A stretch of 51,251 bases of DNA from Thermoanaerobacteraceae bacterium (GCA_030016635.1 JASEJQ010000009.1:1-51251), one strand, 5' to 3'. Positions 1 through 51,251 are shown, counted from the stretch's first letter. Translations and numbers: made by a program. Notes: generated by a model from the sequence alone, not told the origin.

Positions 1-94
1 ATTTATACTTTAGCCTTTGCAGTACAGTGCCATCATGTTATTCTTTTTATAAGGTGGATAATATACAGGTTATACCTAAATCATGATAGCATGC

Positions 95-100
95 TATAAT
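95..100 (+). promoter_or_regulatory. possible -10 element before the GH4 gene
   Basis: A TATAAT hexamer preceded by TGC (extended -10 style) sits about 60 bp before the first gene. I see no convincing -35 box upstream. Positions 1-160 otherwise hold no gene that I can support. Confidence 0.35.
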
Positions 101-160
101 AGCTTTAGAGGTTTTTGGTAAGCCGATTTAATTTAACGTCATGCGAAAGGGGATATTCAT

Positions 161-1375
161 ATGAAGATAGCTGTAATAGGTGGCAGCGGCGTGTATACGC
201 CCAACCTGATTAAAGAGATAATAAGGTATAACCTGCCAGTCGATGAGGTGATTTTAAACGGCAGAACAAAAGAAAAGCTGGAACTGGTGGCTGAATACTG
301 CAGGGAGCTTGTTAAAGATTCCGCTGTAAAAATTCAGGTATCCACAAACACAGATAGGATAGAGTCTATAAAGAATGCAGATTTTGTCATTTCCCAGATA
401 AGGACGGGGGGAATGAAGGCCAGGGCATTCGATGAGAGTTTTCCTAGGGAACTCGGCCTTATAGGGGATGAGACCTATGGCGTGGGTGGATTTTCGGATG
501 CGGTGAGGACACTTCCGATTGCCGTCGAAATTTCCCGGGAAATAGCGGAATATGCACCGGATGCATACCTCATTGACCTGACCAATCCTGCCAGCATGGT
601 TATGAGGGCATCGAGAGATGCAGCGGATATAAAGATGGTGGCGGTGTGCGATATGCCGGCCGTGACCATGGAAAAGATTGCTGGACTGCTTGGATGCAGC
701 ACAGAGAAAATGTTTGTAAACTATTATGGGTTAAACCACCTTGGATTTTTTGACAGGATAATAGTAAATGGAGAAGATAGGACCAATGAGGTCTTGGGGA
801 TGGTGGAGGGACTGGGCCTGGGTGTTGATGCTCATCTAATCAGAGGTCTTGGCGTGGTACCTCTACCCAACCTCAGGTTATACTATCATCCCCATGAGGT
901 TTTAAAGGGCCAGGCCGGTAAGCCGAGGGGCGAGGTGCTTGCTGGAGTAGAGGAAGAGATAATGGTATGCCTTGATACTAAGGATTATAACAAACTAGAA
1001 GCATACTACGGAAGGAGAGCCACGCCGTGGTATGGTATAATGGCAGGACTGATGGCAGCATTAATGGGGATAAAGCCGGGCTATTTCTTCTTGAATGTGA
1101 TAAACAATGAGCTCCTGGATTTCCTTCCGGATGAGGCAGTGGTGGAGGTGTACTGCTATGTGGACAAAAATGGTGTGCACCCCATCCATATAGAGATGGT
1201 ATCTGATGAGGTAAAGCCCCTTATAAGTACAATAAATGAGTATGAGGAGAGGACGCAGAAGGCCATAATAAAGAAGGATATGGATGGGATGATAAGGGCG
1301 CTGATGATTCATCCCGAGATTAGGGATTATGAGCTGGCGAGGACAGTGGTAGAAAGGGTAATGGCTGCAAACTGA
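161..1375 (+). CDS. family 4 glycoside hydrolase, 6-phospho-beta-glucosidase type
   Basis: GH4 enzymes cleave phosphorylated disaccharides in the cytoplasm using NAD and a divalent metal through redox-assisted elimination. The 404-residue protein starts with a Rossmann nucleotide loop (GGSG, residues 7-10). It keeps the family blocks DETYGVGGF near 103, DLTNPA near 139, the metal ligand Cys163 and the Asn192-His193 pair. The usual Cys-Asn pair reads Cys163-Asp164 here, and the protein is slightly shorter than typical members (about 420-440 residues), so the exact sugar specificity is open. AAAGGGGA precedes the ATG. It stands alone: no PTS permease gene is adjacent, so its phosphorylated substrate must come from a transporter elsewhere. 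Confidence 0.85.
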   Translation: MKIAVIGGSGVYTPNLIKEIIRYNLPVDEVILNGRTKEKLELVAEYCRELVKDSAVKIQVSTNTDRIESIKNADFVISQIRTGGMKARAFDESFPRELGLIGDETYGVGGFSDAVRTLPIAVEISREIAEYAPDAYLIDLTNPASMVMRASRDAADIKMVAVCDMPAVTMEKIAGLLGCSTEKMFVNYYGLNHLGFFDRIIVNGEDRTNEVLGMVEGLGLGVDAHLIRGLGVVPLPNLRLYYHPHEVLKGQAGKPRGEVLAGVEEEIMVCLDTKDYNKLEAYYGRRATPWYGIMAGLMAALMGIKPGYFFLNVINNELLDFLPDEAVVEVYCYVDKNGVHPIHIEMVSDEVKPLISTINEYEERTQKAIIKKDMDGMIRALMIHPEIRDYELARTVVERVMAAN

Positions 1376-1408
1376 CGGCTATGTGAAATGAAATGGCAAA
1401 AAATATTG

Positions 1409-1437
1409 TTTACATCTTTGAATATGTATGTTATACT
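1409..1437 (+). promoter_or_regulatory. promoter of the pyr operon
   Basis: TTTACA (1409-1414) and TATACT (1432-1437) are separated by 17 bp, with TG one base before the -10 (extended -10). Transcription would start near 1444, giving a leader of about 160 nt before pyrB. Confidence 0.75.
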
Positions 1438-1453
1438 TTCACTAAATGAATAT

Positions 1454-1503
1454 GTAAGTCTCATTAGACTTACCTGACTTTAATTTAGCCCTGAGAGGCT
1501 AAA
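1454..1503 (+). promoter_or_regulatory. PyrR-type RNA binding loop with an upstream hairpin
   Basis: A perfect 8-bp hairpin (1454-1473) is followed by a second hairpin, TTTAGCC (1484-1490) with GGCTAAA (1497-1503) around a CTGAGA loop. The stretch AGCCCTGAGAGGCT (1487-1500) fits the PyrR binding-loop consensus ARUCCNGNGAGGYU at all but one position, and that change preserves pairing. The 3' arm ends directly against the ribosome site of the leader reading frame, so PyrR-UMP binding could block translation there. pyrR itself is not in this window. Confidence 0.7.
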
Positions 1504-1518
1504 AAGGAGGTAGTTATT

Positions 1519-1539
1519 ATGGTGAAAATGTATCCCTGA
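1519..1539 (+). CDS. six-codon pyr leader peptide (MVKMYP)
   Basis: A short frame ATG-GTG-AAA-ATG-TAT-CCC-TGA follows a strong AAGGAGG (1504-1510) at 8-base spacing. The stop codon shares its last base with the first base of the terminator stem. A ribosome at this stop would cover the 5' arm of the terminator. This supports a translation-coupled attenuator, but expression of the peptide is inferred only. Confidence 0.5.
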   Translation: MVKMYP

Positions 1540-1582
1540 ATAGGATAGGTTTACTTGCTGTGTAAATCTATCCTATTTTTTT
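1539..1582 (+). terminator. pyr leader attenuator terminator
   Basis: A 16-bp stem (1539-1554 with 1562-1577, one G-U pair) has a 7-nt loop and a run of T through 1582. It lies between the promoter and pyrB. TATCC (1531-1535), within the leader frame, can pair instead with GGATA (1543-1547), giving a competing small hairpin. Confidence 0.85.
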
Positions 1583-1603
1583 ATGTTCAGGGAGGGATAA
1601 TGA

Positions 1604-2545
1604 ATGAAAGACCTTCTGGGATTGAGGGACATGAGCAGGACGGAGATAGAGGAGATACTGGATGAGGGTTTAAGACAATATGAGAATATCATAAACAGAA
1701 ACTTTACAGACGAGCTTAAGGACAGGACACTGGTTACACTTTTCTATGAGCCCAGTACCAGGACACGGGCATCCTTTGAACTGGCAGCGAAAAACCTGGG
1801 GGCCAGGGTGGTATCCATAGAGACTTCTACAAGCAGTGTGAGAAAGGGAGAGTCATTGATAGACACCATGAGGACATTGGAGAGCATGGGGGTGGACTAT
1901 ATAGCCATGAGGCACCCCATGACAGGGGCAGCGCACTTAGCTGCCAGGTTTACTACGGCCTCCATAATAAATGGTGGGGACGGCATAAACGAACATCCAA
2001 CCCAGGCCCTCCTAGATATGCTTACAATGCTCAAAGAAAAGGGCAGGATTGACGGCCTGAATGTGGCCATAGTGGGGGATATACTTCACAGCAGGGTGGC
2101 AAGGTCTAATATATTTGGACTAACGAAAATGGGGGCCAGGGTGAGGATTTCAGGACCGTCTACCATGATTCCATCGGGCGTTGAGTTCATGAATGTGGAG
2201 GTATGTGAGATGGTGGAGGATGCCCTTAAAGACGCTGATGTGATAATGACCTTGAGGATACAGATGGAGAGGCAGGCAGGTGGATTTATTCCTTCCCTTT
2301 CAGAGTATACAAGGTTTTATGGGATTACAGAGAAAAGGGTAGGCCTGGCCAGGCCCGACGCCATCATAATGCACCCGGGACCAATGAACAGGGGGGTTGA
2401 GATTGATTATTGTCTGGCATCGTCAGATGCCTCTGTGATAGAAGAACAGGTCACTATGGGGGTTGCCCTGAGGATGGCAGTACTAAAGTTCATAAGGAGG
2501 GAGACCGATGAGTATCCTTATCAAAAACGGCTATGCTGTAGATGA
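1604..2545 (+). CDS. pyrB: aspartate carbamoyltransferase, catalytic chain
   Basis: It condenses carbamoyl phosphate with aspartate, the committed step of pyrimidine synthesis. The carbamoyl-phosphate site STRTR is at residues 51-55, HPTQALLD begins at 131, and HPGPMNRGVE lies near the C-terminus. At 313 residues it is full length. GGAGGG stands 7 bases before the ATG; an ATG four bases upstream is out of frame. The 3' end overlaps pyrC by 38 bp. No pyrI regulatory chain follows, so control probably acts through the leader. Confidence 0.95.
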   Translation: MKDLLGLRDMSRTEIEEILDEGLRQYENIINRNFTDELKDRTLVTLFYEPSTRTRASFELAAKNLGARVVSIETSTSSVRKGESLIDTMRTLESMGVDYIAMRHPMTGAAHLAARFTTASIINGGDGINEHPTQALLDMLTMLKEKGRIDGLNVAIVGDILHSRVARSNIFGLTKMGARVRISGPSTMIPSGVEFMNVEVCEMVEDALKDADVIMTLRIQMERQAGGFIPSLSEYTRFYGITEKRVGLARPDAIIMHPGPMNRGVEIDYCLASSDASVIEEQVTMGVALRMAVLKFIRRETDEYPYQKRLCCR

Positions 2546-3734
2546 TGAAAAAGAAATAAGGGCTGATATATTGATTGAAAACGGGGTAATAGCCGAAGTG
2601 GGGGATATAGATACAAGGGCAGACAGGGTTATTGACGCAGAAGGAATGATAGTTATGCCTGCCTTTGTAGAGCCCCATGCCCATCAAGGGGATACACCAG
2701 GTAGTCTCTCCCTGGCTGCCATCTCCGGTGGATATACCAGGGTGGCACTGCTGCCAGATTCAAATCCGCCCATAGACAGCGAGATGGGCATAAGGTATGT
2801 AGAGGATAGATATAGAAATTTACCAATAAAGGTATATCCTATGGGCAGCATATCCAAGGGATTAAAGGGGGAGGAACTCTCAGAAATGGGCAGGATGAGG
2901 TCGGCAGGAGCAGTTGCCTTCTCAGATGTGGGCGGAGTTAAAGACCCCATGTTTATATCTAAAGCATTAAAATATTCAAAGCCCACGGATGCTTCCCTCA
3001 TGTTCTTACCCGATGACTGCGGCGGCCTCATGAACGAAAGCTATTACTCCACACTGTATGGGCTTGCGGGCATACCGGCGGAGATTGAGGAAATACTGGT
3101 AACAAACCTTGCCATACTATCTATCAAGGAGGATGTTCATGTCCATATAATGGATATCAGTACAGAAAAATCACTGGAGGCCCTTTGCCAGGCACAGGGG
3201 AAGGGCACAAGGCTTACGTCGGATGTGACACCGTACCACCTTATTCTGGATGAGGGCGAGCTTAAAGATTATGATACAAACCTTAAGATAAATCCGCCTT
3301 TAAGAAGTAAGCATGATATACAGGCATTAAAGGAGGCCCTTAGGGAAGGCCTAATAGATGCCATATCTTCAGACCATAAACCCAGGCCAAGGGAAGCAAA
3401 ATATGTAGAGTTTTCAAAAGCAGATTTCGGTATATCCGGGATTGAGACTGTATTTTCACTGATGGTTACCTACCTGATAGAGGGAGGGACTATAGGGCTG
3501 AAGGATATGGTAAGGCTTATGTCAAAAGGACCATCAGAGGTCCTCGGGATAAAACCCGTGAGGATAGAGCAAGGATGTGAGGCTGATATAGTGATAGCTG
3601 ACATGAGTAGGGAGTTTGTGCTGGATAAGATGTACTCTGCCGGTAATAACCCATTCATTGGGAAGAAGCTGAAGGGCATGGTTATGTACACCATATCCTC
3701 AGGAGAGGTTGCATGGGAGAGGGGAGATGCCTGA
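2508..3734 (+). CDS. pyrC: dihydroorotase family protein, divergent active site
   Basis: Operon position and whole-length similarity mark it as the type I dihydroorotase that closes carbamoyl aspartate to dihydroorotate. Metal ligands look preserved: His57 and His59 (HAH), His213, His244 and Asp289, with NPPLR near 262. However, the usual HxHxR arginine is Gly61, the usual MPNT asparagine is Asp84 (LLPDSNPP), and the second motif DxAPH reads DHKPR. Both classic signatures therefore fail. At 408 residues it is a little short of the usual 425-430. It may be active with an altered pocket, or a variant needing a partner. It overlaps pyrB and touches pyrF. Confidence 0.8.
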   Translation: MSILIKNGYAVDDEKEIRADILIENGVIAEVGDIDTRADRVIDAEGMIVMPAFVEPHAHQGDTPGSLSLAAISGGYTRVALLPDSNPPIDSEMGIRYVEDRYRNLPIKVYPMGSISKGLKGEELSEMGRMRSAGAVAFSDVGGVKDPMFISKALKYSKPTDASLMFLPDDCGGLMNESYYSTLYGLAGIPAEIEEILVTNLAILSIKEDVHVHIMDISTEKSLEALCQAQGKGTRLTSDVTPYHLILDEGELKDYDTNLKINPPLRSKHDIQALKEALREGLIDAISSDHKPRPREAKYVEFSKADFGISGIETVFSLMVTYLIEGGTIGLKDMVRLMSKGPSEVLGIKPVRIEQGCEADIVIADMSREFVLDKMYSAGNNPFIGKKLKGMVMYTISSGEVAWERGDA

Positions 3735-4570
3735 TGATAATGCAAAACCTCAAGGCAGGTATAGATAAACTGGATAATCCCTCTGTGGTAGGTCTGGATA
3801 CCAGGGTTGATTATTTGCCTGCGGGAGTGTCAACAGTTATTGAGTTCAATAAAGGGATTATAGAAAGCATATATGATATAGTGGCGGCTGTGAAGATACA
3901 GATTGCCATGTACGAGGAGAGAGGGGTTCAAGGGATAGAGGAATTTTACAGGACTGCAGAATATGCTGAGGAGAAGGGCCTTATGGTTATAGCCGATGTG
4001 AAAAGAGGGGATATAGGGGACACTGCGGTGTCCTACTCAAAGGCATATCTGGGGTGCAAGTATATAGACTTTGTAACATTGAACCCATATCTGGGATATG
4101 ATTCTCTCGAACCATTTTTTGAAGACTGCGAGAGGTACGATAAAGGGGTGTTTGTTCTGGTAAAGACATCCAATAAGGGTTCGGCAGACATACAGAACCT
4201 TATGACAGACGGAAAGCCCCTTTATGAGAAGGTAGCGGAAAAGGTTAATAAATGGGGTTTAAAGCACATAGATGGTTATTACTCGAGGGTAGGTGGCGTT
4301 GCAGGGGCCACGCACCCGGATGAATTGAGGAGAATAAGGACCATTATGGGAAACAACTACCTGCTTATCCCCGGCTACGGTGCGCAGGGCGGGACTGCAA
4401 GGGATATAGCTGAAGCACTGGGTGGGAATATGGAAGGTATACTGATAAACTCATCGAGGAAGGTCCTTTTAGCCTATAGAGAGAGTGGTAAAGACTACAA
4501 AGAGGCGGCAAGGGATGAGGTATTAAGAATGAAGGAGGAGTTAAATGATGCTTTCAAGGATAGAGTATAA
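3734..4570 (+). CDS. pyrF: orotidine 5'-phosphate decarboxylase
   Basis: It converts OMP to UMP. The catalytic Asp-Lys-Asp array is in VIADVKRGDIGDT (about residues 85-97), which matches the family signature, and the length of 278 residues fits the longer type 2 form. I chose the ATG at 3734, which overlaps the pyrC stop as TGATG and has GAGAGGGGAG upstream; an in-frame ATG at 3713 lies inside pyrC with no good ribosome site. The end overlaps pyrK by 26 bp, indicating translational coupling. Confidence 0.93.
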   Translation: MIMQNLKAGIDKLDNPSVVGLDTRVDYLPAGVSTVIEFNKGIIESIYDIVAAVKIQIAMYEERGVQGIEEFYRTAEYAEEKGLMVIADVKRGDIGDTAVSYSKAYLGCKYIDFVTLNPYLGYDSLEPFFEDCERYDKGVFVLVKTSNKGSADIQNLMTDGKPLYEKVAEKVNKWGLKHIDGYYSRVGGVAGATHPDELRRIRTIMGNNYLLIPGYGAQGGTARDIAEALGGNMEGILINSSRKVLLAYRESGKDYKEAARDEVLRMKEELNDAFKDRV

Positions 4571-5300
4571 CGAGCGAATAGCAGATGGGGTATATGTGAT
4601 GGGGCTGGATGCGGGCGAGATAGCGCCCTCCGCCAGGCCTGGCCAGTTTGTGCACGTGCTTGTAGATAGGGATAAGTACCTTTTGAGAAGACCCTTCAGC
4701 ATATGCGATGTGGATGGAGGTACGATTAAGATAATGTATAGGGTAAAGGGTGTAGGCACAGAGCTGATGTCCAGGGCCATGCGGGGAGAGAGTATGGATA
4801 TAATGGGGCCTCTGGGGAAAGGATTTAATGAGGTCAGAGGTAGGGTAGCCATTGTAGGTGGAGGTATTGGCCTGGCACCTCTTGTGTACCTGGCAAGGAG
4901 GATAAAGAGCGGCACTATGTTCATAGGGTTTAATGATGAACCCTTTGGACTTGATTTCATCAGTAATCCCGGGTTGGATATAAGGGTGGCTACAACAAAT
5001 GGAACTACGGGTTATAGGGGAAACGTTGTGGATCTCTTCGAGGATACCTTAAGCTCCGAAAGATACGATTATATGTATGCCTGCGGGCCGAAGCCCATGA
5101 TTAAAGAGATTAAAAGGGTATGCAAAGAGCATGAGATACCAGGAGAGGCCTCATTCGAGGAAAGAATGGGGTGCGCCCTGGGTGCTTGCATGGTTTGCTC
5201 CATACCTGTAAAGGATGGGGATAAATTTAAGTACAAGAGGATATGCAAGGACGGACCTGTGTTCAATATAGATGAAGTAATATTTGGGGGTGTTGCATAA
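4545..5300 (+). CDS. pyrK: dihydroorotate dehydrogenase electron-transfer subunit
   Basis: PyrK passes electrons from dihydroorotate dehydrogenase B (PyrD) to NAD through FAD and a [2Fe-2S] cluster. Visible are the flavin motif RRPFS (near 46), a GGGIGLAP nucleotide loop near 105, and the C-terminal cluster motif C-x4-C-x2-C with a fourth Cys in KRICKDG. The length of 251 residues is normal. Its obligate partner pyrD is not next to it or anywhere in the window, which is unusual because the two are normally adjacent. Two consecutive ATGs at 4545 and 4548 leave the start slightly open. Confidence 0.92.
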   Translation: MMLSRIEYNERIADGVYVMGLDAGEIAPSARPGQFVHVLVDRDKYLLRRPFSICDVDGGTIKIMYRVKGVGTELMSRAMRGESMDIMGPLGKGFNEVRGRVAIVGGGIGLAPLVYLARRIKSGTMFIGFNDEPFGLDFISNPGLDIRVATTNGTTGYRGNVVDLFEDTLSSERYDYMYACGPKPMIKEIKRVCKEHEIPGEASFEERMGCALGACMVCSIPVKDGDKFKYKRICKDGPVFNIDEVIFGGVA

Positions 5301-5869
5301 TGGATATACTGGAGATATTAAGAGATACAGGAGCACTCTTAGAGGGCCACTTCCTTTTGACATCGGGCAATCATTCGGATAGGTACATTCAATGTGCTAA
5401 GATGACACAGTACCCCGAATACTGTGAAGATATATGCAGGGCTATGGCAAAGAGCTTTCAGGATGCCCATGTTGATGTGGTCATCGGCCCGGCCATAGGT
5501 GGCATACTGGAATCCTATGAGGTGGCAAGGCAGCTGAAGGCAAGGAGCATATTTGCAGAGAGAGAAAATGGAGTCCTTATCTTAAGGCGTGGCTTTGAGA
5601 TAAAAGAAAGAGAAAGGGTGCTGGTCGTGGAGGATGTCACCACCACAGGGAGCACAACTAAAGAGGTTATAGACCTAGTGAAGGGATATGGCGGTATCGT
5701 TGTTGGTGTTACATCCATAGTGGACAGGAGCGGGGGCAGCATTGATTTCGGTGTATCCTTCAAACCCCTTATCATAGTAGACTTCAATACCTATCATCCT
5801 GACGAATGTCCATTGTGTAAAGAAGGGCTTCCCTATATAAAGCCGGGGAGCAGAAATATAGCAAAATAG
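5300..5869 (+). CDS. pyrE: orotate phosphoribosyltransferase
   Basis: It joins orotate to PRPP to give OMP, the substrate of PyrF. The PRPP-binding signature VLVVEDVTTTGSTTKE is clear (about residues 107-122). At 189 residues it belongs to the shorter Firmicute type with a Cys-containing tail (CPLC near 172). The start overlaps the last base of pyrK. It closes the operon; I see no strong terminator directly after it. Confidence 0.93.
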   Translation: MDILEILRDTGALLEGHFLLTSGNHSDRYIQCAKMTQYPEYCEDICRAMAKSFQDAHVDVVIGPAIGGILESYEVARQLKARSIFAERENGVLILRRGFEIKERERVLVVEDVTTTGSTTKEVIDLVKGYGGIVVGVTSIVDRSGGSIDFGVSFKPLIIVDFNTYHPDECPLCKEGLPYIKPGSRNIAK

Positions 5870-5877
5870 GTAATCTT

Positions 5878-6106
5878 TCATATTTCCTCAGAAAGCTTTG
5901 CTGTGGCAACCACATCTGATATGGAAAGCCTTCCACCAGGGTTTAATACCCTGCAGGCCTCTTTAAAGACCTGCTCTTTTTCCAGAGATAGATTTATAAC
6001 ACATCTCTTGCTAAGAAGCAGTCAAAGCTGCCTCCGCTTCCCAGGTCAAGTACTGTTTAGCCTTCATTTATTTCTTCCATTTCTTAATGGTTCATTGGCA
6101 AACCTC
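5878..6106 (-). pseudogene. arsM-like SAM methyltransferase relic, internally deleted
   Basis: On the minus strand this stretch reads in pieces as an arsenite methyltransferase. A stop-interrupted N-terminal piece contains the SAM motif TVLDLGSGGSFDCFLA. It jumps out of frame to CVINLSLEKEQVF, then VLNPGGRLSISDVVATA, ending at a TGA at 5878-5880. The middle of the gene is missing and at least two stops interrupt the first part. An intact relative lies at 36745-37383. A 72-codon plus-strand frame over the same DNA is only its antisense shadow. The rest of 5870-6246 holds a -10-like TATAAT at 6209 and nothing else I can name. Confidence 0.75.
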
Positions 6107-6246
6107 CCTTTTATAGTTTAACCTCTATCCCTACCATGCCTTTATCCAATATTGACGCGGCCTTTATCTTTTATTTAGAATTTAACATTCTTAACATAAA
6201 TTTTGTTATATAATATATAGAGATAAACAAAGGAGGTTCGGATTTT

Positions 6247-7071
6247 ATGTATCATATGCTTGTAACCGATGTAGACGGTACACTTTTAGATAAGGATGGA
6301 AAAGTACCTGAGGAGACAAAACTTGTATTGAAGGCATTAAGGGAGCGCGGTTTTATAACCACTATAGCTACTGGGAGGATGCTTGCTACAGCAGAACCGG
6401 TGGCAAAGGAAATAATGATTAATGCACCACTTATCTGCTATAACGGGGCATTGATAATTGATATATATACAAGACATAAAATTTTAGAGAAATATATACC
6501 GGCAGAACTCCTTATAAAAGGAATTAAAATCCTGAAGAAATACAACTATGAAATTGGAATATATCATAAGGATATTTTACTTATTGATGAGCTAAACGCA
6601 AAGACAGGGTGGTATATTGAGGCAAATAAGGGCATTGAGTATCATACTGTTGGCGATTTAGAGGGATATGTCAAGTCTACCGGCATATCTTCACCAAAGA
6701 TATTTGGCATAGGAGAACTTGGCGAAGAGGCAACCGTACCCGCCGGTTTAGTGGAAGACCTCTCTGAAGACTTTGAAGTGACCTATGCAGGAGGTGGACA
6801 CATGGAAATAAACCTAAAGGGTGTGAATAAGGGCAGTGGTGTAAAATTTTTGGCAGAGGCTTTTAAAATTGATAGAAATGATGTAATATGTATAGGTGAT
6901 GGTCATAATGATGTATCTATGCTAAAATATGCTGGTATGGGTATAGCTATGGGGAACGCTGATGATCGGATAAAGGTTTTTGCTGACTATGTTACAGTGA
7001 CGAATAAGGAGAATGGCCTTTTAAAAATAGTGAATGAATTTGTTGTTCCCCAGGAAAAAATAGTCCTATAA
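6247..7071 (+). CDS. HAD superfamily phosphatase, Cof/YidA type
   Basis: Cytoplasmic Cof-type HAD enzymes dephosphorylate sugar phosphates and similar small molecules. Motif I DVDGTLLD is at residues 8-15, Ser/Thr and Lys motifs follow in the expected places, and motif IV GDGHNDVSML is near 218. The length of 274 residues is typical and includes the C2 cap. AAAGGAGG precedes the ATG. The next gene starts 13 bp downstream, so the pair is probably co-transcribed; the substrate cannot be read from sequence. Confidence 0.85.
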   Translation: MYHMLVTDVDGTLLDKDGKVPEETKLVLKALRERGFITTIATGRMLATAEPVAKEIMINAPLICYNGALIIDIYTRHKILEKYIPAELLIKGIKILKKYNYEIGIYHKDILLIDELNAKTGWYIEANKGIEYHTVGDLEGYVKSTGISSPKIFGIGELGEEATVPAGLVEDLSEDFEVTYAGGGHMEINLKGVNKGSGVKFLAEAFKIDRNDVICIGDGHNDVSMLKYAGMGIAMGNADDRIKVFADYVTVTNKENGLLKIVNEFVVPQEKIVL

Positions 7072-7084
7072 GGAGATGTAGTCA

Positions 7085-7993
7085 ATGGTAAAGAGATTTA
7101 TAGACAGCACGCTGGAGGACATAAGGGGAATGTCATCTAAAGACCTTATTGATAGTATTAAAGCCAGTGAAGGAAGAGTAATAATGGCTGAGCTTCTCGC
7201 TACAGCACAGCCGCTTATATATGGGGTTTCCAATGCTGAACTGGTATCAGCATTTGGCGCTGATCTCATTGTTTTAAACTTCTATGATGTCAATAATCCC
7301 GTACTCTATGGACTTGTCCCCAGTGGAGACGGTGTCATAAGGAGTGTAAAGGGATTAACTGGTAGGCCGGTAGGCATTAACTTAGAGCCTGTTAGCCCTG
7401 AGGCAAAAGTACTGGGTATAAGGGATGAATTACCGGAAGGGCGCTTAGGCACTGTTGAGAATGCTGTTAAGGCTAAGGAACAGGGTGCAGATTTTATCGT
7501 TTTAACTGGAAATCCAAGGACAGGTGTTACAAATGAAAGTATAATAGAAGCTGCCAGGAGTATAAAAGCTGAGTTGGGTGATGACATTATACTTATGGCA
7601 GGGAAGATGCACGCGGCTGGAATGATGAAAGAATCCGGGAGCAGGATAATAAGCCGTGAGGTTATAGACGCCCTGGCTGTAACAGGATGTGATTGCATTA
7701 TGGTACCATCACCAGGGACCGTGCCTGGAATTACATTGGAGTGCGTGCATAAGTCAGTGGAATATATCCACAGTCTTGGCATCATGGCCATGTCTGCTAT
7801 CGGTACCTCACAGGAAGGTTCAGATGAGGAAACCATAAAACAGATAGCCCTGTATAATAAAATGGTTGGCGTGGACATACACCATATAGGTGACTCGGGG
7901 TATACAGGTGTTGCAGTGCCTGAGAATATAATGGTTTATTCTATAGCCATAAGGGGCAAGAAGCATACCTTCTTTAGAATAGCGAAGAGATAA
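7085..7993 (+). CDS. uncharacterised TIM-barrel-like protein (DUF7916-like)
   Basis: I do not recognise a proven function. The 302-residue protein has the alternating beta/alpha pattern of a TIM barrel, with hydrophobic strands ending in Asp/Gly-rich turns (FGADLIVLNF, ADFIVLTGNP, DCIMVPSPG). It resembles a family that I recall being loosely annotated as PEP phosphonomutase-like or wrongly as HAD hydrolase. The ribosome site AAGGAGATG overlaps the stop of the HAD gene, so the two genes are coupled and may share a pathway. There is no signal peptide and no membrane segment. Confidence 0.6.
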   Translation: MVKRFIDSTLEDIRGMSSKDLIDSIKASEGRVIMAELLATAQPLIYGVSNAELVSAFGADLIVLNFYDVNNPVLYGLVPSGDGVIRSVKGLTGRPVGINLEPVSPEAKVLGIRDELPEGRLGTVENAVKAKEQGADFIVLTGNPRTGVTNESIIEAARSIKAELGDDIILMAGKMHAAGMMKESGSRIISREVIDALAVTGCDCIMVPSPGTVPGITLECVHKSVEYIHSLGIMAMSAIGTSQEGSDEETIKQIALYNKMVGVDIHHIGDSGYTGVAVPENIMVYSIAIRGKKHTFFRIAKR

Positions 7994-8072
7994 ATATTTT
8001 TTAAAGTAGCCCCTGCTGCATATTATAATATATTATACAGTAACGGCCTTTTAAAAGAGGGGGGCTTACTAT

Positions 8073-8738
8073 ATGAGCTACTCAGATGTGCTAATAAGAA
8101 TGCTTTTGTCTACATTGTTGGGCGGTATAATAGGCATCGAAAGAGAAGGGGCGAATAAGGCAGCTGGTTTCAGGACTCACACACTTATATCCGCAGGCTC
8201 GGCTTTGATTATGCTGGTCTCTATCTCCATGTTTGAGATTTTTAAGACTCAGACTGATTCAATGGACCCTGCCAGGATAGCTGCCCAGGTAGTGAGCGGG
8301 GTAGGGATATTGTGCGCTGGGACGATTATGACCAGCGGGGCCTCAGTGAAGGGACTTACTACTGCTGCCAGTATGTGGATGACAGCCGCCATTGGCCTGG
8401 CCACAGGAGCAGGCCTCTATTTCCTGGCTGTCTTATCTACCCTAATAACACTGGTTGTACTTGTGTTCTTTGCCAGAGTAGAAAAGTTTATAGGCATAGG
8501 AGGTCATATCTACGAATTAAAACTCATACTGAAAGATGAACCTGGAGAGATAGGCATGGTCACCACTGCTTTGGGGAAAAAGAATATCAATATAAGAAAT
8601 ATTGAATTCGAGAAAGAAGAAGATGAGCAGATAACCCTTTCATTGTTTGTTAAGATTCCACCATCTGTTACTGTGGATGATATGATTTCTGCACTTAAAG
8701 AGATAAATGGTGTATATGAGGTAAAGTTAAAAAAGTAA
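8073..8738 (+). CDS. MgtC/SapB family membrane protein
   Basis: The first 140 residues hold four to five hydrophobic segments with the family sequence GGIIGIEREGANKAAGFRTH near residue 17. The last 80 residues form a soluble ACT-like domain (ELKLILKDEPGEIG). MgtC proteins are linked to magnesium homeostasis and ATP synthase control rather than to proven transport. GAGGGGGGC precedes the ATG. The gene stands alone between a 79-bp spacer and a strong terminator that begins within its last codon. Confidence 0.88.
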   Translation: MSYSDVLIRMLLSTLLGGIIGIEREGANKAAGFRTHTLISAGSALIMLVSISMFEIFKTQTDSMDPARIAAQVVSGVGILCAGTIMTSGASVKGLTTAASMWMTAAIGLATGAGLYFLAVLSTLITLVVLVFFARVEKFIGIGGHIYELKLILKDEPGEIGMVTTALGKKNINIRNIEFEKEEDEQITLSLFVKIPPSVTVDDMISALKEINGVYEVKLKK

Positions 8739-8772
8739 AGGACGGGGTACGGACCCCGTCCTTTACTTTTTT
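8735..8772 (+). terminator. rho-independent terminator after mgtC
   Basis: A perfect 13-bp stem (8735-8747 with 8754-8766) with a 6-nt loop and a run of six T. It begins at the stop codon of the mgtC-type gene. Confidence 0.92.
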
Positions 8773-8834
8773 GGGGCTATTAGTTATTTTTTTAACATGC
8801 AAATTTAAGAAGGAAAAACGTTTTTTATGTCGAA

Positions 8835-8863
8835 TATAATATATATGTCAAGTGGTAAGACCA
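8835..8863 (+). promoter_or_regulatory. -10 element and GntR/FadR-type operator
   Basis: TATAAT at 8835-8840 is followed by TGGTAAGACCA at 8853-8863. This has the TGGT-N3-ACCA form bound by FCD-type GntR regulators such as PdhR and LldR. Placed just after the -10, it would act as a repressor site. The regulator at 20800 is of this class and follows the same gene run. No clear -35 is seen. Confidence 0.55.
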
Positions 8864-8922
8864 ATGGTCTTTTATAACACTAAACCTTATACAAAAAAAT
8901 GGAGGTGTTTTGAGATGTTTTG

Positions 8923-9746
8923 ATGTTTAAAAAAGGTATGTATTAATCCTCATGATGATTGTATTAGTACTATCATTGGTTGCGGCAGGATGTGGTTCAC
9001 AAAATACAAATAATGTATCAAATGGGCAGAATTCGCAACAGACAAATACGCAGGAGGAAAATATTAAAACAAGGATAATTAAGTTTGCCCATAATGGCCC
9101 TAATATTTCCGAACACCTAATGAATGTAGCAGCGAATAAATTTAAAGAGCTTGTTGAGAAGAATTCCAATGGTCAGTTAAAGGTAGAGATATATCCAGCA
9201 GGACAATTGGGGGATGCCCGTACAATAGTTGAAGGCATACAAATGGGAACCATTGAAATGGGAGATGTAGAAAATGGTCCTATGGGAAGATTTGCTCCTG
9301 CAGCTATGCTTTGGGACCTTCCATATCTCTTCAGAGATATAGATCATGCCTACAAAGTACTTGACGGCCCTGTGGGAGATAAGATAAAGGAAATGTATCT
9401 TAACAAGGGTATAAGGGTACTTGCCTTCAATGATGGTGGTTTCAGGTATTTTACAAATAATAAAAGGCCTATAACAAAACCTGATGATATGAAAGGTTTG
9501 AAAATTAGGGTTATGGAAAGTGAAGTTATGATTAATACAATCAATGCTTTTGGTGCTTCTACAATATCAATGGCATTTGGTGAAGTATATACTGCACTGC
9601 AACAAGGTACAGTGGATGGCCAGGAGAATCCATTGGACTTGATAGATAGCCAGAAATTTTATAAAGCGCAAAAATATCTATCATTAAGTAAACATTTCTA
9701 TTATCCAAGGCAATATATAATATCTGATAAGGTAATTGCGGACTAA
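8923..9746 (+). pseudogene. TRAP transporter solute-binding protein (DctP), frameshifted and truncated
   Basis: The reading frame encodes a DctP-type lipoprotein: signal segment, lipobox LVAAGCGS, then family sequence such as EIYPAGQLGD and FGEVYTALQQGTVDGQENP. Two defects are visible. The natural start ATG (8923) leads into a run of six A after TTT and then out of frame; one extra A, or a -1 slip there, restores MFKKRYVLILMM. The protein also stops at VIAD, about 55-60 residues short, directly before the next ribosome site. No dctQ or dctM permease genes follow. I read it as a relic; slippage-rescued expression of the N-terminal part is possible. Confidence 0.8.
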
Positions 9747-9767
9747 AAAAATTAAGGAGGGTCTAGG

Positions 9768-10976
9768 ATGGATAGAAAAGGATTAAAAAAAATTATAGCT
9801 TTAATTGTTGTTGCATCAATGACGTTTTTTTTAATTACAGGATGTTCAGGAAGTAAAGAGTCTGGAGAGGCCAATAAAGGGTCTGGAGAAGGTAAAACAC
9901 AGGTGCTTAAAATAGCTCACCTTGCTCCGCTGACAGGTTCTGCGGCATCCTATGGAGTTCAAATAGTCGAAGCTGCCAAAATGGCTGTAGAAGAAATCAA
10001 TGCGGCAGGTGGCTTTACCGGACCTAATGGGGAAAAGATAACGATAGATTACACGGAAGTTGATGAAACCTCAAACTCTGCTGCGGCAATCGATGCTGCT
10101 AAGAATGCTGTTTCAATGAACCCCCATGTTATTCTTGGTCCCAACAGAAGCGGTGGCGTTCTTGCAGCTCACAAGGTGTGGCAAGAAGCTAAAATACCTG
10201 CTATAACAGATGCTACAAGTGCTCAGACAACAAAACAAGGAAACCCGTACACTTTCAGAATGCAGATTTCTTCGGAATACTGGATTCCTATTCTAGTCAA
10301 AACAGCAGTAGAAAAATACAACATTAAAAAACCTGCTGTTATATATGGTTTGAATGACTATTCAAAGGCAAACTGGGTTGCTACAGAGCCTGCAATGGCT
10401 AAGTACGGCCTTAAACCGGTGACAGTTCAGACTTTCAATGACGGTGACCAAGACTTTTCTGCACAATTGGTAGCAATTAAAAACTCCGGTGCGGATTCGA
10501 TTTTCCTTTATGGGTATACCCCTGAATGCGGTAAGATCATTCGCCAGCGGGTAGAGTTAGGAATGGGTAATCTCCTTGTGTTTACTGAAAGGGCATCCAC
10601 AGACCCTGCAGCTGTAGAAATTGCAGGCAAGGAAAACTTTGAAGGAGTCGTAACTTCAACAACACTGTCACCTGGAGATCCGGATCCCAAGATTCAGGAA
10701 TTTATAAAGAAATTCGAATCAAAATATCATCGAACGATTTCCGCGACGCATGTCAACCATTATGACAGCGTCTATATAGTCAAGAGTATAGTAGAAAAAG
10801 TGGGTCTTGACAGAGAAAAGATAAGAGAAGAACTTTCCAAGCTCAATAACTATCAAGGCGTACTTGGTGTGTATAGTGCTGACAAGGAAGGTAACCTTGT
10901 ACACCATATGTACACTCAGGTCTACAAAAACGGTAAGTGGGAACTCCTTTTGGAAGAAACCTACCCCGTACAGTAA
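9768..10976 (+). CDS. livJ: ABC transporter substrate-binding lipoprotein, LivJ type
   Basis: This is the extracytoplasmic receptor of the following ABC transporter. A signal peptide with lipobox ITGCSG (Cys near 27) anchors it. The mature part shows the type I periplasmic fold of the Peripla_BP_6 family, for example HLAPLTGSAASYGVQIVEAA and PVTVQTFNDGDQDFSAQL. Members bind branched-chain amino acids but also many other carboxylates and amides. The downstream hydroxyacid enzymes suggest an organic acid here. AAGGAGGG precedes the ATG. Length 402 residues is usual. Confidence 0.88.
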   Translation: MDRKGLKKIIALIVVASMTFFLITGCSGSKESGEANKGSGEGKTQVLKIAHLAPLTGSAASYGVQIVEAAKMAVEEINAAGGFTGPNGEKITIDYTEVDETSNSAAAIDAAKNAVSMNPHVILGPNRSGGVLAAHKVWQEAKIPAITDATSAQTTKQGNPYTFRMQISSEYWIPILVKTAVEKYNIKKPAVIYGLNDYSKANWVATEPAMAKYGLKPVTVQTFNDGDQDFSAQLVAIKNSGADSIFLYGYTPECGKIIRQRVELGMGNLLVFTERASTDPAAVEIAGKENFEGVVTSTTLSPGDPDPKIQEFIKKFESKYHRTISATHVNHYDSVYIVKSIVEKVGLDREKIREELSKLNNYQGVLGVYSADKEGNLVHHMYTQVYKNGKWELLLEETYPVQ

Positions 10977-10985
10977 TAGCATACA

Positions 10986-11017
10986 GTTAGGGAGATGGTT
11001 TTTCACTTCTCCCTAAC
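10986..11017 (+). promoter_or_regulatory. hairpin between livJ and livH
   Basis: A perfect 10-bp stem (10986-10995 with 11008-11017) lies just after the livJ stop. No T-run follows, so it is more likely an RNA-stabilising or partial attenuating hairpin that keeps the binding protein in excess over the permease. Confidence 0.6.
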
Positions 11018-11043
11018 AAATTTAACAAAAAGGAGTGAAACGG

Positions 11044-11931
11044 GTGTCGCTTGCTACATTAATACAATTAATTTTTCAAGGATTAAACATGGGTTTAATT
11101 TATGCTCTGGCTGCATTGGGTATTTCGCTTATATGGAATGCTTCCGGATTATTTAATTTTTCACAGGGTGATTTGCTGACGATAGGCGGCTATATTATGT
11201 TGACATTTTTCTCCTTCTTATCCCTGCCCTATCCTGTAGCTTTTTTAATAACAATAGTCATTATGGGAATAGCGGGTTACCTCTTGAGTAAAGGCTATTT
11301 TTACCCGATGTTCCAACAAAACTTCAATCCACAAATTATTCTGATAGGGACAGTTGCATTGTCAGTCTTTATAAGAAATAGTGTACTGCTGACATGGGGG
11401 CCTAATGCCAAGACTTATACCAACCCCTTTGGCAGCAAGCCACTGGCGCTTTTTGGAGTAAACTTAATGCCGCACTATTTTTGGAATATAGTTATTGTAG
11501 CAGTTTTAGTTTTAGCCCTGCAGATGTTTTTGAAGGGAACGGTAATAGGTATTGCTATGAGAGCAGTGGCCCAGAAACCGGTTGCTGCTTCATTAATGGG
11601 AGTAAAAGTAGGGCAGATGATTTCATTGACGTTTTTGCTTTCTACAGGTCTTGCTGCAATATCAGGCATTTTGATAGCACCGATAATTCCATTGACACCT
11701 GAAATGGGTGGTCTTTTAGCGATTAAAGCTTTTGCAGCAGCTTTAATAGGAGGTCTGGGAAGTTTTGGAGGAGCTTTAGTCGGTGGAATAATTATTGGAA
11801 TTGCTGAAGTGTTTTTTGCAACCCTAGTAACTTCCACATATAAGGATGTGTTTATATTTGCAGTTCTTATTGCGTTTCTTATGATACGACCCGGCGGTAT
11901 TTTTAGAGCCGATATTTCAGAAAAGGTATAG
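11044..11931 (+). CDS. livH: branched-chain-type ABC permease LivH
   Basis: It is an inner-membrane permease of the HAAT family with about eight hydrophobic segments and the family motifs GLNMGLIYALAALGISLIW at the N-terminus and GSFGGALVGG near 245. I chose the GTG at 11044, which lies 8 bases after AAAGGAG; an in-frame GTG at 11035 overlaps that ribosome site. Length is then 295 residues. It pairs with LivM to form the membrane channel. Confidence 0.9.
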   Translation: MSLATLIQLIFQGLNMGLIYALAALGISLIWNASGLFNFSQGDLLTIGGYIMLTFFSFLSLPYPVAFLITIVIMGIAGYLLSKGYFYPMFQQNFNPQIILIGTVALSVFIRNSVLLTWGPNAKTYTNPFGSKPLALFGVNLMPHYFWNIVIVAVLVLALQMFLKGTVIGIAMRAVAQKPVAASLMGVKVGQMISLTFLLSTGLAAISGILIAPIIPLTPEMGGLLAIKAFAAALIGGLGSFGGALVGGIIIGIAEVFFATLVTSTYKDVFIFAVLIAFLMIRPGGIFRADISEKV

Positions 11932-11941
11932 GGGGATACGA

Positions 11942-12904
11942 ATGGGGAAGATATTTGACACCATCAAAAATAATATATTGATAGTGATTGCGTTGCTTTT
12001 AGCATTGATTCCCGTTATCGGTGTCCCTTCTTACCAGTTTTATATTATTGAGAGGGGACTTCAGAACGCAATTATCGTCATAAGTCTTGTTATACTCCTG
12101 GGGTATACAGGTCAGTTATCGCTTGGTCATGCGGGTTTGCTGGCTACCGGTGCTTATACTTATGGTATTTTAGTAGTATCGTATAATGTAAATCCATGGA
12201 TTGCATTTTTAATAGCTCCAATTTTTACGGCCTTAATAGGAGCTCTGCTAGGAATTCCTTCTTTCAAGTTAACAGGCCCGTTTTTGGTTGTTACAACTAT
12301 TGCATTGGGTGAGATTGTAAGAATATTAATCCTGAATTGGGAAAAACTTACCGGTGGGCCTTACGGGTTGACAGGCATTACTTCAATCATTTCTAACTCG
12401 AAACTAATGTTCTATTTGATTTTGATAATTGTTTATTTTATCTCAGTTGCTACTAGTAGGTTGAGTGTATCAAAGATAGGCCTTGCATTTAAAGCTATTA
12501 AAGAAGATGAAGTTGCAGCAGAGGTCATGGGAGTGGACGTAAAAAGATATAAATTGCTTGCGTTTACAATATCTTCATTCCTTGCTGGTTTATCTGGCGC
12601 TATTTTTGCGAGCCTTACAGGCTATCTAAACCCCGACTCGTTTACATTTGCTGATAGCGCAACCTTCCTGTTGATGACGGTTCTTGGAGGTATGTCCAGT
12701 GTTCCGGGTGCCATCTTAAGTTCCCTTGCTGTAACAGCTTTGCCAGAGATTTTAAGGTTCATGGCAAGAAGCAGAATGGTGATTTACTCACTGGTTCTTT
12801 TACTCATAATAAGATACTCCAAGCAATTGAGCTCTGTTAAAATAAGTAAGTTTTTCTTAAAGAAAAAGAATAAAGAAGATCTAGTCGTAGGCGGAGGTGA
12901 GTAA
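11942..12904 (+). CDS. livM: branched-chain-type ABC permease LivM
   Basis: This is the second membrane subunit, 320 residues, with about nine hydrophobic segments. The HAAT motifs LGYTGQLSLGHAGLLATGAY (near 54) and SFLAGLSGAIFA (near 212) identify it. A charged Lys/Glu-rich C-terminal tail faces the cytoplasm. GGGGGA precedes the ATG. It overlaps the ribosome site of livG. Confidence 0.9.
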   Translation: MGKIFDTIKNNILIVIALLLALIPVIGVPSYQFYIIERGLQNAIIVISLVILLGYTGQLSLGHAGLLATGAYTYGILVVSYNVNPWIAFLIAPIFTALIGALLGIPSFKLTGPFLVVTTIALGEIVRILILNWEKLTGGPYGLTGITSIISNSKLMFYLILIIVYFISVATSRLSVSKIGLAFKAIKEDEVAAEVMGVDVKRYKLLAFTISSFLAGLSGAIFASLTGYLNPDSFTFADSATFLLMTVLGGMSSVPGAILSSLAVTALPEILRFMARSRMVIYSLVLLLIIRYSKQLSSVKISKFFLKKKNKEDLVVGGGE

Positions 12905-12905
12905 G

Positions 12906-13673
12906 ATGGCATTACTGGAAACGATAGGATTGGTAAAAAGATTTGGAGGTTTAACGGCAGTAGACCACCTTGACCTGCAGGTCAATGAAGGTGAAATATG
13001 TGGTTTGATAGGTCCAAACGGTTCAGGGAAGACTACGGTACTAAATGTTATAACAGGAATTTATAAGAATGACGGCGGAAAGGTTATATTTAACGGAAAA
13101 GAAATCCATATCCTTACACCTCATGAAATATGCGAGCATGGAATTGCCAGGACATTTCAGAATATAAGAGTGCTGGGTTCGCAGACTGTTTATGACAATG
13201 TAAGGCTTGGCCTTCACATTCAAACAAAATCAGACCTTTTTAATATAATATTCAATACAAAACAAGTTAGAGAAGAGAATGAAAGGATAAGAAAAATAAT
13301 TGAAGAAGCTCTGGACATAGTTGGCTTGCGAAAAGAAAAAAATGAAATCACCAAGAACCTACCGTATGGAAAGCAAAAGGTTCTGGAAATTGCAAGGGCT
13401 ATTGTTGCTAAGCCAAAATTATTGCTTCTTGACGAACCGGCTGCTGGATTAAATACCGCCGAAACTGAAAACCTGATGGAAATAGTGAGAAACATCCGAA
13501 AAAGAGGGATTTCAATACTATTGATAGAGCATGAAATGGCTTTTGTCGGCGGGTTGACAGACAAGGTGTATGTGATAAACTACGGCAAAAAAATAGCTGA
13601 AGGCACATTTAATGAAATAAAGAAAAATCCAAGTGTTATACAAGTATATCTTGGTACAAAGGGGGACGAGTAA
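12906..13673 (+). CDS. livG: ABC transporter ATPase LivG
   Basis: Walker A is GPNGSGKTT (about 35-43) and Walker B LLLLDEPAAGLN. The signature region reads NLPYGKQKVLEIARA rather than LSGGQ, which is normal for LivG. GGAGGTGA lies 5 bases before the ATG at 12906, so I prefer it over the GTG at 12897. The protein of 255 residues energises the LivHM channel with LivF; their genes join as TAATG. Confidence 0.92.
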   Translation: MALLETIGLVKRFGGLTAVDHLDLQVNEGEICGLIGPNGSGKTTVLNVITGIYKNDGGKVIFNGKEIHILTPHEICEHGIARTFQNIRVLGSQTVYDNVRLGLHIQTKSDLFNIIFNTKQVREENERIRKIIEEALDIVGLRKEKNEITKNLPYGKQKVLEIARAIVAKPKLLLLDEPAAGLNTAETENLMEIVRNIRKRGISILLIEHEMAFVGGLTDKVYVINYGKKIAEGTFNEIKKNPSVIQVYLGTKGDE

Positions 13674-14383
13674 TGTTAATAATAAAAGACCTTACAGTCT
13701 CTTATGGTACTGCCCCTGTCCTTCACAAGATAAATTTAGAAGTGCCTGAAGGCAAGATTGTAACTCTATTGGGAGCTAATGGTGCGGGCAAATCAACCAC
13801 ATTGAAAACCATATCAGGCCTATTGAAGCCCTTATCCGGGCAAATTACATTCTACAATAAAAGAATTGATAGTCTAAGCCCGGATCAAATCGTTAAACTG
13901 GGAGTGTCGCACGTTCCTGAAGGAAGGCAGATATTCCCCGGCCTGACAGTTGAAGAAAACCTGAAGATGGGTGCGTATGTGAATTATAAACCTAGAGAAG
14001 TGGCAAAAAAAATTGATATGATCTATGAGGTATTCCCAAGGCTGAAAGAAAGAAAAAAGCAGCTTGCTGGCACCATGAGTGGCGGTGAGCAGCAGATGCT
14101 TTCCATAGGCAGAGGATTAATGAGCGAACCGAAATTACTCATGCTTGATGAGCCATCACTAGGACTTGCTCCGATAATCATTGAAGATATCTTTAAAAAG
14201 ATCAAGGAAATCAATGAACTAGGTACCACAATACTGTTAATAGAGCAAAATGCCAACCTAGCGTTTGCTGTTAGTGATTATGCATATTTACTAGCAGTTG
14301 GCAAAATTGTTATGGAAGGCGAAACAAGGGTGATTAGAGAGAACAAGATGCTTCTGGCTGCATATCTGGGAGGGAGCAATTAA
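13673..14383 (+). CDS. livF: ABC transporter ATPase LivF
   Basis: This is the second ATPase subunit, 236 residues. Walker A is GANGAGKST (about 33-41), the signature is MSGGEQQMLSIGRGL, and Walker B is LLMLDEPSLGLAP. It begins on the last base of the livG stop. The next gene, an acyl kinase, starts one base after its stop, tying transporter and enzymes into one transcript. Confidence 0.93.
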   Translation: MLIIKDLTVSYGTAPVLHKINLEVPEGKIVTLLGANGAGKSTTLKTISGLLKPLSGQITFYNKRIDSLSPDQIVKLGVSHVPEGRQIFPGLTVEENLKMGAYVNYKPREVAKKIDMIYEVFPRLKERKKQLAGTMSGGEQQMLSIGRGLMSEPKLLMLDEPSLGLAPIIIEDIFKKIKEINELGTTILLIEQNANLAFAVSDYAYLLAVGKIVMEGETRVIRENKMLLAAYLGGSN

Positions 14384-14384
14384 T

Positions 14385-15578
14385 ATGAACATCCTTGTAT
14401 GTAATGTCGGTAGTACTTCTTTAAAATACGGGTTATTAAATATGACCAGTGAAGAATCGCTTGCATGGGGCCGAATTGAAAGGATTGGGTCTGATAAAAG
14501 CATATATTCACATAAAGATGTGAAGGGATTTGAATTTAAGCAAGAGGCTCACATTCCCAATTATAAAACAGGAATAAACCTTATGATAAAAAATTTGATA
14601 AATAATGGGGAAGGTGTAATTACAAGTTTGGAAGAAATATCATCAATAGGGTTTAAAGTAGTCCATGCAAAAGATATTTCTGGAGTACAATTGCTGACAG
14701 ATGAAGTATTGAAAGCAATGGAAGAGTACAACTGTATTGCACCTGCCCATAATCCTCCTTATATAGATGCGATAAAACAATTCAGGGAATTAATACCGGA
14801 AGTGCCATTGGTAGGCTCTTTTGAAACAGGATTTCATAAGACTATACCTCCTGAGGCATTTTTATATGGCATACCGTATGAGCTCTATAAAGATCATGGA
14901 ATAAGAAAATATGGTTTTCATGGAGCTTCACACGAATATGTCTCAACACAGGTTTCTGAAATTTTGGGAAGAAAAGACTTAAAAATTGTCACATGCCATC
15001 TTGGAGGAAGCAGTTCACTATGCGCAGTAAAAAATGGAGAATCAGTTGATACAACAATGGGTTTCTCACTGCAGTCAGGCATATTGAATAACAATAGATG
15101 TGGCGATATAGACCCATTTGTACTAATATATCTCATGGAGAAATTAGGTTATACATTAGATGAAGTTAAGCATGTGCTTACAAAAAAGGGCGGACTTTTG
15201 GGAATATCTGGAGTTAGCAACGATCTAAGAGATATAGAGGAAGCTGCAGAGCATGGAAATGAACGTGCAATACAATGTATTGAGACATACTGCTACAATA
15301 TAAAAAAATACATTGGCGCTTTTGCCAGCGCAATGGGCGGATTAGATGTTATAGCCTTTGCAGGAGGAATTGGAGAAAATGGGATAAAGATTCGGGAGAA
15401 GGTATGCAAAGGATTAGAGTTTCTTGGAGTATACATTGACCATGAACGCAACAAAGTTAGAGGAATAGAAAAAGTAATATCAACTGACAGTTCCCCAGTT
15501 AAGGTTATGGTGATACCTACAAATGAAGAGATTATTGTAGCACGTAAGGTAAAACAGTACTTGGAGGGTATTAGATGA
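14385..15578 (+). CDS. acetate kinase family protein
   Basis: The ASKHA fold of acetate/propionate/butyrate kinases is clear over 397 residues: N-terminal CNVGSTSLKY, FETGFHKTIPP near 146, YGFHGASHEYVS near 180, GDIDPF near 240, and FAGGIGENG near 325. These enzymes make ATP from an acyl phosphate. It differs from housekeeping AckA: the usual GHRVVHGG reads GFKVVHAKD (His to Phe, Arg to Lys), and the catalytic loop before GDIDP is divergent. It may act on another acyl phosphate from the pathway of this operon. No phosphotransacetylase gene is nearby. Confidence 0.78.
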   Translation: MNILVCNVGSTSLKYGLLNMTSEESLAWGRIERIGSDKSIYSHKDVKGFEFKQEAHIPNYKTGINLMIKNLINNGEGVITSLEEISSIGFKVVHAKDISGVQLLTDEVLKAMEEYNCIAPAHNPPYIDAIKQFRELIPEVPLVGSFETGFHKTIPPEAFLYGIPYELYKDHGIRKYGFHGASHEYVSTQVSEILGRKDLKIVTCHLGGSSSLCAVKNGESVDTTMGFSLQSGILNNNRCGDIDPFVLIYLMEKLGYTLDEVKHVLTKKGGLLGISGVSNDLRDIEEAAEHGNERAIQCIETYCYNIKKYIGAFASAMGGLDVIAFAGGIGENGIKIREKVCKGLEFLGVYIDHERNKVRGIEKVISTDSSPVKVMVIPTNEEIIVARKVKQYLEGIR

Positions 15579-15847
15579 TAATAATTATTAATGACAAAGA
15601 TAATGTTGCGATCGCTCTTACTGATTTACCTGCCGGAAAAGAGATTAAAGCTGGAAATGATGTGATAATTGTGCAGGAAAGTATACCTTATGGTCACAAA
15701 GTGGCCTTAAAGGATATAAGTAAAGGAGAAGAAATAATTAAGTATGGTGAGGTCATAGGAGCGGCAGTAGAAAATATAAAAAAAGGTTCTCATGTTCACA
15801 CGCATAATATGGCAGGACTTAGGGGGCGGGGAGATGAAAAACATTAA
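15575..15847 (+). CDS. UxaA-type lyase small subunit (SAF domain)
   Basis: The 90-residue protein is a stand-alone SAF domain like the N-terminus of altronate/galactarate dehydratases and the small subunit SuyA of sulfolactate sulfo-lyase. The conserved PYGHKVALKDISKGEEIIKYGEVIG and the metal-binding HVHTHN block near 83 are present. It overlaps both neighbours (4 bp with the kinase gene, 14 bp with the large subunit gene), which argues for a stoichiometric complex with the next protein. Confidence 0.85.
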   Translation: MIIIINDKDNVAIALTDLPAGKEIKAGNDVIIVQESIPYGHKVALKDISKGEEIIKYGEVIGAAVENIKKGSHVHTHNMAGLRGRGDEKH

Positions 15848-17003
15848 ACTGACAGGTTATCGGCGCCCGAATGGCAAAGTAGGAATACGGAATCATTTAC
15901 TCGTAATGCCAACGGTTGCTTGTGCCAACGAGACCGTCAAGGCAATAGCAGAAAAAATCCAGGGTGCAATTGCTATTAATCATCAGCATGGCTGTTCTCA
16001 ATTGGGAAGAGATAGCGAACAAACAAAAAGAACATTAATAGGCTTTGGATCTAATCCTAACGTAGGTGGAGTTATAGTAGTCGGATTGGGTTGTGAGACA
16101 GTACTGGCTCCTCCTGTAGCTGAAGCCATCCAGCAAAAGACAGGGAAACCTGTAGAGTACCTGATAATTCAAGAAACGGGTGGAACAGATAGAACCATAG
16201 AAGAAGGTATAAAGGTTGGATTAGATATAAATAACCAAATATCAAAATGTCAAAGGGAGCCCATAGATTTAAGCGAACTGATAGTATCTTTGGAATGTGG
16301 CGGCTCAGATGTTACATCGGGTATTGCGGCCAATCCCGCTGTGGGAGAAGCAAGTGATCTTCTGGTACAAAAAGGAGCTACAGTTATATTGTCAGAAACT
16401 ACCGAACTAATAGGAGCGGAGCATCTACTTGCATCGAGGGCAGTGAATGATACGGTTAAAAGAAGGTTATTAGAAATAGTTAAACGAATGGAAAAAAAAG
16501 CAATTGAAATGGGAGTATCTATAACAGGGGCTAACCCTACTCCGGGAAATATTGAAGGTGGATTGACTACAATAGAAGAGAAATCGTTAGGGTGTGTTTA
16601 CAAGGCCGGGACTTCACCCGTAGCTGAAGTAATAGAATATGCAGAAACCCCGTTACAAAGAGGTTTAGTTATTATGGATACACCTGGCAATGATATAGAG
16701 TCTATAACTGGGATGGCGGCAGGTGGCTCTCAGATATGTTTGTTTACGACAGGTAGAGGTACACCGACAGGGTCGGCAATAATGCCTGTTATAAAGATTT
16801 GTGGTAATCCAAAGACGTGTAAAACTATGAAAGAAAATATAGATTTAGATGTAAGTACGATCATCCTGGGTGAGGAAACACTAAAAGATGCCGCAAAAAG
16901 GATAATCCAGGAGATTTTTGAAGTCGTAAATGGCAAATTAACTTTAGCTGAAGCAAAAAAAATGCATGGGTTTGCCATAAACAGGATAGGCCCAACAATG
17001 TAA
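15834..17003 (+). CDS. UxaA-type lyase large subunit
   Basis: This is the catalytic part of the altronate/D-galactarate dehydratase family. Family blocks seen are GYRRPNGKVGIRNHLLVMP, HQHGCSQLGRD near 60, VSLECGGSDVTSGIAANPAVG near 165, and GRGTPTGSAIMPVIKICGNP near 315. The Cys and His residues that would hold an Fe-S or metal centre are retained. I start it at ATG 15834 (after GGGGAG); 389 residues. The split two-gene form also occurs in sulfolactate sulfo-lyase SuyAB, so elimination of water or of sulfite from a hydroxyacid are both possible. Confidence 0.82.
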   Translation: MKNIKLTGYRRPNGKVGIRNHLLVMPTVACANETVKAIAEKIQGAIAINHQHGCSQLGRDSEQTKRTLIGFGSNPNVGGVIVVGLGCETVLAPPVAEAIQQKTGKPVEYLIIQETGGTDRTIEEGIKVGLDINNQISKCQREPIDLSELIVSLECGGSDVTSGIAANPAVGEASDLLVQKGATVILSETTELIGAEHLLASRAVNDTVKRRLLEIVKRMEKKAIEMGVSITGANPTPGNIEGGLTTIEEKSLGCVYKAGTSPVAEVIEYAETPLQRGLVIMDTPGNDIESITGMAAGGSQICLFTTGRGTPTGSAIMPVIKICGNPKTCKTMKENIDLDVSTIILGEETLKDAAKRIIQEIFEVVNGKLTLAEAKKMHGFAINRIGPTM

Positions 17004-17028
17004 TGAAACAAGTAAATAAATACGCAGT

Positions 17029-17058
17029 TTTGAACAATAACTGTTTGAACAATAACTG
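17029..17058 (+). repeat. tandem 15-bp duplication
   Basis: TTTGAACAATAACTG occurs twice, head to tail (17029-17043 and 17044-17058), in the short gap before the larA-like gene. It moves the ribosome site of that gene away from the previous stop. Confidence 0.9.
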
Positions 17059-17070
17059 AAGGTGATCTTT

Positions 17071-18339
17071 TTGAATAAGGTGATTAAGCTTCATTATGGT
17101 GAAGATTATATCAGTTTTGAACTGCCGGAAGAAAAAATATCTTGGATTGCTTCTCCAAATCATTTGGAGCCGGTAGCGGATTTAGATGAAGAGGTAAAAA
17201 AAGCTATAAAAAACCCTGTTGAGTGCCCGACAATACCGGAGCTTGTAAAAAGGTACGGCAAAAACACAGTGATCATCGTTGATGATTTCACAAGAGTAAC
17301 TCCTGTTAGCAAAATCCTCCCGATACTGTTGAGCGAATTGAACGAAGCAGGAGTTCAGGACGCAGATATAACAATACTTATTGGCCTGGGTACGCATAGG
17401 CCTATGACTGAAGAAGAGTGCCGCGAAAAAATCGGTAGGGAAATTTATGAAAGGGTAAAGGTGGTAAATCACACATGGAATGATCCGGATCAACTTGTAT
17501 ATATAGGAGAGACACCGTCGGGAATTCCAATCAGGGTTAATAAGCTTTATTATGAAAGCGATGTAAGCATAGCAATAGGCAATATTATACCCCATATATA
17601 TGCAGGCTACAGCGCAGGTGCAAAACTCGTACAACCAGGTGTATCAGGACCGGATACTACAGCCAGGACGCATCTGGTTGCAGCAAAAACCATAACCGAA
17701 ATTTTGGGTAATCCCGAAAATATAGTCAGGCATGAAATGGAGGATATAGCAAAACAGACTGGTCTTAAAATGATAATAAATACAGTAATGAATACAGATG
17801 GAACCGTTGTGAAGGTTGTATCTGGAGATGTGGTAAAAGCACACAGAGAAGGGGTTAAAATAGCTGAAAAGATATATGCTATAGATGTTCCAGACCAGCC
17901 TGACATGGTAATATGCAGTTCATATCCAGCATACCAGGATTTGTGGCAGAGTGTTAAACCTATGACGGTTGCTTCTATGATGGTCAAAAAGCAAGGAATA
18001 GTAATACTTTTATCCCCGTGTCCGGAAGGTGATTGCCCAGGGCATCCAGATTTTACAGGTTTAGGTATTAAAACTGTTGATGAAGTTTTTAATATGGTAA
18101 ATAAAGGATTAATAGAAGATGAGGTTGCAGCTTCTGTAAATATGACTGTAGCAGCAGTCAGAGAGATGGCTAAGGTAATAGTTGTAACTGAACCTCAAAA
18201 CGGAATTTATGTAGAAAAATTAGGTTTAAAATTTGCCTGCAATGTTGAAGAGGCATTAAATATTGCCAATGAGTTAAATCCCAACATAGATTCTATAGGT
18301 ATAATTACTCATGGTGCAGATCTCGCTAAAAAATTTTAA
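17071..18339 (+). CDS. LarA family hydroxyacid racemase/epimerase
   Basis: LarA enzymes interconvert 2-hydroxyacid stereoisomers with a nickel-pincer nucleotide bound to a Lys. Conserved elements are VIVDDFTRVTP near 72, the catalytic His in GLGTHRPMTEEE near 110, His-x-x-Ala-Gly (PHIYAGYSAG) near 174, and the cofactor Lys in GAKLVQPG near 185. AAGGTGAT lies 5 bases before a TTG at 17071, my preferred start (422 residues); a GTG nine bases upstream is the alternative. The larB, larC and larE cofactor genes are not in the window. The neighbours suggest a substrate other than lactate. Confidence 0.83.
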   Translation: MNKVIKLHYGEDYISFELPEEKISWIASPNHLEPVADLDEEVKKAIKNPVECPTIPELVKRYGKNTVIIVDDFTRVTPVSKILPILLSELNEAGVQDADITILIGLGTHRPMTEEECREKIGREIYERVKVVNHTWNDPDQLVYIGETPSGIPIRVNKLYYESDVSIAIGNIIPHIYAGYSAGAKLVQPGVSGPDTTARTHLVAAKTITEILGNPENIVRHEMEDIAKQTGLKMIINTVMNTDGTVVKVVSGDVVKAHREGVKIAEKIYAIDVPDQPDMVICSSYPAYQDLWQSVKPMTVASMMVKKQGIVILLSPCPEGDCPGHPDFTGLGIKTVDEVFNMVNKGLIEDEVAASVNMTVAAVREMAKVIVVTEPQNGIYVEKLGLKFACNVEEALNIANELNPNIDSIGIITHGADLAKKF

Positions 18340-18352
18340 GGAGGTCATATAT

Positions 18353-19324
18353 ATGTCTTTTAAGGTAGTTATGGTTGACACAATTTTTCCAGACTTTTCA
18401 ATTGAACAGGAGGTGTTAAATGAGATTGACGCCAACTTTGTCTTTGTAGGTGATAAGGATGAAGATGCAATAATAAACTTGGCTAAAGATGCAGACGCTC
18501 TTGTCACTGTATATGCAGAGATAACAAGGAATATAATTGAAAAACTTGAGAAATGCAGAATAATAGTTAGATGTGGTATTGGGGTAAATAATATTGATAT
18601 ACAGGCAGCAACAGAAAAAGGTATATATGTAGCCAATGTACCAGATTACTGCTGGGATGAGGTGTCCGACCATGCCATGGCGCTTGTCCTCACTCTTGAG
18701 AGAAAAATACTATTATTTGACAAAAAGGTAAAGTCCGGGGATTGGAGCCATGATGGTGCTACCCCTATTTATGGGTTAAGAGGTCAGACCTTTGGACTTG
18801 TGGGCTTTGGAAATATTCCAAAAATGGTTGCGAAAAAGGCTCAGGCTTTTGGTTTTAACGTAGTAGCATACGACCCATTTGTAGCACAGGAGGCCGCTGA
18901 CCAGTATAATGTAAAAATGGTGTCCTTGGAAGAGCTGCTGAAAGTTTCAGATGTAATTTCAATTCATGCTCCTTTGACAGATGATACCTACCATATGGTT
19001 AACAAAGATACATTATCATTGATGAAACCGACTGCTTATCTTGTAAACACTGCAAGAGGTCCTATTGTTGATACAGAGGCACTCTATGAAGCTTTAAAAG
19101 ACCATAAGATAGCCGGTGCCGCACTGGATGTCCTGGAGGTAGAACCTCCAACTAAAGTTAATCCGTTGCTAACCCTGGATAATGTTATTTTGACACCACA
19201 TGCAGCATTTTACAGTGAAGCATCATCAATCAATTTAAGGCGGCTTGCCTTTACAGAAGTGGTTAGGGTATTAAAAGGAGGTTATCCCAAAAACTTTGTC
19301 AACAAAAAGCAATTATCAAGGTAA
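18353..19324 (+). CDS. D-2-hydroxyacid dehydrogenase (SerA/CtBP type)
   Basis: This is an NAD-dependent oxidoreductase of 323 residues. It has VRCGIGVNNIDIQAATEKGI near 66, the nucleotide loop GLVGFGNIPK near 146 (third Gly replaced by Pro), and the catalytic Arg (NTARGP), Glu (EVEPP) and His (TPHAAFYSE). The sequence NVPDYCWDEVSDHAMAL is typical of the CtBP-like branch. A strong AAGGAGG precedes ATG 18353; an earlier in-frame start lies inside the previous gene. It probably interconverts a 2-hydroxyacid and its 2-oxoacid in the same pathway as the racemase. Confidence 0.87.
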   Translation: MSFKVVMVDTIFPDFSIEQEVLNEIDANFVFVGDKDEDAIINLAKDADALVTVYAEITRNIIEKLEKCRIIVRCGIGVNNIDIQAATEKGIYVANVPDYCWDEVSDHAMALVLTLERKILLFDKKVKSGDWSHDGATPIYGLRGQTFGLVGFGNIPKMVAKKAQAFGFNVVAYDPFVAQEAADQYNVKMVSLEELLKVSDVISIHAPLTDDTYHMVNKDTLSLMKPTAYLVNTARGPIVDTEALYEALKDHKIAGAALDVLEVEPPTKVNPLLTLDNVILTPHAAFYSEASSINLRRLAFTEVVRVLKGGYPKNFVNKKQLSR

Positions 19325-19380
19325 ACCCGTGGGTCAATCCCCACTGGTAATATATATAAATTTTAAAGGAGGAATTATTA

Positions 19381-20601
19381 ATGTCAACACCCTGGAAAAC
19401 TGACAAATGGTTTGTTAGTCCATGGAATTATGAAAAGGAAACGACAGAAGGCTTAAATTTTGCACCGAAGATTAAAATTCATGATGTCACTCTACGCGAT
19501 GGTGAACAGCAGGCAGGTGTAGTATTTAATAAGGATCAAAAGGTTGCCATAGCTGAGAAACTGGCTGAGGTTGGAGTTCACAGGATTGAGGCAGGTATGC
19601 CAGCCGTTTCTGCTCAGGATGAGGCTGCAATAAAAGAAATAGTGAAAAGAAATTTAGGACCGCAAATATTTGCTTTTGCCCGTTGCATGAAGGATGACGT
19701 TAAAAGGTCAGTTGACTGTGGAGTTGATGGTGTGGTAATAGAAATTCCATCCAGTACCCATCTGATACAAAATGGTTATAAATGGAGCCTTGAGAAAGCA
19801 ATAGACTTATCCATCGAGGCGACAAGGTTTGCCCATGATAATGGACTATATACGGTATTCTTCCCAATTGATGGGACCAGAGCTGAGCTTGATTGGTTCC
19901 TTACATTGATAGAAAAAGTTGCCACAGAAGGACATATGGATGCATTAGGGCTTGTTGATACTTTTGGTGTGTTATCACCTTATGCAGCTGCATACATGGT
20001 GAAGAAGGTTAAGGAAAGAATAAAAGATAAGCCTATAGAGGTACACTTCCATGACGATTTTGGTATGGGCGCAGCTAATACATTGATGGCACTATCTGCC
20101 GGTGCTGATGTGGCTCATACAACTATTTCTGCACTGGGCGAAAGGGCCGGTAATGCTCCATATGAAGAGCTTGTACTGTCACTTTTGACTATGTATAACA
20201 TTGACCTTGGTCTGAATTACAGCAAACTCTATGAGACATCGAAATTAGTCAGGGATATAGCTCATATACCCATGAGACTTAATAGACCGATAGTGGGCGA
20301 CATGCTCTTTAATATTGAATCAGGTATAGTGGCTGGCTGGTATCAGAACTGTGGCAGGGAGACGCCCACAGAGGTTGCACCATTTACTCCTGACCTAGTT
20401 GGACAATTGCCAACACAGGTGGTTCTTGGTAAGAACAGCGGCATGCCTTCAATAGAGATATGGCTGGATAAGGTTGGTGTAACTGCAACGGATGAGCAAA
20501 AGACTGAGATTCTGTCAAAAGTTAAGGAAAGAGCTTTTATAAAGGGTTGGCTCTTAAATGAAAATGAGTTCAAAGAGATAGTTGCAAAAGTTGTTAAATA
20601 A
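19381..20601 (+). CDS. DRE-TIM metallo-enzyme, Claisen-condensing type
   Basis: The TIM-barrel metal motif HDVTLRDGEQQAG is near 38, the His-x-His ligands lie in EVHFHDDFGMGA, and the GERAGNAPYEEL block is typical of isopropylmalate/homocitrate/citramalate synthases rather than HMG-CoA lyase. At 406 residues it lacks the C-terminal leucine-sensing domain of LeuA. In this catabolic setting it could condense a 2-oxoacid with an acyl-CoA, or run the reverse cleavage. GGAGGAATTATTA precedes the ATG. It closes the operon. Confidence 0.82.
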   Translation: MSTPWKTDKWFVSPWNYEKETTEGLNFAPKIKIHDVTLRDGEQQAGVVFNKDQKVAIAEKLAEVGVHRIEAGMPAVSAQDEAAIKEIVKRNLGPQIFAFARCMKDDVKRSVDCGVDGVVIEIPSSTHLIQNGYKWSLEKAIDLSIEATRFAHDNGLYTVFFPIDGTRAELDWFLTLIEKVATEGHMDALGLVDTFGVLSPYAAAYMVKKVKERIKDKPIEVHFHDDFGMGAANTLMALSAGADVAHTTISALGERAGNAPYEELVLSLLTMYNIDLGLNYSKLYETSKLVRDIAHIPMRLNRPIVGDMLFNIESGIVAGWYQNCGRETPTEVAPFTPDLVGQLPTQVVLGKNSGMPSIEIWLDKVGVTATDEQKTEILSKVKERAFIKGWLLNENEFKEIVAKVVK

Positions 20602-20620
20602 GTTTAATATATAATATAGG

Positions 20621-20657
20621 TAAGGCCATTAGTAGGTTGAACCACTGATGGCCTTTA
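20621..20657 (+). terminator. probable terminator after the DRE-TIM gene
   Basis: An imperfect inverted repeat (TAAGGCCAT with ATGGCCTTTA, and AGT with ACT inside) follows the stop codon. The T-run is weak, so termination may be partial. Confidence 0.5.
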
Positions 20658-20780
20658 CTTAAAGTTATGATGGACATTTGCTTAAGGCCCAAGTCTGTTA
20701 TTTACTTAGCAAAAAATATTATAAATGTTGCAAAAGAGGATGAAACCCTGTAAGAAAATGTTTAAATAATAAAATTTAGC

Positions 20781-20797
20781 TATCACGGAGAGTGATA
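20781..20797 (+). promoter_or_regulatory. inverted repeat around the GntR ribosome site
   Basis: TATCAC (20781-20786) and GTGATA (20792-20797) flank GGAGA, the ribosome site of the GntR gene. It could be an autoregulatory operator or an RNA hairpin holding the ribosome site in its loop. Confidence 0.45.
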
Positions 20798-20799
20798 AG

Positions 20800-21507
20800 A
20801 TGTTAAAGCCTTTGAAGAAAAAGACATTAGCTGAGGAAATAATTGCCTCCATTAGAGATTTAGTTATATCTGGTGAACTTAAGCCAGGAGATAAATTGCC
20901 AGGTGAAAGGGAACTTGCAGAGCAGTTATGTGTAAGCAGGGCAAGCGTGAGAGAAGCTTTGAGAGCTCTGTCGTTGGCAGGTATTATTGTAGTAAAGCCA
21001 GGCGATGGGACTTATCTTAATGATGATATATCACGTATGTTTGGTGGAGTATTCAATTCAAAACTTCTTTTTATAGTTGAAAGAAATGACGCTTTGCAAC
21101 TGGCAGAGGCAAGAAAAATATTGGAAATAGAACTTGCAAGACTCGCAGCAATGAGAGCTACCATAGATAATTTGAAAGACATTGAGCATACCTTAAAAGC
21201 CATGGAAAAACATATTGGAGAACCTGATTACTTTATTAAGCAGGACGTTGCGTTTCATGTGGCGGTGTCGGAGGCAGCTCAAAACAATATTCTCTTTGAG
21301 GCAATAAATGCGATAAGAGACCTGATGACTGAGGTACAGAGAGAAATTGTTGTATATCCAGGACTAATGGAGAAATCATTTGGCTATCACAAAAGGATAT
21401 ATCAGGCGATTAAAGAAGGAAATACTGAGGAGGCTGCTAAAGCTATGTCTGAACATCTTGCACATGTGGAAGCTGTTACGAGAGAATTATTTCCTCTGGA
21501 AGAGTAA
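20800..21507 (+). CDS. GntR family regulator, FadR/FCD subfamily
   Basis: The N-terminal winged helix (LAEEIIASIRDLVISGELKPGDKLPGERELAEQL, with the recognition part VSRASVREALRAL) spans residues 6-60. A C-terminal all-helical FCD ligand domain follows, with metal-ligand His residues near 147, 196 and 218. The 235 residues are typical. FCD regulators usually respond to organic acids and often sit beside the genes they control, so the operon before it is the likely target, through TGGTAAGACCA at 8853. Confidence 0.9.
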   Translation: MLKPLKKKTLAEEIIASIRDLVISGELKPGDKLPGERELAEQLCVSRASVREALRALSLAGIIVVKPGDGTYLNDDISRMFGGVFNSKLLFIVERNDALQLAEARKILEIELARLAAMRATIDNLKDIEHTLKAMEKHIGEPDYFIKQDVAFHVAVSEAAQNNILFEAINAIRDLMTEVQREIVVYPGLMEKSFGYHKRIYQAIKEGNTEEAAKAMSEHLAHVEAVTRELFPLEE

Positions 21508-21552
21508 AAAATTATGTTTGCTGTATTAAGTTTTAATATGGTGGGATGAAGG

Positions 21553-22114
21553 ATGAAAAAAATTGTTATTATCTCTACGGGTGGCACCATAGCAATGGGG
21601 AAAGATGAAAGTGGCCTGGCCAATATAAAGAAAGATACCATTATCGAAACATTTCAGTTTTCCAATGTCCCCAGCTCTTATCTTACCTTAGCTGATTTAT
21701 GCCAGTTACGCTCATGCATATTGGGTTTTCAATCAAAAGGTTATGATGTAGTAGTAATAACCCATGGGACCGATACTCTTGAAGAGACGGCATATTTTCT
21801 TGATATATCATTAAAAACAAATATACCCATTATCCTTACAGGAGCGCAGAGGAATCCGTCACTCATAAGCAGCGACGGGCCTTTGAATCTTTATGATTCT
21901 ATACTTGTTGCCTCTGATGATCAGGCTAAAGAAATGGGTGTGGTTGTAGTTTTTTCGTCCGAGATTGTAGCCGCAAGAGAAGCCACAAAATTTCACAGGA
22001 CCAGAGTAGATACCTTTAAGAGTCTTGAATTTGGCCCTACTGATAGCACTCCTATCCATTGGCTTAAATATGGATGAAATAAGGCATGAATTTGAAAAAC
22101 ATATTTATGAGTAG
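21553..22114 (+). pseudogene. L-asparaginase with its middle deleted
   Basis: The first 165 codons are a clean type I asparaginase N-terminal domain: STGGTIAM near 8, HGTDTLEETAYFL near 73, and GAQRNPSLISSDGPLNLYDSI near 98. The frame then ends at 22077, far short of the usual 320-330 residues. In the next frame, LNMDEIRHEFEKHIYE and a stop at 22112-22114 look like the normal C-terminal end. The simplest reading is an out-of-frame internal deletion of about 130-150 codons. The C-terminal substrate half is lost, so it is probably inactive. Confidence 0.72.
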
Positions 22115-22157
22115 GTACTATACATTGGTATAGCAATGTAGTCAGGAGAGTGAGAGC

Positions 22158-22499
22158 ATGGATAACAACGAGCTTTATATTTTATGGACATCAGGGGATA
22201 AAGAAGTAGCACAAAAGATGGTTTTTATGTACACATACAACTCAAAACTCAAAAAATGGTGGGATGATGTGACTTTAATAGTGTGGGGACCATCCAGCAA
22301 ACTCCTATCTGAAGATGTTGATCTTCAGGAAAAGGTTAAAGACATGCAAGCAATAGGTATTAAAGTACTTGCCTGCAAAGCATGCGCTGACCAGTATGGT
22401 GTAACAGAAAAATTAGAATCCCTGAACATTGAAGTTATATACATGGGAGAACCGCTTACTGAATTATTAAAATCTGGAAAACATATACTAACTTTTTAA
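22158..22499 (+). CDS. DsrE-like small protein
   Basis: The 113-residue protein has the Rossmann-like DsrE fold pattern (LYILWTSGDKEVAQKMVFMY; VTLIVWGPSSKLL; GIKVLACKACADQYGV). A Cys pair CKAC near 74-77 sits where sulfur-relay members carry the active Cys. DsrE proteins bind or pass persulfide sulfur; the exact role here is unknown. AGGAGAGTGAG precedes the ATG. A terminator follows, so it ends the transcript. Confidence 0.8.
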   Translation: MDNNELYILWTSGDKEVAQKMVFMYTYNSKLKKWWDDVTLIVWGPSSKLLSEDVDLQEKVKDMQAIGIKVLACKACADQYGVTEKLESLNIEVIYMGEPLTELLKSGKHILTF

Positions 22500-22556
22500 A
22501 AAAGTAAGCATATATATACAAGCAAATAGTGCCAGGAAAATTAAAGCAATATTTAA

Positions 22557-22580
22557 GGCGGGGGTACCCGTCTTTTTTTT
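22557..22580 (+). terminator. rho-independent terminator after the DsrE-like gene
   Basis: A 6-bp G/C-rich stem (22557-22562 with 22567-22572) with a GGTA loop is followed by a run of eight T. Confidence 0.8.
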
Positions 22581-22581
22581 A

Positions 22582-22642
22582 TTGACTTTTTTGTTTTACT
22601 CATATATAATCATATTAGAGCAGATAAAAGCATATATAATCA
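22582..22642 (+). promoter_or_regulatory. fru promoter with two direct-repeat operators
   Basis: TTGACT (22582-22587) and TATAAT (22605-22610) are 17 bp apart. CATATATAATCA occurs at 22601-22612, over the -10, and again at 22631-22642, 30 bp later (about three helical turns). Direct repeats are typical targets of DeoR-family regulators such as the one encoded next. Confidence 0.75.
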
Positions 22643-22661
22643 AAAATGAGCAGGTGATAGG

Positions 22662-23417
22662 ATGTTCTCAGAGGAACGCAGGATAAGGATAATGGACATC
22701 ATAAACTCAGGGAAAACGGTCACAGTAGAAGAGCTCAGCAAGATGCTGGATGTATCTGAGTCTACCATAAGAAGAGATCTAAAATACCTTGAGGGGAAAG
22801 GACTTATACACAGAACTCATGGAGGAGCAATGAATCCATTGCCCACCAATTATGAGCCGACATTTTTGGAAAAGAAAGAAGAAATGATAGATGAGAAGAA
22901 AGCAATAGGCAGAAAGGCTGCTTCTTTGATTGAGGATGGGGATACAGTAATAATAGATTCGGGTACTACTACCATGGAAATAGTAAGAAACCTGAGTGTA
23001 AACAGAGCAAAGATTGTGACCAATTCGCCCCATGCAGCAATAGAGCTTCAATATAGACAGGGCATTGAGGTGATATTGACTGGAGGTATGCTAAGGTACG
23101 AGACGCAGGCCCTGGTGGGACCTATAGCTGATGAGCTTATTCAAAGGATTAAAGCTGATAAGGCATTTATAGGTACCAACGGCATTACCTTGGATGGTTT
23201 TACCACACCTAATGTGGTAGAGGCGGCTACAAAGAGGAACATGGTAAGGAACGCAGAAAAGGTCTACATTGTGGCGGACAGCACAAAGTTTAATAAGGCG
23301 TCTTTCATGAGGTTTGCAGACTTAGACGAGGTCGACTGTATAATAACGGACTCTAAACTGCCGGAGGACGTTTACAATGAATTTTCAGGAAATGGGATAG
23401 ACATAATAAAGGTTTGA
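22662..23417 (+). CDS. fruR: DeoR family regulator of the fructose locus
   Basis: The N-terminal HTH (TVEELSKMLDVSESTIRRDLKYLEGKGLIHRTHGG, residues 19-55) and the C-terminal DeoRC sugar-phosphate sensor (DSGTTTMEIVRNL near 99; ADSTKFNKASF near 206) are complete. Length 251 residues. It lies directly before fruK, as in most Firmicute fru operons, where the protein represses until fructose 1-phosphate accumulates. Confidence 0.9.
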   Translation: MFSEERRIRIMDIINSGKTVTVEELSKMLDVSESTIRRDLKYLEGKGLIHRTHGGAMNPLPTNYEPTFLEKKEEMIDEKKAIGRKAASLIEDGDTVIIDSGTTTMEIVRNLSVNRAKIVTNSPHAAIELQYRQGIEVILTGGMLRYETQALVGPIADELIQRIKADKAFIGTNGITLDGFTTPNVVEAATKRNMVRNAEKVYIVADSTKFNKASFMRFADLDEVDCIITDSKLPEDVYNEFSGNGIDIIKV

Positions 23418-23429
23418 AGGATGGTAGAA

Positions 23430-24341
23430 ATGATAGCTACAGTTACTTTAAATCCAGCAATAGACCATACGGTTTATGTGGAAAGGTTTGTGCCTTGCAG
23501 TCTCAACAGGGCAGCAGACTCTGAATATTCTATTGGAGGCAAAGGGATAAATGTATCTAAGGTACTGGCAGAGCTGGGGATATCGAGTATAGCTCTGGGC
23601 TTTCTTGGCAAGAATGCCGGGCATATATCTGACGAACTTAAAGAAATGGGTATAACACCTGATTTTATTGAGGTGCCGGGGAACACACGGACCAATATTA
23701 AGATTATAGACCGCAGCAATGCGGCATCTACAGAAGTGAATGAACCCGGGCCGTGGATAACTCCCGAGTGGTTGAATGAACTTAAAGAAAGGGTGCTATA
23801 CTGGGCAGAGAAGTGCGAGTATATCACGTTTTCGGGAAGCCTTCCACAGGGGCTGAATGAGGATATATACAAGGAACTTATTCAGATAGCCAAGGAGAAG
23901 GGTGCAAGGACTATACTGGATGCTGACGGAGAGTCACTGAGAAAGGGATTGGAATCGGCGCCTTATATGATCAAGCCCAATATTCATGAACTGAAAAATT
24001 TGGTCGGCCATCCACTGGATGATGAGAGGGAGGTTATGAATGTATGCAATGAGATTATATCCAGTGGCATTGAGGTGGTCATAGTGTCAATGGGCAGCAA
24101 GGGGAGTATATATGCAGATTCAAAAGGCGTATATAGGGCTTATCCATTGGAACTGGATGTGAAGAGCACTGTTGGTGCCGGTGATGCCATGGTGGCAGGT
24201 TTCTTGTATGCGGTTGACAGGGGGTTCGACGGGGAGTCCACAGCGAGGTTTGCGGCAGCCTCCTCGTCTTGCCGGATAATATCAGATTTTAAGAGAATAA
24301 GGGAATTTTATGAGAGGATAAGAATAGAGAGGTGGCAGTGA
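23430..24341 (+). CDS. fruK: 1-phosphofructokinase
   Basis: This PfkB-family enzyme converts fructose 1-phosphate to fructose 1,6-bisphosphate. Motifs are TLNPAIDHTVYVE at the N-terminus, GGKGINVSKVLAELG near 36, and the C-terminal anion hole STVGAGDAMVAGFLYA near 247. I prefer ATG 23430 (303 residues), 9 bases after GAAGG; an ATG at 23421 abuts the ribosome site. The gene is intact although its partner permease gene is broken. Confidence 0.92.
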   Translation: MIATVTLNPAIDHTVYVERFVPCSLNRAADSEYSIGGKGINVSKVLAELGISSIALGFLGKNAGHISDELKEMGITPDFIEVPGNTRTNIKIIDRSNAASTEVNEPGPWITPEWLNELKERVLYWAEKCEYITFSGSLPQGLNEDIYKELIQIAKEKGARTILDADGESLRKGLESAPYMIKPNIHELKNLVGHPLDDEREVMNVCNEIISSGIEVVIVSMGSKGSIYADSKGVYRAYPLELDVKSTVGAGDAMVAGFLYAVDRGFDGESTARFAAASSSCRIISDFKRIREFYERIRIERWQ

Positions 24342-25263
24342 TGGAGATATCTGAAGTATTAAAGCCCGAACTTATGAATTTTGAATTAAAGGCAAGAGGA
24401 AAGAGAGAGGCTATAGAGGAGCTGGCCTGGCCGATGTATGAGGAGGGCTATATAACAGAGCTTATTCTATAGCGGATAGGCCAGGTATAGTTCCGGGTAT
24501 GATAGGTGGCATGCTGGCTGCCTCAATGGGCGCAGGTTTCTTAGGAGATATCATTGCCGGTTTTCTTGCTGGATATACGGTGGTGTGGTTAAAGTCAATA
24601 ATCAAACTTCCGAAATCGATGCAGGGCCTTATGCCTGTATTGATACTGCCCCTCTTATCTACAGCAATAGTTGGGCTTTTAATGATATATGTCATAGGCA
24701 CACCAATGAAGGCGATTATGGATGGACTTACAGGGTGGCTTATGGGAATGAGTGAGGCAAACGCTGTAGTACTTGGAGCGATATTAGGGCTCATGATGGC
24801 CTTTGACATGGGAGGGCCGGTAAATAAGGCAGCATACACCTTTGCCGTGGGACTTTTGTCATCTAATGTGTATGCGCCGATGGCTGCGGTTATGGCAGCC
24901 GGTATGACTCCTCCCCTTGGCCTGGCCTTGGCCACAGTCTTGGCAAAAGACAGGTTCACCAATGAAGAGATTGAAGCCGGCAAGGTGGCCTGGGTGCTTG
25001 GAGCCAGCTTTATCACAGAGGGTGCAATACCCTTTGCTGCAGCAGACCCCTTCAGGGTCATACCATCAATAATGGTAGGCTCAGCAGTTACAGGTGCTCT
25101 GTCTATGTTTTCTGGGTGTACGTTGACGGTACCGCATGGCGGGATATTTGTCCTGCCTATACCCAATGTGGTTACAAACATGCCGATGTATTTTATCTCA
25201 ATTGTGATTGGTACTATAATAACAGCACTTATGATAATGGCATTAAAACCAAAAGTGAAGTAG
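24341..25263 (+). pseudogene. fruA: fructose PTS permease fruA with its middle deleted
   Basis: The start overlaps the fruK stop (TGATG). The first 43 codons are the beginning of a fructose EIIA domain (MEISEVLKPELMNFELKARG). They end at a TAG at 24470-24472. From about 24460 a second frame reads [13 protein letters not shown] and continues as the last half of the EIIC membrane domain to 25263. The rest of EIIA, all of EIIB and the first part of EIIC are missing, about 1 kb, and the join is out of frame. No phosphotransfer site remains, so transport by this protein is not expected. The surviving C-terminal frame could start at ATG 24499. Confidence 0.85.
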
Positions 25264-25267
25264 ATTT

Positions 25268-25292
25268 AAGGCCGGGGTGACCCGGCCTTTTT
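25268..25292 (+). terminator. terminator of the fru locus
   Basis: A perfect 9-bp stem, AAGGCCGGG (25268-25276) with CCCGGCCTT (25281-25289), has a GTGA loop and a T-rich tail. Confidence 0.92.
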
Positions 25293-25469
25293 ATTTTACA
25301 GTATTTTACAACATATGCTCCTTATGTTATCATAGTATATGATAAAAAATATCAGCAATATTATGCCTATGGTAGTTAGTATCATATATCGAAACCGTAT
25401 GGCCTGTATTTAAAGGCCATCTCATCTGGCATGATAATTGCTAACATTATAGATGGGTGGTAGCAAGAT

Positions 25470-26036
25470 ATGAATGAAATAGTGGAGATCATAAGGAGTT
25501 TTCCCATAATAGCAGCCTTGAGGCATTATGAATACCTGGATGAGGCACTGCGTTCGCAGGCAAACGTTATATTTCTGTTGGGTGGAGATATTTTCTCAAT
25601 CGGTGATGTTGTCAACAAGATTAAAACAAAAGGCAGGATTTCTTTTGTCCATGCTGACCTCATAGATGGTCTTGGCCGTGATAGGGTTGCAATGGAGTAT
25701 ATAGCCAAGACAATAAAACCTGATGGGATTATAAGTACAAGGTCATCCAGTGTAAAATATGCCAGAGAGGTAGGGCTTTTCTCCATACAGAGGTTTTTTC
25801 TCGTAGATTCCCAGGGACTTACTACAGGTGTTCATGAGGTCAGGGAATCCATGCCCGATGCAATAGAGGTGTTGCCAGGGATTATACATGATAAGACCGG
25901 GATTATTTCCTCACAAGTAAAACAACCTGTTATAGCAGGTGGACTTGTGGAAAAAAAGGATGATGTAATTAAGGCATTAAAGGCTGGAGCCATAGCCATA
26001 TCAACCAGCAAGAGGGAGTTATGGTTTTTGGAGTAG
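25470..26036 (+). CDS. glpP: glycerol-3-phosphate responsive antiterminator
   Basis: GlpP binds glycerol 3-phosphate and leader RNA to let transcription pass terminators in glp genes. The 188-residue protein has the family blocks IAALRHYEYLDEALRS near 14, FVHADLIDGLGRD near 54, IISTRSSSVKYARE near 86, and VIAGGLVEKKDDV near 153. It precedes glpF-glpK; its likely RNA target is the terminator at 28412. The intergenic 25293-25469 before it holds a short dyad near 25398 without a T-run. Confidence 0.92.
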   Translation: MNEIVEIIRSFPIIAALRHYEYLDEALRSQANVIFLLGGDIFSIGDVVNKIKTKGRISFVHADLIDGLGRDRVAMEYIAKTIKPDGIISTRSSSVKYAREVGLFSIQRFFLVDSQGLTTGVHEVRESMPDAIEVLPGIIHDKTGIISSQVKQPVIAGGLVEKKDDVIKALKAGAIAISTSKRELWFLE

Positions 26037-26128
26037 GCCTTAATGATAAATTTACTGCTGGGGGTGGTAAAAAAATTATTTATATGATCCTGCAATATTT
26101 TATTAAATTATAAGGGAGGAGAAATGAA

Positions 26129-26848
26129 ATGTCACCAATGACTCAGTATCTGGCAGAATTTTTTGGTACAATGATATTAGTACTTCTCGGTGATGGCGTT
26201 GTTGCAAACGTTGTCTTAAATAAGTCAAAAGGTCAAAACAGTGGGTGGATTGTAATAACAGCAGGATGGGGTTTTGCAGTTGCAGTTGCGGCATACATCA
26301 CGGGCTGGGTAAGCGGTGCCCATCTTAATCCGGCAGTGACGATAGGGTTGGCTGCAATTGGAAAATTTTCATGGAGCCTGGTGCCCGGCTATATAGTGGC
26401 CCAGATGGCTGGTGCTTTTGTCGGCGCAGTTCTGGTATATATTATGTATATGGACCACTTTGCTGCTACTGATGATCCTGGTTCAAAGCTGGGAGTCTTT
26501 TCGACAATTCCTGCCATAAGGAATTTAGCTGTTAACTTTATTTCAGAGGTAATAGGCACTGCGATGCTACTTATCGGAATACTTGGTATAACCAATTCCA
26601 ATACAAATGTAGGCTCCTTGGGCACACTTTTAGTTGGACTTTTGGTGTTCAGCATAGGTCTATCTCTTGGAGGACCTACCGGATATGCTATTAATCCGGC
26701 AAGGGACTTAGGGCCAAGGATTGCGCATGCTATTCTTCCTATACCAGGCAAGGGAAGTTCAGATTGGGGGTATGGCCTGATAGTGCCAATCTTTGGACCT
26801 ATAATAGGTGGTATTCTGGGTGCTTTCATATATCAGATGTTTATATAA
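26129..26848 (+). CDS. glpF: glycerol uptake facilitator
   Basis: This aquaglyceroporin has six membrane segments and two half-helices carrying the NPA motifs, HLNPAVT near 69 and AINPARDLGPR near 191. The Arg after the second NPA and the Asp of the next position follow the glycerol-type pattern. Length 239 residues. GGGAGGAG precedes the ATG. It feeds glycerol to the kinase encoded 23 bp downstream. Confidence 0.94.
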   Translation: MSPMTQYLAEFFGTMILVLLGDGVVANVVLNKSKGQNSGWIVITAGWGFAVAVAAYITGWVSGAHLNPAVTIGLAAIGKFSWSLVPGYIVAQMAGAFVGAVLVYIMYMDHFAATDDPGSKLGVFSTIPAIRNLAVNFISEVIGTAMLLIGILGITNSNTNVGSLGTLLVGLLVFSIGLSLGGPTGYAINPARDLGPRIAHAILPIPGKGSSDWGYGLIVPIFGPIIGGILGAFIYQMFI

Positions 26849-26853
26849 ATTAA

Positions 26854-28373
<1,520 letters not shown>

Positions 28374-28411
28374 AAAAGCAAATAAAATATTTATAATTGG
28401 CGGAGAACTGG

Positions 28412-28468
28412 AGAGCCATACCTGATGGCCTTGACAAAAGGCGTGTTCAGGTATGGCTCTTTTCTTTG
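28412..28468 (+). terminator. leader terminator, probable GlpP target
   Basis: A perfect 14-bp stem (28412-28425 with 28447-28460), a 21-nt loop and a T-rich tail lie between glpK and the first oxidoreductase gene, downstream of a dedicated promoter. In Bacillus, GlpP controls glpD through such a leader terminator, and glpP is encoded 3 kb upstream here. Confidence 0.82.
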
Positions 28469-28495
28469 CATATTATTTAACAAGGAGGGCTACCG

Positions 28496-29959
28496 ATGTA
28501 TGATGTCTTAATTATTGGTGGCGGGGTCACTGGCTCAGCAATAGCCCGTGAAATGTCAAGGTATAAGCTGAATATCTGCCTTCTTGAAAAGGAGGAGGAT
28601 GTATGCACGGGTACCAGCAAAGCCAACAGCGCCATTATCCACGCAGGCTATGACCCTGAGCCCGGCACATTGAAGGCCAGGCTGAATGTCAGGGGAAATG
28701 CAATGTTTGATGAACTATGTGAAAATCTTGACATACCATTTAAACGTAATGGTTCTCTGGTGGTTGCATTTTCTGAGGAAGAGATGAAAAAGGTAAGAGA
28801 CCTGTATGACAGAGGTATAAAAAATGGCGTTCCTGATATGGAGATAATAGACAGGGAAAGGTTGAAGAAGCTGGAGCCAAATATCAGCGACGATGCAATA
28901 GGTGCACTTTATGCCAGAACGGCAGGCGTGATATGTCCATTCACCCTTACTATTGCCATGGCTGAAAACGCTGCCATGAACGGCGTGGAGTTTTTCTTTA
29001 ACAGCCCTGTTACCGGTATAGATAAACATGAAAGGTATTTCACAGTCCATACGCCGGATAACGTTTTTGAGGCAAGGTATGTGATAAATGCTGCAGGTCT
29101 ATATGCCGATGAGATAAACAATATGGTTGGTGGAGAACCATTTAAGATTCGCCCCCGCAAGGGAGAGTATCTTATACTGGATAAGGTTGAGGGGGATGTT
29201 GCCCATACAGTGATCTTTCAGGTGCCTACAAAGATGGGCAAGGGTATACTTGTGACCCCGACAGTCCACGGCAACCTCATGCTTGGCCCCACTGCCGAGG
29301 ATATTGAAGATAAGGAGTTCAGGGAAACTACTCCAGAGGGAATTCAAAAGGCAATAGAGGGTGCTATGAAGACTACCAGGGCATTTAACCTAAGAAATGT
29401 AATAACTACATTTACAGGTGTGCGGCCGGTGCCGGATACAGAAGACTTTATAATAGGTGAGTCAAAACTTGTGCCCGGGTTTATAAATGCTTCCGGTATT
29501 GAATCTCCAGGCCTTACATCGGCCCCTGCAATAGCTGAGATGGTAGTGGACATAGTAAAAGAAGCTGGACTTCATATGGAAGAAAAGCCGGACTTTAACC
29601 CGAAAAGGAGACCGGTCATAAGGTTTAATGAACTTACTGATGAAGAGAAAAAAGAGGTCATAAAGCAAAACCCTGCCTACGGCCATGTTATATGCCGTTG
29701 TGAGACCATAACAGAGGGTGAGATAATTGATGCCATAAGGAGGCCTGTGGGAGCGCGCTCCTTAGACGGTATAAAACGCAGGACCAGGGCTCAGACGGGA
29801 AGATGTCAGGCCGGTTTTTGCACCCCCAGGGTTGCGGAAATACTGGCAAGAGAACTCAATATGACACTGAGTGACGTGACTAAATTTGGGGGCAATTCTA
29901 AACTGCTCCTTTACAGAGTTAAGGAGCTTTTAAAAGAGGATGGTGAAAAAAATGTATAG
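28496..29959 (+). CDS. glpA: GlpA-like FAD oxidoreductase with BFD-type Fe-S domain
   Basis: This is probably the anaerobic glycerol-3-phosphate dehydrogenase that yields dihydroxyacetone phosphate. FAD loop VLIIGGGVTGSAIARE is at residues 4-19 and FAD_oxidored blocks follow (NSAIIHAGYDPEPGTLKA). The C-terminal 90 residues form a BFD-like [2Fe-2S] domain with Cys in VICRCET and GRCQAGFCTP. At 487 residues it is shorter than E. coli GlpA. It overlaps the next gene by 8 bp and forms a set with the following two proteins, which may replace GlpB and GlpC. Confidence 0.87.
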   Translation: MYDVLIIGGGVTGSAIAREMSRYKLNICLLEKEEDVCTGTSKANSAIIHAGYDPEPGTLKARLNVRGNAMFDELCENLDIPFKRNGSLVVAFSEEEMKKVRDLYDRGIKNGVPDMEIIDRERLKKLEPNISDDAIGALYARTAGVICPFTLTIAMAENAAMNGVEFFFNSPVTGIDKHERYFTVHTPDNVFEARYVINAAGLYADEINNMVGGEPFKIRPRKGEYLILDKVEGDVAHTVIFQVPTKMGKGILVTPTVHGNLMLGPTAEDIEDKEFRETTPEGIQKAIEGAMKTTRAFNLRNVITTFTGVRPVPDTEDFIIGESKLVPGFINASGIESPGLTSAPAIAEMVVDIVKEAGLHMEEKPDFNPKRRPVIRFNELTDEEKKEVIKQNPAYGHVICRCETITEGEIIDAIRRPVGARSLDGIKRRTRAQTGRCQAGFCTPRVAEILARELNMTLSDVTKFGGNSKLLLYRVKELLKEDGEKNV

Positions 29960-31211
29960 GAGCATCGTTGTGATAGGCGGCGGCCCGGCTGGTCTTGGAG
30001 CTGCAGTAGAGGCAAAGAAACTTGGTATAGATGATGTGCTTATACTGGAGAGGGATAGGGAGTTAGGCGGTATTTTAAACCAGTGCATACACAATGGATT
30101 TGGCCTTCAAGAGTTCAATGAGGAGCTTACAGGCCCAGAGTATGCCGACAGGTTTATAAAACAGGTAAAAGAGCTGGGCATTGAGTATAAACTGGATACA
30201 ATGGTACTGGATATCACTCCAGACAGAAAGATTACGGCTGTAAACAGCCACGATGGCCTTATTGAGATAGAGGCAGGTGCTGTAATACTGGCCATGGGCT
30301 GCAGGGAAAGGCCAAGGGGTGCAATAAACATACCTGGGAGCAGGCCTGCAGGAATATTTACCGCAGGGACAGCCCAGAGGTTTGCCAACATGGAGGGTTA
30401 TCTTCCTGGTAAGGAGGTGGTTATCCTTGGCTCCGGCGATATAGGGCTCATTATGGCCAGGCGGTTTACGCTGGAAGGGGCCAAGGTAAAGGCCGTATGC
30501 GAGATAATGCCGTATTCCAGCGGTCTTAAAAGAAATATAGTCCAGTGCCTTGACGATTTTGGAATACCTCTGCTGCTTCGCCACACTGTAGTCAGGATTC
30601 ATGGGAAGGATAGGGTTGAAGGCGTTACCATTGCTGAGGTAGACGACAAAAAAGAACCAATACCCGGTACGGAAAAGTATATCCCATGTGATACTCTGTT
30701 GCTTTCGGTGGGCCTTATTCCAGAAAACGAGCTTTCAAAAAAGGCTGGTGTAATATTGGATAAAAATACAGGCGGCGCTTATGTATGGGATGACAGGGAG
30801 ACCACAACACCAGGCATCTTTGCATGTGGCAATGTGCTTCAGGTACACGACTTAGTGGATAACGTCACGGATGAGAGCCGCATAGCAGCCCAGGGTGCAG
30901 TCAGGTTTTTAAAAGAGGGTGAAAAGACCGAACCCCAGCCCATAAATATAAATCCTGGTGATGGTGTAAGGTATGTTGTGCCACAGAGAGTGAAAAAGAG
31001 CAGGGTAGAGGGTGCCTTCAAGATGTTTTTAAGGGTAACGGATGTATATGAAAATGCAAAGCTGGTGGTTGACTCCGACAAGGGAAGGCTTTTTGCAATA
31101 AATAAAAGGCGGCTGTCTCCAGGTGAGATGGAGTATATAAATGTGACACAGAGGCTCTTAAACCGCTTCCCTGATATCAGAGAGATTACTATAAAGGTCG
31201 AAAGGGGGTAG
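29952..31211 (+). CDS. FAD/NAD-dependent oxidoreductase, GlpA partner
   Basis: This pyridine-nucleotide-disulfide-type flavoprotein of 419 residues has an N-terminal FAD loop VVIGGGPAGLGAAVEAKKLG, a middle NAD loop VVILGSGDIGLIMARR near 155, and a GIFACGNVLQVHDLVD FAD segment near 296. It lacks a redox CxxC. Proteins of this kind sit between GlpA-like and DUF1667 genes in many anaerobes and probably connect glycerol 3-phosphate oxidation to an NAD or ferredoxin pool. I prefer ATG 29952, spaced from AGAGGA, over ATG 29940. Confidence 0.82.
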   Translation: MYRSIVVIGGGPAGLGAAVEAKKLGIDDVLILERDRELGGILNQCIHNGFGLQEFNEELTGPEYADRFIKQVKELGIEYKLDTMVLDITPDRKITAVNSHDGLIEIEAGAVILAMGCRERPRGAINIPGSRPAGIFTAGTAQRFANMEGYLPGKEVVILGSGDIGLIMARRFTLEGAKVKAVCEIMPYSSGLKRNIVQCLDDFGIPLLLRHTVVRIHGKDRVEGVTIAEVDDKKEPIPGTEKYIPCDTLLLSVGLIPENELSKKAGVILDKNTGGAYVWDDRETTTPGIFACGNVLQVHDLVDNVTDESRIAAQGAVRFLKEGEKTEPQPININPGDGVRYVVPQRVKKSRVEGAFKMFLRVTDVYENAKLVVDSDKGRLFAINKRRLSPGEMEYINVTQRLLNRFPDIREITIKVERG

Positions 31212-31216
31212 GACCA

Positions 31217-31576
31217 ATGCAGGAAAGGTATATTACATGTATTCTCTGCCCTCAGGGGTGCAACCTGAAGGTCCAGATCGATGACGGGAAGATAGTCTCA
31301 GTAAAAAATAACGGATGCGAGAAAGGGCCGGGATACGCAAACGACGAGGTGTTTCATCCTACAAGGGTCCTCACTACGACAGTAAGGATAAGGAAAGCTA
31401 AGCTGCCGCTCCTCCCTGTAAGAACGCAGAAACCCATACCAAAGGGAAAGATTTTTGAGGCGATGAAGGTTCTTGCAGGGATAGAGGTTGAAGCACCGGT
31501 GACTGTCGGACAGGTGATATACTCAAATATATTGAACACAGGTGTTGACGTGATTGCAACAAGGAATATGAATTAA
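31217..31576 (+). CDS. DUF1667 Cys-containing protein
   Basis: The 119-residue protein begins with C-x2-C-x3-C (CILCPQGC), and a later Cys in [10 protein letters not shown] gives four potential Fe-S or zinc ligands. The tail VIATRNM is typical of DUF1667. It always seems to accompany the two flavoproteins encoded before it and probably serves as the small electron-transfer subunit. It starts 5 bases after the preceding stop. Confidence 0.85.
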
Positions 31577-31596
31577 TAAAAAGTGGGGAGATATGT

Positions 31597-33636
31597 ATGT
31601 ATTCCTCCAGATATATTCAGATTAAAAATCCTCTTGGTTTTCACACAAGGGCAGCCGCTATGATTTCACAGAAGGCTGGTCAGATGGAGAAGATATATGG
31701 GGCCAGGTTATATATAAGCCTTGAGAGCAGCGGCAACCGTCTGCCCATGTCCAGCTTTCTGGCGCTGCTTTCTACACCCGTCAGAGGTGGGGATAGGATT
31801 GAGGTCATGGTAGAGGGTGACGAACCTGAAAAGGTGCTGGATGAGATAGTTAAATTTATTGAATCCTGTTTTGAGGCCGATGACACCATGCAGATAGACA
31901 GCCTTTTACAGGAGGTTTCAGTAACCTATGAAAGGATATTTGAGAGTGTGCCCAGCGGTATAATTGTATTGGATATGAATGGGGTGGTCACGTTGTTCAA
32001 TAAGGCTGCAGAGAAGATATCCGGTTTATCTGCTGACAGGGTTATAGGTAAGACCTATAAGATGGTTCTACCGAACTGGCCTCTGGAGGAGGCTTATGCC
32101 GAGGGAAAGACATACATGGGTATAAGATTGGACCTAAATGGCGCTGCTGTCCTTGCCAATATCTCACCTATATTTTCAACAAGCAGGATGATAGGCATAG
32201 TGTCCATTTTACAGGATATGAGGGAGATAGATAAGCTGTCCAATGAGCTTGACTCCGTCAAAGAGATGGAAAACAGGTATCATAATATGCTGGAGTCTGT
32301 GCATGATGGGATATGCCTGGTAGATAGTGATGGAATAATCGTATACGTCAACCCTGCCTATGAGCGTATAACAGGGGGAAGGTGCGAGGAACTCATTGGG
32401 AAGTTAATTTATGATGTCTCACCTGACGGTGCCAGGGCAACCGCATTGAAGTTAAGAAAGCAAATTCTCGGTGTGATCGGGACAAAGCCCAATGGTGTGA
32501 GATATGTGGCGGATCTTAACCCGATTTTTTATGGGGATAGGTTTATGGGCGTTGTTTCAGTCATCAAAGAGGTGACTGAAATACAGGATCTTACAAATAG
32601 ATTAAACGAAGAAAGGGCAAGGGCAGAGTATCTTGAACAGGAATTAAAGAGGAGTCAGAAGCTGGATGAAGCCTTTAATATCATTGTTGGGAAAAACGGG
32701 AAATTAAAGGATGCACTGTCCATCGCATCAAAGGCTGCAGCAGCTGATGCCACGGTACTTATAAGGGGAGAGAGCGGTACAGGCAAAGAGCTGGTTGCCA
32801 GGGCTATACACTTCGCCAGTAAGCGAAAGGATAAGCCTTTTATCAGGGTAAACTGTGCTGCCATACCATCCAATCTTCTTGAGAGTGAACTCTTTGGCTA
32901 TGAGCGAGGTGCCTTTACAGGTGCAGTAAATCAAAAACCGGGGAAATTTGAACTGGCTAACGGTGGTACAATATTTTTGGATGAAATTGGAGACCTCCCG
33001 CCGGATATGCAGGTAAAGCTTTTGAGGGTTATAGAGGAAAAGGAGTTTGAAAGGGTTGGCGGCATAACGACTATAAAAGTAAATGTCAGGATAATAGCTG
33101 CTACTAACCGAAATCTGGAGGAAATGATAAAGAGCAATACCTTTAGAGAGGACCTGTACTACAGGCTCAATGTCGTCCCCATTTTTCTGCCATCGCTGCG
33201 GGAAAGAAAGGATGACATACCCGTACTGGTAGAGCATTTCTTAAATGAACTGAATAAGAAAATGGGGAAAGACATCAAATATGTGACAAAGGAAGCCATG
33301 AAGGCTCTGGTAAGATATGAATGGCCGGGCAACATACGAGAGCTTCAGAATATAATGGAGCGATGTATTATAATGACAGATAAGGAATTCATAGATATAG
33401 ATGACCTGCCCATGTATATAGTTGGTTATAAACCCGAAAGCGGCGCACTGATTAATTTTGATGGTGGTGATCTGGCTACAATGGAGGAATATGAAGAAGA
33501 GATAATCAGGTTAGCCCTGAAAAAATATGGAAGTTTCAATAAGGCAGGTAAGGTTTTGGGTCTTACACACAAGACTGTTGCTACAAAGGCCAGAAAATTT
33601 GGTATTGTAGATAGTAATGAGCAGGATTTGAGATAG
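31597..33636 (+). CDS. HPr-PAS-PAS sigma-54 activator
   Basis: Four parts are visible in 679 residues. Residues 1-90 resemble HPr, with His16 in [10 protein letters not shown] and Ser53 in the place of the regulatory Ser. Two PAS domains span about 107-225 and 228-340, with a short coiled coil after them. A sigma-54 AAA+ domain follows (Walker A GESGTGKE near 390, GAFTGA near 438, FLDEIGDLP near 458). A Fis-type HTH covers the last 35 residues. The HPr part could be phosphorylated by PTS enzymes and so sense PTS state. The sigma-54 promoter 60 bp downstream and the PTS-dependent dhaKLM genes are its evident target. Confidence 0.9.
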
Positions 33637-33652
33637 GTTGATACTTTTTACC

Positions 33653-33690
33653 AACAGGCTTTTTTGAAAAAAGGCCTGTTTTTCTATTTT
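33653..33690 (+). terminator. terminator after the sigma-54 activator gene
   Basis: AACAGGCTTTTTT pairs with AAAAAAGGCCTGTT (one bulged C), followed by a T-rich tail. It separates the regulator from the dha promoter. Confidence 0.85.
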
Positions 33691-33695
33691 GGAGT

Positions 33696-33711
33696 TGGTA
33701 TGAATTTTGCT
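33696..33711 (+). promoter_or_regulatory. sigma-54 promoter of dhaKLM
   Basis: TGGTATGAATTTTGCT has the invariant GG (33697-33698) and GC (33709-33710) with 10 bases between them, the exact -24/-12 layout of sigma-54 promoters. It lies between the activator gene and dhaK; transcription would start near 33722. Confidence 0.85.
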
Positions 33712-33750
33712 AATATATAAAGTGAAAAATATAAACAAAGGAGGTTAACC

Positions 33751-34755
33751 ATGAAAAAGTTAATTAATGATCCAAATACGGTTGTTGAAGAAATGATGGA
33801 GGGTATAGTGCAGGCATATCCTCAGTATGTAAGGAAATTGGAAGGTTTTAATGTCCTTGTAAGGGCGGATGCCCCGGTAAGCGGGAAGGTGGCACTGGTG
33901 AGCGGTGGAGGCAGCGGACATGAGCCGGCTCACGGTGGCTATGTGGGCAAGGGCATGCTGGACGGTGCAGTGGCAGGTGCTGTGTTTACATCACCGACCC
34001 CGGATGCCATTTATGAGGCTATAAAGGCTGTGGATGGTGGGGCAGGCGTACTTCTTGTGGTGAAGAACTATACCGGAGACGTGATGAACTTTGATATGGC
34101 CAAAGAGATGGCAGAGATGGATGGCATAAAGGTTGACAGCATTGTGGTAAATGACGACGTGGCGGTGGAAAACAGCACCTGGACCACTGGCAGAAGGGGT
34201 ATAGCAGGTACTGTCTTTGTACACAAGATAGCCGGTGCTGCTGCAGACAAGGGGATGGCATTAGAAGAGGTCAAAAGGGTTGGAGAAAAGGTTATTGCCA
34301 ACGTCCGGTCCATGGGCATGGCACTCACCCCGTGCACAGTTCCTGCTGCAGGAAAGCCCAGCTTTACCTTGGCAGAGAATGAGATGGAGATAGGTATAGG
34401 TATCCATGGAGAACCCGGCACCCATAGGGAAAGTGTTAAACCAGCAGATGAGGTGGCAGATGAGCTATTAAACAAGATTTTAGTGGATCTGCCATATGAG
34501 TCGGGTGACGAAGTGGCTGTGATGGTAAACGGTATGGGCGGTACACCTCTCATGGAGCTTTATGTCATCAACAGGCATGTGGCATCGGTATTGAAGGATA
34601 AGGGAATAAAGGTATATAAGACATTTGTGGGAGAATATATGACTTCTTTAGAGATGCAGGGAGCTTCTATCACACTCTTGAAGCTGGACGATGAATTAAA
34701 AGGACTCCTGGATGCACCGAGTGATACAATCGCTTTTAAGAACTTCGGGAGGTAA
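33751..34755 (+). CDS. dhaK: dihydroxyacetone kinase, substrate-binding subunit
   Basis: DhaK binds dihydroxyacetone covalently through a His. The N-terminal GGGSGHEPAHGGYVG (near 53) and the hemiaminal His219 in IGIHGEPGTHRES are intact. Length 334 residues is usual. AAAGGAGG precedes the ATG. It works with DhaL and DhaM, whose genes follow at 5 and 10 bp. Confidence 0.95.
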   Translation: MKKLINDPNTVVEEMMEGIVQAYPQYVRKLEGFNVLVRADAPVSGKVALVSGGGSGHEPAHGGYVGKGMLDGAVAGAVFTSPTPDAIYEAIKAVDGGAGVLLVVKNYTGDVMNFDMAKEMAEMDGIKVDSIVVNDDVAVENSTWTTGRRGIAGTVFVHKIAGAAADKGMALEEVKRVGEKVIANVRSMGMALTPCTVPAAGKPSFTLAENEMEIGIGIHGEPGTHRESVKPADEVADELLNKILVDLPYESGDEVAVMVNGMGGTPLMELYVINRHVASVLKDKGIKVYKTFVGEYMTSLEMQGASITLLKLDDELKGLLDAPSDTIAFKNFGR

Positions 34756-34760
34756 TTTAA

Positions 34761-35396
34761 ATGACTATAAACAACATCAATGTGATTGACATAATTAAGG
34801 TCATGGCTAATGCCATAGCAGAGAATAAGGAATACCTTACTGAGCTGGATTCGGCCATAGGTGATGCGGACCATGGCATAAATATGGATAGAGGTATGCA
34901 GGCTGTCCTTGGTAAGCTGCCCTCCGTAGAGGATAAAGATATAGGCACTGTATTAAAGACGGTTGGAATGACACTGGTATCTACTGTGGGTGGCGCTTCC
35001 GGGCCCTTATACGGGACAGCTTTCATGAGGGCAGGCCAGGCCGCCGCCGGCAAGATGGAAATAGATGAGAAAGATATTCTTGCCATATTTGAGGCCGCAC
35101 TGCAGGGTATAAAGGAGCGCGGCAAGGCGGTAGCCGGGGAAAAGACCATGATAGACGCCTTAGAGCCGGCTTTGAAATCATACAGGGATGCTGTAGATAA
35201 CAATATCGGCCTGGCCGAGGCATTAAACAGAGCTGTGTATGCAGCTAAAGAGGGCATGGAATATACAAAAAACATAATCGCCACAAAGGGTAGGGCCAGC
35301 TACTTGGGTGAGAGGAGTATAGGCCATCAGGACCCCGGTGCCACATCCAGCTATCTTTTGCTGCAGGCAGCAGCAAGGGTAGTGAACTCACTATAG
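34761..35396 (+). CDS. dhaL: dihydroxyacetone kinase, ADP-binding subunit
   Basis: DhaL holds ADP as a permanent cofactor and transfers its phosphate to dihydroxyacetone on DhaK. The metal-nucleotide motif GDADHGINM (near 31) and GGASGPLYGT (near 76) are clear. The end DPGATSSYLLL is family-typical. Length 211 residues. Confidence 0.95.
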   Translation: MTINNINVIDIIKVMANAIAENKEYLTELDSAIGDADHGINMDRGMQAVLGKLPSVEDKDIGTVLKTVGMTLVSTVGGASGPLYGTAFMRAGQAAAGKMEIDEKDILAIFEAALQGIKERGKAVAGEKTMIDALEPALKSYRDAVDNNIGLAEALNRAVYAAKEGMEYTKNIIATKGRASYLGERSIGHQDPGATSSYLLLQAAARVVNSL

Positions 35397-35406
35397 GAGG
35401 CAATCT

Positions 35407-35802
35407 ATGGTAGGATTGGTTATTGTTTCACACAGCAGAAAACTGGCTGAGGGGCTGTGCGAGCTTACAAATCAACTCTCTCAAGGGAAAGTAAAGATAT
35501 TACCGGCTGGAGGAATGGAAGACGGCAGTCTGGGTACTGATGCTATGAGAATAATGGATGCGATACAGCAGGCCAACAGCGGCGATGGTGTCCTCGTTAT
35601 TGCAGACCTGGGAAGTGCCATACTGAGTTCAGATATGGCCATAGAGATGCTGGATGAAGATAAAAAAAACAAAGTGGTAATCGCTGATGCCCCCTTTGTG
35701 GAGGGCGGAGTGGCTGCAGCCGTAGAAGCCTCTCTGGGAAGTGACCTCAATAAAGTCAAAGAGGCAGCTGAAGGTGCAAAAGAATTAAAAAAGATATTTT
35801 AA
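35407..35802 (+). CDS. dhaM: dihydroxyacetone kinase phosphodonor, EIIA-Man type
   Basis: This 131-residue single-domain DhaM rephosphorylates the ADP on DhaL with phosphate from HPr. The phospho-His is in IVSHSRKLAEG (near residue 8) and the EIIA-Man fold blocks DLGSAILSSDMAIEML are present. The form without fused HPr and EI domains is the Firmicute type. It links dihydroxyacetone use to the PTS. A strong terminator follows. Confidence 0.93.
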   Translation: MVGLVIVSHSRKLAEGLCELTNQLSQGKVKILPAGGMEDGSLGTDAMRIMDAIQQANSGDGVLVIADLGSAILSSDMAIEMLDEDKKNKVVIADAPFVEGGVAAAVEASLGSDLNKVKEAAEGAKELKKIF

Positions 35803-35845
35803 ATAGATATGGGAGGTCAATAGTACCTCCCATATCTATTTTTAA
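35802..35845 (+). terminator. terminator of dhaKLM
   Basis: A perfect 16-bp stem (35802-35817 with 35825-35840), a 7-nt loop and a T-run. It overlaps the end of dhaM and may also serve the convergent rhomboid gene. Confidence 0.92.
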
Positions 35846-35895
35846 CTGAGCAGAATTAAATTGCATACTCTACCGTTACATACAAAACTCAAACA

Positions 35896-36585
35896 CTATC
35901 TCCCATACCATTTATCTTCAAAGTAACCATGAAATACAGCGCCGAAGAGGAAACCGCCTACATGGGCCCACCACGCCACTCCGGATACGGCCCCTCCTCC
36001 AGCCAGTGTCTGGATGGTGCCGGAATATAGCTGGGAGAAGAACCAGAACAAAAGGTATACAACAGCAGGTATATGGACGATGATGGGTATAATGAATATG
36101 GAAGGCACAGCAGTCAATATCCTGGCACGAGGATAAAGTATAAAATATGCCCCCATGACCCCCGCAATGGCACCTGATGCACCTACAGTGGGATAAGGTG
36201 ATAAGGGATTGAATACAAAATGGATGATTCCAGCTATAATGCCGCTCAAAATATAAAACAAGAGGAACTTAAAATGTCCCATCCTGTCTTCCACATTATC
36301 TCCAAAGAGCCACAGTACCCACATGTTGCTAATCAGATGGAACAGTCCTCCATGTAGGAACATACTGGTGATAAAGGGATAAAAATCATTGAGGACTATA
36401 GGTCCTCCACCCCTGAGCAGTTTTGAATAGTATGCAGGTATCATACCATACCGGTATACAAATTCATTAAACTGTACCTCGGGTGAGAGTATGGAATAAA
36501 GGAATACGACAGTGTTTATGAGTATTAATAATACAGTGACAAAGGGCCATCTCCTGCTGCGGATCTCATCTCTCAATGGTAGCAT
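35896..36585 (-). CDS. rhomboid family intramembrane protease
   Basis: The 229-residue membrane protein has about six to seven hydrophobic segments. The catalytic Ser lies in TVGASGAIAGVMGAYF and the catalytic His in AWWAHVGGFLFG; the WR-like motif and HGGLFHLISNMWVLWLFGD are the usual oxyanion-side elements. Rhomboids cleave membrane proteins; the substrate is unknown. It is transcribed away from the methyltransferase operon. Confidence 0.92.
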   Translation of the reverse strand: MLPLRDEIRSRRWPFVTVLLILINTVVFLYSILSPEVQFNEFVYRYGMIPAYYSKLLRGGGPIVLNDFYPFITSMFLHGGLFHLISNMWVLWLFGDNVEDRMGHFKFLLFYILSGIIAGIIHFVFNPLSPYPTVGASGAIAGVMGAYFILYPRARILTAVPSIFIIPIIVHIPAVVYLLFWFFSQLYSGTIQTLAGGGAVSGVAWWAHVGGFLFGAVFHGYFEDKWYGR

Positions 36586-36654
36586 AAATCCACCCCTTTA
36601 CAGTTTTATTTATAGTTTATTATAACATAAGATATATTGCTACATAAATAATTG

Positions 36655-36730
36655 TACCCTAAGGGTATTTACAAATTGGTAAGGGTGTGCTATTATTTTT
36701 ATAAAGATACCCCTCTACCCTGGGGGTGTA
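36655..36730 (+). promoter_or_regulatory. promoter with G-tract operators (CsoR/CstR-like)
   Basis: A perfect palindrome TACCCTAAGGGTA (36655-36667) lies before a possible TTGGTA-N18-TATAAA promoter (36676-36705). TACCCTGGGGGTGTA (36716-36730), with ATACCCC just before it, lies after it. Paired C-tract/G-tract repeats of this kind are recognised by CsoR, CstR and RcnR-family metal or sulfur sensors. No such regulator gene is in the window. Confidence 0.5.
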
Positions 36731-36744
36731 AATGAGGTGATAAC

Positions 36745-37383
36745 TTGGATCTGAAACACAGCGTGATTGAAAGATATGAAAAAGAGGCCGAAGGTAACGA
36801 TAACCTGAGCTGTGGAGGTAAAAACATAGAACTGGCGGAACTTAAAGAGGGTGAATCCATTCTTGATATAGGTTGTGGTAGGGGCATAGATGTTTTGAAT
36901 GCAGCGAATGTAATAGGTGAAAGTGGATATGCTGTTGGCATAGATGTAACCCCAGCCATGGTAAAAGCGGCCAATGAGAACCTGAAAAAGAGTGAGGTTA
37001 AAAATGCTTCATTTATACTGGCTGAGGCGGAAAATTTACCATTTGAAGATGATAGGTTTGACGTGGTTATAAGTGACTGTGTCATAAATCATTCTAAAGA
37101 TAAGGAAAAAGTATATAGAGAGCTATACAGGGTTTTAAAACCAGGGGGCAGGATTGTCATATCCGATGTGGTCTCTTTGGAAGAACTTCCCGATGAGATA
37201 GTGAATGACCCTGAAGAATGGGCAGACTGCTTTGGGGGTGCCATACCAGAGGATAGGTATATAAGCATCATAAGAGATGCGGGGTTTAAGGACATTGAGT
37301 ATTTAAAGAGGAGAGAGTATCTGAAAAAGGGATATATGGTGGCGAGCATAACTATAAGAGCCTGTAAAGGAGGTGAATATTGA
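36745..37383 (+). CDS. ArsM-like SAM methyltransferase
   Basis: The class I methyltransferase fold is clear: motif I SILDIGCGRGIDVL near 39, GIDVTPAMVKAA near 66, VISDCVINHSKDKEKV near 108, and VLKPGGRIVISDVVSLEELP near 130. The Cys residues in SCGG, SDCV and WADCFGGA lie where ArsM-type enzymes hold arsenic. At 212 residues it is shorter than typical arsenite methyltransferases (about 260-280), lacking much of the C-terminus. A TTG at 36745 follows GAGGTGA closely. It is the first gene of a five-gene run with a small Cys peptide and a radical SAM enzyme, so methylation of the peptide or of a bound metalloid are both possible. Confidence 0.8.
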   Translation: MDLKHSVIERYEKEAEGNDNLSCGGKNIELAELKEGESILDIGCGRGIDVLNAANVIGESGYAVGIDVTPAMVKAANENLKKSEVKNASFILAEAENLPFEDDRFDVVISDCVINHSKDKEKVYRELYRVLKPGGRIVISDVVSLEELPDEIVNDPEEWADCFGGAIPEDRYISIIRDAGFKDIEYLKRREYLKKGYMVASITIRACKGGEY

Positions 37384-37490
37384 TGAAGGCAGTGACAAAA
37401 AAGAAAAATGATTGCTGCAATGTACAGTCTAAGGGAGTAGCTCAGTGCTGCTCCAAGACTTCCAAACTGGTTGTTGGATGTCATGATTAA
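37383..37490 (+). CDS. 35-residue Cys peptide with 11-residue repeat spacing
   Basis: The ATG overlaps the methyltransferase stop (TGATG) and follows AGGAGGTGAA, so translation is very likely. The peptide has a Lys-rich start and then Cys11-Cys12, Cys22-Cys23 and Cys33-His34, each pair exactly 11 residues after the last. There is no signal peptide. The next gene encodes a radical SAM/SPASM protein, the typical maturase of such peptides, and a hairpin separates the two genes. I do not recognise a named family. It could be a RiPP precursor or a small metal(loid)-binding peptide. Confidence 0.8.
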   Translation: MKAVTKKKNDCCNVQSKGVAQCCSKTSKLVVGCHD

Positions 37491-37493
37491 CCA

Positions 37494-37516
37494 ATGTGGC
37501 GGTATACCCGCCACAT
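37494..37516 (+). promoter_or_regulatory. hairpin between peptide gene and radical SAM gene
   Basis: ATGTGGCGG (37494-37502) pairs perfectly with CCGCCACAT (37508-37516) around a TATAC loop. It starts 4 bases after the peptide stop codon and has no T-run. Such intercistronic hairpins often let a small precursor be made in excess of its modifying enzyme. Confidence 0.75.
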
Positions 37517-37531
37517 CCATGGGGGGATTTG

Positions 37532-38878
37532 ATGTATTTTAGCAGATACAATATTATAGTGCCCTTTGAGGATAAATATGCCATAATCAATCCGCTCTCA
37601 GGCAACCTCGATGTAGCATCACAAGATGAGATAGAGAGGCTTAAAAAGCCAGAAGAGCTGATGGATAATTTTGACCTGTTGGACTATGGCATATCCCGGG
37701 GGTATATCTATGAGAGTAAAGAGGATGAAGAGGTAAGGATAGAAGATGCGTATAGGGAATTTCTGAATATAATGGAGACAAATCAGACGCAGATACTGCT
37801 TATACCAACCTATGGCTGCAACTTCTCATGTATATACTGCTATGAGAGAGGAATACCAGGAAGGCATGATGTCATATCAAAAGAGGCTGTGGATGCCTTT
37901 TTTTATGATATCGAGGAAAGGCTGAAGGATGAAAAGGTAAGGCCATATATCACCCTTTTTGGCGGAGAACCTTTTATTAACTCGGCACATCAGAAAGAGG
38001 CCATGTCATATATAGTGTATAATGCTGCCAAAAAGGGATATGAAATAGCCGCAGTGACAAATGGCTATGACCTGATGGATTATTTGGATATTATAAAGAG
38101 GGCAGATATTAAGGAGATACAGGTAACCTTAGATGGCCCGCCTGAGGTGCATAACAAAAGGCGCAGGCTTATAGGAGGGAAGGACAGCTTTGGAAGGATA
38201 ATTGAGGGTATGCACGCCCTTATTGAAGCGAGGATTCCGGTCAATCTCCGTGTGGTGGTGGATAGGGATAACTATGACAGCCTGCCTGAGCTCGCTGAAA
38301 TACTGGATAGGGAAGGGTTTTTAGACCTGCCTGATGAAACATTTAAGACACAGATAGGCAGAAACTATGAGCTCTTTGAGTGTTCATTAAACCACGGGAG
38401 CCTTATAACACAGGCTGAGCAGTGGGCATATTTCGAGAGGCTCTCCAGAGATTATCCGATACTCAGAAAATTTCATAAGCCTGACTTTAAGGGGATAAGG
38501 AATGCCATTCTCACAGGTTCCATGTATTCACCGACCTTTGACACCTGCCCGGCTGGTAAGAAGGAGTGGGTGTATGACCTCTATGGCGATATATACGGCT
38601 GCACAGCAAGCTGCGGCAGGAAAGACTACAGGCTCGGCACATATTATCCGGAAAGGAAGATATATGAGGATAGGTTGAGACCATGGAGAGAGCGAAATGT
38701 GCTTAACATAAAGGAATGCAGGGAGTGCCCTGTAAGCCTGGTGTGTGGAGGGGGATGCGGTGTGGTGGCCAATGAAAAGAATGGCAGCATATTATCTCCG
38801 GACTGCCACGATATAGGGTCTATATTTGAAAGCGGTATCAAGTATTATAGTAAAGATATAAGGGAGGCGTTACAATGA
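37532..38878 (+). CDS. radical SAM/SPASM peptide-maturase-like protein
   Basis: The 448-residue protein has an N-terminal region of about 90 residues, then the [4Fe-4S] motif C96-x3-C100-x2-C103 (CNFSCIYC), GGEPF near 148, and a C-terminal SPASM domain with Cys near 339, 357, 361, 396, 399, 405, 409 and 424. This layout is that of enzymes that install thioether or other crosslinks in peptides. I choose ATG 37532 after GGGGGG; an in-frame GTG upstream lies inside the hairpin. The stop overlaps the next gene by 4 bp. The peptide at 37383 is its obvious candidate substrate. Confidence 0.9.
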   Translation: MYFSRYNIIVPFEDKYAIINPLSGNLDVASQDEIERLKKPEELMDNFDLLDYGISRGYIYESKEDEEVRIEDAYREFLNIMETNQTQILLIPTYGCNFSCIYCYERGIPGRHDVISKEAVDAFFYDIEERLKDEKVRPYITLFGGEPFINSAHQKEAMSYIVYNAAKKGYEIAAVTNGYDLMDYLDIIKRADIKEIQVTLDGPPEVHNKRRRLIGGKDSFGRIIEGMHALIEARIPVNLRVVVDRDNYDSLPELAEILDREGFLDLPDETFKTQIGRNYELFECSLNHGSLITQAEQWAYFERLSRDYPILRKFHKPDFKGIRNAILTGSMYSPTFDTCPAGKKEWVYDLYGDIYGCTASCGRKDYRLGTYYPERKIYEDRLRPWRERNVLNIKECRECPVSLVCGGGCGVVANEKNGSILSPDCHDIGSIFESGIKYYSKDIREALQ

Positions 38879-40143
38879 TTAGAGAGGTAAATGCGGACAA
38901 TTATGAAGAGGTGGTATTAAAATCCAGGAGGCCGGTAATTGTGGACTTTTATTCTACTGACTGTCCTCCGTGCAATCAACTGGAGCCAATCTATGAGAGG
39001 CTTGCGGAGACCTATGGGAAGCACATGGATTTTATTAAGATTTACAGGCAGGGGAACAAGGAATTTGCAAAGAGCCTGGGTGTTACAGGTAGCCCCACTG
39101 TCCTGTTTTATAGGGATGGCAAAGAGGTAAGAGAGAGGTTAAATGGATACCTGACGAAGCCGGAGGTACGTAAGGCCATAGAACAGGTTATAGGGTTTTC
39201 CATCATGGATAGGGAACCAGAAAGGGTAGAGTGCGATGTGCTGGTCCTTGGTGGTGGACCTGCAGGTCTTACAGCAGCGCTCTATGCCTCACGGGCAAAG
39301 CTAAATACTGTGGTCGTGGATGAGGGAGTAACAGGTGGCCAGGCCGCCAACACATACTACATTGAAAACTACCCTGGCACCAGCGGTTCAATTGAAGGGA
39401 AAATCCTTACGAAGAATATGAGGGAGCAGGCTGAATCCTTTGGCGCAGTTATCGATGACCTCAAGGAAATAGTTGAGATAAAACTCACTGATACAGAGAA
39501 GTACGTAAGGACAGAGGATAAGATATATTTTCCGAAGGCAGTGGTACTGGCAATGGGTGCACAGCCGAGAAAACTTCCTGCAGAGAATGAGGATGTATTC
39601 AGGGGTAAGGGTATACATTACTGTGCCATATGCGACGGTTCCATGTATGAGGGAAAACATGTTGCTGTAATTGGTGGTGGCAATTCAGCCATTCAGGAGA
39701 CACTCTATCTATCCAACATTGCAGATAAGATAACCGTAATTCATGAGTTTGACAACCTACAGGCCTCCAAGGTGCTTCAAGACAAGGTATTTAATAACCC
39801 CAAGGTCAACTTTATCTGGGAGTCCCATGTAGAAAAGGCTGAGGGTGATGAGATGCTAAAGAGGCTTTTCTATAAAAACCTGAAGACAGGAGAGGTTAGC
39901 AGCATAGATGTTGACGGGGCCTTTGTATATATTGGCTTATCACCAAAGACGGATATCTTAAATGGCCAGGTTGAGATAAATCAGTATGGATATGTAAAAA
40001 CAGATGAAGACCTCATGACGAGCGTAAAAGGCGTATTTGCTGCAGGGGATATAAGGGACAAAAAGGTAAGACAGGTAGCTACTGCAGTGGGTGATGGCGC
40101 TACCGTCGGTGTAAATGTCGAGAGGTACTTATCTGGGATATAG
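38875..40143 (+). CDS. thioredoxin-thioredoxin reductase fusion
   Basis: Residues 1-105 are a thioredoxin domain with active site CPPC (DCPPCNQLEP near 30). Residues 118-422 are a flavin reductase with FAD loop VLVLGGGPAGLTAALYA, redox site CAICDG near 252, and nucleotide loop VIGGGNSAIQE. The Arg motif that grips the 2'-phosphate of NADPH (HRRxxxR) is replaced by HEFDNLQASK, so NADH or another donor is likely. The fusion order (thioredoxin first) is less common than the reverse. It probably keeps Cys of the neighbouring peptide or proteins reduced. Confidence 0.9.
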   Translation: MIREVNADNYEEVVLKSRRPVIVDFYSTDCPPCNQLEPIYERLAETYGKHMDFIKIYRQGNKEFAKSLGVTGSPTVLFYRDGKEVRERLNGYLTKPEVRKAIEQVIGFSIMDREPERVECDVLVLGGGPAGLTAALYASRAKLNTVVVDEGVTGGQAANTYYIENYPGTSGSIEGKILTKNMREQAESFGAVIDDLKEIVEIKLTDTEKYVRTEDKIYFPKAVVLAMGAQPRKLPAENEDVFRGKGIHYCAICDGSMYEGKHVAVIGGGNSAIQETLYLSNIADKITVIHEFDNLQASKVLQDKVFNNPKVNFIWESHVEKAEGDEMLKRLFYKNLKTGEVSSIDVDGAFVYIGLSPKTDILNGQVEINQYGYVKTDEDLMTSVKGVFAAGDIRDKKVRQVATAVGDGATVGVNVERYLSGI

Positions 40144-40148
40144 GGGCG

Positions 40149-40880
40149 ATGACAATGGGATGCTGCGATACAGAAATGGAAACGGGGTGTTTGATATGTG
40201 GAAAGGACTTAGTTTATCTGGAAAAGCCGGTATTGAAAAGATGCGAGATATGTGGCAGAGAAGAACTAACTCATGCCCACTGTACGGATGGGCATTACGT
40301 CTGCGACGACTGTCACAGCAAAGATGGCATAGAGGTAATTAAGGAATACTGTCTTAGTACTAACCTGGAAGACCCAATGGAAATAGCGGAAAATATAATG
40401 AAAGACTCAAGGATACCCATGCATGGCCCTGAACACCATGCTCTGGTGCCCGCCGTTATAGTGACAGCATATAAAAATCTAACCGGAAAAGCAGATGATG
40501 AGGATATAATAGAGGCACTGGAAAGGGGAAGGCAGATACCCGGCGGCGCATGCGGCTATTATGGGGCATGCGGAGCAGGGATAGGTGTTGGCGCAGCTAT
40601 AAGTGTCATATTTAAAGCCACACCCATGACACCTCTCAAGAGGTCGAAGGCACACCTGGCTGTTGCTAAGGCCTTAGAAGAGATAGGAAAGGCTGGTGGT
40701 GCCAGGTGCTGCAAGAGATGTACCAGGCTCTCTATAGAGGTGGCAAAGGGATTTTTCAAAGAGGAATTCAATGTGGTCTTCCCAGATGATTACGATATAG
40801 ATACATGTGAGTATACGAAGGTCAATAGAGAATGCCTCTATAAATGTAAATACAGAAGCAGAAAACCCCTGCTTGTATAA
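40149..40880 (+). CDS. Cys-rich DUF5714 protein
   Basis: The 243-residue protein opens with a Cys-rich zinc-ribbon-like part (CC near 5, CLIC near 16, CEIC near 30, then HC and CDDC), followed by a helical domain with GGACGYYGACGAGIGVG near 137 and ARCCKRCTRLS near 184, and a Cys-rich tail. It matches the DUF5714 family, whose function is not known to me; members often accompany or fuse to ArsM-like methyltransferases. It is the last gene of the cluster and starts 5 bases after the reductase stop. Confidence 0.78.
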   Translation: MTMGCCDTEMETGCLICGKDLVYLEKPVLKRCEICGREELTHAHCTDGHYVCDDCHSKDGIEVIKEYCLSTNLEDPMEIAENIMKDSRIPMHGPEHHALVPAVIVTAYKNLTGKADDEDIIEALERGRQIPGGACGYYGACGAGIGVGAAISVIFKATPMTPLKRSKAHLAVAKALEEIGKAGGARCCKRCTRLSIEVAKGFFKEEFNVVFPDDYDIDTCEYTKVNRECLYKCKYRSRKPLLV

Positions 40881-40900
40881 TAAGTAGGGGTTTTATTTGG
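40862..40900 (+). terminator. terminator of the radical SAM operon
   Basis: AAAACCCCTGCTT (40862-40874) pairs with AAGTAGGGGTTTT (40882-40894, one G-U) followed by a T-rich tail. It overlaps the end of the DUF5714 gene. Confidence 0.88.
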
Positions 40901-40935
40901 GTCTATTTGGACCAGAAAAATTTTTTAAAACAGTT

Positions 40936-40993
40936 ATTGACATATGCCAATAATGGTGGTATTCTATTTATAGAATTAATGGCATATGCCAAT
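40936..40993 (+). promoter_or_regulatory. DUF5320 promoter with two CATATG palindromes
   Basis: TTGACA (40937-40942) and TATTCT (40960-40965) are 17 bp apart. ATTGACATATGCCAAT (40936-40951) covers the -35 and AATGGCATATGCCAAT (40978-40993) lies just after the start point. The same palindrome recurs at other promoters between 41 and 49 kb. Confidence 0.8.
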
Positions 40994-41013
40994 TATAAAA
41001 AGGAGGTGTGAAC

Positions 41014-41283
41014 ATGCCGAGAGGAGATGGAACAGGTCCTATGGGTCTTGGCCCAATGACAGGCAGGCGTATGGGTTTTTGCGCAGGGTATAACAGGCCC
41101 GGCTATATGGGATTTGGAAGATATCCCATGCGGTTCGGGAGAAATCCATATCCCGCTTATTATGCATCCTGGGGGTATGACAAAGACGAAGAAAGAAATT
41201 ATCTGCAAGCAGAAGCAAAATATTTAGAGAAAGAGCTTGAAGAGATTAAGAAAAGATTGGACCAGTTAGATAAAGGCGAATAA
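41014..41283 (+). CDS. DUF5320 small protein
   Basis: This 89-residue protein has a Met/Gly/Arg/Tyr-rich N-terminal half beginning MPRGDGTGPMGLGPMTGR and a charged coiled-coil C-terminal half (YLEKELEEIKKRLDQL). It fits the DUF5320 family, which I know mainly from its regular company with NifX-like, Mrp-like and DUF134 genes, all present here. The function is unknown. ATG 41014 lies 7 bases after AGGAGG. Confidence 0.8.
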   Translation: MPRGDGTGPMGLGPMTGRRMGFCAGYNRPGYMGFGRYPMRFGRNPYPAYYASWGYDKDEERNYLQAEAKYLEKELEEIKKRLDQLDKGE

Positions 41284-41296
41284 ATTATTTTATTGG

Positions 41297-41340
41297 ATCA
41301 GGATACGGTGGTTTTAAACCATCATATCCTGATTTGTTTA
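41297..41340 (+). terminator. terminator after the DUF5320 gene
   Basis: ATCAGGATA (41297-41305) pairs with TATCCTGAT (41325-41333) with an inner GTGGTTT/AAACCAT helix, followed by TTGTTT. Confidence 0.75.
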
Positions 41341-41385
41341 ATGCATCTGCTTGTCATTCATCATATCAGGTGTTAAATCCTTGTT

Positions 41386-41420
41386 ATAAGCATATGTCAA
41401 TATCATATTACATACGCCAT
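41386..41420 (+). promoter_or_regulatory. CATATG palindrome and half-site
   Basis: ATAAGCATATGTCAAT (41386-41401) matches the shared palindrome in its right half, and CATACGCCAT follows at 41411. They lie 150 bp before the secreted protein gene. I cannot place promoter hexamers with confidence in 41421-41554. Confidence 0.5.
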
Positions 41421-41554
41421 CTATGATAATATGAATTGTAAACTCTTTATTTACAAATTCCTCATAAAATCATCACACATACATTACAGTTTATCAAATG
41501 CCTCTGTTATCCTATAATTGAAAACAAAAATAAAAGCAGAAAGGGGTTATAAAA

Positions 41555-42076
41555 ATGAAAAGTGCAAGTTTTAAAAGGTTAGTAGCATCATTGTTGGTTG
41601 GAGGTACACTAATGACAGGAGGGATGGCATTGGCCGCAAGCGATGACAGTATAACCGTCACAGACAATGCCACAACAACAGTGACAAGGCAATACCTGGG
41701 TTTGGGTTATCAGGCTATGAGAGATGGCGAAAGGCCTGGCCTTAGAATCGGTGGTGCTCAAGGTATGAATCAAGAGGTTGCAGACTTCCTCGGGGTTTCT
41801 ATTGAAGACCTGATAGCAAAAAGACAGTCAGGAATGTCTCTGGCAGACATAGCAAAGGAAAAGGGAATCACAGAGGAGCAGCTTATAAACTTTATATCGG
41901 AGAATCGAAATGAAGCCTTGAAAAAGCTGGTAGATGAAGGCAAAATAACACAGGCGCAGTTAGAGCAGCATCAGACCTATATGGAACAAAGGATAAAGCA
42001 AAACATTGAAAGCACTTCAACTGGTCCAAAGGGCTTTGGAAATGGAATGGCACAGGGAAGAAGAGCCGGTAGATAA
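41555..42076 (+). CDS. secreted protein of unknown function
   Basis: The 173-residue protein has a signal peptide (charged start, SLLVGGTLMTGGMALAAS, cleavage near 29). The mature part holds a short helical repeat-like domain: VADFLGVSIEDLIAKRQSGMSLADIAKEKGITEEQLINFI, similar to DUF2680/YckD-type and other small LysM-unrelated secreted helical proteins. The tail is Gly/Arg-rich. I do not recognise its function. AAAGGGG precedes the ATG. It follows the DUF5320 gene on the same strand and has its own terminator. Confidence 0.7.
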   Translation: MKSASFKRLVASLLVGGTLMTGGMALAASDDSITVTDNATTTVTRQYLGLGYQAMRDGERPGLRIGGAQGMNQEVADFLGVSIEDLIAKRQSGMSLADIAKEKGITEEQLINFISENRNEALKKLVDEGKITQAQLEQHQTYMEQRIKQNIESTSTGPKGFGNGMAQGRRAGR

Positions 42077-42090
42077 TTTTTAACACTTAT

Positions 42091-42132
42091 TAATTAAGGG
42101 GCGGCTAAGGCTGCCCCCTAATTGTATTTTTT
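42091..42132 (+). terminator. terminator between convergent genes
   Basis: A GC-rich hairpin (GGGGC..GCCCC core near 42098-42117) flanked by A/T arms is followed by a long T-run. It ends the secreted protein gene and lies just past the DUF134 gene. Confidence 0.8.
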
Positions 42133-42143
42133 TTCATCAATGT

Positions 42144-42623
42144 TTATTCTTGTCCCCTTCTATGCCTCTTTCTTTTACAGCACATATTGCTGCAGAATTT
42201 GTCTTGAAAAACGCATTCTAAATCATGCCCACCACAATTTGGGCATATGAATCCTTCTTTTTTTATCTTTTCTAAATCCTCAAAGGTTTCATCCCACATA
42301 GTACCACATTCTTTGCACATTACCCTGCATACGTTCCTTACATAGTTTCCGCCTTTTACTTTGATTGCTTTACCATTGACCAGGCTATCTGCCACCTTTT
42401 TTCTTGCAGAGCTTAATATGTTCTGGAATGTAGCCCTGGATACATTCATAAGCTTTGCACATTCTTCCTGGTCTAACCCTATAAGGTCTTTTAGCCTGAT
42501 AGCTTCCAGTTCCTCAACCGCAAGGATATTTTCATCATAAACTCCTTCTGGAACATTGTATGGTATATATTGACTTACTGAAGGCAAAGCAGATATTCTT
42601 CTTTGTTTTACAGGTCTTGGCAC
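42144..42623 (-). CDS. DUF134 HTH protein with Cys cluster
   Basis: The 159-residue protein begins MPRPVKQRRI, typical of DUF134. Residues 35-85 form a sigma-70 region 4-like helix-turn-helix (EELEAIRLKDLIGLDQEECAKLMNVSRATFQNILS). The second half holds CRVMCKECG, CPNCGG and a CSNMCC tail, which could bind zinc or an Fe-S cluster. It is a plausible DNA-binding regulator of the CATATG sites around it. The gap 42624-42937 holds the divergent promoter region and a CATATGACAAT half-site near 42869. Confidence 0.88.
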   Translation of the reverse strand: MPRPVKQRRISALPSVSQYIPYNVPEGVYDENILAVEELEAIRLKDLIGLDQEECAKLMNVSRATFQNILSSARKKVADSLVNGKAIKVKGGNYVRNVCRVMCKECGTMWDETFEDLEKIKKEGFICPNCGGHDLECVFQDKFCSNMCCKRKRHRRGQE

Positions 42624-42868
42624 AAAAATACCTCCATAACTTTTCTTTTATCTATTATCTATATAATATTCCTAAATTGGCCAAATATCAATGCCATATA
42701 TTATCCATACTTCTTCTAATTCAACTGTCGACTATTAGGGTGTGTATTCTCTTTGTTAAATAATATAAATGTGTAATATACCTCCTTTTATTTGTAAATT
42801 TTATTAGTATCTTTGTAGATCGAATACATTGCTAATTCTTAATAACACAATATCAACATTATTGGCAA

Positions 42869-42911
42869 CATATGACAATAATTATTTTTAAAGGGACTCT
42901 TATGGTATAAT
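42869..42911 (+). promoter_or_regulatory. CATATG half-site and -10 before the CoA-binding gene
   Basis: CATATGACAAT (42869-42879) matches one half of the shared palindrome, with an ATTGGC stretch just upstream. TATAAT is at 42906-42911; the -35 is unclear. The site lies between the divergent DUF134 and CoA-binding genes. Confidence 0.5.
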
Positions 42912-42937
42912 ACTTTACAGAAGGGGGGGATATATTA

Positions 42938-43327
42938 ATGGATGAGTTAATAAATGAAGCATTAAGCAAAAAGGCATGGGCGATTATTGGAGCAACACAG
43001 AGAAAGGAGAAGTTTGGCTATAAGATTTATAAAGCATTAAAGGACCATGGATATGAAGTATACCCTGTAAACTCACGCTATGATGAAATAGACGGTGAAA
43101 AATGCTATCCTGATCTTTCTTCATTGCCAAAGATACCTGAGGTAGTAGATCTTGTGATATCTCCAAGCAAATCTGAGGAATTTATAAGAGAAGCAGCTAA
43201 ACTCGGTTGTGAATTTATTTGGTTTCAACCAGGGGCTGAAAGTGATGAAATGATAAATCTATCTAAGGATTTGGGCCTTAAGGTTATAAGCGGTGTCTGT
43301 GCAATGTTTGAAGCCGGACGAGTATAA
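42938..43327 (+). CDS. CoA-binding domain protein (YccU type)
   Basis: This stand-alone CoA_binding Rossmann domain has 129 residues: KAWAIIGATQRKEKFGYKIYKALKDHGYEVYPVN at 12-45 and VVDLVISPSKSEEFIREAAKLG near 69, ending FEAGRV. These small proteins bind CoA or a nucleotide, but their role is unclear. GGGGGG precedes the ATG. It is followed by its own terminator, so it is a single-gene unit. Confidence 0.88.
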   Translation: MDELINEALSKKAWAIIGATQRKEKFGYKIYKALKDHGYEVYPVNSRYDEIDGEKCYPDLSSLPKIPEVVDLVISPSKSEEFIREAAKLGCEFIWFQPGAESDEMINLSKDLGLKVISGVCAMFEAGRV

Positions 43328-43338
43328 CAACAAAATTT

Positions 43339-43378
43339 TAAGGGCGGTAGATAAAATACTTATTTACCGCCCTTATTT
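43339..43378 (+). terminator. terminator after the CoA-binding gene
   Basis: A 16-bp stem (43339-43354 with 43360-43375, one G-U pair) and a 5-nt loop; the T-run is short. Confidence 0.82.
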
Positions 43379-43468
43379 CATAATTAAAAAGACGATGCCT
43401 GAACTGTTTGAGTTACTTCTAGGAGCAGTTTAGTTGCCTCGTGGTTAATACACGTAATGCATAGAAAT

Positions 43469-43523
43469 ATTATTGACATATGTCAATAATAAAGCTAAAA
43501 TATATTTAGCATATGCTAAATAT
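43469..43523 (+). promoter_or_regulatory. promoter with two perfect 22-bp palindromes
   Basis: TTGACA (43473-43478) and TAAAAT (43496-43501) are 17 bp apart. A perfect 22-bp palindrome at 43469-43490 with core ATTGACATATGTCAAT covers the -35. A second at 43502-43523 with core TTTAGCATATGCTAAA follows the -10 directly. The layout copies that at 40936-40993. Confidence 0.85.
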
Positions 43524-43538
43524 GAGGAGGTGAAGAAG

Positions 43539-43904
43539 ATGAGAGTTGCTATTTCATCTACAGGGACTGACATTGATTCAATAGTAGATGAAAGGTTTGG
43601 AAGGGCGAGGTATTTTATCATTGTAGACACTGAAACCGGTGAGCATGAAGCTATAGATAACGAAGCATACCAATTGTCAGGCGGGGCAGGGGCCAAGACG
43701 GCTCAAATGATTATAGAAAAAGGGTCAGAAGCTGTCATATCAAGTAATATTGGACCGAATGCCATGGACGTAATGGAGAAAGCAGGGATAAGAGTATACC
43801 GTGCTTATAATATGTCAGTTAAAGAAGCAGTAGATTTATTTAATAAAGGGCTGCTTCAAGAGATATTGCAACCAACATCAAAGGGGCACCATGGGGGAAT
43901 TTGA
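43539..43904 (+). CDS. NifX/NafY-like Fe-Mo cofactor domain protein
   Basis: This 121-residue protein has the dinitrogenase iron-molybdenum cofactor-binding fold: VAISSTGTDIDSIVDERFGRARYFIIVD at the start and IGPNAMDVMEKAGIRVYRA near 78. Family members bind Fe-S or Fe-Mo cluster precursors, but stand-alone forms are common in non-fixing anaerobes. I take ATG 43539 after GAGGAGGTGA. It ends 5 bases before the next gene, an Fe-S P-loop ATPase; no nitrogenase gene is seen. Confidence 0.88.
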   Translation: MRVAISSTGTDIDSIVDERFGRARYFIIVDTETGEHEAIDNEAYQLSGGAGAKTAQMIIEKGSEAVISSNIGPNAMDVMEKAGIRVYRAYNMSVKEAVDLFNKGLLQEILQPTSKGHHGGI

Positions 43905-43909
43905 TAATT

Positions 43910-44773
43910 ATGGCTAAAATTTCTATTTTAAGTGGTAAGGGCGGTACAGGTAAGACCTTTGCCTCGACAAATCTGGTTAGGGTATTGCCAAATGCCACCT
44001 ACATAGACTGTGATATTGAAGAGCCTAACGGGAGGATTTTTTTAAATCCAATTATAGAAGATATAAGTGATGTATACACAAAAGTTCCTCTGATAGATGA
44101 TAACAGGTGTGAGAGATGCGGTATTTGCAGTAAGGTATGTAGATTTGGTGCACTAATTAATCTTGGAAGGGAAATACTTATACTGGATCACTTATGCCAT
44201 TCTTGTGAAGCATGTTATGAAATGTGCCCGATGAATGCAATAACTATGGCAAATAGAAAAATTGGCGAAATAAGTACCGGGGTATCCAGAGGTATAGATT
44301 TTATTGAAGGGAGATTGAATCCAGGTGAACCCTCTGGAGTACCTATTATAAAACAGATAAATATACTAATAAAAAGCATTGAGCTTTCTATTGTAGACAG
44401 TCCGCCCGGTACATCCTGCAGTGTAGTAAATACTATAGAAGATAGTGACTTATGTATACTTGTTACTGAGCCGACGCCATTTGGACTTCACGACCTCAAA
44501 CTGGCAGTAGAGCTTGTAAAGGAAATGGATATACCAATGGCAGTGATAATAAATAAGTCAGGCAGTGATAATCAAATTATATATAATTACTGCATGAAAA
44601 ATGACATTAAGGTATTAATGGAGATCCCTTATGACAAAAAAATAGCCGAGCTATATTCAAGAGGGACTTTAATAGCTGAGGCGGATTCAACATATGAAAA
44701 AATGTTTGTGGATCTGGCGGAAAAAATATTGGAGTTGATTGAAAATGAAGCAGCTGGCAATAGTGAGTGGTAA
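43910..44773 (+). CDS. Mrp/MinD-type ATPase with ferredoxin insert (1)
   Basis: The deviant Walker A SGKGGTGKT is at residues 7-15. Two [4Fe-4S] motifs are inserted after residue 60: CERCGICSKVC and CHSCEACYEMC. Walker B-like SIVDSPPGTSCS is near 163. Length 287 residues from ATG 43910; a TTG nine bases upstream is too close to GGGGGA. Such proteins are thought to carry or insert Fe-S clusters. It overlaps the next, similar gene by 29 bp, and the two may form a heterodimer. Confidence 0.87.
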   Translation: MAKISILSGKGGTGKTFASTNLVRVLPNATYIDCDIEEPNGRIFLNPIIEDISDVYTKVPLIDDNRCERCGICSKVCRFGALINLGREILILDHLCHSCEACYEMCPMNAITMANRKIGEISTGVSRGIDFIEGRLNPGEPSGVPIIKQINILIKSIELSIVDSPPGTSCSVVNTIEDSDLCILVTEPTPFGLHDLKLAVELVKEMDIPMAVIINKSGSDNQIIYNYCMKNDIKVLMEIPYDKKIAELYSRGTLIAEADSTYEKMFVDLAEKILELIENEAAGNSEW

Positions 44774-45593
44774 GGGTGGAACAGGTAAAACGACTATAGC
44801 AACAGCAATCTCCTCTATCCTGAATAATAAGGTCATGGCAGATTGTGATGTGGAGGCTGCAGACCTCAATATTCTATTAAAAGGAAAAAAGATAAAGGCT
44901 TCAAACTTCAAGGGGAAAGAGATTGCAGCAATTGAGTATAGTGAATGCAACTATTGTGGCATATGTGAGGATGTATGTAGGTTTGATGCCATAAAAGACA
45001 TCAAGGTTAATCCATATAAGTGTGAGGGATGTGGCCTATGCACATTAAAATGTCCTTTAGATGCTATAAAAATGAAGTGGGTGGAGACGGGAGAAATTGT
45101 TGTATTGGAGATTGAAAATGGACAATTATGCGAAGCCCAGCTGAGCCCTGGTGCAGATGGTTCAGGAAAGCTTGTAACAGAGGTCCGTAAGATGGCAATA
45201 TCAATAGGTGAGGAACCCGAGTGGATAATAATAGATGGCCCTCCGGGCATAGGGTGTCCGGTGATAGCTTCAATTACAGGCGTTGACGCTGTCCTTGTGG
45301 TAGTTGAACCAACATTATCAGGGTTTGAAGACATGCAGAGGGTTATAGATGTCATAAAGGATATTGGCTGTAAAATTTTTGTCTGTATAAATAAGTGGGA
45401 TATAAATTTCAGGGTATCGCAAAACATCATGTCATTTTGTGAAAGTAGAGGTATTCCAGTTGCAGGTAAAATATATTATGATGAACAGGTGATAAATGCC
45501 TTAAAAGAAACAAAAGGTATATCAGAATTCAATGATAGCGATGCATATAAGGAAATAGTAAGAATGTGGGAATATATAGAAAAACATATATGA
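44745..45593 (+). CDS. Mrp/MinD-type ATPase with ferredoxin insert (2)
   Basis: This paralogue of the preceding protein has 282 residues. Walker A VSGKGGTGKTT is at the start, ferredoxin motifs are CNYCGICEDVC and CEGCGLCTLKC near 68-100, and Walker B-like IIIDGPPGIGCPV near 163. It keeps the usual Thr pair after the Walker Lys, whereas the first copy has Thr-Phe. I use ATG 44745; a TTG at 44739 is the alternative. The structured intergenic element follows. Confidence 0.87.
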   Translation: MKQLAIVSGKGGTGKTTIATAISSILNNKVMADCDVEAADLNILLKGKKIKASNFKGKEIAAIEYSECNYCGICEDVCRFDAIKDIKVNPYKCEGCGLCTLKCPLDAIKMKWVETGEIVVLEIENGQLCEAQLSPGADGSGKLVTEVRKMAISIGEEPEWIIIDGPPGIGCPVIASITGVDAVLVVVEPTLSGFEDMQRVIDVIKDIGCKIFVCINKWDINFRVSQNIMSFCESRGIPVAGKIYYDEQVINALKETKGISEFNDSDAYKEIVRMWEYIEKHI

Positions 45594-45601
45594 ACAAATT
45601 T

Positions 45602-45619
45602 CAAAAATGGTTACACTGT
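45602..45619 (+). repeat. left flanking direct repeat of the structured element
   Basis: CAAAAATGGTTACACTGT here and CAAAAATGGTTGCACTGT at 45869-45886 differ at one base. They bracket the structured element and could mark an insertion or duplication. Confidence 0.75.
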
Positions 45620-45868
45620 AAAAACCCTTATGAAGAATGATATGCAACATCAAATGCAACCTTAAAGCGAGTCTATGATACTCTTGATAAGTGGCAAGTG
45701 TAGCCGGGGCATCTGGCATGGACGCCGGATGAGCCGACTTTGAGGCAAGGACGCCGAATGGAGGCGTACCCGGCGGAACCAAGCCACGAATTATTAGAGT
45801 ATCAAGACGAACGATCAGGTGCATAGATGTTGCTATCATTCGTGGAATACTGCTTTGTACACTAAAAT

Positions 45869-45886
45869 CAAAAATGGTTGCACTGT
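45869..45886 (+). repeat. right flanking direct repeat of the structured element
   Basis: This is the second copy of the 18-bp repeat seen at 45602-45619, one mismatch (A to G). It lies 14 bases before the ribosome site of the following gene. Confidence 0.75.
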
Positions 45887-45913
45887 TTATATCAAACCAA
45901 GGAGGGATAATAA

Positions 45914-46750
45914 TTGTCAGAGTGTCAAAATTGTACGGTTGAGAAAACTTCAAAGAAAACAGGATTTGTGGATTGTAATCAGTACAGCTCAATAAAAAAT
46001 GTTATAGGTGTGATGAGTGGTAAGGGCGGGGTTGGTAAATCTACAGTATCTGTTATGATAGCAAATAGGCTGAGCGAAATGGGCAATAAGGTTGGCATTT
46101 TGGATGCCGATATGACTGGCCCCAGTATTCCTAGACTATTAAAAGTTAACAATAGAAAAGCAGAGGGGAGTGAGTTGGGAATATTACCAGCGGTTTCGGA
46201 TAATGGTATAAAGGTCATGTCACTAAATCTGCTTTTGGAGGATGAAGAACAACCTGTAATATGGAGAGGCCCTTTGATTTCTGGTGCAGTGAAGCAGTTC
46301 TGGACCGACGTATTCTGGGGCGATCTTGATTATCTGATAATCGACATGCCACCGGGTACGGGGGATGTAGCACTCACTGTAATGCAATCTATTCCATTGG
46401 ATGGAATAATTGTGGTGTCAGTTCCACAGGACCTTGTTTCTATGATAGTGACAAAAGCAGTTAATATGGCTAAATCTTTAAACATTGAAGTTATTGGACT
46501 TGTAGAAAACATGAGTTATTTAATCTGTCCCCATTGCAACGAAAAGATAAATATATTTGACTATGATGAGAGAGAAAGTTTTCTTAATTCTATGGGGATA
46601 CCTCTGCTTGGGGAGTTACCCATGAGTAAAGGTATAGCGGATATTACTAAAGGGACTGCTCAGTTTGACGAAGAAATAAAAAAGGATATAGATGAAATAA
46701 CCAATAAGTTGGTAAACTTTATTAATAATAAGGGAGGTAACGAAAAATGA
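45914..46750 (+). CDS. Mrp/NBP35-type Fe-S carrier ATPase
   Basis: This is a classic ApbC/Mrp protein of 278 residues. It has an N-terminal CQNC pair, deviant Walker A MSGKGGVGKST near 34, DADMTGPSIPRLL near 60, MPPGTGDVALT near 142, and the C-terminal cluster-binding CPHC near 201. It lacks the ferredoxin insert of the two upstream ATPases. TTG 45914 follows GGAGGG at 7 bases. It overlaps the next NifX-like gene by 4 bp. Confidence 0.9.
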   Translation: MSECQNCTVEKTSKKTGFVDCNQYSSIKNVIGVMSGKGGVGKSTVSVMIANRLSEMGNKVGILDADMTGPSIPRLLKVNNRKAEGSELGILPAVSDNGIKVMSLNLLLEDEEQPVIWRGPLISGAVKQFWTDVFWGDLDYLIIDMPPGTGDVALTVMQSIPLDGIIVVSVPQDLVSMIVTKAVNMAKSLNIEVIGLVENMSYLICPHCNEKINIFDYDERESFLNSMGIPLLGELPMSKGIADITKGTAQFDEEIKKDIDEITNKLVNFINNKGGNEK

Positions 46751-47106
46751 AGGTTGCAATAGCAAGTGAAGGAGATTATGTAAGCAGGCATTTTGGACAT
46801 TGTGAAGGCTATACAATATATGAAATTGCAGAAAATAATATAATTAGTAAAGAATTTATTGAAAACCCAGGACACAGGCCGGGATATCTGCCATTATTTT
46901 TAAAAGAAATGGGTATTGATGTAATAATTAGTGGTGGGATGGGTGAGAGTGCTAAAACACTGTTTGAGGAACAAAATATTGAGGTTATAACAGGTATTGA
47001 AGGTGAATGCGATGATGCTGTATCCGATTATTTAGCAGGACGTCTGATGTCAACAGGTAAAACATGTGAAGAACACCAATACAAGGGACAATGCAATGAT
47101 GATTGA
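46747..47106 (+). CDS. NifX/NafY-like protein (second copy)
   Basis: This 119-residue protein is of the same fold as that at 43539: VAIASEGDYVSRHFGHCEGYTIYEI, GHRPGYLPLFLKEMGIDVIISGGMG, and a His/Cys tail (TCEEHQYKGQC) that could hold metal. It is translationally coupled to the Mrp-type gene (ATGA overlap), suggesting the two proteins act together. Confidence 0.88.
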   Translation: MKVAIASEGDYVSRHFGHCEGYTIYEIAENNIISKEFIENPGHRPGYLPLFLKEMGIDVIISGGMGESAKTLFEEQNIEVITGIEGECDDAVSDYLAGRLMSTGKTCEEHQYKGQCNDD

Positions 47107-47130
47107 TAAAATAGGGTATGATAAGATCTT

Positions 47131-47580
47131 ATGGATGAGAGAATTCCTTTAATTAAGGATTTATTGAGAAAATCAGGATATAGGCTTACAAAGCAAAAAG
47201 AGGTTATCTTAAAAGCTATATTAAATGAAAATAGACATTTAACCGTAGAAGAAATATATGAAAAAATTAAGAAACATGGCATAGGCCTGGCCACCACATA
47301 TAGGACAATTAACATGTTTCAGGATACTGGTATTGTTAAAAGAATAGATATAAACAACAAAAGATATTATGAACTAAAAATTTATAGCAAGAAACCACTG
47401 CATATACATTTTAAATGTATGAAATGTGGGAAGATAATTGACGTGGATGATATGGAAATTATCATAGAATATTTAAAGGTTAATAATAAAGCAGAAAAAT
47501 TTTATGGATTTGAAATAGATGATGCAAATATAATATTAAACGGCATATGCAAAGAATGTAAAGATTGTAATATCAGCTAA
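47131..47580 (+). CDS. Fur family regulator
   Basis: This 149-residue Fur/PerR/Zur-type protein has a winged helix at 15-80 (RLTKQKEVILKAILNENRHLTVEEIYEKI; GLATTYRTINMF), a metal site HIHFKCMKCGKIIDVDD, and a structural CKECKDC tail. Which metal or signal it senses cannot be told. It ends the ATPase/NifX gene run, 24 bp after the previous gene, and is the second candidate regulator for the CATATG sites. Confidence 0.9.
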   Translation: MDERIPLIKDLLRKSGYRLTKQKEVILKAILNENRHLTVEEIYEKIKKHGIGLATTYRTINMFQDTGIVKRIDINNKRYYELKIYSKKPLHIHFKCMKCGKIIDVDDMEIIIEYLKVNNKAEKFYGFEIDDANIILNGICKECKDCNIS

Positions 47581-47605
47581 TACACATATACCTTCAAAGT
47601 TATAT

Positions 47606-47638
47606 AAAAAAGGAAGTGACTAAACCACTTCCTTTTTT
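47606..47638. terminator. bidirectional terminator between convergent genes
   Basis: AAAAAAGGAAGTG pairs perfectly with CACTTCCTTTTTT. A-run and T-run on the two sides allow it to end the Fur-family transcript and the minus-strand reductase transcript. Confidence 0.9.
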
Positions 47639-48486
47639 ACTGTATCTACATATTTTGCTGCTGAGAGACCGGCTACCAAGCCTTCACCTACTGCCTTAGC
47701 CACCTGATATGGTGCACCGGTACAGTCACCTGCAGCAAATACTCCAGGTATATTGGTATTCATCATTCTATCGACCTTAATTGTGCCATCATCCATTTCT
47801 AAACCAGGAATTAATTCCGTTATAGGTGTTACTTTTTTAATCAAAAAAATACCATCAATATCTATGGATTGATTTTTCAATTGCAGGGTTTGTACTTGAA
47901 TATCATCACCTATTATTTTCACTGGTTTATCAGATATTATTTTTACATTGTTATTTAATGAATATATTGATTTATACAAGGGTATATAATAGACCATTTC
48001 GGCAAGTTCTGAAAGAAAATTGGCTTCTTCTTCTCCTTCATTATCCTCACTGATAACTGCGACGGTTTTATTTTTATATAGAGGCCCATCGCATGTTGCG
48101 CAATAACTGACACCTTTTCCTAAATACTTTTTTTCACCTGGAATGTATCTATTCCTTGGTATACCAGTAGCTATTATTACTGATAATGCATCAATAAAGT
48201 TATTATTTGCGTTTATTACAAAATAGTCAGCGGCTTTGTATATATTAATAACTTTATCAGGATATTCCGGTATTCTCAATTTTAAAGCATGGTCTTTATA
48301 TTTTTTCAATAATTCTTCTCCTGTTATTGAAGGACATCCAAGATAATTATCCACACTTGGAGCTTTTAACAAAGGAGAGGTTGGATTTTTACCTGTAAAT
48401 ACAATAACATCTTTATTTCTGATCTTGGCATTTACTGCGGCGGAAAGCCCTGCCGGGCCTCCACCTATTACAGCAATGTCATACAT
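47620..48486 (-). CDS. thioredoxin reductase-like flavoprotein without NAD(P)H motif
   Basis: FAD loop IAVIGGGPAGLSAAVNA starts at residue 4, redox site CATCDG is near 130, and the second FAD motif GVFAAGDCTGAPYQVAKAVGEG is near 252. The nucleotide loop GGGxxA that binds NAD(P)H is replaced by VISEDNEGEEEA, and no HRRxxxR follows. This resembles the ferredoxin-dependent flavin thioredoxin reductases and related disulfide reductases of Clostridia. I start it at 48486, 9 bases after AGGAG. It overlaps the thioredoxin gene by 8 bp, so the two form a redox pair. Confidence 0.85.
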   Translation of the reverse strand: MYDIAVIGGGPAGLSAAVNAKIRNKDVIVFTGKNPTSPLLKAPSVDNYLGCPSITGEELLKKYKDHALKLRIPEYPDKVINIYKAADYFVINANNNFIDALSVIIATGIPRNRYIPGEKKYLGKGVSYCATCDGPLYKNKTVAVISEDNEGEEEANFLSELAEMVYYIPLYKSIYSLNNNVKIISDKPVKIIGDDIQVQTLQLKNQSIDIDGIFLIKKVTPITELIPGLEMDDGTIKVDRMMNTNIPGVFAAGDCTGAPYQVAKAVGEGLVAGLSAAKYVDTVKKEVV

Positions 48487-48817
48487 TGTCATCGCTCTCC
48501 TTGATGTATCTTGACAATTTTTCTTCCAGCTTTTCGATAGGCATATAACCCACAACTCTATCTACCAGTGCACTATTTACAAATACGGCAAGTGTTGGTA
48601 TGCTCATCACGTTGTATGTGGTGGCTATTAATGGATTTTCGTCAACGTTTAGCTTGGTTACCTTTATTTTATCCCCATGTCTTCTATCAAATTCTTCAAG
48701 AACCGGGGCAGTCAATCGGCATGGTGCACACCAGGGAGCCCAGAAATCTACAAGGACAGCTTTATCTTTTATAAAGACCTCTGAAGAAAAATTAGAATCA
48801 CTTACGTTTTTTATCAT
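48479..48817 (-). CDS. trxA: thioredoxin
   Basis: This 112-residue single-domain thioredoxin has active site WAPWCAPC (the usual second Gly-Pro pair is Ala-Pro) near 31, a cis-Pro in MSIPTLAVF, and a normal length. It is encoded first in a two-gene minus-strand operon with its probable reductase. Promoter and CATATG-type operator lie just upstream. Confidence 0.92.
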   Translation of the reverse strand: MIKNVSDSNFSSEVFIKDKAVLVDFWAPWCAPCRLTAPVLEEFDRRHGDKIKVTKLNVDENPLIATTYNVMSIPTLAVFVNSALVDRVVGYMPIEKLEEKLSRYIKESDDNV

Positions 48818-48868
48818 TATATTACCTCCTTTAGTACCATCCCAGGGTATATGGGTTTTACAAAACAG

Positions 48869-48897
48869 ATATTAGCATATGTCATTAACTTTGTCAA
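48869..48897 (-). promoter_or_regulatory. trx promoter with CATATG operator
   Basis: On the minus strand TTGACA (48897-48892) and TAATAT (48874-48869) are 17 bp apart. ATTAGCATATGTCATT (48871-48886 on the plus strand) lies over the -10 and spacer, a variant of the shared palindrome. Confidence 0.75.
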
Positions 48898-48924
48898 TAA
48901 GTTTCTTCACTGTAGTCAAATAAT

Positions 48925-48954
48925 ATTGACATACGCCATTTATTAGTATATAAT
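48925..48954 (+). promoter_or_regulatory. ECF gene promoter with CATATG-like operator
   Basis: TTGACA (48926-48931) and TATAAT (48949-48954) are both perfect consensus hexamers at 17-bp spacing. ATTGACATACGCCATT (48925-48940) over the -35 is two mismatches from ATTGACATATGCCAAT. The promoter is divergent from that of trx. Confidence 0.82.
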
Positions 48955-49030
48955 CCTAATAAAAAGGAATTTATTGGCCAGAAGGTCAAATATATTCTGT
49001 GTATAAAAACAATATAATATCATTGAAACA

Positions 49031-49080
49031 AACCATGAAGGTAGCTGCATGTAACAGCGAATTTCATGGTTTTTTATTTT
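49031..49080 (+). terminator. leader terminator before the ECF transporter gene
   Basis: AACCATGAA (49031-49039) pairs with TTCATGGTT (49063-49071), with an inner GCTG/CAGC helix and a long T-rich tail, 26 bp before the start codon. With the promoter at 48926 it forms an attenuated leader of about 70 nt plus hairpin. I do not recognise a known riboswitch in it. Confidence 0.8.
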
Positions 49081-49105
49081 AAATTTTGTTGAGGGAGGTA
49101 AAATC

Positions 49106-49624
49106 ATGTATAGCAAAGCAACAAGAAATATTGTTTTGAGTGCATTATTTATAGCACTGGGTATAATTATACCCATATTTTTTCATGCCATTGGTATGGG
49201 GTCTGTGTTTTTGCCAATGCATATTCCTGTAATTTTAGCAGGTTTTTTTCTTGACCCATTATATTCACTGTTTGTCGGAGCACTCACACCAATCCTGAGT
49301 TCTTTGATGACAGGAATGCCGCCATTGATTCCTACGCTACCAATTATGGTATTTGAATTAAGCACCTATAGTTTATTAGTAAGTGTAATCTATAAAAAAC
49401 TCAAGCAGAACGTTTTTACTTCATTGCTTGTTTCCATGCTGGCAGGTAGAGTGGTTGCGGGTCTAATAGTATGGTTTTTGATAACTTTTTTCTCAATGAA
49501 TATGCCGTCTCCATTGGTGTTTATATACACCAGCATAATAAACGGTCTTCCTGGGATTATTATTCAGCTTATATTGATACCTACAATTGTAATACTTGTT
49601 GAGAGGAGATTGAAACATGAATAA
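49106..49624 (+). CDS. ECF transporter S component
   Basis: This 172-residue membrane protein with about five to six hydrophobic segments has the ECF S-component pattern: Ala/Ser-rich first helix (SALFIALGIIIPIFFHAIG), then FLPMHIPVILAGFFLDPLYSLFVGALTPILSSLMTGMPP. S components bind a vitamin or metal and pair with a shared ATPase module, not encoded here. The substrate is unknown; the shared operator with trx and Fe-S genes hints at redox or metal nutrition. GAGGGAGG precedes the ATG. Confidence 0.8.
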   Translation: MYSKATRNIVLSALFIALGIIIPIFFHAIGMGSVFLPMHIPVILAGFFLDPLYSLFVGALTPILSSLMTGMPPLIPTLPIMVFELSTYSLLVSVIYKKLKQNVFTSLLVSMLAGRVVAGLIVWFLITFFSMNMPSPLVFIYTSIINGLPGIIIQLILIPTIVILVERRLKHE

Positions 49625-50210
49625 TTTAAAATATTTTGATAATATGGCGCATAAATGGGATGAAATTGTCAAACATGATTATAATAAAATTGATTTTGTC
49701 CTGGATATGCTTGATATGGCTGAAGGAGATAAGGTGTTAGACGTTGGTACTGGTACAGGAGTTCTTATACTGCCTCTTTTAAAAAGGGTTGGAAACAGAG
49801 GCCACATTACTGCTATTGATACCTCAAAAGAAATGCTTGAAGTGGCCAAAAAGAAATATAACCATCCAAATGTCAACTTTATAGAAGCTAATATAGAAAA
49901 TTTTTCTGCTAAAGCTGAATCATATGATTACATATTTTTTTATTCTGTTTTCCCACATATAGAGGATAAAGTGAAGGCTATTGAAAATGCTCATAAACTT
50001 TTGAAAAACAATGGCTCTATTATAATTTTTCACTCAGAAAATCGCAAAGCTATAAATAAACTTCATAGCCAGATACCTGGTTTATCAGATCATATTTTGC
50101 CACCTCCAGATGAAATAATGGACATATTAGATAAGAACCATATAGAGTGTGTTAACAGTATAGATAATGAGGACATGTTTCTGGTTATTGGGGAAAATAG
50201 GCTTGTTTAA
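49617..50210 (+). CDS. class I SAM-dependent methyltransferase
   Basis: The 197-residue protein has motif I VLDVGTGTGVLILPLLKRVG near 42, AIDTSKEMLEVAKKKY near 67, and FFYSVFPHIEDKVKAIENAHKLLKNNGSIIIFHSEN near 105. It overlaps the ECF S-component gene by 8 bp, so the pair is translationally coupled, and the methyltransferase may act on the imported compound. The substrate cannot be told. Confidence 0.87.
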   Translation: MNNLKYFDNMAHKWDEIVKHDYNKIDFVLDMLDMAEGDKVLDVGTGTGVLILPLLKRVGNRGHITAIDTSKEMLEVAKKKYNHPNVNFIEANIENFSAKAESYDYIFFYSVFPHIEDKVKAIENAHKLLKNNGSIIIFHSENRKAINKLHSQIPGLSDHILPPPDEIMDILDKNHIECVNSIDNEDMFLVIGENRLV

Positions 50211-50353
50211 AGCACTTTATATTAGGGGTTTGAAACGGCATTACATTACTATTGAGAAAACTTCCGAGATGAGAGAAGTAAAACACTATTATCAAAAAGG
50301 AATTTTAGCCAGGAATGGTATAGACAAATAGATTTTAATGTTAATTCTAATTT

Positions 50354-50387
50354 ATATATATCCCCCTTGTACAAGGGGGATATATAT
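50354..50387. terminator. perfect 34-bp palindrome between convergent genes
   Basis: The sequence is self-complementary around TTGTACAA, with C5 and G5 tracts and ATATAT arms. As RNA it gives a 15-bp hairpin on either strand, ending the methyltransferase and HicB transcripts. Positions 50211-50353 hold no supported gene. Confidence 0.75.
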
Positions 50388-50398
50388 TATAAAATCAA

Positions 50399-50818
50399 TT
50401 AGAGTGCTTTCTTTTTACGCTCATTTATACCTAATCGTTCCTTTAAAGCCTGCTGCAATAATTGAGAGAAGTTTATTTCAGCTTTCTCAGCCGCATCGTT
50501 TAACCATTTAGGCAATGTCAGGGTCTTTTTTACAGCTTTGTTTGCCATCTCGTCCCTAACAGGAGGCATGTAGACCTCAACAGGTACAACAAAAGAGCCT
50601 TCCGGAGCGTGTATTTTCTCAGGCGGGGTGGGCTGTGGTATGAAGTTACCATCCTCTTCCATACCATATAGGTGCAGTTCCAGAGCATCCTTGGCCATAG
50701 CAAGGGCATCTTCAAGGGTATCACCCTCGGTTATACAGCCAGGTAAGTCAGGGAATGTTATAACATAGCCTTTTATATTGCCGGGCTCAAACACAGCGGA
50801 GAATATATATTTATCCAT
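50399..50818 (-). CDS. hicB: HicB family antitoxin
   Basis: The N-terminal partial RNase H-like HicB fold is visible (GYVITFPDLPGCITEGDTLEDALAMAKDALELHL, residues 15-50). A C-terminal DNA-binding helix pair follows (KTLTLPKWLNDAAEKAEINFSQLLQQALKERLG), typical of ribbon-helix-helix HicB. Length 139 residues. It neutralises the HicA toxin encoded just upstream and probably represses the operon. Confidence 0.92.
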   Translation of the reverse strand: MDKYIFSAVFEPGNIKGYVITFPDLPGCITEGDTLEDALAMAKDALELHLYGMEEDGNFIPQPTPPEKIHAPEGSFVVPVEVYMPPVRDEMANKAVKKTLTLPKWLNDAAEKAEINFSQLLQQALKERLGINERKKKAL

Positions 50819-50866
50819 AACATTACCTCCTTGATATATTCACAAATTATTCTTACAAACATGATA

Positions 50867-51049
50867 TCATTTTAAACCTGCCTGCTTAAAGATATTATTT
50901 AGAGTTTTCGGGTCAAGGTCCTTGTTGTGGTTAGGAATAGTGACCTTACCGGGTTTTATGGGATGGATAAGCTGGATATGTGAACCACGTTGGTTTTTTA
51001 CAATCCAGCCGTCTTTATACAAAATTTTAAGGACTTCTTTAGGCTTCAT
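50867..51049 (-). CDS. hicA: HicA family mRNA interferase toxin
   Basis: This 60-residue double-stranded RNA-binding-like toxin has KPKEVLKILYKDGWIVKNQRGSHIQLIHP with the catalytic His in GSHIQ (near 24), then KVTIPNHNKDLDPKTLNNIFKQAGL. HicA cleaves mRNA. It is the first gene of the minus-strand pair, 48 bp before hicB. GGAGGAAAAA precedes the ATG on that strand. Confidence 0.92.
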   Translation of the reverse strand: MKPKEVLKILYKDGWIVKNQRGSHIQLIHPIKPGKVTIPNHNKDLDPKTLNNIFKQAGLK

Positions 51050-51073
51050 TAATTTTTTCCTCCCAACAACAAT

Positions 51074-51103
51074 ATTTTAACACGTGTAAATAGCACGTGT
51101 CAA
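51074..51103 (-). promoter_or_regulatory. hicAB promoter with CACGTG operator pair
   Basis: On the minus strand TTGACA (51103-51098) and TAAAAT (51079-51074) are 18 bp apart. Between them two CACGTG palindromes (51081-51086 and 51094-51099) lie 7 bp apart, as expected for a HicB binding site. The remaining 51104-51251 shows no gene that I can support. Confidence 0.75.
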
Positions 51104-51251
51104 AAATACTTTATCTATTATTGCCTCTCAGATGAACAGTACACAATAAAAATATTTTTACTGATATTTATAAGTGCTTTTCATGTTTATATTTGAGAAA
51201 AGGGATATACTGGCATGACATTTTGGGGTATCCATTACAGATATCCTGAAT

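Follow-up and report, generated by a model that had tools for sequence, protein, structure and literature searches.

The five-gene cluster analysed here represents, with a probability of about 0.78, an undescribed and widespread RiPP cassette that produces an intracellular modified thiol peptide matured by a radical SAM enzyme. It is located on the + strand at 36745-40880 of the window, i.e. the whole stretch of 51,251 bases that was analysed and that constitutes a contig of a 2.35 Mb bacterial genome, and it comprises five tightly packed genes preceded by one promoter and followed by one strong terminator. A first-pass annotation of the window had proposed these five ORFs with their packing, their own promoter and a single terminator, all of which were confirmed, and had interpreted the cluster as a RiPP locus with a possible role in binding or methylating a metal or metalloid. 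The RiPP part of that interpretation is strongly supported, while we infer, rather than observe, a metalloid, metal or sulfane sulfur role. The statement in the annotation that no pathway with this gene set had been described is borne out by NCBIfam (June 2026) and by the open-access papers searched, which also yielded nothing on CefB, DUF5714 or the peptide motif. The features of the locus, with positions counted from the first base of the window, are as follows.

36655..36667, no strand: TACCCTAAGGGTA palindrome just 5′ of the promoter, a possible second operator judged by its sequence and not conserved in relatives
36668..36696, + strand: sigma-70-type promoter, TTTACA-17-TATTAT with TG before the -10 box (10/12 matches; aligned in orthologous promoters)
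36708..36728, no strand: G/C-run pseudo-palindrome TACCCCTCTACCCTGGGGGTG, candidate CsoR/RcnR-type operator (found upstream of the cassette in 12/52 loci vs 1.07 expected by shuffling)
36745..37383, + strand: ArsM-like SAM methyltransferase, 212 aa (TTG start; Pfam Methyltransf_31, 3e-39)
37383..37490, + strand: precursor peptide MKAVTKKKNDCCNVQSKGVAQCCSKTSKLVVGCHD, 35 residues (ATG start; core kept in 50 loci; co-occurrence with the maturase 20/20)
37532..38878, + strand: radical SAM/SPASM peptide maturase, 448 aa (Pfam Radical_SAM, 1e-21; CX3CX2C at 96-103; seven SPASM cysteines)
38875..40143, + strand: thioredoxin (CPPC)-thioredoxin reductase (CAIC) fusion, 422 aa (Pfam Thioredoxin, 3e-20; Pyr_redox_2, 5e-47)
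40149..40880, + strand: DUF5714 Cys-rich protein, 243 aa (Pfam DUF5714, 3e-62)
about 40862..40894, + strand: intrinsic terminator (-21.6 kcal/mol, z = -5.3)

The stop codon of the methyltransferase gene overlaps the start codon of the peptide gene (TGATG), and the peptide ORF has its own ribosome-binding site (GGAGGTG 5′ of the ATG). A 41-nt gap separates the peptide and radical SAM genes, the radical SAM and thioredoxin-thioredoxin reductase (Trx-TrxR) genes overlap by 4 nt (ATGA), a gap of 5 nt precedes the DUF5714 gene, and the terminator, a long and stable hairpin, closes the five-gene unit.

The precursor peptide and its co-occurrence with the maturase gene

Cassette loci were found in Bacillota, Bacteroidota, Ignavibacteria, Myxococcota, Spirochaetia and Leptospiraceae, these names being taken from the titles of the assembly records, many of which are MAGs. 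Gene content was established by tblastn over 52 loci and is counted for 51, the outlier L055 (30-33% identity) being left out; the peptide was found in 50 of these loci, the methyltransferase with a CxxNH motif in 50, thioredoxin in 49, thioredoxin reductase in 48 and DUF5714 in 22, and short contigs among the loci may hide genes. No recognisable peptide was seen in the sequence covered for L039, and no cassette was found on viral contigs, which gave one weak radical SAM match. Gene order varies between loci; L038, for instance, has its peptide and radical SAM genes ~7 kb apart and on opposite strands. Locus L055 (2547-6009), from a Desulfobacteraceae MAG, is a distant relative with a radical SAM protein of 30% identity, a 66-aa peptide containing VAFCCSKAS and, encoded upstream, a different type of methyltransferase, and possibly belongs to a sister RiPP family. 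Locus L122 (8200-13457) harbours two tandem related radical SAM genes together with a gene for an M50-like protein and a short reading frame whose product ends in CINLCCWNCCFQI.

The C-terminal 16 residues of the peptide read A-Q-C-C-[SA]-K-x-S-x-x-[VI]-x-G-C-H-[DN] in 50 of the 51 related loci, with A, Q, C, C, K, G, C and H invariant over the 50, several of these positions having belonged to the query itself for the 13 loci that were fetched with the peptide pattern. The reading frame is kept in all 50 loci, and pairwise comparison of the core codons revealed 8315 synonymous vs 4336 amino-acid differences. The core is the same irrespective of whether the peptide gene is located 5′ of the radical SAM gene, 3′ of it, or ~7 kb away on the opposite strand (L041, L038). 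Peptide length ranges from 30 to 43 residues, most peptides start with M-[KR]-x-[VIL], and no family model matched the peptide. The CC-x9-CC-x9-C spacing that had been noted at first is exact in the window, but universal conservation is confined to its second half, CC-x9-C; most Bacillota and Myxococcota peptides also have the first CC pair, which is absent from those of Bacteroidota (Bacteroidales), Ignavibacteria, Spirochaetia and Leptospiraceae.

Twenty-six of the 51 loci were retrieved from a genome contig collection by a radical SAM query that carried no peptide requirement, and 25 of these 26 contain the peptide, while all 13 loci retrieved solely via the peptide have radical SAM and methyltransferase genes adjoining. 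Among 61 relatives, the 12 that a DNA pattern of the peptide core alone matched were exactly those with a close radical SAM homologue. In a sample of 398 genomes from one phylum, which is the scope of the co-occurrence test, a peptide-only DNA pattern matched 20 genomes and the reversed pattern, used as a control, matched zero, and a radical SAM search at E < 1e-100 returned the same 20 genomes (peptide in 20/20 vs 0/378). Apart from a fragment in one genome, the next radical SAM matches had an E value of 4e-64 and 32-33% identity. The chance agreement of two independent 20-in-398 sets is ~10^-33, the true figure being larger because this calculation ignores the relatedness of the genomes. The first-pass annotation had staked its RiPP interpretation on the peptide not being missing from homologous radical SAM loci and on its frame being conserved in relatives, and on both counts the searches came out in its favour. 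The fragment just mentioned (G187:C3:1686089-1686472) encodes 128 aa that are 55% identical to the maturase C-terminus; it is not accompanied by the peptide and is possibly the remnant of a lost cassette.

The enzymes of the cassette

The cysteines of the CX3CX2C motif (C96, C100 and C103) and of the SPASM domain (C339, C357, C396, C399, C405, C409 and C425) are invariant in 26 maturase sequences. The closest solved structure is CteB, both by sequence and by predicted structure (pLDDT 92), the latter matching next anSME, TigE, ChlB and SuiB, all being enzymes that act on peptides or proteins. The N-terminus of the model displays the beta-beta-beta-alpha-alpha-alpha (beta3-alpha3) order of RRE domains, and this predicted order may correspond to a leader-binding RRE. 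When four cassette maturases were compared with the maturase models of NCBIfam (June 2026), including Cef, SCIFF, Clo7bot and PapB, none scored above cut-off. The nearest model is CefB (NF038107, of a Cys-every-fifth RiPP; 169 bits vs a cut-off of 600), which resembles the cassette in having a radical SAM/SPASM enzyme beside a Cys-containing peptide, whereas the cassette peptide is devoid of the Cys-every-fifth repeat. To our knowledge, the methyltransferase/Trx-TrxR set is no part of the description of the CefB system. The SCIFF/CteB and PapB ranthipeptide maturases are alike to the cassette enzyme in that CteB is nearest by sequence and fold and in the Cys-centred cross-linking that we presume for the cassette, but the latter enzyme falls far below the cut-offs of these families (88 of 425 and 99 of 340 bits) and its peptide has no six-Cys pattern and no CX3D/E, the PapB motif (PMC9413430), as the core holds only C-x3-S. 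The maturase would bind the peptide via a short N-terminal part and modify the core, most likely by introducing a Cys-centred thioether cross-link of the CteB/PapB kind, the cross-link type being a guess owing to the lack of the ranthipeptide motif.

The methyltransferase aligns with solved ArsM enzymes, its Cys112 and Cys162 aligning with Cys174 and Cys224 of CmArsM, in which As(III) is bound via Cys72, Cys174 and Cys224 (PMC12608789). For Cys23 the correspondence with Cys72 is one of position alone, since Cys72 lies N-terminal to the aligned ArsM segments. All three cysteines are present in the cassette copies compared; they are not special to the cassette, however, since non-cassette ArsM homologues mostly keep them. 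In a tree that also included 30 ArsM proteins scoring above the family cut-off and 7 further proteins, the cassette methyltransferases (picked by the CxxNH motif, where ArsM proteins have CxxNL) form a single clade with 100/99 support, apart from all of these, and the enzyme of the window scores 211 bits on NF008823, under the cut-off of 263. Its likeness to ArsM/AS3MT consists of the fold, the two aligned arsenite-binding cysteines and the third by position, but beyond motif, clade and score it also differs in having neither the Cys-rich part at the N-terminus nor the C-terminal domain. This ArsM-clade enzyme would act either on the peptide or on a soft element that the peptide thiols hold. 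Canonical ArsM over the cut-off was detected in 2/10 cassette carriers vs 28/109 non-carriers (119 genomes), so that the cassette is not an add-on to canonical ArsM. A canonical arsM operon was rejected on the basis of the methyltransferase clade and the neighbour genes. The window genome has a canonical-type arsM only as a decayed remnant, at 5875-6130 of the window on the - strand between pyrE and a Cof-type hydrolase gene, with the motifs LDLGSG and CVINLS in different frames.

The active site of the cassette thioredoxins is CPPC, CAPC, CSPC or CIPC (C[PASI]PC), not CGPC, and the thioredoxin reductase of the window, with its CAIC site, passes TIGR01292 (344.2 vs a cut-off of 343.45); in Anaeromyxobacter the two proteins are encoded by separate genes. 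The fusion with its unusual CPPC site may keep the peptide cysteines reduced or may recycle the mature product. The DUF5714 protein passes the Pfam gathering score (209.9 vs 26.2), and although present in the window, where it had been taken as a member of the set, it is optional (22/51 loci), its domain being fused to the maturase C-terminus in five loci (L032-L036). Over most of its length it aligns with the MbdU double selenoprotein (NF045648; E 3e-45), differing from the latter in its score of 155 bits vs a cut-off of 600 and in being standalone or fused to the maturase; where present, it could be a metal-binding or electron-carrying accessory of the maturase. Its predicted model (pLDDT 73) had no significant match in the PDB, and the top fold match, the [4Fe-4S] cysteine desulfidase CyuA (probability 0.28), was not relied on.

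Neighbouring genes, the promoter and the possible role of the product

A scan of 77 operon neighbours gave DUF302 (9), thioredoxin (5) and DUF1847 (4) as the most frequent families, and the 25 commonest neighbour families contained no ars gene, no transporter or metal exporter and no protease or peptidase. The product is therefore most likely intracellular, as neither an exporter nor a protease is a constant partner. Neighbour genes differ by lineage; in other phyla they encode, among others, DUF302, thioredoxin, DUF1847, OsmC and an SQR-like flavoprotein, and one DUF1847 copy bears, by eye, a rhodanese-like stretch at its end. In the window the cassette is followed, at 41008-43904, by DUF5320, DUF2680-like, DUF134, CoA-binding and NifX-like genes, and DUF134 and NifX-like genes were also observed near the cassettes of L033, L034 and L051.

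The pseudo-palindromes to which CsoR-RcnR proteins bind contain G or C runs of 4 or more (PMC10318464). A promoter element of this kind, a C4-5...G4-5 palindrome just 3′ of the -10 box, is present in 11/11 Thermoanaerobacterales loci and in one further locus, and is thus nearly confined to this order, the cassette promoters of which carry, as judged from sequence, a candidate CsoR-type operator. The name of the order is our interpretation of gene content and relatives. Over the whole genome a loose form of the pattern was as frequent as in a control, for which reason promoter-restricted counts were used. The window genome harbours two CsoR genes, of which one precedes a thioredoxin gene, and a similar element occurs in one CsoR promoter. 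At L167:4234-4910 a G/C palindrome lies between a csoR-type gene and the thioredoxin gene that comes next.

The product may serve in thiol-based handling of a thiophilic element, be it a metalloid, a soft metal or sulfane sulfur, the link to metals resting on the methyltransferase cysteines and the operator since the commonest neighbours lack ars genes and metal exporters. The methyltransferase points to a metalloid and the operator to copper or sulfane sulfur, and we regard these two possibilities as about equal and each as tentative; both are specific forms of the RiPP cassette and do not exclude it. According to the former, As(III) or a similar element (Sb, Se, Te) would be bound by the peptide's CC and C thiols and methylated by the ArsM-clade enzyme, Trx/TrxR would provide the reduction required for arsenic methylation, and the radical SAM enzyme would build the binding site or add an organic group. 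This is consistent with the invariance in cassette methyltransferases of the cysteines corresponding to those of ArsM, with Trx/TrxR/NADPH being a known reductant system for AS3MT (PMC12608789), and with the resemblance, albeit well under cut-off, of DUF5714 to the metal-binding MbdU, but it is weakened by the traits that set the methyltransferase apart from ArsM, by the retention of the same cysteines outside the cassette, by the lack of enrichment of canonical ArsM among carriers, by the absence of ars genes from the commonest neighbour families and by an operator that is CsoR-type and not ArsR-type.

Alternatively, the cassette might answer persulfide or Cu(I) stress via a CsoR/CstR-family repressor, the modified peptide being a sulfur carrier or a Cu(I) buffer that is kept reduced by Trx/TrxR. 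The operator in 11/11 Thermoanaerobacterales promoters, the CsoR gene that precedes a thioredoxin gene, and the DUF302, thioredoxin, DUF1847, OsmC and SQR-like neighbours in other phyla argue for this role, whereas the operator occurs almost solely in one order, no Cu exporter is near, the neighbour genes depend on lineage, and it is not obvious what a dedicated methyltransferase would do in the chemistry of copper or persulfides.

Many radical SAM RiPPs, for example sactipeptides, are secreted compounds of the antimicrobial or signalling type, and with export genes that are variable or distant the present peptide might be another; this is unlikely given that its core, unlike that of diversifying bacteriocins, is nearly invariant across phyla, that Trx/TrxR is constant and that the commonest neighbour families include neither transporter nor protease. 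Finally, that the small ORF, being short and situated between two genes, is a regulatory leader or arose by chance while the radical SAM enzyme acts elsewhere is largely refuted and highly improbable, owing to the excess of synonymous changes, its own ribosome-binding site, the same core in all positions relative to the radical SAM gene and, for a chance ORF, amino-acid conservation coupled with genome-by-genome co-occurrence.

Implications

The near-fixed 16 residues of the core, which span Thermoanaerobacterales to Bacteroidales and Anaeromyxobacter, combined with a shared enzyme set and the lack of a constant exporter, make the product of the RiPP cassette look more like a cofactor or a detoxification product than an antibiotic. 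More speculatively, and with a fairly low probability, the cassette might build a thiol cofactor of ribosomal origin, which could be an organometalloid peptide or one that binds metal, through radical cross-linking, methylation by an ArsM-clade enzyme and recycling by its own TrxR; in anaerobes of several phyla this cofactor would be used inside the cell as low-molecular-weight thiols are in other organisms. As its methyltransferase reaches 211 bits on the arsenite methyltransferase model, surveys of arsM could count it as an arsenic gene, and the CxxNH motif combined with an adjoining peptide would allow it to be told from ArsM. The cassette itself provides a well-defined gene set in which new radical chemistry can be tested.
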